Source of the DNA: an uncultured bacterium | GTDB taxonomy: Bacteria; Vulcanimicrobiota; CADAWZ01 | Assembly (NCBI GenBank): GCA_902791745.1 | Contig: CADAWZ010000005.1 | Coordinates: 1 to 34,364, forward strand | Direction: 5' to 3' | DNA length: 34,364 nt | Shown: positions 1 to 34,364 of the stretch, in pieces | How positions within the stretch are numbered: the first letter of the stretch is position 1 | How the letters are laid out: each line of letters begins with the position of its first letter | Made by a program: the position numbers and the translations under genes | The notes under the pieces: generated by a model | Database searches by the model: none | Seen by the model: the letters and a program-made list of their open reading frames with translations, nothing else | What the model was told of the DNA's origin: nothing

Positions 1-615
1 GTCAGGATATGTTGGATACAAAGTTATAATTTCTTCAAAATAACTTTTTGCAGCACCATAATTTTTATCATCATTTAGATAAATATCACCAATTCTCTCT
101 ATTGACATTGTATCATTAGGATCAATTTTTACAGCTTTTGAAAAATAACTACGTGATCTGGGAATCAATCTCTTTTGAAAATATACTGTTCCCATTCCAT
201 TATATGCAAGTGCTAAATTGGAGTCAAGTTTTAATGCTTCTTGAAACATATTTGTAGCTTCTTCAAAAACATCGTCATGCTCTAAAATACTCTTTCCAAA
301 ATACATAAATCCCAAATAACATTTTATATAAGGATCTTTAGGGTTAGAAAGCGCTTTTTCTTCATATTCACTTAAATAAGAATCAATTTTCTTTGTGTTT
401 TGAGCACAGCTCATCAAATACATCATGGCCATGCTATTTCCTTTTTCTGTTTCAAGTATTGATTTAAAAACTTCTGCTGCATCCACATAATGCCTTGCAT
501 AGTAAAGTGAAAGTCCTTCTTTCATCTTATCTGCTTCTTGTGCAAAAACATTTGCAAAACAAAAAACAAAAAATACTGAAAGACTTATAAAAAACAAATT
601 CAAATATTTTTTCAT
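1..615 (-). CDS. Secreted TPR-repeat protein, 3' end cut by window edge
   Basis: An open frame runs from ATG at 615 to the window edge without a stop, giving 205 visible residues. The N-terminus (MKKYLNLFFISLSVFF...) is a signal peptide with probable cleavage after ANVFA, so the protein is exported. The mature part consists of TPR-like helical pairs, for example residues around YYARHYVDAAEVF, AYNGMGTVYFQ and SIERIGDIYLND, each roughly 34 residues apart with the usual A/G/Y/P pattern. TPRs mediate protein-protein contacts; no catalytic domain is visible in the part present. A strong GGAGG lies 6 nt before the ATG and is inside a 21-bp sequence that recurs upstream of the methyltransferase gene, so this gene probably once followed the malG terminator directly. 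Specific function unknown. Confidence 0.85.
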   Translation of the reverse strand, partial: MKKYLNLFFISLSVFFVFCFANVFAQEADKMKEGLSLYYARHYVDAAEVFKSILETEKGNSMAMMYLMSCAQNTKKIDSYLSEYEEKALSNPKDPYIKCYLGFMYFGKSILEHDDVFEEATNMFQEALKLDSNLALAYNGMGTVYFQKRLIPRSRSYFSKAVKIDPNDTMSIERIGDIYLNDDKNYGAAKSYFEEIITLYPTYPD

Positions 616-616
616 A

Positions 617-637
617 TTTTTCCTCCATTAAAAATCC
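617..637. repeat. 21-bp direct repeat, left copy (R-M flank)
   Basis: Identical over 21 bp to 2926-2946. Read on the minus strand it holds GGATTTTTAA followed by TGGAGGAAAAA, i.e. the end of a terminator U-tract plus a Shine-Dalgarno. The two copies bracket the R-M gene pair. Confidence 0.9.
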
Positions 638-697
638 AAGCCTATAAAAATAAAGACTTAAAAATATAACATAAACTTTATCTAATTAATTTTGAAT

Positions 698-1906
698 TTA
701 CAAACTATACCTATCTCTTATCTTATTATAATATTTTTTCATAAAATCAAATATTTTTTCTTTTTCTTTCTCTTTTTTTACAACTTCATTTTCATTTGAA
801 TTATTTAGATGATTTATTTTTTTAAATCTAATTTGTATATTTAAATTTATAAAATAACGATTCCCTTCCTTAAAAATATAAGCATAATCATGCCTTGAAG
901 CAGAAGGTCGATCTATTATTGTATTATTTAATAAATAATCCATAAAAAGATGTCTATTATACAAATGGAAACAAACTACCTCCCCATCTCTTTTTACTAC
1001 TATATACCCACCAGTTACAGCGTTAATCTTATTCCAAAGTTTTCCAGGAGTCATTCCTAATGCCGAAGCTACAAACATATCTTTCAATCTATCTTTATAT
1101 AACCATTTTTTTAAATCTAAAGGATTTATATATTGAAGGAGTTCACACAAGTTATTACAATCAAGATTATAAATTCCCATTGTCATAAAATGAAATAATA
1201 TAAAATAAGCATAAATTTCAGGAAATTTGGAATCTATCATAAGCAAATTTTCATTATAAACATCACTAAACATAGAATCATACTTAACATAAGAAGCACG
1301 AGAAAATAATTCTTTAAATCTACTTTTCATATATTCAATATTAGAAGCTCTATCTATCTTATTTATATCATTCATATCACTATCTGAAATTCCAAAAATT
1401 TCATATTTAAATCGAGTATTCTTACTTGCATTAATAAGAGTAGGAGAACTACCAATATCAGATTTTATAGAAAATCCACTAATTTTATCAATATTAATAA
1501 CAGATGTTTTATCTATAATTTCCATTAATATATCAACTTTATCTTTTGAAGGAGCTTTTATATTATCAACTTTTATTTCATTGAGAAAATCTGAAATATC
1601 AAGAATTTTGAATGCTCCAGTATCATCTTGTTTAGATTTAGAAATATTTTCAAATATTTTTTTAGAAAAAAAATCTAATTTCTCTAAAGATATACTCATA
1701 TAATATTCATTATTACAAAAAATTCTTATTTCATCTCCTGTAAAATAATTTATATTTCCACGAATTATTTTTACAATTTCAAGAAATTTATCTGAAATTT
1801 TATTCAACTTAGTATCTGCTAAATATAATTTTCCGTCCTTTAAAAGTTTCAAAAACACATAAAGTTCAGACCATTCCCCCTTATTTGCTGAAAAATTCTT
1901 ATTCAT
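698..1906 (-). CDS. HpaII-family type II restriction endonuclease
   Basis: 402 aa. The N-terminal block (ANKGEWSELYVFLKLLKDGK, then LYLADTKLNKI) and the C-terminal block (RPSASRHDYAYIFKEG, then YFINLNIQIRF) are characteristic of the HpaII restriction endonuclease family, which I recognise from memory; family members cut CCGG-type sites. The predicted role is cleavage of DNA not methylated by the partner enzyme. It starts inside the methyltransferase gene: the ATG at 1906 overlaps the methyltransferase stop by 8 nt, with GGAGG 12 nt upstream inside the methyltransferase, so translation is probably coupled. The last ~35 residues after IRFKKI are Lys/Glu-rich and probably an extension. The exact specificity (CCGG) is inferred from the family and not proved by sequence. 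Confidence 0.85.
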   Translation of the reverse strand: MNKNFSANKGEWSELYVFLKLLKDGKLYLADTKLNKISDKFLEIVKIIRGNINYFTGDEIRIFCNNEYYMSISLEKLDFFSKKIFENISKSKQDDTGAFKILDISDFLNEIKVDNIKAPSKDKVDILMEIIDKTSVINIDKISGFSIKSDIGSSPTLINASKNTRFKYEIFGISDSDMNDINKIDRASNIEYMKSRFKELFSRASYVKYDSMFSDVYNENLLMIDSKFPEIYAYFILFHFMTMGIYNLDCNNLCELLQYINPLDLKKWLYKDRLKDMFVASALGMTPGKLWNKINAVTGGYIVVKRDGEVVCFHLYNRHLFMDYLLNNTIIDRPSASRHDYAYIFKEGNRYFINLNIQIRFKKINHLNNSNENEVVKKEKEKEKIFDFMKKYYNKIRDRYSL

Positions 1907-2903
1907 TTTTTTCTAATACCTCCTTTATATTCATTGCTATATCCTCAATTACATTAACAGTAACGCTATTTCCAAATTGCTTATATAAATGAGTATCAGC
2001 AAGTTGTAATTTAAAATTTTCAGGAAATCCTTGAAGTCTTGCCCATTCCCTTGGGGTCATTTTTCTTATATTTTCTTCATTGATTTTTCCCTTAATATGA
2101 GTAATTGGAATAAGTGAATGTTTTCTACTATCTATTATTAAGTTTCGTTCTCTCCCCATTCCACCACAAACAATAGCACCTGCTATTCCATTCAAATCCC
2201 TTATTTCATATCCAAAACCATTGCCTTTTGATTTATGTCTCTCCTTATGAATCCTCAAAGTATTGACATAAACATCACTTAAATAATATTTAGAAGAAAT
2301 AGGAGCAGGATCTAATATATCAAGGATACAAGTTTTTGTTAAACGACCTTTAGGAAAAACAAAATCATTTATATTTAAATCATGTCTAAAACAAACTAAG
2401 TAAATACGCTCTCTATTTTGAGGCACCCCAAAATCTTTACTATTTAAAATTTTATAAAAAACATCATATCCTATCTCTTCAAAAGATTTTTTTATAATAT
2501 TAAAAGTTTTACCATGATCATGTGAAATAAGTCCTTTTACATTTTCACAAAAAATAACTTTGGGCTTGTGATATTCACAAATTCTAACAACATCTTGAAA
2601 CAGTGTACCTCTACACATTCCCTTATAATTATCTTTAAATCCTTGATGATTGCCTGCGAGTGAAAATGCTTGGCAAGGAAAGCCTGCAAAACAAATATCA
2701 AATGTTGGTATTTCTAGTTCACTTATTTTTGTTATATCACCTGAAATTTTAAAAGAATCATTAAAATTAATTCTATAAGTAGTTTGTGCATGTTTATCAA
2801 ATTCACTAACAAAAACTGTTGTTAATTTATCTTTAAAAACATTTTCAAAACCTTTTCTTATTCCACCAATTCCAGCAAAAAGATCAATTGATTTATAAAT
2901 CAT
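1899..2903 (-). CDS. DNA (cytosine-5) methyltransferase of the R-M pair
   Basis: 334 aa from ATG 2903 (MIYKSIDLFAGIGG). Motif I is DLFAGIGG, motif IV holds the catalytic Cys in GFPCQAFS, motif VI is ENVKGL, motif VIII is QNRERIYL, motif IX region is MTPREWARLQGFPENF and motif X is QFGNSVTVNVI. The target-recognition segment lies between about residues 200 and 270. The enzyme transfers a methyl group from AdoMet to C5 of cytosine and protects host DNA from the adjacent nuclease. A TTG at 2915 would add four residues, but GGAG lies 6 nt before ATG 2903, so I chose the ATG. All catalytic motifs are intact. No room for a separate promoter exists between the malG terminator and this gene. Confidence 0.93.
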   Translation of the reverse strand: MIYKSIDLFAGIGGIRKGFENVFKDKLTTVFVSEFDKHAQTTYRINFNDSFKISGDITKISELEIPTFDICFAGFPCQAFSLAGNHQGFKDNYKGMCRGTLFQDVVRICEYHKPKVIFCENVKGLISHDHGKTFNIIKKSFEEIGYDVFYKILNSKDFGVPQNRERIYLVCFRHDLNINDFVFPKGRLTKTCILDILDPAPISSKYYLSDVYVNTLRIHKERHKSKGNGFGYEIRDLNGIAGAIVCGGMGRERNLIIDSRKHSLIPITHIKGKINEENIRKMTPREWARLQGFPENFKLQLADTHLYKQFGNSVTVNVIEDIAMNIKEVLEKNE

Positions 2904-2925
2904 CCTTTTCTCCAAAATAGATTTT

Positions 2926-2946
2926 TTTTTCCTCCATTAAAAATCC
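2926..2946. repeat. 21-bp direct repeat, right copy (R-M flank)
   Basis: Identical to 617-637. Here the repeat overlaps the U-tract and right stem end of the malG terminator and supplies a GGAGG upstream of the methyltransferase start. Confidence 0.9.
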
Positions 2947-2979
2947 CGCTCTTATTCATGACGGCTTTTGAGCGGGATT
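2938..2979 (-). terminator. Rho-independent terminator of the mal operon
   Basis: Perfect 10-bp stem AATCCCGCTC / GAGCGGGATT (2970-2979 with 2942-2951), 18-nt loop, followed on the minus strand by five T. It lies about 55 nt after malG. Confidence 0.85.
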
Positions 2980-3008
2980 CTTTCAAAAATTAAAATATTT
3001 TATCACAC

Positions 3009-3024
3009 CAATTTTCGAAAATTG
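3009..3024. repeat. 16-bp perfect palindrome after malG
   Basis: CAATTTTCGAAAATTG, perfectly self-complementary with no loop, 8 nt past the malG stop. It could be a protein-binding site; it is a poor RNA hairpin because there is no loop. Confidence 0.6.
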
Positions 3025-3032
3025 ATTTGCTT

Positions 3033-3893
3033 CTATCCTTTTACAGCTCCTTTTGTAAGACCTTCAACAAGGAATCTCTGTAAGCTCAAAAATACAACTA
3101 ATATTGGAAGAGAACCAAGAACAGAAGCTGCTGCAAACTGTGTCCAGTTCATAGAGAATTTACCACTGATAAATCCTCTAAGTCCAACAGCAAGTGTATA
3201 TTGTGAAGAATCCTGAAGGACGATTGAAGGAATCAAGAAATCATTGTATGCTCCAATAAATGTGAATATAGCAATAACAGCCATGATTGGTCCCATTATA
3301 GGAAGTACAATCTTTACGAATGTCTGCCAACGTGTTGCTCCGTCAATATAAGCAGATTCTTCAAGCTCTTTTGGAACACTTCCATCAATATAACCTTTTA
3401 TAAGCCACATATTGAAAGGAATATTTCCACCTGTATAAATTAAAATCAATCCAGGTAAATTAAATCCTATAAATCCTGCTGTCCACTGATCAAAGAAATT
3501 TAAAAGATTATAAAGAGCAACCATGGCCATAGTTGCAGGAAACATTTGGATTATGATTAAAGCAACAAGTCCCTGTTTTCTAAATGCAAATCTAAATCTC
3601 GAAAAAGCATATCCAGCAACACATGTAAATATAAGACAAAGTGCTGTACTTATCGAACATACAATAAAACTATTTTTAACCCAAAGACCAAAATCAGATT
3701 CTGTCAAAAGTTTTATATAGTTTCCAAAAGACATCTTTGAGAAATCAACATTCTGACCTGAAAACATATTACCTACATCTTGAAGAGAAGCATTTACAAT
3801 CCAAAATACAGGCATCAAAACGGCAATGGTAACACCTATCATGACCAGATGTCTAATCGCCAAATCCAAAGTATTTTTCTGTTTTTTATTCAT
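3033..3893 (-). CDS. malG: Maltose/maltodextrin-type ABC permease, MalG-like
   Basis: 286 aa, the usual length for MalG. Six hydrophobic segments can be followed from LVMIGVTIAVLMPVFWI to VLGSLPILVVFLSL. The cytoplasmic EAA loop that docks on the ATPase reads ELEESAYIDGATRWQTFVKI. The C-terminus (RFLVEGLTKGAVKG) closely resembles the end of E. coli MalG, which inserts into the MalK dimer. It forms the inner-membrane channel with the malF product. GGAG precedes the ATG, and the gene follows malF by 33 nt in the same operon. No malK-type ATPase gene is next to it, so a shared ATPase encoded elsewhere (MsmX/UgpC type) is inferred. Confidence 0.92.
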   Translation of the reverse strand: MNKKQKNTLDLAIRHLVMIGVTIAVLMPVFWIVNASLQDVGNMFSGQNVDFSKMSFGNYIKLLTESDFGLWVKNSFIVCSISTALCLIFTCVAGYAFSRFRFAFRKQGLVALIIIQMFPATMAMVALYNLLNFFDQWTAGFIGFNLPGLILIYTGGNIPFNMWLIKGYIDGSVPKELEESAYIDGATRWQTFVKIVLPIMGPIMAVIAIFTFIGAYNDFLIPSIVLQDSSQYTLAVGLRGFISGKFSMNWTQFAAASVLGSLPILVVFLSLQRFLVEGLTKGAVKG

Positions 3894-3926
3894 AATAATT
3901 TTCTCCTAAAACTCGATTAAGCGATT

Positions 3927-4958
3927 TTAATCTTCTTTAAAAGCACCAGTTGCTTTGAAGTTTATAGCACTGAGACCACCAATAATAAAGAATATCAATA
4001 CTGCATAGGCACAAGCAAGTCCATATTGTGATAAATTAAATGCAAGTTTATAAGTATAACTTACGAGAATATCAGTAGAACCAGCCTGACTTCCTGGCAT
4101 TGCTGGACCTCCTGCTGTCAACAAGTATATACCGACAAAATTGTTAAATGAGAAACTAAAACTTGTTATCAAAACTGGTAACATTGAAGATCTGAGCTGA
4201 GGAAGTGTTATTTTCCAAAACTGTTGAACTTTTGAAGCACCATCAAGAGAAGAGGCTTCATATAATTCAGAAGAAATTCCTTGTAAAGCTCCAAGTGAAA
4301 TTGACATCATATATGGAAAACCGAGCCAAAGATTTACTGTCAAAACAGCAACTTTTGCCCATGCACCATGTGTAAGCCATGGAATATTTTGTCCTATTGC
4401 AAAAGTCGAAAGATGTAAATGAAAACCACCAAAATTTAGAGCTCCTAAAGTTGAATTAAAGAGTTCAATAGACCAATTTACAATTCCAAGCATAAAAGTA
4501 ATAAATGGCATCAATCCAGGAACACTATTGAGCATATTGTTTATTGAACCATAATCAGTATTTAAAAGACCTGTCCACATCAAAACAGTAATAAAACTTG
4601 GAACAGCCCAAGGAATAATTAAAAGTGTTCTATAAAAATTTGATCCCTTAAAATCCTTTTTATTTAATATCAAAGCAAGTGCAAGACCTATTGCAAATTG
4701 ACCAAAAACACTAACCAAAGACCAAATCAATGTCCACCAAAAAACAGCAATAAAAGTTCCAAATTCACCTGTCAATAAAATCTTAGTATAATTTTTAAGT
4801 CCAACAAAATCAAATTTGTCAAAATGAAAAAGACTATAATTTGTAAAAGACAAAATAAAGCTGTAAATATTTGGTATTACTACAATCAAACCGACAAAGA
4901 GTAGTGCAGGTGCAATATAATAATAGGGGTACAATTCTAATTTTCGTTTTGTATTCAT
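3927..4958 (-). CDS. malF: Maltose/maltodextrin-type ABC permease, MalF-like
   Basis: 343 aa. Multiple membrane segments begin at YYYIAPALLFVGLIVVIP; the EAA docking loop is ELYEASSLDGASKVQQFWKI followed by TLPQLR. It lacks the large periplasmic P2 domain of E. coli MalF (514 aa), like most non-enterobacterial homologues. Between the second and third membrane segments there is an extra stretch rich in Phe/Leu/His (about residues 165-195). The start ATG is 1 nt after the malE stop, so the two are translationally linked. Partner of malG in the inner-membrane channel; exact sugar not determined by sequence. Confidence 0.92.
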   Translation of the reverse strand: MNTKRKLELYPYYYIAPALLFVGLIVVIPNIYSFILSFTNYSLFHFDKFDFVGLKNYTKILLTGEFGTFIAVFWWTLIWSLVSVFGQFAIGLALALILNKKDFKGSNFYRTLLIIPWAVPSFITVLMWTGLLNTDYGSINNMLNSVPGLMPFITFMLGIVNWSIELFNSTLGALNFGGFHLHLSTFAIGQNIPWLTHGAWAKVAVLTVNLWLGFPYMMSISLGALQGISSELYEASSLDGASKVQQFWKITLPQLRSSMLPVLITSFSFSFNNFVGIYLLTAGGPAMPGSQAGSTDILVSYTYKLAFNLSQYGLACAYAVLIFFIIGGLSAINFKATGAFKED

Positions 4959-4959
4959 T

Positions 4960-6351
4960 TTATTCCATCATACCTTTCACATCTTTGTTTATTCTTGTTT
5001 CTGCTTCTTTCAAAGCATCTTCAGGTTTCATTTCTCCCCTAAACATAAGCTGAACAGCTTCTTTCATAGGTTGCCAAACAGCGTTCATCTGAACAATATT
5101 TGGAATAGGTGTTCCTGTTGAAGCAGAATCGAGAACGCCTTTTAAAACATCATTTTCTCTTACTTCAAAATCATCTATATAAGAAAATGACGAATAAGAA
5201 CTCATTCTTGTATTTTGTGAAACATAAGGGATAGAAGCAAGTCTTGGATCTTGTTGTGCATCATAGCGAGAAGGCATTCTTGCACCTTCAAGATAAATAT
5301 CAACTTCTCCCTCTTTACTACAAAATTCTTTCATAAATTCAAGAGCTTTTTCTTTATGGAATGATCTGCTATTTAAATAAATTCCCTGAACTCCTACAAA
5401 AACAGAAGGATTTTGTCCATTGTCAAGTTTTGGCATAGGAGCAATTCCAGAATTTATGCCTCTTTTTTTGAAATCAGCCAAAGCCCAAGGACCATTAAAA
5501 GTAAACAAAAGTTCATTTTCCATAAACTTTGCATTTGCAATATCTTTACTCATTCCTTGTGGAATAATTCCATTTTTACCTCTATGTTGATCTAAATCAC
5601 ATATATATTTTGCTGCTTCAAGTGCTTCAGGAGTATCTAAGCCAACATCATTTATATCAAGTCCTGTCGGTGTATCCTTAAATATATATGCTCCGTATCC
5701 TCCAAAAAATGCCCAAGTAAAATAGAAATCTTCAACTTCATACAAAAAACCTTCCAACTTTTTACCCTTGCAAGCATCAAAATTAATATATTCTTCGTAT
5801 TTTGTGCCTCTGAGTTCTTCTAAAGTTCCTGCATTTGTATGTTTTGCAATTTCTATCAGTTCCTTCATTGTTTCAGGAGCTTTTTTTACAAATTTTTTAT
5901 TATATATAAGCCCTGCAGCTTCTATTGATATTGGAAGACCAAACAATTTAGCTTTATTATCATCATTTAAATCAGGGCTTGAAAGTGCCTTTAAAGGAAC
6001 TTCTAAAAAACCTGCAGACTCCTCTTCGGATAATTCTACTGGAGCAATAAGTTTCGCTGTTGCAAAACTTCCAATCCAATCATGTGGTCCTGTTATGACA
6101 TCTGGACCTTTAAAGACAGGACCAGCTGTCTGATATTTTGCCCTAAGTTCTTCAAAAGGAACTCTGACTATTCTAACTTTCCAACCTTCATTAGCCTTTT
6201 CAAAACGGTCAGCAGTAGCTCTTATCGAAGCAGATTCTGTCATATCCGTCCAAAGCACGATTTCTTTCTTATCACTTTGATTTTGTGATGAACAAGAAGC
6301 CGTAAAAAGGACTAATGTAAATGCAATTAAAACAAGAAAGATGTTTTTCAT
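4960..6351 (-). CDS. malE: Sugar-binding lipoprotein, MalE-like
   Basis: 463 aa. The N-terminus is a lipoprotein signal with lipobox FTASC, so the mature protein starts at Cys20 and is lipid-anchored. The solute-binding fold shows family hallmarks: KEIVLWTDMTES at the start, GLPISIEAAGLIYNKK in the hinge region, and FNGPWALADFKKRG close to the MalE ligand-binding loop. It captures oligosaccharide and delivers it to the malF/malG channel. First gene of the operon; only a weak AGG precedes the ATG. Substrate is probably maltodextrin by resemblance, but a related alpha-glucoside is possible. Confidence 0.9.
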   Translation of the reverse strand: MKNIFLVLIAFTLVLFTASCSSQNQSDKKEIVLWTDMTESASIRATADRFEKANEGWKVRIVRVPFEELRAKYQTAGPVFKGPDVITGPHDWIGSFATAKLIAPVELSEEESAGFLEVPLKALSSPDLNDDNKAKLFGLPISIEAAGLIYNKKFVKKAPETMKELIEIAKHTNAGTLEELRGTKYEEYINFDACKGKKLEGFLYEVEDFYFTWAFFGGYGAYIFKDTPTGLDINDVGLDTPEALEAAKYICDLDQHRGKNGIIPQGMSKDIANAKFMENELLFTFNGPWALADFKKRGINSGIAPMPKLDNGQNPSVFVGVQGIYLNSRSFHKEKALEFMKEFCSKEGEVDIYLEGARMPSRYDAQQDPRLASIPYVSQNTRMSSYSSFSYIDDFEVRENDVLKGVLDSASTGTPIPNIVQMNAVWQPMKEAVQLMFRGEMKPEDALKEAETRINKDVKGMME

Positions 6352-6370
6352 GTTACAGATTACAGCCTTT

Positions 6371-6387
6371 CAAAAATTATATTTTTG
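6371..6387 (-). promoter_or_regulatory. Candidate malE promoter -10 within an inverted repeat
   Basis: On the minus strand TATAAT occupies 6381-6376, about 25 nt before the malE ATG. It lies inside a 7-bp inverted repeat CAAAAAT-tat-ATTTTTG (6371-6387), which could be an operator. No good -35 is seen, so this is tentative. Confidence 0.4.
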
Positions 6388-6502
6388 ATAATTTCGCTTT
6401 TTAATATACGAAAATCCTTTATATTATTAAAGAAGATAAAGAAGGAATTATAAAAAAATAAATTAAAAGAAATCATGACTAAAAAACGGAAGGACTAAAA
6501 AC

Positions 6503-7420
6503 ATGAAATCATTAGTTACTGGTGGAGCTGGATTTATTGGTTCAAACATTGTTGACAGGCTAATAAATGATGGTCATGATGTCATTATACTTGACAATTT
6601 ATGCACAGGAAGAGAAAAAAATATAAATCCAAAAGCCAAATTTTACAACATTGATATAACAGATTCAAATATAGGAAAAATTTTTAAAGAAAATAAAATA
6701 GACCTTGTTTTTCACTTAGCAGCTCAAATTGATGTAAGAAAATCAGTATCAAATCCAATATTTGATGCAACAACAAATATAATAGGTACTATTAACTTAT
6801 TAAATATGATACAAAAATACAGTATAGGCAAAATCATATATTCATCAAGCGGTGGAGCAGTATATGGTGAACCTAAAGAAATACCTGCAGATGAAAAACA
6901 CACAGTAAGACCATTGGCTCCTTATGGAATAAGCAAACATTGTCCTGAACATTATATAGAATACTATCATGACTTATATGGTCTTAAATATACTATACTT
7001 AGATATGCAAATGTATATGGTCCAAGACAAGATCCACTTGGCGAAGCTGGAGTAATTGCAATATTCATGGGCAGAATGTTAAAAGGAGATACGCCTATAA
7101 TTTTTGGAGATGGTAATCAAACAAGAGATTATGTATTTGTAGGAGATGTAGTAAATGCTAATATCTCAGCAATAAATAATGGAGATAATCAAATATATAA
7201 TATAGGTACAGGGAAAGAAACATCTGTAAATGAAATATACGAAATATTAAGCAAATTGATAAAAAACTCTCCAAAAGCAATATATGAAGCAAAAAGACCT
7301 GGAGAAGTAGAGAGAATTTGTTTAAATACAGAAAAAGCAAAAAAAGAATTATCATGGGTAGCTAAAGTAACACTTGAAGAAGGAATCAAGAAAACTCTTG
7401 AATTCAATTCATTGCAATAG
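6503..7420 (+). CDS. galE: NAD-dependent sugar epimerase, GalE-like
   Basis: 305 aa, extended short-chain dehydrogenase. The NAD-binding glycine motif is GGAGFIGS (residues 7-14), the catalytic Ser lies in YSSSGGAVYG, the catalytic Tyr/Lys pair in YGISK (about residues 141-145), and NVYGPRQ follows. The size and the short C-terminal domain match the compact UDP-glucose 4-epimerase group; the reaction would be UDP-glucose to UDP-galactose interconversion, feeding surface polysaccharide synthesis. Related UDP-sugar epimerases (GlcNAc or glucuronate) cannot be excluded. It is divergent from the mal operon across a 150-bp gap; GAAGGA lies upstream of the ATG. No terminator is evident directly after it. 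Confidence 0.87.
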   Translation: MKSLVTGGAGFIGSNIVDRLINDGHDVIILDNLCTGREKNINPKAKFYNIDITDSNIGKIFKENKIDLVFHLAAQIDVRKSVSNPIFDATTNIIGTINLLNMIQKYSIGKIIYSSSGGAVYGEPKEIPADEKHTVRPLAPYGISKHCPEHYIEYYHDLYGLKYTILRYANVYGPRQDPLGEAGVIAIFMGRMLKGDTPIIFGDGNQTRDYVFVGDVVNANISAINNGDNQIYNIGTGKETSVNEIYEILSKLIKNSPKAIYEAKRPGEVERICLNTEKAKKELSWVAKVTLEEGIKKTLEFNSLQ

Positions 7421-7615
7421 TTCAAAAAAATAAAAAAATAATTATGTAAAAGAAGGATATATAAAAAAGAAATAGAATTTTCATGAGACATAATGTAAAA
7501 CGACAAAAAAACTTTAAAAAAAAATTCTATAAAAAAAAGGATATATAAATATTTCATAGAATTGTATTAAGTCGTAAAGTAAAAAAACAAAAAATTAAAC
7601 GGATTTTTAAAAGTG
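7421..7615. other. A-rich intergenic stretch with degenerate tandem repeat
   Basis: No gene seen. The 13-mer AAGGATATATAAA occurs at 7453-7465 and again at 7537-7549, 84 nt apart, with further weaker similarity after each copy (ATAGAATT, GTAAA). A 10-bp inverted repeat ATAGAATTTT / AAAATTCTAT (7472-7481 with 7521-7530) lies between. The promoter of the first porin should lie near the end of this stretch, but no clear -35/-10 pair is visible. Confidence 0.5.
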
Positions 7616-7785
7616 TTCAAGAAGTCGGAACAATACTCTCCGACTCATTACAATGGCTGACAATATAAAAAGAGATAAAATCTTGGAAAAGAAAACACGG
7701 TCACTTTTCCGAAAAAAGATAAGTCTTTGGAATAAACAAAAACAGCCAACACTTATTAACTTATTTTTTCGGAGGTTAAATCATT
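7616..7785 (+). promoter_or_regulatory. Structured 5' leader of porin 1, conserved in porin 2
   Basis: About 170 nt matching 14382-14553 upstream of the second porin. Hairpin A pairs GTCGGA (7624-7629) with TCCGAC (7639-7644). Hairpin B pairs ATCTT+GGAAAAG (7680-7691) with CTTTTCC (7704-7710) and AAGAT (7716-7720), loop AAAACACGGTCA. CCGAAAAAA (7709-7717), in the 3' arm of B, is perfectly complementary to TTTTTTCGG (7764-7772), which runs into the Shine-Dalgarno GGAGG (7771-7775), so an alternative fold could mask the ribosome site. Inferred role: post-transcriptional control of porin synthesis. Confidence 0.65.
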
Positions 7786-10332
7786 ATGAAGAAACTTTCA
7801 GTTCTTCTCGCAGGTCTTGCAGTTTGCTGTTTCGCAGCTCCTGCATTCGCTGCACCAGTTTTTCCAGATGTTCCAGAAGAGCATTGGGCAAGAGATGCTG
7901 TTGCTAATTTAGCAGCAAGCGGTTTAGTTGAAGGATATCCAGACGGCACATTCAAAGGTAACAGAGCTGCAACTCGTTACGAAATGGCTATGGTCATTGC
8001 AAGATTTCTTGCAAAGAACGATCAAGAACATGCAACATTTGCAACAAAGGCTGATCTTGAAGAGCTCAGAAGACTCGTAAATCAGCTCAAATCAGAACTC
8101 GATGCACTTGGCGTAAGAGTAACAAACCTTGAAGATTCAGTTGCAAGCCTCGATAAGAGAGTAACTGAACTTGAAAGAATCACTTTCTATGGTGAATTAG
8201 ATGCTATATTCACAACACAAGGCGTAAAGAGCAATGATACTTGGAAAACATTCAATGGCTTTGGTTGGGCAGATGGTGACTATGATGTACCATTCAACAC
8301 AACACCTCAATCATATACAGGTTCTGTAACAGGTGCTAATGCATTATTTGGTGCATATGGTGTTGGTCCTACAAATGTAGACGCTTATGGAAATTTACAA
8401 GCTAATGATGGAATTCCAGTTATCAACTACAAAAACGGCAGACCTCTTACAAGTGGTACAGGCGTTTCAGCAGTTGCAAAACTCGGAATCAATGCAAAAG
8501 TAAGTGATGATGTAGATGCAGGTCTCGAACTCGCAGCATACACAGCAGTTGGCGATCCACTCGTAAATTCATTCTATGGCGTACAACAGCCATATATGTC
8601 AAATGTATTTGCTGGACAAGGCAACTATATAAGAACAACTGGTGTTGGCAATGCAAGTGATATGTTCACAGCTGTAACACTTGACAATTTCTGGGTAAAA
8701 CATAAACCATCAGGAATCAAGCTCACAGTTGGTTCATTTGGCGAAATGAATATGGATTCTATCCTCTTTGCAGGACAGCCAAATCCAAATGTAAATGGTT
8801 CAGCTTATATTCCAAACTATGGTTTCAAAGTAAATGGAACAGCTGAATTCCTTTCAGATATGGATTGGGAAATCTTCTACACATCTCTTCCAGATGCAAA
8901 CTTAGACCAAGGTGATCCACGTCGTGTAGGTTTAACATACAATGGTGATGGTTATAACACATATGCTTACGGTTTAGACCTCGGTTGGAGATTCAAAGGT
9001 GGAAACTTCAAGATTGGTTACCTCAGAGCTATGAATGATGGAACCAACTATGGAACAAACTATGGTCTCAATGCACTTTATCCTCAGATTGGTAGCAGCC
9101 TTAGTTATGGAATAAGTCAAAATCTTATTAGCTGGGGAACTCCAGTAGAATACTTACCATTAGGAATGGGCTTCATACCAAATAATAATCATATAGCACC
9201 AGTTCAGGTACTAAACAACACTTCAATATTTGGTGAACAATCAACAACAAACTGGTCAGCACACTTTGACTACACTTGGGAAGATAGCAAAATTAAACCA
9301 AGATTCTTTGTTGAATATGCACATTCAGATTACAAACCAACACACGAATCAGATTACAGCGTAAGTGGTGGTGCTCTCAGAGCTGGTCTTGGTGCAACAT
9401 TCTTTAATGATTCATTTGATGTTGACATTCAGTACAAATCAATAGAACCAGAATATGATCCAATGATCCTTCGCTACCCTGTAAATGTAAATCCATTGTC
9501 ATTTCCAGCTTTCTCACACTTCCCAGGTATGTATCAGCTTCATGACACAGAGATTTATACAAACAACAGACAAGGTTGGGACTTCAAGCTCACATATAGA
9601 TTCAAAGATGACAGAGGTAAGATTTGGGCATCTTATCAAACATATGAGCAAGTTGATGCAAGCTTAGTTAAAAACTTTGATGGTTATTATGACCCAGGAT
9701 TCATTGATGCATTCTTCACACCACTTGCTGGTGCATATACAAATATCACAGGCACAGGACTTGGCGGATACCTCGATGAAAACAAAGGTAAAGTAAACAA
9801 ATTTGATATCGGTGTTGATTACAAATTTGAAAACAACCTTGGTCTTGAACTTGAATACTACAAACAAAACTTCAAGAGAGATACAGACCTCAGAGTCAAC
9901 CAGCCATATTGGACAATGGTTACAGGTGTAGGTACATTAGGAGCAGAAGCTGCTGTAAACTATGTTGACCTCGACGTAACAGGTTTCCACATTGGAATTG
10001 CATATCCATTCAATGAGAAATTCACTGGTAAAATTGGATATGATTACACAGCTCTCAAAGGTCACTATGATCCAGCTGGTTTAACAGCAAATTATGCAGT
10101 TCAAACAGCATCACATGACTATACAAACATAGATACAAAGCAGAGCGTTCCATATATCGGCTTCGATTACAAGCTCAGCAAGAACACAGAATGGGGTCTT
10201 AACCTCCAGTTCTTCAACACAACAGACAATGCTGGTCTCTATGCTCCAGTTCCAGCAGTTGGCGACAGAGTATACCATTCAAGCGATTGGAGCGGTACAC
10301 AGCTCACAACAGAATTCAAAGTTAAATTCTAA
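7786..10332 (+). CDS. SLH-domain outer-membrane porin 1
   Basis: 848 aa. Signal peptide ends at AAPAFA (residue ~22). One SLH domain spans about residues 25-75 (FPDVPEEHWARDAV ... EGYPDGTF ... RYEMAMVIARF); this domain typically binds the wall polymer. A heptad coiled coil follows (about 85-135, KADLEELRRLVNQL ... VASLDKRVTELERI), then a beta-barrel rich in alternating aromatic strands ending in the terminal Phe (TTEFKVKF) needed for barrel insertion. The architecture matches SLH porins that tie the outer membrane to peptidoglycan and let small solutes pass. GGAGG lies 10 nt before the ATG. Transcript ends at a strong terminator (10416-10450). A paralog lies at 14554-17034. Confidence 0.92.
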   Translation: MKKLSVLLAGLAVCCFAAPAFAAPVFPDVPEEHWARDAVANLAASGLVEGYPDGTFKGNRAATRYEMAMVIARFLAKNDQEHATFATKADLEELRRLVNQLKSELDALGVRVTNLEDSVASLDKRVTELERITFYGELDAIFTTQGVKSNDTWKTFNGFGWADGDYDVPFNTTPQSYTGSVTGANALFGAYGVGPTNVDAYGNLQANDGIPVINYKNGRPLTSGTGVSAVAKLGINAKVSDDVDAGLELAAYTAVGDPLVNSFYGVQQPYMSNVFAGQGNYIRTTGVGNASDMFTAVTLDNFWVKHKPSGIKLTVGSFGEMNMDSILFAGQPNPNVNGSAYIPNYGFKVNGTAEFLSDMDWEIFYTSLPDANLDQGDPRRVGLTYNGDGYNTYAYGLDLGWRFKGGNFKIGYLRAMNDGTNYGTNYGLNALYPQIGSSLSYGISQNLISWGTPVEYLPLGMGFIPNNNHIAPVQVLNNTSIFGEQSTTNWSAHFDYTWEDSKIKPRFFVEYAHSDYKPTHESDYSVSGGALRAGLGATFFNDSFDVDIQYKSIEPEYDPMILRYPVNVNPLSFPAFSHFPGMYQLHDTEIYTNNRQGWDFKLTYRFKDDRGKIWASYQTYEQVDASLVKNFDGYYDPGFIDAFFTPLAGAYTNITGTGLGGYLDENKGKVNKFDIGVDYKFENNLGLELEYYKQNFKRDTDLRVNQPYWTMVTGVGTLGAEAAVNYVDLDVTGFHIGIAYPFNEKFTGKIGYDYTALKGHYDPAGLTANYAVQTASHDYTNIDTKQSVPYIGFDYKLSKNTEWGLNLQFFNTTDNAGLYAPVPAVGDRVYHSSDWSGTQLTTEFKVKF

Positions 10333-10350
10333 CTTAGGTTAAGGGATTAT

Positions 10351-10377
10351 CCCTCCCCTTCCCTCCCAAAGGGAGGG
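10351..10377. repeat. C-rich tract: hairpin and G-quadruplex motif
   Basis: CCCTCCC-aaa-GGGAGGG (10361-10377) is a 7-bp GC hairpin. On the minus strand 10367-10351 reads GGGAGGGAAGGGGAGGG, four runs of at least three G, the canonical G-quadruplex pattern. Conspicuous in such an AT-rich region; it lies 19 nt past the porin 1 stop. Confidence 0.6.
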
Positions 10378-10415
10378 GGCAATTTGACAAAGAATTTCGT
10401 TAAATAATAATAATA

Positions 10416-10450
10416 AAAACAGGTTTGAAATTTTTCGAACCTGTTTTTTT
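10416..10450 (+). terminator. Rho-independent terminator of porin 1
   Basis: Stem AACAGGTTTGAA / TTCGAACCTGTT with one G-T wobble and a 4-nt loop, followed by a run of T. Confidence 0.85.
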
Positions 10451-10484
10451 GTTATTGCAAATATTTCGATGTTGTTACTATATA

Positions 10485-10539
10485 TTATTCCGATAATTTA
10501 TAATATGTTATTCCGATAACCTTGATTTTATTCCGATAA
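10485..10539 (+). promoter_or_regulatory. Three operator-like direct repeats upstream of fic
   Basis: The 12-mer TTATTCCGATAA occurs perfectly at 10485-10496, 10508-10519 and 10528-10539. Its ends TTAT/ATAA are self-complementary. A weaker match (8 of 12) sits at 10461-10472. The third copy lies between the -35 and -10 of the fic promoter, a classic repressor position. Confidence 0.8.
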
Positions 10540-10550
10540 TATGCTATAAT
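10522..10550 (+). promoter_or_regulatory. fic promoter
   Basis: -35 TTGATT (10522-10527), 17-nt spacer, -10 TATAAT (10545-10550); the ATG follows 27 nt later. One operator repeat fills the spacer. Confidence 0.75.
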
Positions 10551-10577
10551 GCAACATCTGATTGGAGGTGAAGGCTT

Positions 10578-11471
10578 ATGTATATGACAGTGAGAGAAGC
10601 ATCCGCAAAATGGGGCATTTCGGATAGAAGAATCAGAGTGCTTTGTTCCGAAGGCAAGATTATAGGTGCACATCAGGAAGGCAGAAGCTGGAAGATACCG
10701 ATCGATGCAGAAAAGCCAGCCGACGGAAGGTTCAAATTGAAGGAAAGCATCTTCGTTCAGATCGACCATAAAAAGGTAGAGTTAGATGAAAGAAGACCAT
10801 TGACGGAAGGTGAAGTAGAACGACTTAATGAGGAGTTCACAGTCGAGTATACCTATAACTCCAATGCCATAGAGGGCAATACACTGACACTCCGCGAAAC
10901 CGATCTTGTCCTTAGAGGACTGACGATAGACCAGCGACCTCTGAAGGATCATATGGAGGCCGTCGGTCACAAGGAAGCGTTCAATTATGTGCGAGAACTT
11001 GTCAAAGAAAATGCGACGCTGACGGAAAGCATTATCAAACAGATTCATTTTCTTGTCCTTGCAGATAAAAAGGATGACCGTGGCGTCTATAGAAGAATTC
11101 CCGTCCATATAATGGGGGCTCACCACGAACCCGTGCAACCATATCTAATAGAGCCGAAAATGGAGCAACTTTTGCTCGATTATGCCACAAGCGAGGATCA
11201 CATTGTGACAAAGCTGGCCCGATTCCATATTGATTTTGAGGGCATCCATCCCTTTATCGACGGCAATGGAAGGACTGGCAGACTGCTTGTGAATCTGGAG
11301 CTTATGAAAGCGGGTTATCCGCCCATCGATATCAAGTTCACAGACAGGGTTGCTTATTACAATGCGTTTGATGCCTATCATGTCAAACATGATCTTTCCG
11401 CTATGGAATATCTATTTGCTGGGTACATCAACGCAAGGCTTGATACCTATTTGAAAATTCTAAAGGAATGA
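10578..11471 (+). CDS. Fic-family protein with N-terminal HTH
   Basis: 297 aa. Residues 3-45 form an excisionase/MerR-like helix-turn-helix (MTVREASAKWGISDRRIRVL ... EGRSWKIP). The Fic core holds the full motif HPFIDGNGRTGRLL, with catalytic His and phosphate-anchoring residues, predicting transfer of AMP (or another nucleotide moiety) from a nucleotide to a protein hydroxyl. An inhibitory helix motif SNAIEGN lies N-terminal of the core, the class II arrangement in which its Glu blocks productive ATP binding. GGAGGTG precedes the ATG. The HTH and the upstream repeats suggest it represses its own gene. The reading frame is clearly richer in G+C than neighbouring genes and uses codons such as CGC and GCG that are rare nearby, so recent transfer is likely. 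Target protein unknown. Confidence 0.9.
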   Translation: MYMTVREASAKWGISDRRIRVLCSEGKIIGAHQEGRSWKIPIDAEKPADGRFKLKESIFVQIDHKKVELDERRPLTEGEVERLNEEFTVEYTYNSNAIEGNTLTLRETDLVLRGLTIDQRPLKDHMEAVGHKEAFNYVRELVKENATLTESIIKQIHFLVLADKKDDRGVYRRIPVHIMGAHHEPVQPYLIEPKMEQLLLDYATSEDHIVTKLARFHIDFEGIHPFIDGNGRTGRLLVNLELMKAGYPPIDIKFTDRVAYYNAFDAYHVKHDLSAMEYLFAGYINARLDTYLKILKE

Positions 11472-11475
11472 TGCA

Positions 11476-11512
11476 GGGGCTGTGAAAAAAGTCAATATTT
11501 TTTCACAGCCCC
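11476..11512. terminator. 15-bp perfect hairpin between fic and alaS
   Basis: GGGGCTGTGAAAAAA (11476-11490) pairs with TTTTTTCACAGCCCC (11498-11512) around a 7-nt loop. It sits between convergent fic and alaS stops and could end both transcripts, but no T-run follows the stem on either strand, so the assignment is not firm. Confidence 0.55.
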
Positions 11513-11537
11513 CAATATAAATAGAGCTTATAAATAT

Positions 11538-14201
11538 TTACAGCACATTTGCTGTTAAAAATGATGTCAAATCTGATTTTGTCTTCTCCAAGGCTTCGTC
11601 GACCTTTTCGGGATTCTTTCCTCCACCTTTTGCAAAATCAAATTTTCCGCCTCCGCCTCCACCTAAAATTTTAGAGGCTTCTCTTACATAATTTCCAATA
11701 TTTACTTTGTCTTTTGCTGCTATATCTTTTGAAGCAAAACCGACTAACGAAATTGTCTGTTCTTGAACAGATATAAACAGACCACAAACTTTATTATGAC
11801 CTTTTACAAGAGTAGCAAGAGTTGCAAGGTTGTCTGCCGACATTTCAGAGAATTTTTGACATGTTACTTTTACTCCATTTACTTCTTCAGCAGATTTAAA
11901 GATATCTTCAGATTGTTTTTCCAATCCTTTTTTGCTCTCTTTTTCTCTCTCTTTTATCATTTCTTTTACTTTTGCATTAAGAGCCTCTATCTTTTTTGCC
12001 AATTCTTCTCTTGGAGCAACGAGCATTGAAGACAATTCTTTTATAGCATTTCTGTCCTTCACACTTTCCTCAAATGCTTTCATGCCTGTTATAGCTTCAA
12101 TTCTTCTAACTCCTGCTTCAGATGATGATTCACTCATGATTTTAAATGAGCCTATATCACCTGTTGCCTTACAGTGTGTTCCACCACATAGTTCTTTTGA
12201 ATATCCACCAATATCTATAACTCTGACTGTCTTGCCATACTTTTCACCAAAAAGAGCAGTAACATTATCTTTTTTAGCTTCTTCTAAAGATTTCCAAGAA
12301 ATAACAAGTGGAGTATTTTCCATAATCTTTTTATTTACAAGAATTTCTGTTCTTTCTATTTCTTCTTTTGTCATCTGTTTTGGATGTCTAAAATCAAATC
12401 TTAACAATTCTGGAGAAACTTCAGAACCTTTTTGTGCAACCTGCTCACCTAATACTTCTCTCAAAGCCCATTGTAAAATATGCGTTGCTGTATGTGCAGA
12501 CATAAGAGCTTTTCTTCTATCATGGTCAACTTTTGCAAAAACCTTTTCAGGTAAATTTTCTGAATCTCCATTTTCCAAAATACCACAATGAATATGGAAA
12601 TTTCCTATCTTCTTTGTATCCGTAACTTTAAACTCAAAATTTTCGCCAGTGATAATACCTGTATCACCAATTTGACCACCAGATTGAGCATAAAATGGAG
12701 TTGACTCGAGAATCAAAAAAGATTCCCCAATCATTCTCAATGGCTTTACTTCTGCTTCTGTCCCATCATGATCAGATTTTCCACTTTCCCAATAACCAAT
12801 AAATTCTGTTGCAGGAAGGTCTGAAATAACTTGTGGATCTAAAAGTGCCTCTTTTGCCTCCCCTTTCGATCTCTCTCTGTGTTCTTTTTCTGCTTTTTCC
12901 CAGCTATCTTCATCAATAGTTTTTCCATGTTCTGAAGCCATTTGCAAAATCAAATCTTTTGGAAATCCATCTTGATGATATAATCTATATGCATCAAAAC
13001 CATCTAAAACATTATTTGAGCCAGCTTTTTCTATCAACTCATTAAATCTCAAAAGTCCCTGTTCCAAAGTTTTTCCAAAAAGAATCTCTTCTTCTTTTAA
13101 AATATCAGAAATCGTCTCTACATTTTTTAAAACCTCAGGGAAAATATCACTGTATATATCAGCAACAGTTTTTGGCAACTTATATAAAAATGGTTCTTTC
13201 ATTCCAAGTCTTTGAGAGCCAAAGCGAGATGCACGCCTCAAAAGACTTCTCAAAACACTACCTCTTCCTTTTTTGTCAGGTCTTGCTCCATCTGAAATTG
13301 CGAAACAAAGAGCTTTTATATGGTCTGCACATACTCTCATGGCCACATCTGTAGAATCTGAAGAACCATATTTTACACCTGTTATTTCAGTTAACTTATC
13401 CAATATAGGAGTAAATAAATCTGTATCATAATTGGATTTTTTCCCCTGTAAAAGTGCTGTCAATCTCTCAAAACCCATTCCTGTATCAATATTATTTTTA
13501 TTTAACTTAGAAAGGCTTTTATCTTTATTTCTATTTAATTGCATAAATACAAGATTCCAAATTTCCATAAATCTTCTGCAATCGCCATTTACACCGCAGA
13601 CATGATTTGGATCGTCCTTTTTATCACACATATCAGAACCTAAATCTATGTGAATTTCACTACAAGGACCACAGGGACCAACTTCCCCCATCTCCCAAAA
13701 ATTATCCTTCTTTCCAAAAGGAAGAATATGCGAATTGTCTATATCTGTACAATTTTTCCAAATATCACGGGCTTCATCATCTGCTTGCAAACCGTCTTCT
13801 TTATCTCCCCCAAAATAAGTTGCATATAACTTTGATTTATCAAAACCACAGACAACTGTCAAAAATTCCCAAGCATACATAATAGCTTCTTTTTTAAAAT
13901 AATCGCCAAAAGACCAATTTCCAAGCATTTCAAAAAATGTATGATGATATGTGTCATTTCCGACAGCATCTAAATCATTATGTTTTCCAGAAACTCTCAA
14001 ACATTTTTGAGTATCAGCTACTTTTGTAAATTCTGGTTGTTCTGATCCCAAAAAATATGGCTTAAATTGATTCATTCCTGCATTTGCAAATAAAAGTGTA
14101 GGATCATCTTTTGGAATTACAGGTGAAGAAGAAACAATTTTATGTCCTTTTGATTCAAAAAAATCAAGAAAAGACTTTCTTATTTCTTGTTGTGTTTTCA
14201 T
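11538..14201 (-). CDS. alaS: Alanine-tRNA ligase
   Basis: 887 aa, full length. It charges tRNA-Ala. The class II catalytic core starts at MKTQQEIRKSFLDFF and includes HHTFFEMLGNWSFGDYFK; the editing domain carries the zinc/editing motifs HTATH (about residue 568) and CGGTH (about residue 672), which remove mischarged Ser and Gly. The C-Ala region ends with the glycine-rich GGGGGGKFDFAKGGG and KNPEKVDEAL. An upstream in-frame ATG at 14216 would add five residues, but the AGG it contains is the likely Shine-Dalgarno for ATG 14201, so I chose the latter. All key residues are present. Confidence 0.97.
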   Translation of the reverse strand: MKTQQEIRKSFLDFFESKGHKIVSSSPVIPKDDPTLLFANAGMNQFKPYFLGSEQPEFTKVADTQKCLRVSGKHNDLDAVGNDTYHHTFFEMLGNWSFGDYFKKEAIMYAWEFLTVVCGFDKSKLYATYFGGDKEDGLQADDEARDIWKNCTDIDNSHILPFGKKDNFWEMGEVGPCGPCSEIHIDLGSDMCDKKDDPNHVCGVNGDCRRFMEIWNLVFMQLNRNKDKSLSKLNKNNIDTGMGFERLTALLQGKKSNYDTDLFTPILDKLTEITGVKYGSSDSTDVAMRVCADHIKALCFAISDGARPDKKGRGSVLRSLLRRASRFGSQRLGMKEPFLYKLPKTVADIYSDIFPEVLKNVETISDILKEEEILFGKTLEQGLLRFNELIEKAGSNNVLDGFDAYRLYHQDGFPKDLILQMASEHGKTIDEDSWEKAEKEHRERSKGEAKEALLDPQVISDLPATEFIGYWESGKSDHDGTEAEVKPLRMIGESFLILESTPFYAQSGGQIGDTGIITGENFEFKVTDTKKIGNFHIHCGILENGDSENLPEKVFAKVDHDRRKALMSAHTATHILQWALREVLGEQVAQKGSEVSPELLRFDFRHPKQMTKEEIERTEILVNKKIMENTPLVISWKSLEEAKKDNVTALFGEKYGKTVRVIDIGGYSKELCGGTHCKATGDIGSFKIMSESSSEAGVRRIEAITGMKAFEESVKDRNAIKELSSMLVAPREELAKKIEALNAKVKEMIKEREKESKKGLEKQSEDIFKSAEEVNGVKVTCQKFSEMSADNLATLATLVKGHNKVCGLFISVQEQTISLVGFASKDIAAKDKVNIGNYVREASKILGGGGGGKFDFAKGGGKNPEKVDEALEKTKSDLTSFLTANVL

Positions 14202-14240
14202 TTTTTTAAACCTCATAAAATAAATATAAGTTAATTTTAT

Positions 14241-14268
14241 ATTTTAGCACAAATTTTTAAATATACAA
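14241..14268 (-). promoter_or_regulatory. Candidate alaS promoter
   Basis: Minus strand: -35 TTGTAT (14268-14263), 16-nt spacer, extended -10 TGC-TAAAAT (14246-14241 for the hexamer). About 40 nt before the alaS start. Confidence 0.45.
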
Positions 14269-14381
14269 AATTTTTTTATAATATTATTTAAAATTTATTA
14301 TTATTTGGTCAAAAATACATCTAAAAGAGGACTTAAAATGTAATTAATAGAACTTTTATAAGTTCAAAATTATAAATTAAT

Positions 14382-14553
14382 ATTCAAGAAGTCGGAATAA
14401 TACTTTTCGATTTATTACAATGGCTAACAAAATAAACAGAATTAAATCTTTGGAAAAGAAAACACGGTCACTTTTCCGAAAAAAGATAAATATTTCTGCA
14501 CAAAACAAAAAAGCCAATATTTATTAAGTTATATTTTCGGAGGTCAAAAAATA
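14382..14553 (+). promoter_or_regulatory. Structured 5' leader of porin 2
   Basis: Counterpart of 7616-7785. Hairpin A: GTCGGA (14391-14396) with TTCGAT (14406-14411); relative to porin 1 two C-to-T changes turn G-C pairs into G-U, keeping the stem. Hairpin B: ATCTT, one bulged T, GGAAAAG (14446-14458) with CTTTTCC (14471-14477) and AAGAT (14483-14487), identical loop AAAACACGGTCA. The alternative pairing to the ribosome site is CCGAAAA with TTTTCGG (14534-14540), overlapping GGAGG (14539-14543). The remaining gap 14269-14381 shows only AT-rich sequence with no clear promoter. Confidence 0.65.
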
Positions 14554-17034
14554 ATGAAGAAACTTTCAGTTCTTCTTGCAGGTCTTGCAGTTTGTTGTTT
14601 TGCATCTCCAGCATTTGCTGCACCTGTTTTTCCAGATGTGCCTGAAGAACATTGGGCAAGAGATGCTGTTGCTAACTTAGCAGCAAGTGGTTTAGTTGAA
14701 GGCTATCCAGATGGAACATTCAAAGGCAATAGAGCTGCAACTCGTTACGAAATGGCTATGGTCATTGCAAGATTTCTTGCAATGAACGATCAAGAACATG
14801 CAACATTTGCAACAAAAGCTGATCTTGAAGAACTCAGAAGACTCGTAAATCAGCTCAAATCAGAACTCGATGCACTCGGGGTAAGAGTAACTAATCTTGA
14901 AGATTCAGTTGCAAGCCTCGACAAAAGAGTAACTGAACTTGAAAGAATCACTTTCTATGGTGAATTAGATACTATATTCACAACACAAGGTTTCAAAAGT
15001 GATCAAAAATGGAGAGTATTTAATGGCTATGGTTGGTGTGAACAAGGTGCAAATATACCTGAAAAAATCACAGGTGCAATATCAGGTGCTAATGCACATC
15101 CTGCTATAAACGGATATATGCCAGTTATTGATTACAAAAATGGCAGACCTTTGACAAGTGGCACAGGTGTTTCAGCCATTGCAACACTCGGTATCAACGC
15201 AAAAGTAAGTGATGATGTAGATGCAGGTCTTGAACTTGAAGCATATACAGCTATCGGTGATCCAATAGTGAACGCTTTCTATGGTGTATCACACCCACAT
15301 ACTTTTATGGGATTATCTAACTATGCAGAAACAAGAGAAGTAGGAAATTTTGAAAATGTTTGTACAGAGGCCAAACTTGAAAACTTTTGGGTAAAACATA
15401 AACCATCAGGCATCAAATTAACTGTTGGCGAATTCCATGAAATGAATATGGACTCTATTCTATTTTCAGGTATCCCAAATCCAAATGTGAACGGAGAAAG
15501 TCATCTCAATAATTTAGGATTCAAAGTAACTGGAACAGCAAACTTTCTTTCAGATATGGATTGGGAAGTCTTCTTTACATCACTACCAGATTCAGATTTA
15601 ACAGGTTTAGAAACTGGAGACATAGTAACTAGACGCGTATCCCCTACAAGTGATGGCGGTTACAACACTTATGCCTATGGTTTAGACCTCGGTTGGAGAT
15701 TCAAAGGTGGAAACTTTAAGCTCGGTTATCTTAGAGCTATGAACGATGGCAATAATTATACAGGTTCTAATACCAGTGCTGGAATAACACAAAGCGGACT
15801 CCAGTGGGGTTCTCCATTTGAGTATATCAATGGCTATAACACACATTTAGCTCCAGTATTCAATACAGAAGATGGAATATCAATCTTTGGCGAGCAGTCA
15901 ACAACAAATTGGTCAGCACACTTTGACTACACTTGGGAAGACAGCAAAATTAAGCCAAGATTCTTCGCAGAATATGCACATTCAGATTACAAACCAACAC
16001 ACGAATCAGATTACAGCGTAAGCGGTAGTGCTCTCAGAGCTGGTCTCGGTGCAACATTTTTTGATGATGCACTTGATGTTGACATTCAGTACAAATCAAT
16101 AGAGCCAACATACGATCCAATGATACTTCGCTACCCAATAGCTGTCAATTCAATGTGGAGACTTCCAAACTTCTCTTACTTCCCAGGCATGTATCAATTA
16201 CATGATAGCGAAATATATACAAATAATAGACAAGGTTGGGATTTCAAGCTCACATATAGATTCAAAGATGACAGAGGCAAAATTTGGGCTTCATACCAGA
16301 CATATCAGCAGGTTGAAACAGGACTCTGTAAGACTGCTGACAACAACTTGAATTACTACTATAAACCAGGATTTATTGATGCATTCTTTAGTCCTTGTGT
16401 AGGTAGTAATGTTCCAGTCTATGATTTGGCAGGAAATGTTGTTGGTATAAATACTTATGATGATCACAAAGGCAAAACAAGCAAATTTGACATCGGTGTA
16501 GATTACAAATTTAAAAATGACCTCGGTCTCGAACTCAATTACTATAAACAGAACTTCAAGAGAGATACAGACCTCAGAATCAACCAACTCTACTTCATAA
16601 ACACTGGTTACGCAGGTTACACACCAGGTTTATATGATTTCGGTACATCAGCTGCACAGAATTATGTTGATCTCGATGTAAGCGGATTCCATGTTGGTGT
16701 ATCATATCCATTTAACGAGAAATTTACAGGAAAAGTTGGATTTGATTATACATCTATTAAAGGTCATTATGATCCAAACATGCTACATTACAACTATGCT
16801 ATACAAAGAAATTCCTATGACTATACAAATATAGACACCAAACAAAGTGTTCCATATATTGGATTCGATTATAAGCTCAGCAAAAATACAGAATGGAGCT
16901 GTAATTTCAAATATTTCAGCACTGTTGATGATGCTTTAGTATGTGTCCCATATCCAGCAGTAAGAGATGTATGTGCATACAATATGGACTGGAGCGGAAC
17001 ACAATTTACAACAGAATTTAAAGTAAAATTCTAA
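14554..17034 (+). CDS. SLH-domain outer-membrane porin 2
   Basis: 826 aa, paralog of the 848-aa porin. Signal peptide (SPAFA end), SLH domain and coiled coil differ from porin 1 at only about three positions over the first ~147 residues (Ala to Ser near residue 18, Lys to Met in FLAMNDQ, Ala to Thr in GELDTIF), although synonymous changes are frequent in the DNA. The barrel keeps core strands (for example WVKHKPSGIKLTVG, FDYTWEDSKIKPRFF, NNRQGWDFKLTYRFKDDRGK) but diverges strongly in segments likely to be surface loops, including added Cys residues. It ends in TTEFKVKF. Predicted role: wall-tethered outer-membrane channel of altered loop chemistry. GGAGG 10 nt before the ATG; terminator at 17049-17090. 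Confidence 0.92.
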   Translation: MKKLSVLLAGLAVCCFASPAFAAPVFPDVPEEHWARDAVANLAASGLVEGYPDGTFKGNRAATRYEMAMVIARFLAMNDQEHATFATKADLEELRRLVNQLKSELDALGVRVTNLEDSVASLDKRVTELERITFYGELDTIFTTQGFKSDQKWRVFNGYGWCEQGANIPEKITGAISGANAHPAINGYMPVIDYKNGRPLTSGTGVSAIATLGINAKVSDDVDAGLELEAYTAIGDPIVNAFYGVSHPHTFMGLSNYAETREVGNFENVCTEAKLENFWVKHKPSGIKLTVGEFHEMNMDSILFSGIPNPNVNGESHLNNLGFKVTGTANFLSDMDWEVFFTSLPDSDLTGLETGDIVTRRVSPTSDGGYNTYAYGLDLGWRFKGGNFKLGYLRAMNDGNNYTGSNTSAGITQSGLQWGSPFEYINGYNTHLAPVFNTEDGISIFGEQSTTNWSAHFDYTWEDSKIKPRFFAEYAHSDYKPTHESDYSVSGSALRAGLGATFFDDALDVDIQYKSIEPTYDPMILRYPIAVNSMWRLPNFSYFPGMYQLHDSEIYTNNRQGWDFKLTYRFKDDRGKIWASYQTYQQVETGLCKTADNNLNYYYKPGFIDAFFSPCVGSNVPVYDLAGNVVGINTYDDHKGKTSKFDIGVDYKFKNDLGLELNYYKQNFKRDTDLRINQLYFINTGYAGYTPGLYDFGTSAAQNYVDLDVSGFHVGVSYPFNEKFTGKVGFDYTSIKGHYDPNMLHYNYAIQRNSYDYTNIDTKQSVPYIGFDYKLSKNTEWSCNFKYFSTVDDALVCVPYPAVRDVCAYNMDWSGTQFTTEFKVKF

Positions 17035-17048
17035 ATTCTAAATCAAAC

Positions 17049-17090
17049 AAAAAGTGGTATGAAAAATTTCATGCCACTTTTTTATTTTTA
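17049..17090 (+). terminator. Rho-independent terminator of porin 2
   Basis: A 16-bp stem with one wobble: AAAAAGTGGTATGAAA with TTTCATGCCACTTTTT, 2-nt centre, then T-rich tail. Confidence 0.85.
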
Positions 17091-17106
17091 TAAAATTATA
17101 AATGAT

Positions 17107-17147
17107 AAAAAAAAAACTGAGCGAAAAAATTTTCACCCAGTTTTTTG
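17107..17147 (-). terminator. Terminator of the S1-domain gene
   Basis: Stem of about 17 bp between 17111-17127 and 17130-17146. Two positions are G-U wobbles on the minus strand but A-C mismatches on the plus strand, which assigns it to the minus-strand gene just upstream; a T-run follows. Confidence 0.75.
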
Positions 17148-17161
17148 TTGTCAGTTAATAA

Positions 17162-18400
17162 CTATATATTACCTTCTTCTTTACTCTTTAAATAACTTCC
17201 TATTGTTGCAGTTGACTTATCAGAATATTCTGCAAAATCATCTTTCTTTTTAGAACGAGCTGGCTTTTCAGGTGCTGGAAGTGTTGCCTTTATTGAAAGT
17301 GTCATTCTTCTATCTTTGCTCTTTACTTCAAGAACTTTTACATTGACTTCTTGTCCAATCTTGAGAACATCTTCTGGAACACCAATTCTCTCATTTGATA
17401 TTTCACCGATTGGAATAAGTCCCTCAATTCCATCCATTAATTCAACAAAAGCATATTTCTTAGCAAGTTTTGTAATCTTTCCAGGTATTATTGAGCCTAC
17501 AGGGAATTTTTCATCTGCTACAAGCCATGGATCTGGTTTTGCTTGGCGAAGACTTAATTGAATTTTGTCTTTTTCTGCATCTACCTTGAGAACAAGGACA
17601 TCTACTTTATCGCCAGGAGAAACTATATCTGATGGATGTTTTATTCTCTTCCAAGACATCTCAGAAATATGAATAAGTCCATCTATACCACCAAGATTTA
17701 CAAATGCACCAAAATCTGTCAATCTTGCAACTGTACCTTGAAGAATTTCACCTTCTTTGATGTTAGCAATTCTTTCTTTTGCTTTTTTCTTTTCTTCAAT
17801 AAGTCTTTCTTTTCTTTCTTCAATAAGAATTTCTTTTCTTGAAAGAACGACTCTCTTTTTCTGAGGATCAAGTTCTATAATCTTTAATTTCAATTCTTCG
17901 CCGATGAACTCTGTAAGGTCTTTTACCTGTCTTATATCAAGTTGAGAAGCTGGAACAAAACCTCTTGTACCTATATCAACAATAACTCCACCTTTTACAG
18001 CTTCTGTACATGTTGCAGTTATAGGTTCCTTCTTTTCATAAGCTTCAAGAATTCTCTTCCAAGCAAATTCTTTATCTGCTCTCTTCTTAGAAAGAATGAA
18101 TTCGCCCTCAACTCCACCCTTACGCTGGAGAACTACTACATTGATTTCATCACCGACTTTTAAATCAGATTCGGAAGGATTGAAATCTGTAATTTCGGCT
18201 GCAGGTACAAAACCATCTGTCTTACCACCGAGATCGACTGTAATTCCCTCATTGTCGATTTTCTCAATTTTACCCTTGACAAATTCTCCTACTCTTATTT
18301 GTTTAAAAGATTCTTCGTAGGATTCCATATCAGCCATGGATGCAACTTCATTTTGGACATTTTCAACTTCAACGTCCTTACCGATCTGTTCGTTGTTCAT
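17162..18400 (-). CDS. rpsA: Ribosomal protein S1-like, four S1 domains
   Basis: 412 aa from ATG 18400 (MNNEQIGKDVEVENVQ). Four S1 RNA-binding domains in order: about residues 30-100 (GEFVKGKIEKIDNEGITVDL), 118-182 (ITATCTEAVKGGVIVDIG), 203-272 (GEILQGTVARLTDFGAFVNL), 290-360 (GSIIPGKITKLAKKYAFVEL). S1 binds mRNA and helps 30S subunits load it; this length and domain number match S1 of many Gram-positive and deep-branching lineages, shorter than the six-domain E. coli protein. A TTG three codons upstream is less likely because it lies only 3 nt from GGAG. The C-terminal tail is Lys/Ser-rich. No fused IspH domain. Confidence 0.88.
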   Translation of the reverse strand: MNNEQIGKDVEVENVQNEVASMADMESYEESFKQIRVGEFVKGKIEKIDNEGITVDLGGKTDGFVPAAEITDFNPSESDLKVGDEINVVVLQRKGGVEGEFILSKKRADKEFAWKRILEAYEKKEPITATCTEAVKGGVIVDIGTRGFVPASQLDIRQVKDLTEFIGEELKLKIIELDPQKKRVVLSRKEILIEERKERLIEEKKKAKERIANIKEGEILQGTVARLTDFGAFVNLGGIDGLIHISEMSWKRIKHPSDIVSPGDKVDVLVLKVDAEKDKIQLSLRQAKPDPWLVADEKFPVGSIIPGKITKLAKKYAFVELMDGIEGLIPIGEISNERIGVPEDVLKIGQEVNVKVLEVKSKDRRMTLSIKATLPAPEKPARSKKKDDFAEYSDKSTATIGSYLKSKEEGNI

Positions 18401-18537
18401 TGTAAACAAAAGCTCCTTTCAACAGTAGAGGCTATAACAATTATTATCTTAATAGAAATAATCAAATATTTATAACCTCAAAGCAATAGAAAAAAAATAA
18501 TAATAAAAATATGTTAATGTTAAAAAACATTTTTTAT

Positions 18538-21090
18538 CTATTCCATTTCAGAAAGGTTTTTACCTTTTTTAATATTAATAGTTAAAGGAATTTTTAAGCA
18601 AATATTTTTTTCCATTGCACCCTTTATAATAGATTCAATAAAATTTATCTCTTTTAAAGGCACTTCAAAAATCAATTCATCATGAATTTGAAGTAACATT
18701 TTAGATTTTAAACCCATTTTTTTTATATTTTTTGCTATTTTAATCATGGCAGATTTCATTATGTCTGCTGCAGAACCTTGAATAATTGTATTTACAGCAA
18801 TTCTCCCTGCTGCAGCTTTCATAACTTCTGATCTGCTATTTATATTTTCAATATAGCGTCTTCTCCCCAAAAGAGTAGTAACAAAACCATCTTTTTCAGC
18901 CTGCTTTATTGTCTCTTTAATAAAACTATCTATCTGAGGGAATCTATGAAAATACATATCTATATATTTTTTAGCTTCAGACATAGCAATATTTAAAGAA
19001 CGAGATAGACCATGGGCAGAAATTCCATATATTATACCAAAATTTACAGCCTTTGCCTTTTTTCTCATCAATTCTGTAACATTTGATAAATCAACATCAA
19101 AAATTTCTGAGGCAGTCATGGCGTGTATATCAAAATCTTTGTTAAAAGCCTCACACATTTTCTGATCATCTGCATAATGTGCTATAACCCTTAATTCTAT
19201 CTGTGAATAATCCGCACTAAGAAAAATTGAATCACTATTCCTGACAACAAATGACTTTCTTATTTCTCTTCCCAAATCTGATTTAACAGGAATATTTTGC
19301 AGATTCGGCTCACTCGAAGCAAGTCTTCCTGTCTCTGTCTTCATAGAATCAAAATGAGTTCTTATCATTCCATCACTTTCTATCATTGAAGGCAATTTTT
19401 GAGTATATGAAGATTGTAATTTTTTTGATTCCCTATATTCTATAACAAGTGGAACAATAGGATAAGATTTAAGCTCATTTAAAGTCAAAATATCTGTGGC
19501 ATTTTTCTTTAAATTTGGCAACATCAATTTTTCATACAAGATATAAGAAAGCTGTTTAGGAGAATTTATATTAAATTTCTCCATAGAAATATTATATATT
19601 TCATTTTCAAGCGAATTTAATTTAGATGTCAAAACCAAATCGGCATTTTCTAATATTTTCCTATCACATTTTATGCCTGTATTTTCCATATCTGCCAAAA
19701 CTTTTAAAAGTGGCTGTTCAATATTGACAAATACATCTCTTGAAGAAATTTCAAAAAGTCTTTTTTCTGCACAATATCTCATTTTACGAAGCATTGAAAA
19801 GCGAAACTTTTTAACAATATCTTCTTCAATTATATCCTCATAACCAGTCAAAAAATAGAAAGATTTCATAAAATCATGGTAATTATCCGAAGGATTCAAG
19901 ACATAACTCGCTAAAGCTACATCAAAAAAATCAAAATCAAATTCTATATCATGTTTATAAAATTCCTTAATCAAAGACTTTATATCAAATGCACAAATCT
20001 TTTTCTCGGTAATACTTTTTTTAAATGCGGTGATTTCACACTCTTTCCCATCTTCAAAAATTATTTTTCCATCTTCAAAAAAGATATAAACAAAATCATC
20101 CTTTGGTAAATCAGAATTCAAAAATACTTCTAATTTTGGATCACTTTTTGTGTCTGAATCTGAATCAAAATTTATATTAAAATTGAGCGTTATATCTTCT
20201 TTGTTTTCCTTAAATAACTTATTTATAATTGATTTAAGCTCAAAATGTTTCAAAAAATCGAGTAATTTTGAATCTTCAAATTCAGAAAATGCCATTGATT
20301 CATTGTCAAATTTAATAGGAAGATTAAAATTGATAGTAGCAAGTGTTTTGCTCAATCTAATTGCATCTTCTGATTCTTTTATTAATTTACCAGCACGACC
20401 TTTTATTTTATCAACATTAGCCAAAATATTTTCTGCTGTTCCAAATTCAGAAATCAATTTTACAGCTGTCTTATCCCCTATGCCTTTTGCACCAGGTATT
20501 CCATCAGATTTATCTCCAGCAAGTGCCTTAAAATCAACAATAAATTCAGGTTCAAACCCATATTTTTCTTTTACATAATCAACATCATGTACAATTAAAG
20601 TTTTCCCTGTGTTATTTGGAGATAACAAATGTACTTTATCAGAAATAATCTGTATCAAATCCCTGTCAGAACTTATTATATTTACATCAATCCCTTTTGA
20701 AGAAGCATCTTTTGCAATGGTTCCAATACAATCATCAGCTTCATAGCCTTCAACAGAAATAACAGGAATATTCAATATTTCAAGCAACTGATATATATAA
20801 TTAAGCTGTTCCTCAAGGTCTTCTGGCATTTTTTGACGACCTGCTTTATATTCAGGAAAAAGTTCCAATCTTTTTGTAGGACGAGATAAATCAAATGCAA
20901 AAGCCAAATATTTTGGTTTTAACTCCTCAATAAATTTTAAAAGCATATTCAAAAAACCAGTTAAAGCTCCTGTTTTTGCTCCATTTGAAGCAGAAACCAA
21001 ATTTGGCATACCATAAAAAGCTCTATATGTAACAGAATGTCCATCAATTAAAAGAAGTGAATTATTTTCTGTATTGTCAGCAAGTTTCAT
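18538..21090 (-). CDS. polA: DNA polymerase I
   Basis: 850 aa. Residues ~10-290 are the 5'-3' exonuclease/flap nuclease (LLIDGHSVTYRAFYG, EGYEADDCIGT, SSDRDLIQI, GDKSDGIPGAKGIGDKTA). About 320-470 is the proofreading-type fold but without the catalytic acid motif (AFDIKSLIKEF instead of a DxE motif), so 3'-5' exonuclease is probably inactive, as in Taq-like enzymes. The polymerase domain shows motif A DYSQIELRVIAH, motif B RKKAKAVNFGIIYG and motif C QIHDELIFE. Role: Okazaki fragment processing and repair. Strong AAGGGGG precedes the ATG. Transcribed divergently from the HD-GYP gene. No strong terminator is seen after the stop; only a weak AATGTT/AACATT hairpin at 18516-18531. Confidence 0.97.
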   Translation of the reverse strand: MKLADNTENNSLLLIDGHSVTYRAFYGMPNLVSASNGAKTGALTGFLNMLLKFIEELKPKYLAFAFDLSRPTKRLELFPEYKAGRQKMPEDLEEQLNYIYQLLEILNIPVISVEGYEADDCIGTIAKDASSKGIDVNIISSDRDLIQIISDKVHLLSPNNTGKTLIVHDVDYVKEKYGFEPEFIVDFKALAGDKSDGIPGAKGIGDKTAVKLISEFGTAENILANVDKIKGRAGKLIKESEDAIRLSKTLATINFNLPIKFDNESMAFSEFEDSKLLDFLKHFELKSIINKLFKENKEDITLNFNINFDSDSDTKSDPKLEVFLNSDLPKDDFVYIFFEDGKIIFEDGKECEITAFKKSITEKKICAFDIKSLIKEFYKHDIEFDFDFFDVALASYVLNPSDNYHDFMKSFYFLTGYEDIIEEDIVKKFRFSMLRKMRYCAEKRLFEISSRDVFVNIEQPLLKVLADMENTGIKCDRKILENADLVLTSKLNSLENEIYNISMEKFNINSPKQLSYILYEKLMLPNLKKNATDILTLNELKSYPIVPLVIEYRESKKLQSSYTQKLPSMIESDGMIRTHFDSMKTETGRLASSEPNLQNIPVKSDLGREIRKSFVVRNSDSIFLSADYSQIELRVIAHYADDQKMCEAFNKDFDIHAMTASEIFDVDLSNVTELMRKKAKAVNFGIIYGISAHGLSRSLNIAMSEAKKYIDMYFHRFPQIDSFIKETIKQAEKDGFVTTLLGRRRYIENINSRSEVMKAAAGRIAVNTIIQGSAADIMKSAMIKIAKNIKKMGLKSKMLLQIHDELIFEVPLKEINFIESIIKGAMEKNICLKIPLTINIKKGKNLSEME

Positions 21091-21264
21091 ATTTCCCCCT
21101 TATTATCATGGGATTATTGTATCTAATAATAATGTCATTTTTGAATTCTTTATAAAGTCATTATTTGCCTTTTAGAAAAAGAAAAAAATAGAAGGAAAAA
21201 AGAGCAGAAAAAAAAAATATTTAAAATAAATTGACATCTGCCAGTAAGAAATGGAGAGTTTATT

Positions 21265-23466
21265 ATGGAAAATTTAAGTAGTCTAATCGCCAATCAAGAG
21301 CGACTTGTATCAGAAAATCTTAATAATGAGGAAAACCTATATAAACTTGCACAGTTATATATAAAAGAAGGCAGTTTTCAAAAAGCTATCAAAGTTTTAG
21401 AAAAATGTTCAAAAATGCCCAATGGAAATAATGCAAAATATTTGATGGGAATAATATATCTACTGGAAGGCGGATTAGGCTATGCCTTTAAAGCCCTTCA
21501 AACAGTAACAGATGAAGATGGGGACTTTTGCTTTAATAAAGTAGATAAAACAGGTCTTCCACCACAAAATCTCATCTACAAATCATTGGAAAATTTTGAA
21601 AATTCTGAAAAAGAAATGCCTGAAAAATATATTGCTGTTGGATTTATTTATCATGCTTTAGGAGATTATGATAAGGCTCTCAGAAACTATTCAAAAGCAA
21701 TAGCACTAAATCCTGATTGTAATTTAGTAAACTATCTTACTGGAGTAACATATTTTGAATTAAAAAACTATCCTGAATCAGGTTTATATTTACAAAATGA
21801 ATTAAAACAAAGACCAAAATCACCAAATACGACATATCTATTGGGAATAACATATTTAAAATTGGGAAATAGTCAGCAAGCATCAGCTTGTTTTAATAGA
21901 GCAATCAAATTAAAACCAGACTATGTAAAAGCATATATAGGAATGTCTTCAGCTTACAGAATTGTTGGCAATTACAAACAAGCTGAAAAGTGGACAATGC
22001 AACCAATAAGTGCTAAAAAAGATACAGCAGATGTATATTTTGAGTTAGGAGAAATATACTCAGGAATAAAAAATTATGATCTTGCTGAAGAAAATTACAA
22101 AAAATCCATAGAAAAAGATCCAAAACTATTTGAAGGATATATAAAATTAGCAAAAGTTTTAATAGAAAGAGATAGAAGCAATGAAGCCCTAAAAATATTA
22201 TCCGACGCAGAAAAACTATTTCCAAAGAATATAAAAATAATGGTTCAAAAAGCCTCTGCACTGGAAAATCAAAAAAAATATAAAGAGGCACTAAAACTAA
22301 TAGAAGATATCGAAAGAGTAAGTCCAAATGAAGAAGAGATTACACGTATAAAAGGAAAATGTCTTATTCTTCTTGACAATTCTCAAAATGCAATAAATGC
22401 TCTAAAAAAAGGAATAGAAAACAATCCTAATGATCTTGAATTGAGAAAACTCTATGGAATTGCAATGCTAAAATTAGATAAATTGAATCCAGCAGAAAAT
22501 GAGTTTAAAAATATTCTCAAAATAAAAGAAGATGAGCCATTTGCAAACTATTATTTAGGGACAACATATTTTTCACTTGGAGAACCTGAAAAAGCTATTG
22601 AATTCTACAAAAAATCTGCAGATTCAATAAAGAACAACTGTTTTTCAGGATTTGTAAGAGCTTACGAACATATACAAGCAAAAGAAAAAGATAAATTACC
22701 TCTTGAATTAAAAAATGCAGGTATAAAACCAATAGACACTGAACAAGATTTATCTGCTTATTCAGCTATTCAACTTTTGACATCTTCATTATGTGAATTA
22801 TCAAATAAACAAGAAGAAAAAATTTCAGTACCAACAGAAATTGTTAATGAAACAACTCTTTCTGTAGAAGTTACTGATTCTTTGACCAACTTTATAGTAA
22901 ATGCCTGTGACGGCAGAGATGGTTTTTCATATAACCATTCAAGAAGAGTATCAAAAATAGCATTGAGATTAGCAAAGTATATAAATCAGGCAAGCAAAGA
23001 TTTAATTTCAGATGACGACTTAAAGATAATAGAACTCGGTGGACTTTTACATGACATAGGAATGATCTATGTACCAAGAGAGATTATAGCCAAGAAAAAA
23101 CCACTAACAAATGAAGAATTTTCAAGAATAGCAAAACATCCTGAATATGGAGAAATTATCATAAAAAGAAATGGTTTCCAAAAAAATATAATTCCTATAG
23201 TTAGACACCACCATGAAAAAATAAATGGAAATGGTTACCCAGATAAATTGTCACAAAATGGAATACCACTTTCTGTAATGATTGTAAGCATAGCAGATGC
23301 ATTTGAGGCAATGGTATCTGCAAGACCATATAGAGAGGGCTATACAATAGAAAAAGCTGTAAGTACAATAGAAAAAAGAGCAGGTATTGACTTTGCACCT
23401 GGAATTGTAAATGCTTTTATAGAAATAATTCCAGAAGCCTCTAAAATAATAGCAGAAGTACACTAA
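21265..23466 (+). CDS. TPR protein with C-terminal HD-GYP phosphodiesterase domain
   Basis: 733 aa. Residues 1 to about 480 form a long series of TPR repeats (for example KYIAVGFIYHALGDYDKALRN, AYIGMSSAYRIVGNYKQAEK, ADVYFELGEIYSGIKNYDLA). About 535-733 is an HD-GYP domain: NHSRRVSKIALRLA, LGGLLHDIGMIYVP, KHPEYGEIII, HHHEKINGNGYPD and IADAFEAMVSARPYR. HD-GYP enzymes typically hydrolyse cyclic di-GMP, and the HD and GYP metal-binding residues are all present. No signal peptide or membrane segment, so cytoplasmic. The TPR part probably senses or scaffolds a partner. GGAG upstream of the ATG; ftsY follows after 21 nt, suggesting co-transcription. Confidence 0.9.
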   Translation: MENLSSLIANQERLVSENLNNEENLYKLAQLYIKEGSFQKAIKVLEKCSKMPNGNNAKYLMGIIYLLEGGLGYAFKALQTVTDEDGDFCFNKVDKTGLPPQNLIYKSLENFENSEKEMPEKYIAVGFIYHALGDYDKALRNYSKAIALNPDCNLVNYLTGVTYFELKNYPESGLYLQNELKQRPKSPNTTYLLGITYLKLGNSQQASACFNRAIKLKPDYVKAYIGMSSAYRIVGNYKQAEKWTMQPISAKKDTADVYFELGEIYSGIKNYDLAEENYKKSIEKDPKLFEGYIKLAKVLIERDRSNEALKILSDAEKLFPKNIKIMVQKASALENQKKYKEALKLIEDIERVSPNEEEITRIKGKCLILLDNSQNAINALKKGIENNPNDLELRKLYGIAMLKLDKLNPAENEFKNILKIKEDEPFANYYLGTTYFSLGEPEKAIEFYKKSADSIKNNCFSGFVRAYEHIQAKEKDKLPLELKNAGIKPIDTEQDLSAYSAIQLLTSSLCELSNKQEEKISVPTEIVNETTLSVEVTDSLTNFIVNACDGRDGFSYNHSRRVSKIALRLAKYINQASKDLISDDDLKIIELGGLLHDIGMIYVPREIIAKKKPLTNEEFSRIAKHPEYGEIIIKRNGFQKNIIPIVRHHHEKINGNGYPDKLSQNGIPLSVMIVSIADAFEAMVSARPYREGYTIEKAVSTIEKRAGIDFAPGIVNAFIEIIPEASKIIAEVH

Positions 23467-23487
23467 TAGACAATAGGGAAGGATAAA

Positions 23488-24414
23488 ATGGATAAATTTA
23501 ACAATTTTGCGGATAAATTAAAACAAGGTCTTGAAAAAACAAGAAAAAGTTTTGTCGAAGGCATGACCCATATTTTTACATTCTGGAAAAAAGTTGATCA
23601 AGAATTTTGGGATGAATTAGAAGATTTAATGTTGACATCTGACATAAGTGTTGCAACAGTTGATAAATTAATTGGCAATTTAAAAGAAATTGCTAAAAAA
23701 GAACATATATTTGAAACAGAGCCACTTATGGACAGATTTAAATTAGAAATTGGAAAAATTTTAAATACAGGTGGTGGCAAAATATTTAGGCCTGCATCTG
23801 GTCCTTCTGTAATACTTGTTGTAGGTGTAAATGGAACAGGGAAAACTACAAGCATAGCCAAATTGACAAATTATCTAAAAAAAGATGGTTCAAAGGTCAT
23901 GCTTGCAGCAGCAGATACATTTAGAGCAGCAGCAATAGACCAGTTGCAAATTTGGGCAGACAGATTAAATGTTGATATAATTAAGACTAAAGAAGGTGGC
24001 GATCCTTCAGCAGTATGTTATGATGCAGTGTCAGCTGCGAAAGCAAGAAAATGTGATTATCTCATAATAGATACAGCAGGAAGACTCCATGCAAAAACAA
24101 ATTTAATGGAAGAATTAAAAAAGATGAAAAGGGTTATATCAAAAGAACTTCCTGGAGCCCCGCACGAAACACTTATTGTTTTAGATGCAGGTACAGGTAA
24201 GAATGCCCTCGTACAGGCAAAAACATTTTCTGAAGCCTCCCAAATAACTGGAATTATATTGACAAAATTAGATGGAACAGCAAAGGGAGGAATCGTAATT
24301 TCAATAGCTGATGAAATGAGTATTCCTGTAAAATTTATTGGATTTGGTGAACAGTTAGAAAATTGGGGAGAATTCAATGGAAAAGAATTTCTCGATGCAT
24401 TATTTCTATCTTGA
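23488..24414 (+). CDS. ftsY: Signal recognition particle receptor FtsY
   Basis: 308 aa. An N domain (about 1-95) is followed by the G domain: P-loop [57 protein letters not shown] and the closing [17 protein letters not shown]. It docks SRP-ribosome complexes at the membrane and hydrolyses GTP with Ffh. It lacks the long acidic A domain of E. coli FtsY; the N-terminal helix ([20 protein letters not shown]) probably serves for membrane contact. Start supported by GGGAAGG upstream. Ends with TGA; LFLS instead of the common DLEPF-like C-terminus. Confidence 0.96.
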
Positions 24415-24458
24415 TCACACAATTTTAACATTTTAGCAACATTTTTAAACAATATCTG

Positions 24459-24467
24459 TGTTATAAT
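24459..24467 (+). promoter_or_regulatory. Extended -10 promoter before the 118-aa gene
   Basis: TGTTATAAT, a perfect extended -10 (TG-n-TATAAT), 41 nt before the ATG at 24509. No recognisable -35, as is usual for extended -10 promoters. Confidence 0.65.
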
Positions 24468-24508
24468 ATAGACAATAATATCACCTTGAAAAAAAGGAGA
24501 ATTTTTTC

Positions 24509-24865
24509 ATGGAGAGAGATAGAAGTAGAATTGATCAAATAAGAATGCAACGTGGCAGAGATATGGTCCAAGTAGGAGTCAATCCTGCCGAAGCTGCAAT
24601 AGCAGCACCTATAGCCGCTCCAAATCTTGCCGAAGCAGGCAAAGAGTTAGGAGTTGATTTTAAGAGTCCTTGGTTAAAAGATAGAGTAAGCCTCAGTCTT
24701 GAAGCCCAACTTTCTATGATGGAAATGAGAGGAAGCTATAGAATAAATCTTGCAGATTTAGGATATACAAACCGCATGTCCATTATGGCAATAAGACCAG
24801 GTATCTACATCAAAGTTGAACCAACAGGTTGTTACCGTCTTGTATATAACAATCGTACAAACTAA
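24509..24865 (+). CDS. Uncharacterised 118-aa protein
   Basis: I do not recognise a family. The N-terminal part is charged (MERDRSRIDQIRMQRGRDMV), then an Ala/Pro-rich linker (AEAAIAAPIAAPNLAEAGKE), then a more structured C-terminus (SLSLEAQLSMMEMRGSYRIN ... MAIRPGIYIKVEPTGCYRLV). There is no signal peptide or membrane segment. AAGGAG lies upstream of the ATG, an extended -10 promoter precedes it and a terminator follows at 24888-24927, so it appears to be a real, separately transcribed single gene. Codon use is like the neighbours. Confidence 0.75.
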   Translation: MERDRSRIDQIRMQRGRDMVQVGVNPAEAAIAAPIAAPNLAEAGKELGVDFKSPWLKDRVSLSLEAQLSMMEMRGSYRINLADLGYTNRMSIMAIRPGIYIKVEPTGCYRLVYNNRTN

Positions 24866-24887
24866 CAAAATTTAACTTTGACAATCA

Positions 24888-24927
24888 AAAACGGAGACCC
24901 ATTTTTATCGGTCTTCGTTATTTTTTT
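24888..24927 (+). terminator. Terminator of the 118-aa gene
   Basis: AACGGAGACC (24890-24899) pairs with GGTCTTCGTT (24910-24919), one wobble, followed by seven T. Confidence 0.85.
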
Positions 24928-24934
24928 ATCATGG

Positions 24935-24975
24935 CGAAAAAAAATCCAGCCGAAAATTCGACTGGATTTTTTATT
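24935..24975 (-). terminator. Terminator of the redox operon after adhE
   Basis: AAAAAATCCAG (24939-24949) with CTGGATTTTTT (24962-24972), plus inner CGAA/TTCG. The inner odd pair is a G-U wobble only on the minus strand, fitting termination of adhE, which ends 14 nt upstream. Confidence 0.8.
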
Positions 24976-24988
24976 TATTTCACTTCAA

Positions 24989-27607
24989 TTATACGACACC
25001 ATTAAATGCGTCTATATACATTTGTTTTATTTCACTCATAAGTGGATAAGATGGGTTTGTTCCTGTGCATTGATCGTCAAAAGCAAGTTCTACCATTTCA
25101 TCTAACTTATCATAGAATGCCTGTTCTGTAACTCCTGCATCTTTTATTGATTTTGGAAGTTTGAGAGCTTCTTTGAGTTTGTCAACTTCATTCAAGAAAA
25201 TACTTATCTTTTCATCATCACTTAGATTTTTGTCAACAATATGAAGTTCATCAACAATCTGTCCAATTTTTTCTTTCACATTTGGATATTTATACTGTGG
25301 GAATGCACACTGCTTAAATGGCTTTTCAGTTGCGTTATACTTGATAACCTGACTGAAGAGAAGAGCATTTGCTATTCCGTGTGGGATATTGAACATAGAA
25401 CCAAGTTTATGAGCCATTGAGTGGCACACACCAAGAAAAGCATTTGCAAATGCCATACCAGCTAATGTTGCTGCATAGTGCATTTTTTCCTTTGCTATTG
25501 GATCGCCTTTTCCATGTTCATAAGATCTCGGCAAATACTTAAATATCAATTTTATTGCTTCAAGTGCATTTGAATTTGTGAAGTTAGTTGCCATTGATGA
25601 AATATATGATTCAACAGCATGAACAAGTGAATCAAAACCACTTGCAGCACAAAGACCTGGAGGCATTGTATCGACAAAATCTGGATCAACAATTGCCATT
25701 GTTGGAGTGAGTGAATATTCAGCAATAGCATATTTTACATGTGTTTCATCATCTGTTATGATTGCAAAAGGAGTAACTTCTGAACCAGTTCCAGATGTAG
25801 TTGGAATAGCTATCAACTGTGATTTCTTTCCAAGCTCAGGAATTGAACAAATTCTCTTTCTGATATCCATAAATCTCATAGATATATCTTCAAAATTAGT
25901 ATCTGGATTTTCATACATCAACCAAACAATCTTTGCTGCGTCGATAGGAGAACCACCACCAAGTGCAATAATTACATCTGGCTCATAAGGTCTTACGACA
26001 TTGAGGGCATCTCTAATTGTCGAAAGAGTTGGGTCTGGTCTGACATCAAAGAAAATTTGGAAATCAACACCGATTTCATCGAGAACATTTGTTACTTTAT
26101 ATACTGTATTTGAATTAAATAAAAATCTATCAGTTATGATAAATGCACGCTTTTTGCCTTTCAATTCTCTCAAAGCGAGATCGACGGAACCTCTCTTGAA
26201 ATAAATCTTTGGCGGAACTTTGAACCAAAGCATATTTTCTCTCCTCTCAGCAACAGTCTTGTAATTTAAAAGATGTTTTACTCCAACATTTTCACTTACA
26301 GCATTTTCACCCCATGATCCACAGCCAAGTGTGAGAGAAGGTTCAAGTCTGAAGTTATAGAGATCACCAAGACCACCATGAGAAGAAGGAGAGTTAATTA
26401 TAATTCTGCCTGTATGAAGTTTATTGCCGAAAAATGAGATTCTATCTTGTTTGCGAGGATCTGTATAAAGTACAGATGTATGACCAGCTCCTCCAAGCTC
26501 AACAAGATTATATGCCATATCTGTAGCATGTTCAAAATCTTCAGCCTTGTATAAAGCAAGAACAGGAGAAAGTTTTTCATGTGCAAATGGTTCTTCAAGT
26601 GCAATATCTGTAACTTCACCTATCAAAATTTTTGTATTTGGAGGAACACTTATTCCAGCCATCTCCGCTATCTTACATGCAGGTTGACCGACAACAGCAG
26701 GATTTACACTACCATTTTCTTTTATAACTGTTTTGCCAACAACTTCTTTTTCTTCAGGTGAAAGAATATAAGCACCTCTATATCTAAATTCTTCTCTTAC
26801 TTCTTCATAAACATCTTTAACAGCAATAACAGACTGTTCAGAAGCACAAATCATGCCATTGTCAAATGTCTTTGAAAGAATAATTGAAGATACAGCCATT
26901 TTTATATCTGCAGTTTCATCAATTACAGCAGGAGTATTACCTGGACCGACTCCTATTGCTGGCTTACCACTTGAATATGCAGATTTAACCATACCTGGAC
27001 CACCTGTTGCCAAAATAGCGTCGATCATTGGGTGTCTCATAAGCATTGCAGAAAGTTCAACAGAAGGCTCATCAATCCAACCGATTATATCTTTTGGAGC
27101 TCCTGCTTTTACAGCTGCATCTAAAACAAGTTTAGCAGCAGCTATTGTTGATTTTTTAGCTCTTGGATGTGGAGAGAAAATAATGGCATTTCTTGTTTTG
27201 AGAGCTATCAATGATTTAAAAATAGCTGTCGAAGTTGGATTTGTTGTTGGAACTATTCCTGCCAAAACTCCCAAAGGTTCAGCAACAATTTTTGTTCCAT
27301 TTGTTATATCTTCTGAAATAACACCACAAGTTTTTGTATCTTTGTGTTTGTTATAGATATATTCTGAGGCAAAGTGATTTTTTATTACTTTGTCTTCAAC
27401 AATTCCCATACCAGTATCTTCAACTGCCATTTTTGCAAGAGGAATACGAGCTTTATTTGCAGCAACTGCAGCTGCTTTAAAAATCTTGTCAACTTTTTCC
27501 TGAGAAAATGTCGCATATATCTGCTGAGCTTTTTTAACACTTTTTATAAGCTCTTCGAGATGTTCAGTAGTTGTAACTACATCAGAAGTTCTTAAAATTT
27601 CTTCCAT
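24989..27607 (-). CDS. adhE: Bifunctional acetaldehyde-CoA/alcohol dehydrogenase
   Basis: 872 aa, full length. The N-terminal half is an acylating aldehyde dehydrogenase with the catalytic Cys in NGMICASEQSV (about residue 252); the C-terminal half (from about 460) is an iron-dependent alcohol dehydrogenase with NAD-binding GGGSPIDAAK (about 552) and metal-binding His residues in HAVESYIS and HSMAHKLGSMFNIPHG. It converts acetyl-CoA to ethanol while oxidising two NADH. Last gene of the six-gene redox operon, only 27 nt after the group B hydrogenase, so shared transcription is expected. GGAG precedes the ATG. Confidence 0.97.
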   Translation of the reverse strand: MEEILRTSDVVTTTEHLEELIKSVKKAQQIYATFSQEKVDKIFKAAAVAANKARIPLAKMAVEDTGMGIVEDKVIKNHFASEYIYNKHKDTKTCGVISEDITNGTKIVAEPLGVLAGIVPTTNPTSTAIFKSLIALKTRNAIIFSPHPRAKKSTIAAAKLVLDAAVKAGAPKDIIGWIDEPSVELSAMLMRHPMIDAILATGGPGMVKSAYSSGKPAIGVGPGNTPAVIDETADIKMAVSSIILSKTFDNGMICASEQSVIAVKDVYEEVREEFRYRGAYILSPEEKEVVGKTVIKENGSVNPAVVGQPACKIAEMAGISVPPNTKILIGEVTDIALEEPFAHEKLSPVLALYKAEDFEHATDMAYNLVELGGAGHTSVLYTDPRKQDRISFFGNKLHTGRIIINSPSSHGGLGDLYNFRLEPSLTLGCGSWGENAVSENVGVKHLLNYKTVAERRENMLWFKVPPKIYFKRGSVDLALRELKGKKRAFIITDRFLFNSNTVYKVTNVLDEIGVDFQIFFDVRPDPTLSTIRDALNVVRPYEPDVIIALGGGSPIDAAKIVWLMYENPDTNFEDISMRFMDIRKRICSIPELGKKSQLIAIPTTSGTGSEVTPFAIITDDETHVKYAIAEYSLTPTMAIVDPDFVDTMPPGLCAASGFDSLVHAVESYISSMATNFTNSNALEAIKLIFKYLPRSYEHGKGDPIAKEKMHYAATLAGMAFANAFLGVCHSMAHKLGSMFNIPHGIANALLFSQVIKYNATEKPFKQCAFPQYKYPNVKEKIGQIVDELHIVDKNLSDDEKISIFLNEVDKLKEALKLPKSIKDAGVTEQAFYDKLDEMVELAFDDQCTGTNPSYPLMSEIKQMYIDAFNGVV

Positions 27608-27634
27608 TAAACTAAATCTCTCCTTTCATATCAT

Positions 27635-29092
27635 TTAATCTAACTTTAAATCTTCACTTTTATCCAAATATGCGTTTACTGCTTTTGAAGCAGTTTTTAT
27701 AGAATTTAATGTTGCATTTCCACCAATACAGCCACCAGGACATGACATAATTTCAATTAAATTACCTTCTTCACAAGCTCCATTTTTGGCATATCTTTTG
27801 AGGTCTCTTATGCTCATCTTGTTTAGTCCATCTACAACAAAAGGCTTTACCTTATCACTATTTTTGCCAAGTGCAACTCTTACAGATTCTGCAACACCAC
27901 CAGTAAGAGGATATCCCCTACCCTGTTTTGAAGCAAACTGTTCAAAATCTGTCTCTTCACATTTTGCAACTTGGATATTAAAGCCAATAAGCATTGCTCC
28001 AAGTTCTTCAAAAGTCAAAACATAATCTATTGTATCATATTCTGTTGCTTCCTGTCTTTTTGCTACACAAGGGCTTAAAAAAACTGTAACAGCATCTGGA
28101 TATTTTTCCCTTACCAATTCAGCAGTATAATAAAGTGGAGTATGTGTATCTGAAACAAAAGGTTTTATCTCTGGCATGTGCTTTTTTACAAGCTCATTGT
28201 AAGCAGCACAGCATGAAGTCGTCATAAATTTGTCGCCTCTTTCCATTCTCTCCATAAAATCTTTTGCTTCATTTTTAGCTGTAACATCTGCACCTACAGC
28301 AACTTCCCAAACATCATAAAATCCCATTTTTCTAAGTGCAGTATTTAATTGTTTAGGAGAACATGGTAACTGACCAGCAACAGAAGGAGCCATCATAGCA
28401 ACAACTTTCATGCCACTTTTTATTCTTACCAAAACATCTATTAGCTGACTTTTTTCATGTACAGCTCCAAATGGACATGCAACAACACATTTTCCACAAG
28501 AAATACATTTATCAAAATCAATTTTGGCAAGCCCTGAAGGACCTTTTGCTATTGCACCAACAGGACATACATTTTCGCAAGGGACAATTCTTTTGACAAT
28601 GGCTTGATATGGACATACCTTCATGCACATGCCACACTGTTTACATTTTGACTGATCTATGACAGATTTTCCATTTATAAATTTAATAGCATTAAATCTG
28701 CATGTATTTACACAAGGTCTTGCAACACAACCTTGACACAACTCAGTAACAAAAACAGCATTTGGAAGACAACCTTGACATGCAGATTCCAAAACAGTCA
28801 AAACATCTTTATCAGGTCTTTTTCTATTTACTGCTCTTCTGACAAATTCAGCAAGAGTATGTCTTTCATCATCATCCTCAAGAGTTGTTCCAAGCCCAGC
28901 CATCACTCTATTTCTCAAAGCAGCACGTTCTTTATATATACAACAACGATAAGGCACTTCACAACCTTTAGGTCTCATATCAAAAGGAATAAGTCTTGCA
29001 TTGTCTTCAAAAGAATCACTCAAAAAAGCCTTTACAATACGAACTAAAATTTCTTTTTTCAGTCTTACTGTATCATTTGACATATCAGACAT
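27635..29092 (-). CDS. Group B-type [FeFe] hydrogenase
   Basis: 485 aa. An N-terminal Cys-bearing region (GCEVPYRCCIYKERAALRNR) precedes several ferredoxin-like cluster motifs (CQGCVARPC, CKQCGMCMKVCP, CISCGKCVVACP; about residues 110-215). The H-cluster motifs are L1 TSCCAAY, L2 SPCVAKRQEA and L3 EIMSCPGGCIGG. Both Cys of TSCC are kept, so the proton-relay Cys is present and catalysis is plausible. The combination fits the group B [FeFe] hydrogenases. Role: H2 production or uptake with ferredoxin-type electron carriers. No HydE/F/G maturases lie in the window. A strong promoter lies so close that the ATG at 29092 may start a leaderless message; Met4 at 29083 is the alternative start. Confidence 0.92.
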   Translation of the reverse strand: MSDMSNDTVRLKKEILVRIVKAFLSDSFEDNARLIPFDMRPKGCEVPYRCCIYKERAALRNRVMAGLGTTLEDDDERHTLAEFVRRAVNRKRPDKDVLTVLESACQGCLPNAVFVTELCQGCVARPCVNTCRFNAIKFINGKSVIDQSKCKQCGMCMKVCPYQAIVKRIVPCENVCPVGAIAKGPSGLAKIDFDKCISCGKCVVACPFGAVHEKSQLIDVLVRIKSGMKVVAMMAPSVAGQLPCSPKQLNTALRKMGFYDVWEVAVGADVTAKNEAKDFMERMERGDKFMTTSCCAAYNELVKKHMPEIKPFVSDTHTPLYYTAELVREKYPDAVTVFLSPCVAKRQEATEYDTIDYVLTFEELGAMLIGFNIQVAKCEETDFEQFASKQGRGYPLTGGVAESVRVALGKNSDKVKPFVVDGLNKMSIRDLKRYAKNGACEEGNLIEIMSCPGGCIGGNATLNSIKTASKAVNAYLDKSEDLKLD

Positions 29093-29095
29093 AAT

Positions 29096-29125
29096 ATTAT
29101 ATCAAAAACGAAAAATTTTCGTCAA
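29096..29125 (-). promoter_or_regulatory. Internal promoter before the group B hydrogenase
   Basis: Minus strand -35 TTGACG (29125-29120), 18-nt spacer, -10 TATAAT (29101-29096). The inverted repeat ACGAAAA-a-TTTTCGT (29108-29122) lies across the spacer and the -35, a likely operator. Expected transcription start is at or just inside the annotated ATG. Confidence 0.7.
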
Positions 29126-29151
29126 AACGCCTTTCTTTTATTATTTTTGTC

Positions 29152-29418
29152 CTATGAATTTCCAAGTTTTTTATCTATTGCTGCAAAAACCTTATCTATT
29201 GTAGCTTCTTTTATAACATCATCATCTACCTTGACATAAGGAGCTTTTGAAAACTTCCAATCAATAGAACAAAGCCCAAGACATGGAACACCTGTTACTT
29301 CAACCTTATCACCATATCTTTTAGGAACAGAATCAATAAGTTCCTGAAGATTTGAAGCTCCCATGACAAAACATGTAGTGCCCAAACATACTTTTACATC
29401 TATTTTCTTTTCTTCCAT
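29152..29418 (-). CDS. 2Fe-2S thioredoxin-like protein (NuoE-type), second copy
   Basis: 88 aa. The spacing of the four Cys (CLGTTC ... CLGLC) is that of thioredoxin-like [2Fe-2S] ferredoxins such as the NuoE C-terminal domain. Single-domain, cytoplasmic. Such small proteins carry electrons to and from [FeFe] hydrogenases. It lies between the phosphatase and the group B hydrogenase genes, on the same strand, 33 nt after the phosphatase gene. It could be the electron partner of either hydrogenase. Confidence 0.88.
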   Translation of the reverse strand: MEEKKIDVKVCLGTTCFVMGASNLQELIDSVPKRYGDKVEVTGVPCLGLCSIDWKFSKAPYVKVDDDVIKEATIDKVFAAIDKKLGNS

Positions 29419-29450
29419 AGCTGTATCATCCTTTTATAAAAATTACAGTA

Positions 29451-30611
29451 TTACATATACTGTATATTGACCTTTTTAAAATATTTTTTTTCGAGAACTT
29501 CTGCAATTTTCTTTACTATATTTTTTCTTATAGCAATTTCAACAGGCAAAGTAGGATCATAATGAGCTTCATTTAATTTAGCTCCTACCATAAAATATAT
29601 TTCATCACTATCAAGGAAAAAATTTGATAACCTAACTGCAGCATTATTTGAATCAGGTATTTTATTTTCAAGATATTCCAATGTTCGAGTAAGGGTCAAA
29701 ACGCCCTCTGTAACTAAATCTGCTCCTTCCATTTCGAGACAAGATGGTAGAGAATCTATACTTATCAATTTGCCAACTGTAATTTTTGCATTTAATTCTC
29801 TTGATAACAAATTCGCTGTTGTTCCTCCACAAACTGCTTTTTTGCCAACAAAATTTTTAAACATATACGCAAATTCTCTATCACTTGATTGTCTATAAGG
29901 AGGACCAGTAAAAACAAGAGATTTTCTTGGTTCTCTAAAATATAAAACACAAGCTGATATATCATCAATAGGTTTTCTATTTGGTTCAACTAATTTTGCC
30001 TGCTGTACAATATATTTAGCAAGATTATGGCTTGAAATTTCAGGATCATTTGCAAGTTTAACCTTCAAAAAGTCAATCAATCCACTTCTTCTGAGACCTA
30101 ATTTTAAAACACCACCGCCAAGTCCAGCTTGAGTAACTCCATCTGAGCAAAAAATGAATCTATCACCTAACTGTGCATTCATTTTATAGACTTTCATGTG
30201 TCTATTTTTGAAATTGACAGAGTCTATTATAGTAAATTCTGGTTTTAAGACCTCTGTACCTCTAATCCAAACAAAATCTGGATTTCCTTCTTCAACAACA
30301 GAAATTTTGCCATCATCAAAGCAGTCAACAGCAGAAAAAGTAGAATAACTTATATGTCTCACTTGACATACAGGAAGAGAATTCATAACAATTTCAGCTG
30401 CCTTTTTTATTTTGATATTTTTTTCTATAAATCTCAAAAGCATTGTTGCTGTCATACAAGACAATATATTTGCTTTTATTCCACTTCCCAAACCGTCAGA
30501 CAAAACAGCTATTAATCTTTTATCTTGCGGATAACGCTTAGATACAAAATAATCCCCAAAGGCATTTTGCTTATATTTTTTTTCTTGTACACAATCTATA
30601 TCTATAAACAC
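29451..30611 (-). CDS. SpoIIE/PP2C-type protein phosphatase
   Basis: 386 aa. Residues 1 to about 225 are a SpoIIE-type Ser/Thr phosphatase with metal-binding Asp in SDGLGSG, SDGVTQAG and DDISACVLYF. The remaining ~160 residues (from PRKSLVFTGPPYRQ) form an additional domain with GGTTANLLSREL that I cannot name. It begins with GTG at 30611; GGAG is 6 nt upstream and overlaps the HydS stop (TAG-GAG), so it is coupled to the HydS gene. Sensory [FeFe] hydrogenases are commonly encoded next to such phosphatases, so it is inferred to carry the HydS signal to a phosphoprotein target. No kinase or anti-sigma partner is in the window. Confidence 0.88.
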   Translation of the reverse strand: MFIDIDCVQEKKYKQNAFGDYFVSKRYPQDKRLIAVLSDGLGSGIKANILSCMTATMLLRFIEKNIKIKKAAEIVMNSLPVCQVRHISYSTFSAVDCFDDGKISVVEEGNPDFVWIRGTEVLKPEFTIIDSVNFKNRHMKVYKMNAQLGDRFIFCSDGVTQAGLGGGVLKLGLRRSGLIDFLKVKLANDPEISSHNLAKYIVQQAKLVEPNRKPIDDISACVLYFREPRKSLVFTGPPYRQSSDREFAYMFKNFVGKKAVCGGTTANLLSRELNAKITVGKLISIDSLPSCLEMEGADLVTEGVLTLTRTLEYLENKIPDSNNAAVRLSNFFLDSDEIYFMVGAKLNEAHYDPTLPVEIAIRKNIVKKIAEVLEKKYFKKVNIQYM

Positions 30612-30620
30612 TATGCACTC

Positions 30621-32312
30621 CTATTTATCATAATCATCTGCAATAGAACTTAATAGAGTCTCTGTTTCAACCATATGCTCACCAAGTAAACAAGCTATTT
30701 CTTGAACAATAGAAATATTTTTTGAAATAACTTCATTTGCTCTTCGTGCTATTTTTTCTCTATTCATCTGTGTTTTAGTTACATCTGTTATTATAGCACC
30801 AGCAACTTTACCAGGTTCAAGTACAAAAGCTATAATATCATATATTTTATCACCTAAACAATAATGCTCTTTATGAATTTCATGACCAAGTGTAAAAACT
30901 TCCTTAAATATATCAACAATATCTACAATACGGTCTAAAGAAGCTCCTGCAATTCCATCTGCTTCAAAAATATCTGCCATATCACCTGTAAAAGCTCTAA
31001 TAAAAGATGTATTTGCTTCCAATATTCTCAAAAAAGAATCAACAATAACAACAGATGAAGGCATACATCTTATCATTATAGAAGCCTTTTGCATTGCCAA
31101 CTTTCTCATATATGAAACACACATTGAAGGCTCCGCAGTACCTGCAATAAGTGCTAAAGCAAGTTCTCTACAAGTGTTATATCCACATCCTCCACAATTC
31201 AATTCATCTTCTGGATTAGATTTTCCTAATTTCTTCAAAGCCTCATTTATTTCTTCTAATGAATATTCTTTTAAATCTTCCTGTTTAGGTGCATAATCCA
31301 TATGTACAACACTTAAAGGCTCTTTTGGAATAGAATCTCTCAACTTTGTACGAGTCAAAATATCTGAAATAAGCATTATCTCTGATTTTTCTGTGCTTAT
31401 ACAAGGTCCACCTATGCAACCACCTTCACAGGCAAGAACTTCTGCAAATGTAACTTTAGTGCAATCATTTGGATTAAATCCATCAAGTGCTTTTTCAAAA
31501 GACTTTAGAGAAGCAAATTCTGTCAATATACAATTTTTAACACCTATCTGTTTTAATGTACGATTCATTCCGCCATCAATAGGATAGAAATTTCCCTCAT
31601 TTGCATTATGTGGTAAAAATTTTATGTCTTCTAAATTTCTTTCTTTATGTATATTAATAAAAGATTCTTCAAACATTAATTTTAATTCTTCAAAAGTTAA
31701 GGAAACATCTATTAAATTTTTATTGGTATCTGATTCATTTTTCTTTCCTATGCATGGACCAATGAAAATAACAGAAATATCTTCACCATACATTTCTTTT
31801 AGCATTTTAGCATGTGTCAATGCAGGAGAAGCTATTGGAACTATATTTTTAACAAATTCAGGGCGGTACTTTCTTATATATTCTACAACTACTGGACAAG
31901 CACTCGATATAAAAAATCCATTTTCAGCTTTGTTCAATATTTCAGCTGTTTTAATAGATACTTCTTGAGCTCCTAAAGCCGTTTCACTAACTCCAGTAAA
32001 ACCAAGTTTTTTAAGAGATGAAATAATTTCAGTTTCTGTACAATCAAAAGCTCCTCTCCAACTTGGTGCCAATGAAGCATAAACTTTTTTGGTGGATTCC
32101 AAAAGTTCTGTCGCTATTCCGACATCTGATCTTACTCTTTTGGCATTACAAGGACATACAATAACACAATTACCACAAGAAATACATTTATCTTGCATAA
32201 CAAAAGCATGACCTTTTTCAACTTTTATGGCTTTTACTGGACATTCTCTAATACATTTATAACAATCTTGACACTCATTTGTCAATGTGTATACAGGTTG
32301 AGAAATAGGCAT
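30621..32312 (-). CDS. Sensory [FeFe] hydrogenase with PAS domain (HydS-like, group C)
   Basis: 563 aa. Two ferredoxin-like motifs (CQDCYKCIRECP and CISCGNCVIVCP) precede an H-cluster domain with L1 SSACPV, L2 GPCIGKK and L3 CEGGCIGGP. The first Cys of the usual TSCC, which relays protons in catalytic enzymes, is Ala here, the hallmark of HydS sensors. Next come another Fe-S motif (NCGGCGYNTCRELALAL, with a later Cys; about 365-395), a PAS domain (about 405-510) and a short helical C-terminus. Predicted function: sensing H2 or redox state, not bulk H2 turnover. Gene 2 of the operon, 15 nt after the first 2Fe-2S protein; GAGG upstream of the ATG. Confidence 0.93.
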   Translation of the reverse strand: MPISQPVYTLTNECQDCYKCIRECPVKAIKVEKGHAFVMQDKCISCGNCVIVCPCNAKRVRSDVGIATELLESTKKVYASLAPSWRGAFDCTETEIISSLKKLGFTGVSETALGAQEVSIKTAEILNKAENGFFISSACPVVVEYIRKYRPEFVKNIVPIASPALTHAKMLKEMYGEDISVIFIGPCIGKKNESDTNKNLIDVSLTFEELKLMFEESFINIHKERNLEDIKFLPHNANEGNFYPIDGGMNRTLKQIGVKNCILTEFASLKSFEKALDGFNPNDCTKVTFAEVLACEGGCIGGPCISTEKSEIMLISDILTRTKLRDSIPKEPLSVVHMDYAPKQEDLKEYSLEEINEALKKLGKSNPEDELNCGGCGYNTCRELALALIAGTAEPSMCVSYMRKLAMQKASIMIRCMPSSVVIVDSFLRILEANTSFIRAFTGDMADIFEADGIAGASLDRIVDIVDIFKEVFTLGHEIHKEHYCLGDKIYDIIAFVLEPGKVAGAIITDVTKTQMNREKIARRANEVISKNISIVQEIACLLGEHMVETETLLSSIADDYDK

Positions 32313-32327
32313 TTATTAGAACCTCTT

Positions 32328-32576
32328 TTAATTATTTTTTAAATGTTCAGATATTAATTGTTTTATTTTTTCAAAATCAATATTATCATATTTTTTTTCA
32401 TTTATAAAAATATGGGGGCCATCGGAACATTGATTTGAACAACGAGCTCCAGCAAGTTCTATTTTATCTTGCAAATTGTTTTCCTCTATATATTTTTCAA
32501 GAAGTTCAAGATTATCATTATTTCCTCTTGCAAAACAAGAACTCCCCATACATATTGTCAAATTTATTTTATCCAT
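32328..32576 (-). CDS. 2Fe-2S thioredoxin-like protein, first gene of redox operon
   Basis: 82 aa. Four Cys in CMGSSC and CSNQC with the thioredoxin-like [2Fe-2S] arrangement. Paralog of the 88-aa protein at 29152-29418 but with a different second Cys pair context (GARCSNQCSDGP). First gene after the operon promoter; only a weak AGAAAG precedes the ATG. Presumed electron donor or acceptor for HydS. Confidence 0.88.
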   Translation of the reverse strand: MDKINLTICMGSSCFARGNNDNLELLEKYIEENNLQDKIELAGARCSNQCSDGPHIFINEKKYDNIDFEKIKQLISEHLKNN

Positions 32577-32612
32577 AATAAAGTCTTTCTTTACTTAAAA
32601 TTTTTATATAAA

Positions 32613-32630
32613 ATGTGATTTTTTTCTCAA
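32613..32630 (-). promoter_or_regulatory. Rex-like operator
   Basis: The 18-mer ATGTGATTTTTTTCTCAA matches the Rex pattern TTGTGAA-N4-TTCACAA at 11 of 14 defined positions. It begins about 10 nt downstream of the -10, where a repressor would block initiation. Rex senses NADH/NAD and commonly controls adhE and hydrogenase genes. No rex gene in this window. Confidence 0.45.
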
Positions 32631-32639
32631 TTACTTTAT

Positions 32640-32667
32640 ATTATAACATATAAATTTATAAAGTCAA
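32640..32667 (-). promoter_or_regulatory. Promoter of the redox operon
   Basis: Minus strand -35 TTGACT (32667-32662), 16-nt spacer, extended -10 TGT-TATAAT (hexamer 32645-32640). The leader to the first ATG would be about 57 nt. Confidence 0.75.
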
Positions 32668-32831
32668 TGTTTTTAAAAAATATTTTTCTGGATTTTTTTA
32701 AAGAAATTTTAGAATAAATTCTTATAAATATGTTGATTTTTTCAAATTTTATTTCACAATTAATTTTACACCTTGTGCTAGTTGATAAATATTTTAAAAT
32801 AAACCCCAATAGACCCTATTTAGAGGAGATA

Positions 32832-33000
32832 TCATTGCGAGGGAGCTGTGCGACCGTGGCAATCTCAACCACTTAATTTAAATTTAGAAGTTTATTAAAT
32901 AGACTGAGCAAAAATTGGATAAATATAAGCGATCGACTCAATTTTTAAGCAAATAATAATTTACAGGGCGTAGATTGCCACGGTTTCCCCCGCAATAACA
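32832..33000. repeat. MITE-like element with imperfect terminal inverted repeats
   Basis: The left arm (32834-32866) runs ATTGCGAGGGAG...ACCGTGGCAATCT; the right arm (32972-32997) in reverse complement runs ATTGCGGGGGAAACCGTGGCAATCT with the middle shortened. About 105 bp of AT-rich filler lies between. The arm resembles a class of intergenic repeat I recall from many genomes (ATTGCGAGG...GGCAATCT). No coding capacity. The adjacent 32668-32831 holds nothing recognisable. Confidence 0.65.
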
Positions 33001-33110
33001 AAATGGCAGTATACAGGCATATCTTGGATAGTTTACAGCAACTTTGTTTTTACTTATTTTTAAAAATCAACTAACACAACGAGTTAAATCAACTTAGTAC
33101 ATTTATAAAA

Positions 33111-33145
33111 GAAAAAAACTCCAGTGATTTTGACTGGAGTTTTAA
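33111..33145 (-). terminator. Terminator downstream of the Rpn genes
   Basis: AAACTCCAGT (33116-33125) pairs with ACTGGAGTTT (33133-33142), 7-nt loop; on the minus strand a run of seven T follows, on the plus strand only four. Confidence 0.75.
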
Positions 33146-33206
33146 ACACCCTATTTTATGTAAACATTTGTTGAGTGTGTAAAATTTTTTCTGTATTTTT
33201 TTAAAT

Positions 33207-33288
33207 AGTTTTCTGTATAATACGCTAACTTCAACTCCGCTTCGCTCTATTCAGTTCGCTGTATTACACAGGTATTACACAGAAAACT
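33207..33288. repeat. Inverted repeat with tandem 11-mer
   Basis: AGTTTTCTGTATAATAC (33207-33223) pairs with GTATTACACAGAAAACT (33272-33288), one wobble, 17 bp. The right arm's GTATTACACAG is tandemly duplicated (33261-33271 and 33272-33282). The enclosed part is GC-richer (CTCCGCTTCGCTC) than the surroundings. It is non-coding, possibly a small mobile or REP-like element. Confidence 0.65.
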
Positions 33289-33373
33289 AAATGCTCATTT
33301 TTAAATTTACAGAAATTTCTGCACATACTCCATTTGTTGAAGAAGACCTTTTTTTTGAATTCCTTTGCTGTGT

Positions 33374-33667
33374 TTATTCCTCTTCTAAATCTTTTTTATC
33401 TTCGTATTCTTCTTCCTCATCATTTTTAGCTTCAGAAAAATATTCTTCATAAAATGCAGGATCATTTACCAATCGCAAATATAATTCTTGTTCTTTTTCT
33501 GGAACTTGCAATATTTTAATAGCTTGATCTGCTGTAAGAATTCCATTTTCTATCAACAATTTTATATTCTCAACTAAATTTTCCTGCTTCCCCTCACGCT
33601 TGCCTAAAGCAATGCCTTCACGCTTGCCAACCTCACGCTCTTCAAGCAATCTCAATGAAAAAAACAT
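33374..33667 (-). pseudogene. Tandem copy of the Rpn C-terminal tail
   Basis: 97 aa open frame starting at ATG 33667, 4 nt after the stop of the upstream Rpn gene. It is a duplicate of the last ~95 residues of that protein: LRLLEE(R/H)E(V/A)GKREG, VPEKEQ(E/D)LYLRLVNDP, AFYEEYFSE and the acidic DLEEE end are shared, and the DNA is nearly as similar. It lacks the nuclease core, so it is a gene remnant from a tandem duplication; it might still be translated from the upstream message. Confidence 0.75.
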
Positions 33668-33671
33668 TTCT

Positions 33672-34364
33672 TTATTCCTCTTCTAAATCTTTTTCATCTT
33701 CGTATTCTTCATCATCATAATCATCTTCAGATTCAGAAAAATACTCTTCATAAAATGCAGGATCATTTACCAATCGCAAATATAAATCTTGTTCTTTTTC
33801 AGGAACCATTAACATTTGCATTGCTTTTTCTGCAGAAAGATTAGCATTTTCTATCAATGAGACTATATATTTTACAGTTGCTTCCTGCCTGCCCTCAAGC
33901 CTGCCCTCACGCTTGCCAGCCTCATGCTCTTCAAGCAATCTCAATTCATATTGCATATAGAAACTCCTTTCTATTTCTTTTTGTTTAATCTCTCCTATTC
34001 GAGTATCAACTATTTTTACAAAATCATTTTCAGACAACATTCCATTTATATAACCCATAAATGCCTTCAAATCTTTATCAAGATTTTCTTCTTCTTTGCC
34101 TTTTGTACTGATAAGGATTTTGGTTACTCTATCTTCTAACTGAACATCTTTGTCATCTTTACAATAATTCTTGAAAAAATATACTTGTCGTTCACCATTA
34201 AACAATACGAATGGACATATAAAAATTATGTACAAATTTTTCAAATCTTTATAGTTGTCGCCACACTTTAAAATTGCCGAATCTATTAAAGCCTGATAAT
34301 AACGAATGCGATTGCCAAGAAATTCATTATCGTCAGAACTCACCTGCATTTCGATATTATAAAT
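33672..34364 (-). CDS. Rpn-family PD-(D/E)XK nuclease/transposase-like protein, 5' end beyond window
   Basis: 230 residues are visible and the frame stays open to the window edge: upstream of the internal ATG at 34349 it reads IYNIE, completing the YNIEMQ motif whose Glu and Gln belong to the PD-(D/E)XK nuclease core. RIRYYQALIDSAIL and IFICPF follow as in the Rpn/YhgA family, which promotes recombination and is often linked to mobile DNA. The C-terminal region has a helical repeat (GKREGRLEGRQEA) and a strongly acidic tail. The true start lies outside the window, so the first Asp of the nuclease core is not visible. Confidence 0.85.
   Translation of the reverse strand: MYNIEMQVSSDDNEFLGNRIRYYQALIDSAILKCGDNYKDLKNLYIIFICPFVLFNGERQVYFFKNYCKDDKDVQLEDRVTKILISTKGKEEENLDKDLKAFMGYINGMLSENDFVKIVDTRIGEIKQKEIERSFYMQYELRLLEEHEAGKREGRLEGRQEATVKYIVSLIENANLSAEKAMQMLMVPEKEQDLYLRLVNDPAFYEEYFSESEDDYDDEEYEDEKDLEEE

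What the first reader, a model, noticed from the sequence alone, without database searches (positions are those of the whole stretch)
7616..7785. Conserved porin leader with mutually exclusive folds reaching the Shine-Dalgarno
Seen: the 170-nt leader is shared with the second porin (14382-14553). Hairpin A is preserved through two C-to-T changes that become G-U pairs. Hairpin B and its loop AAAACACGGTCA are identical. The 3' arm of B (CCGAAAAAA) can instead pair 9 bp with TTTTTTCGG at the ribosome site; in porin 2 the same alternative is 7 bp. The identity covers 39 nt without a single silent change although the sequence could be read as codons, pointing to RNA-level constraint. Inference: a riboswitch-like or sRNA-controlled translational switch common to both porins. 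I recognise no known RNA family.
Basis: partly seen in the sequence, partly recalled or inferred. Interest (0 to 1): 0.75.

Follow-up and report, generated by a model that had tools for sequence, protein, structure and literature searches.

The report
Conserved RNA switch before outer-membrane porins
The start of both porin messages carries a small folded RNA whose loop is nearly the same in front of the same kind of porin in several bacterial phyla, and which can probably flip to hide or expose the site where ribosomes begin.

Summary
Hairpin B (7685-7710) is the divergent, AT-rich form of an RNA element found before OmpM (SLH domain plus barrel) porins across Ca. Eremiobacterota, Negativicutes, Atribacterota and other diderm lineages. 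Core: GAG-[RAAACANGGNNA]-CUC, 55-115 nt before the start codon. It occurs in 59 of 146 porin leaders against 0.76 expected from shuffles. The pattern is in 129 of 151 Negativicutes genomes (reversed pattern: 5), and 47 of 57 genome-wide matches elsewhere precede an OmpM gene. A model built without any Eremiobacterota ranks the two window leaders first in the whole 2.29-Mb genome. The stem covaries and crowns a longer helix. The strand 3' of the loop pairs with the Shine-Dalgarno region more than swapped or shuffled controls. In the window the two folds are predicted isoenergetic (-33.4 kcal/mol each). Best reading: a bistable translational switch with the conserved loop as sensor. The trigger is unknown. 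It is not in Rfam 15. It probably overlaps the unverified 2019 'SLH motif' riboswitch candidate, whose consensus I could not read. Hairpin A is local to one genus. An sRNA trigger is unlikely.

The parts
7685..7710 (+). Conserved hairpin P2 (hairpin B), stem 7685-7691/7704-7710, before porin 1
   Evidence: 22/22 identical core in another genus; model R3, built without any Eremiobacterota, ranks 7682-7713 first in the whole genome
7692..7703 (+). Conserved 12-nt apical loop AAAACACGGTCA (class consensus RAAACANGGNNA), proposed sensor
   Evidence: 57 cross-phylum sequences: A13, A14, C15 invariant, GG 55-56/57, last A 55/57
7680..7684 (+). 5' strand of outer helix P1 (ATCTT), pairs with 7716-7720
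   Evidence: Constrained and MFE folds; own flanks pair better than swapped flanks in 81 leaders
7716..7720 (+). 3' strand of outer helix P1 (AAGAT)
7706..7724 (+). Anti-Shine-Dalgarno segment TTTCCGAAAAAAGATAAGT, overlapping the 3' strands of P2 and P1
   Evidence: 17-bp alternative duplex with 7759-7775, -15.6 kcal/mol; class-wide test
7759..7775 (+). Alternative partner ACTTATTTTTTCGGAGG, containing the Shine-Dalgarno CGGAGG 7770-7775
   Evidence: isoenergetic fold without P2
7623..7645 (+). Hairpin A, accessory hairpin restricted to this genus
   Evidence: present in 4 genus copies, with two G-U replacements in porin 2; absent in G002
7786..10332 (+). Porin 1, OmpM type: signal peptide, SLH domain, coiled linker, barrel (848 aa)
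   Evidence: PF00395 E=1.1e-12
14452..14477 (+). Same hairpin P2 before porin 2 (loop 14459-14470)
   Evidence: identical to 7685-7710; R3 second-best in the genome
14472..14483 (+). Anti-Shine-Dalgarno segment of leader 2 (TTTTCCGAAAAA)
   Evidence: pairs with 14533-14544, -10.6 kcal/mol
14533..14544 (+). Alternative partner with SD of porin 2 (ATTTTCGGAGGT)
14554..17034 (+). Porin 2, OmpM type (826 aa)
   Evidence: PF00395 E=1.3e-12

Best explanation
Both leaders carry a cis-regulatory RNA that sets translation of the OmpM porin. A constant 12-nt loop (RAAACANGGNNA) on a GAG/CUC hairpin (P2) tops a variable outer helix (P1). The 3' strand of P2/P1 doubles as an anti-Shine-Dalgarno. With P1/P2 formed the ribosome site is free (on); when P2/P1 opens or fails to form, the same strand pairs with the SD (off). 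Something binding the loop, a small molecule or an RNA-binding protein reporting envelope or porin status, would shift the balance. Shown: the element, its cross-phylum conservation, stem covariation, its place before OmpM genes, the class-wide excess of SD pairing, and predicted bistability. Inferred: that the two folds form in the cell, the on/off assignment, and the existence and nature of the binder.
For: Element: 59/146 porin leaders against 0.76 (max 4) in shuffles, 0 on the reverse strand. Covariation: 0/500 shuffles reach the score in Eremiobacterota or across phyla; pair 8-25 is GC 35, AU 7, GU 2, never broken. Independence: R1 (Eremiobacterota only) gives 12 hits in other phyla, all on the coding strand and essentially all in the leader position of an OmpM-type gene; R3 (no Eremiobacterota) ranks the window's two leaders first in the genome. 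Gene context: 47 of 57 unique matches in 33 genomes precede OmpM, 2 precede other outer-membrane-like proteins; 129/151 Negativicutes genomes, control 5. Outer helix: -22.2 against -13.8 kcal/mol for swapped flanks, p=9e-25. SD pairing: -12.7 against -10.5 swapped (p=4e-5), -10.9 shuffled (p=7e-4), -8.5 for the 5' strand (p=2e-8). Bistable: -33.4/-33.4 (porin 1), -36.4/-36.0 (G002). No terminator in the leader, which favours translation over transcription.
Against: No experiment. Porin 2 and two groups of Eremiobacterota (f12, part of f13) show weaker or no SD pairing, and porin 2 strongly favours the P2 fold. SD sequences are purine-rich, so part of the pairing is cheap; the effect against swapped controls is about 2 kcal/mol. 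Unconstrained folds do not all show the proposed P1. About 60% of leaders did not match my strict hairpin rule, many of them second porins of Eremiobacterota. Relatedness inflates some p-values.
Confidence: 0.6

Rival explanations
1. The hairpin is a binding site for a dedicated RNA-binding protein (translational repressor or activator, perhaps feedback on OmpM), with no small-molecule sensing.
For: Conserved part is small: a 12-nt loop on a short stem, typical of protein sites; purine-rich AAAC..GG loop.
Against: No candidate protein found. CsrA, the obvious one, needs GGA in the loop; here the base after GG is A, C, T or G and the window has GGT.
Confidence: 0.35
2. A 5' leader hairpin that stabilises an abundant porin mRNA, without switching.
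For: Porin mRNAs are abundant; a 5' stem-loop protects E. coli ompA mRNA (my knowledge).
Against: Does not explain an invariant loop, nor SD pairing of the 3' strand beyond controls.
Confidence: 0.15
3. Target site of a trans-acting small RNA, as for Yfr1 on cyanobacterial porin mRNAs.
For: Cyanobacterial Yfr1 targets two porin mRNAs (PMC6778093).
Against: Loop constant across phyla with a paired, covarying stem; plasmid-borne cyanobacterial and Deinococcota SLH porins lack the hairpin; no sRNA search was made.
Confidence: 0.07
4. Conserved leader peptide read through the hairpin.
For: The stretch can be read as codons in three of the four genus copies (KKTRSLF or KKTRRLF).
Against: A one-base difference shifts the frame in G001 porin 2 and the stretch is out of the upstream frame in G002; loop variation shows no codon period.
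Confidence: 0.03

Closest known systems
SLH motif riboswitch candidate (Stav et al. 2019, BMC Microbiol, PMC6429828)
   Same: Same gene association (SLH-domain genes), Negativicutes in both, cis-regulatory leader RNA, no known ligand.
   Different: Described from Thermovirga lienii with 80 examples, about 40% before genes of unknown function, and no mechanism. Its consensus figure and alignment were not readable here, no Synergistota sequence could be fetched, and it is not in Rfam 15, so identity is untested. The element here is more numerous (129 of 151 Negativicutes genomes) and reaches Eremiobacterota and Atribacterota.
Translational riboswitches with SD sequestration (general kind)
   Same: Aptamer-like element upstream of the RBS; alternative pairing with the SD.
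   Different: No ligand known; conserved part is one hairpin loop, not a multi-helix pocket.
CsrA/RsmE binding hairpins
   Same: Short hairpin in the 5' leader with a purine-rich loop close to ANGGA.
   Different: GGA is not required here (GGT, GGC, GGG occur) and the site lies 55-115 nt from the start.
Yfr1/Yfr2 control of cyanobacterial porin mRNAs
   Same: Porins under RNA-level control.
   Different: Trans-acting sRNAs; the hairpin was not found before the cyanobacterial SLH porins tested.

Membership tests
SLH motif (Stav et al. 2019) | Lies upstream of genes with SLH domains | tested here: met
   Window porins carry PF00395; 47 of 57 matches precede OmpM
SLH motif (Stav et al. 2019) | Present in Negativicutes | tested here: met
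   129 of 151 genomes
SLH motif (Stav et al. 2019) | Present in Synergistaceae | not testable with these tools
   No Synergistota genome could be reached
SLH motif (Stav et al. 2019) | Published consensus sequence and structure | not testable with these tools
   Figure and supplement not held; only text and legend read
Any Rfam 15 family | Reaches a family's gathering score | tested here: not met
   No match in window or in 35 related loci apart from tRNAs; no meaningful match at loose E-value
OmpM leader RNA (class defined here) | GAG/CUC-type stem with RAAACANGGNNA loop 55-115 nt before an OmpM start | tested here: met
   Both window leaders; R3 built from other phyla ranks them first in the genome
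OmpM leader RNA (class defined here) | 3' strand complementary to the SD | tested here: met
   -15.6 kcal/mol in leader 1, -10.6 in leader 2
CsrA site | GGA in the hairpin loop | tested here: not met
   Window loop is CGGTC; position after GG varies
Riboswitch | Direct binding of a small ligand | not testable with these tools
   Needs probing in vitro

The most novel reading that the evidence does not exclude
An old regulatory RNA class, shared by several diderm Terrabacteria phyla and tied to their outer-membrane tether OmpM, with a new kind of single-loop sensor of envelope state that flips an anti-SD strand.
Probability: 0.35. Interest if true: 0.85.

Novelty: new variant of a known kind. 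Interest (0 to 1): 0.72.

Why it matters
OmpM joins the outer membrane to the cell wall and is the main porin in many diderm Terrabacteria, a proposed ancestral tether (PMC10628300). How cells set its level is, as far as I could find, undescribed. A small, near-universal leader RNA in Negativicutes that extends to Eremiobacterota and Atribacterota gives a concrete control point, a clear bait for finding the binder, and a mechanism for an orphan riboswitch candidate.

Tried and rejected
Rfam at gathering and loose thresholds: nothing. Hairpin A as part of the conserved device: absent outside the genus. Codon constraint: frame differs between copies. Intrinsic terminator (attenuation): none found. 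CsrA: loop lacks an obligate GGA. Presence before plasmid or phage SLH porins of Cyanobacteria, Deinococcota and one Sporomusa plasmid: 10 loci, none. Virus contigs with the pattern: 99 matches among 2.9 million contigs; their context was not examined and I draw nothing from them. Weaker genome-wide R3 hits in relatives: those inspected in G001, G004, G006 and G008 lie inside or at the start of coding sequence and look like chance. My first anti-SD test used wrong start codons for some leaders and was redone.

Full report
WHAT WAS CHECKED. The leader and its copy are as described. The window comes from a genome of Candidatus Eremiobacterota: the nearest named relatives of the porin lie in records of that phylum. 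Both porins are of the OmpM type, with a signal peptide, one SLH domain (PF00395), a linker and a barrel. The genome has only these two SLH genes.

CONSERVATION NEAR HOME. The sister species G001 has both leaders. G002, in another genus, keeps only the hairpin, 22 of 22 core bases, 76 nt before its porin, in a shorter and otherwise unalignable leader. The pattern with up to three mismatches occurs in 58 phylum genomes only before these five porins, plus two three-mismatch matches of the number expected by chance. In G001 one loop reads ACGGAGA and not ACGGTCA. One copy has a base fewer just before the stem, which shifts any reading frame. The constraint is on RNA.

CONSERVATION FAR AWAY. Leaders of OmpM porins from the rest of the phylum show the same hairpin with other stem letters, for example TGAG-AAAAC-GAGGAAA-CTCA and AGAG-GAAAC-GAGGACA-CTCT. 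On 24 such hairpins no shuffle reaches the observed covariation. A scan of named genomes extended this to Negativicutes, Atribacterota and further lineages; one Veillonellaceae leader has CAGAG-GAAAC-ACGGTCA-CTCTTG, the window's loop except for its first base. Labels of metagenome bins are the submitters' and some are plainly loose. Over 146 leaders, 59 carry the hairpin, against a mean of 0.76 in shuffles and none on the reverse strand or further upstream.

INDEPENDENT TESTS. Model R1, from Eremiobacterota only, finds the element in other phyla in the expected place. Model R3, from other phyla only, ranks the two window leaders as the best two sites of the whole genome, and porin leaders of G001, G002, G007 and G034 as best in theirs. 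A pattern search of 33 whole genomes gave 57 unique matches; 47 lie before OmpM genes, two before outer-membrane-like proteins without SLH (one weakly Porin_4), and the rest look like chance. Veillonella sp. CHU740 has six ompM-type genes in a row, each with its own hairpin (L231). Across 151 Negativicutes genomes 129 have the pattern, against 5 for the reversed pattern.

STRUCTURE. In 57 gapless sequences the consensus is (G/A)AG-RAAACANGGNNA-CU(C/U). The hairpin tops a longer, interrupted helix: own flanks pair at -22.2 kcal/mol on average against -13.8 for swapped flanks, p=9e-25. The outer helix varies in sequence and length.

MECHANISM. The strand 3' of the loop pairs with the SD region better than swapped (p=4e-5) or shuffled (p=7e-4) partners and better than the 5' strand (p=2e-8); in 70 of 75 leaders the best duplex includes the SD core. 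Clear cases: a near-continuous 18-bp duplex in a Dialister leader (L217), CTTCCTCC/GGAGGAAG in L144, CCTCTAAAAT/ATTTTGGAGG in G002. In porin 1 the predicted folds with and without the hairpin have the same energy, -33.4 kcal/mol; in G002 -36.4 and -36.0. Porin 2 favours the hairpin. No terminator is seen. So a translational switch is the best reading. What turns it is unknown.

KNOWN OR NEW. Rfam 15 has no match. Stav et al. 2019 described an SLH motif, a riboswitch candidate with 80 examples from Synergistaceae, Clostridia and Negativicutes, 60% before SLH genes, with a guess at c-di-GMP. Association and taxa agree, so it is probably the same or an overlapping class, but its consensus was not readable and no Synergistota sequence could be had. 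What is new here: the extension to Eremiobacterota, Atribacterota and others; the compact core; the OmpM-specific regulon; and the anti-SD evidence.

LIMITS. Leaders were partly chosen by the motif, so the covariation figures lean towards it; the pattern controls, the swapped controls and the cross-phylum models do not share that bias. Energies are for 37 C and AU-rich RNA is poorly predicted. E-values of short models are rough. Nothing has been tested at the bench.

Noticed in passing
window 7453-7479 and 7537-7563: Two near-copies of AAGGATATATAAAnAnnnnnATAGAATT in tandem upstream of leader 1, also in G001; one similar AAGAAGGATAAA..GAATT in G002. Possibly two promoters; AAGAAGGAT-like sites recur upstream of many porin leaders of the phylum.
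   Followed up: partly
leaders such as L141, L178, L180, L184, L185, L208: In 18 of 76 leaders an AAAGGAGGTGA-like site, complementary to the 16S 3' end, lies 50-140 nt upstream of the hairpin, often followed by TTG or GTG: a short upstream ORF or ribosome standby site.
   Followed up: partly
L231 296-8723: Veillonella sp. CHU740: six ompM-type genes in a row, each with its own copy of the hairpin.
   Followed up: yes
L204 and L208: The hairpin precedes proteins with signal peptides but no SLH domain (L208 weakly Porin_4), so the regulon may be wider than OmpM.
   Followed up: partly
L032, L035, L036, L043: Eremiobacterota groups with a loop variant in which C is followed by a small extra helix (GAAAC TTC TAG GAA G), replacing the NNGGNNA loop.
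   Followed up: no
window 10578-11471: Fic/DOC protein with a helix-turn-helix domain lies between the two porin genes.
   Followed up: no
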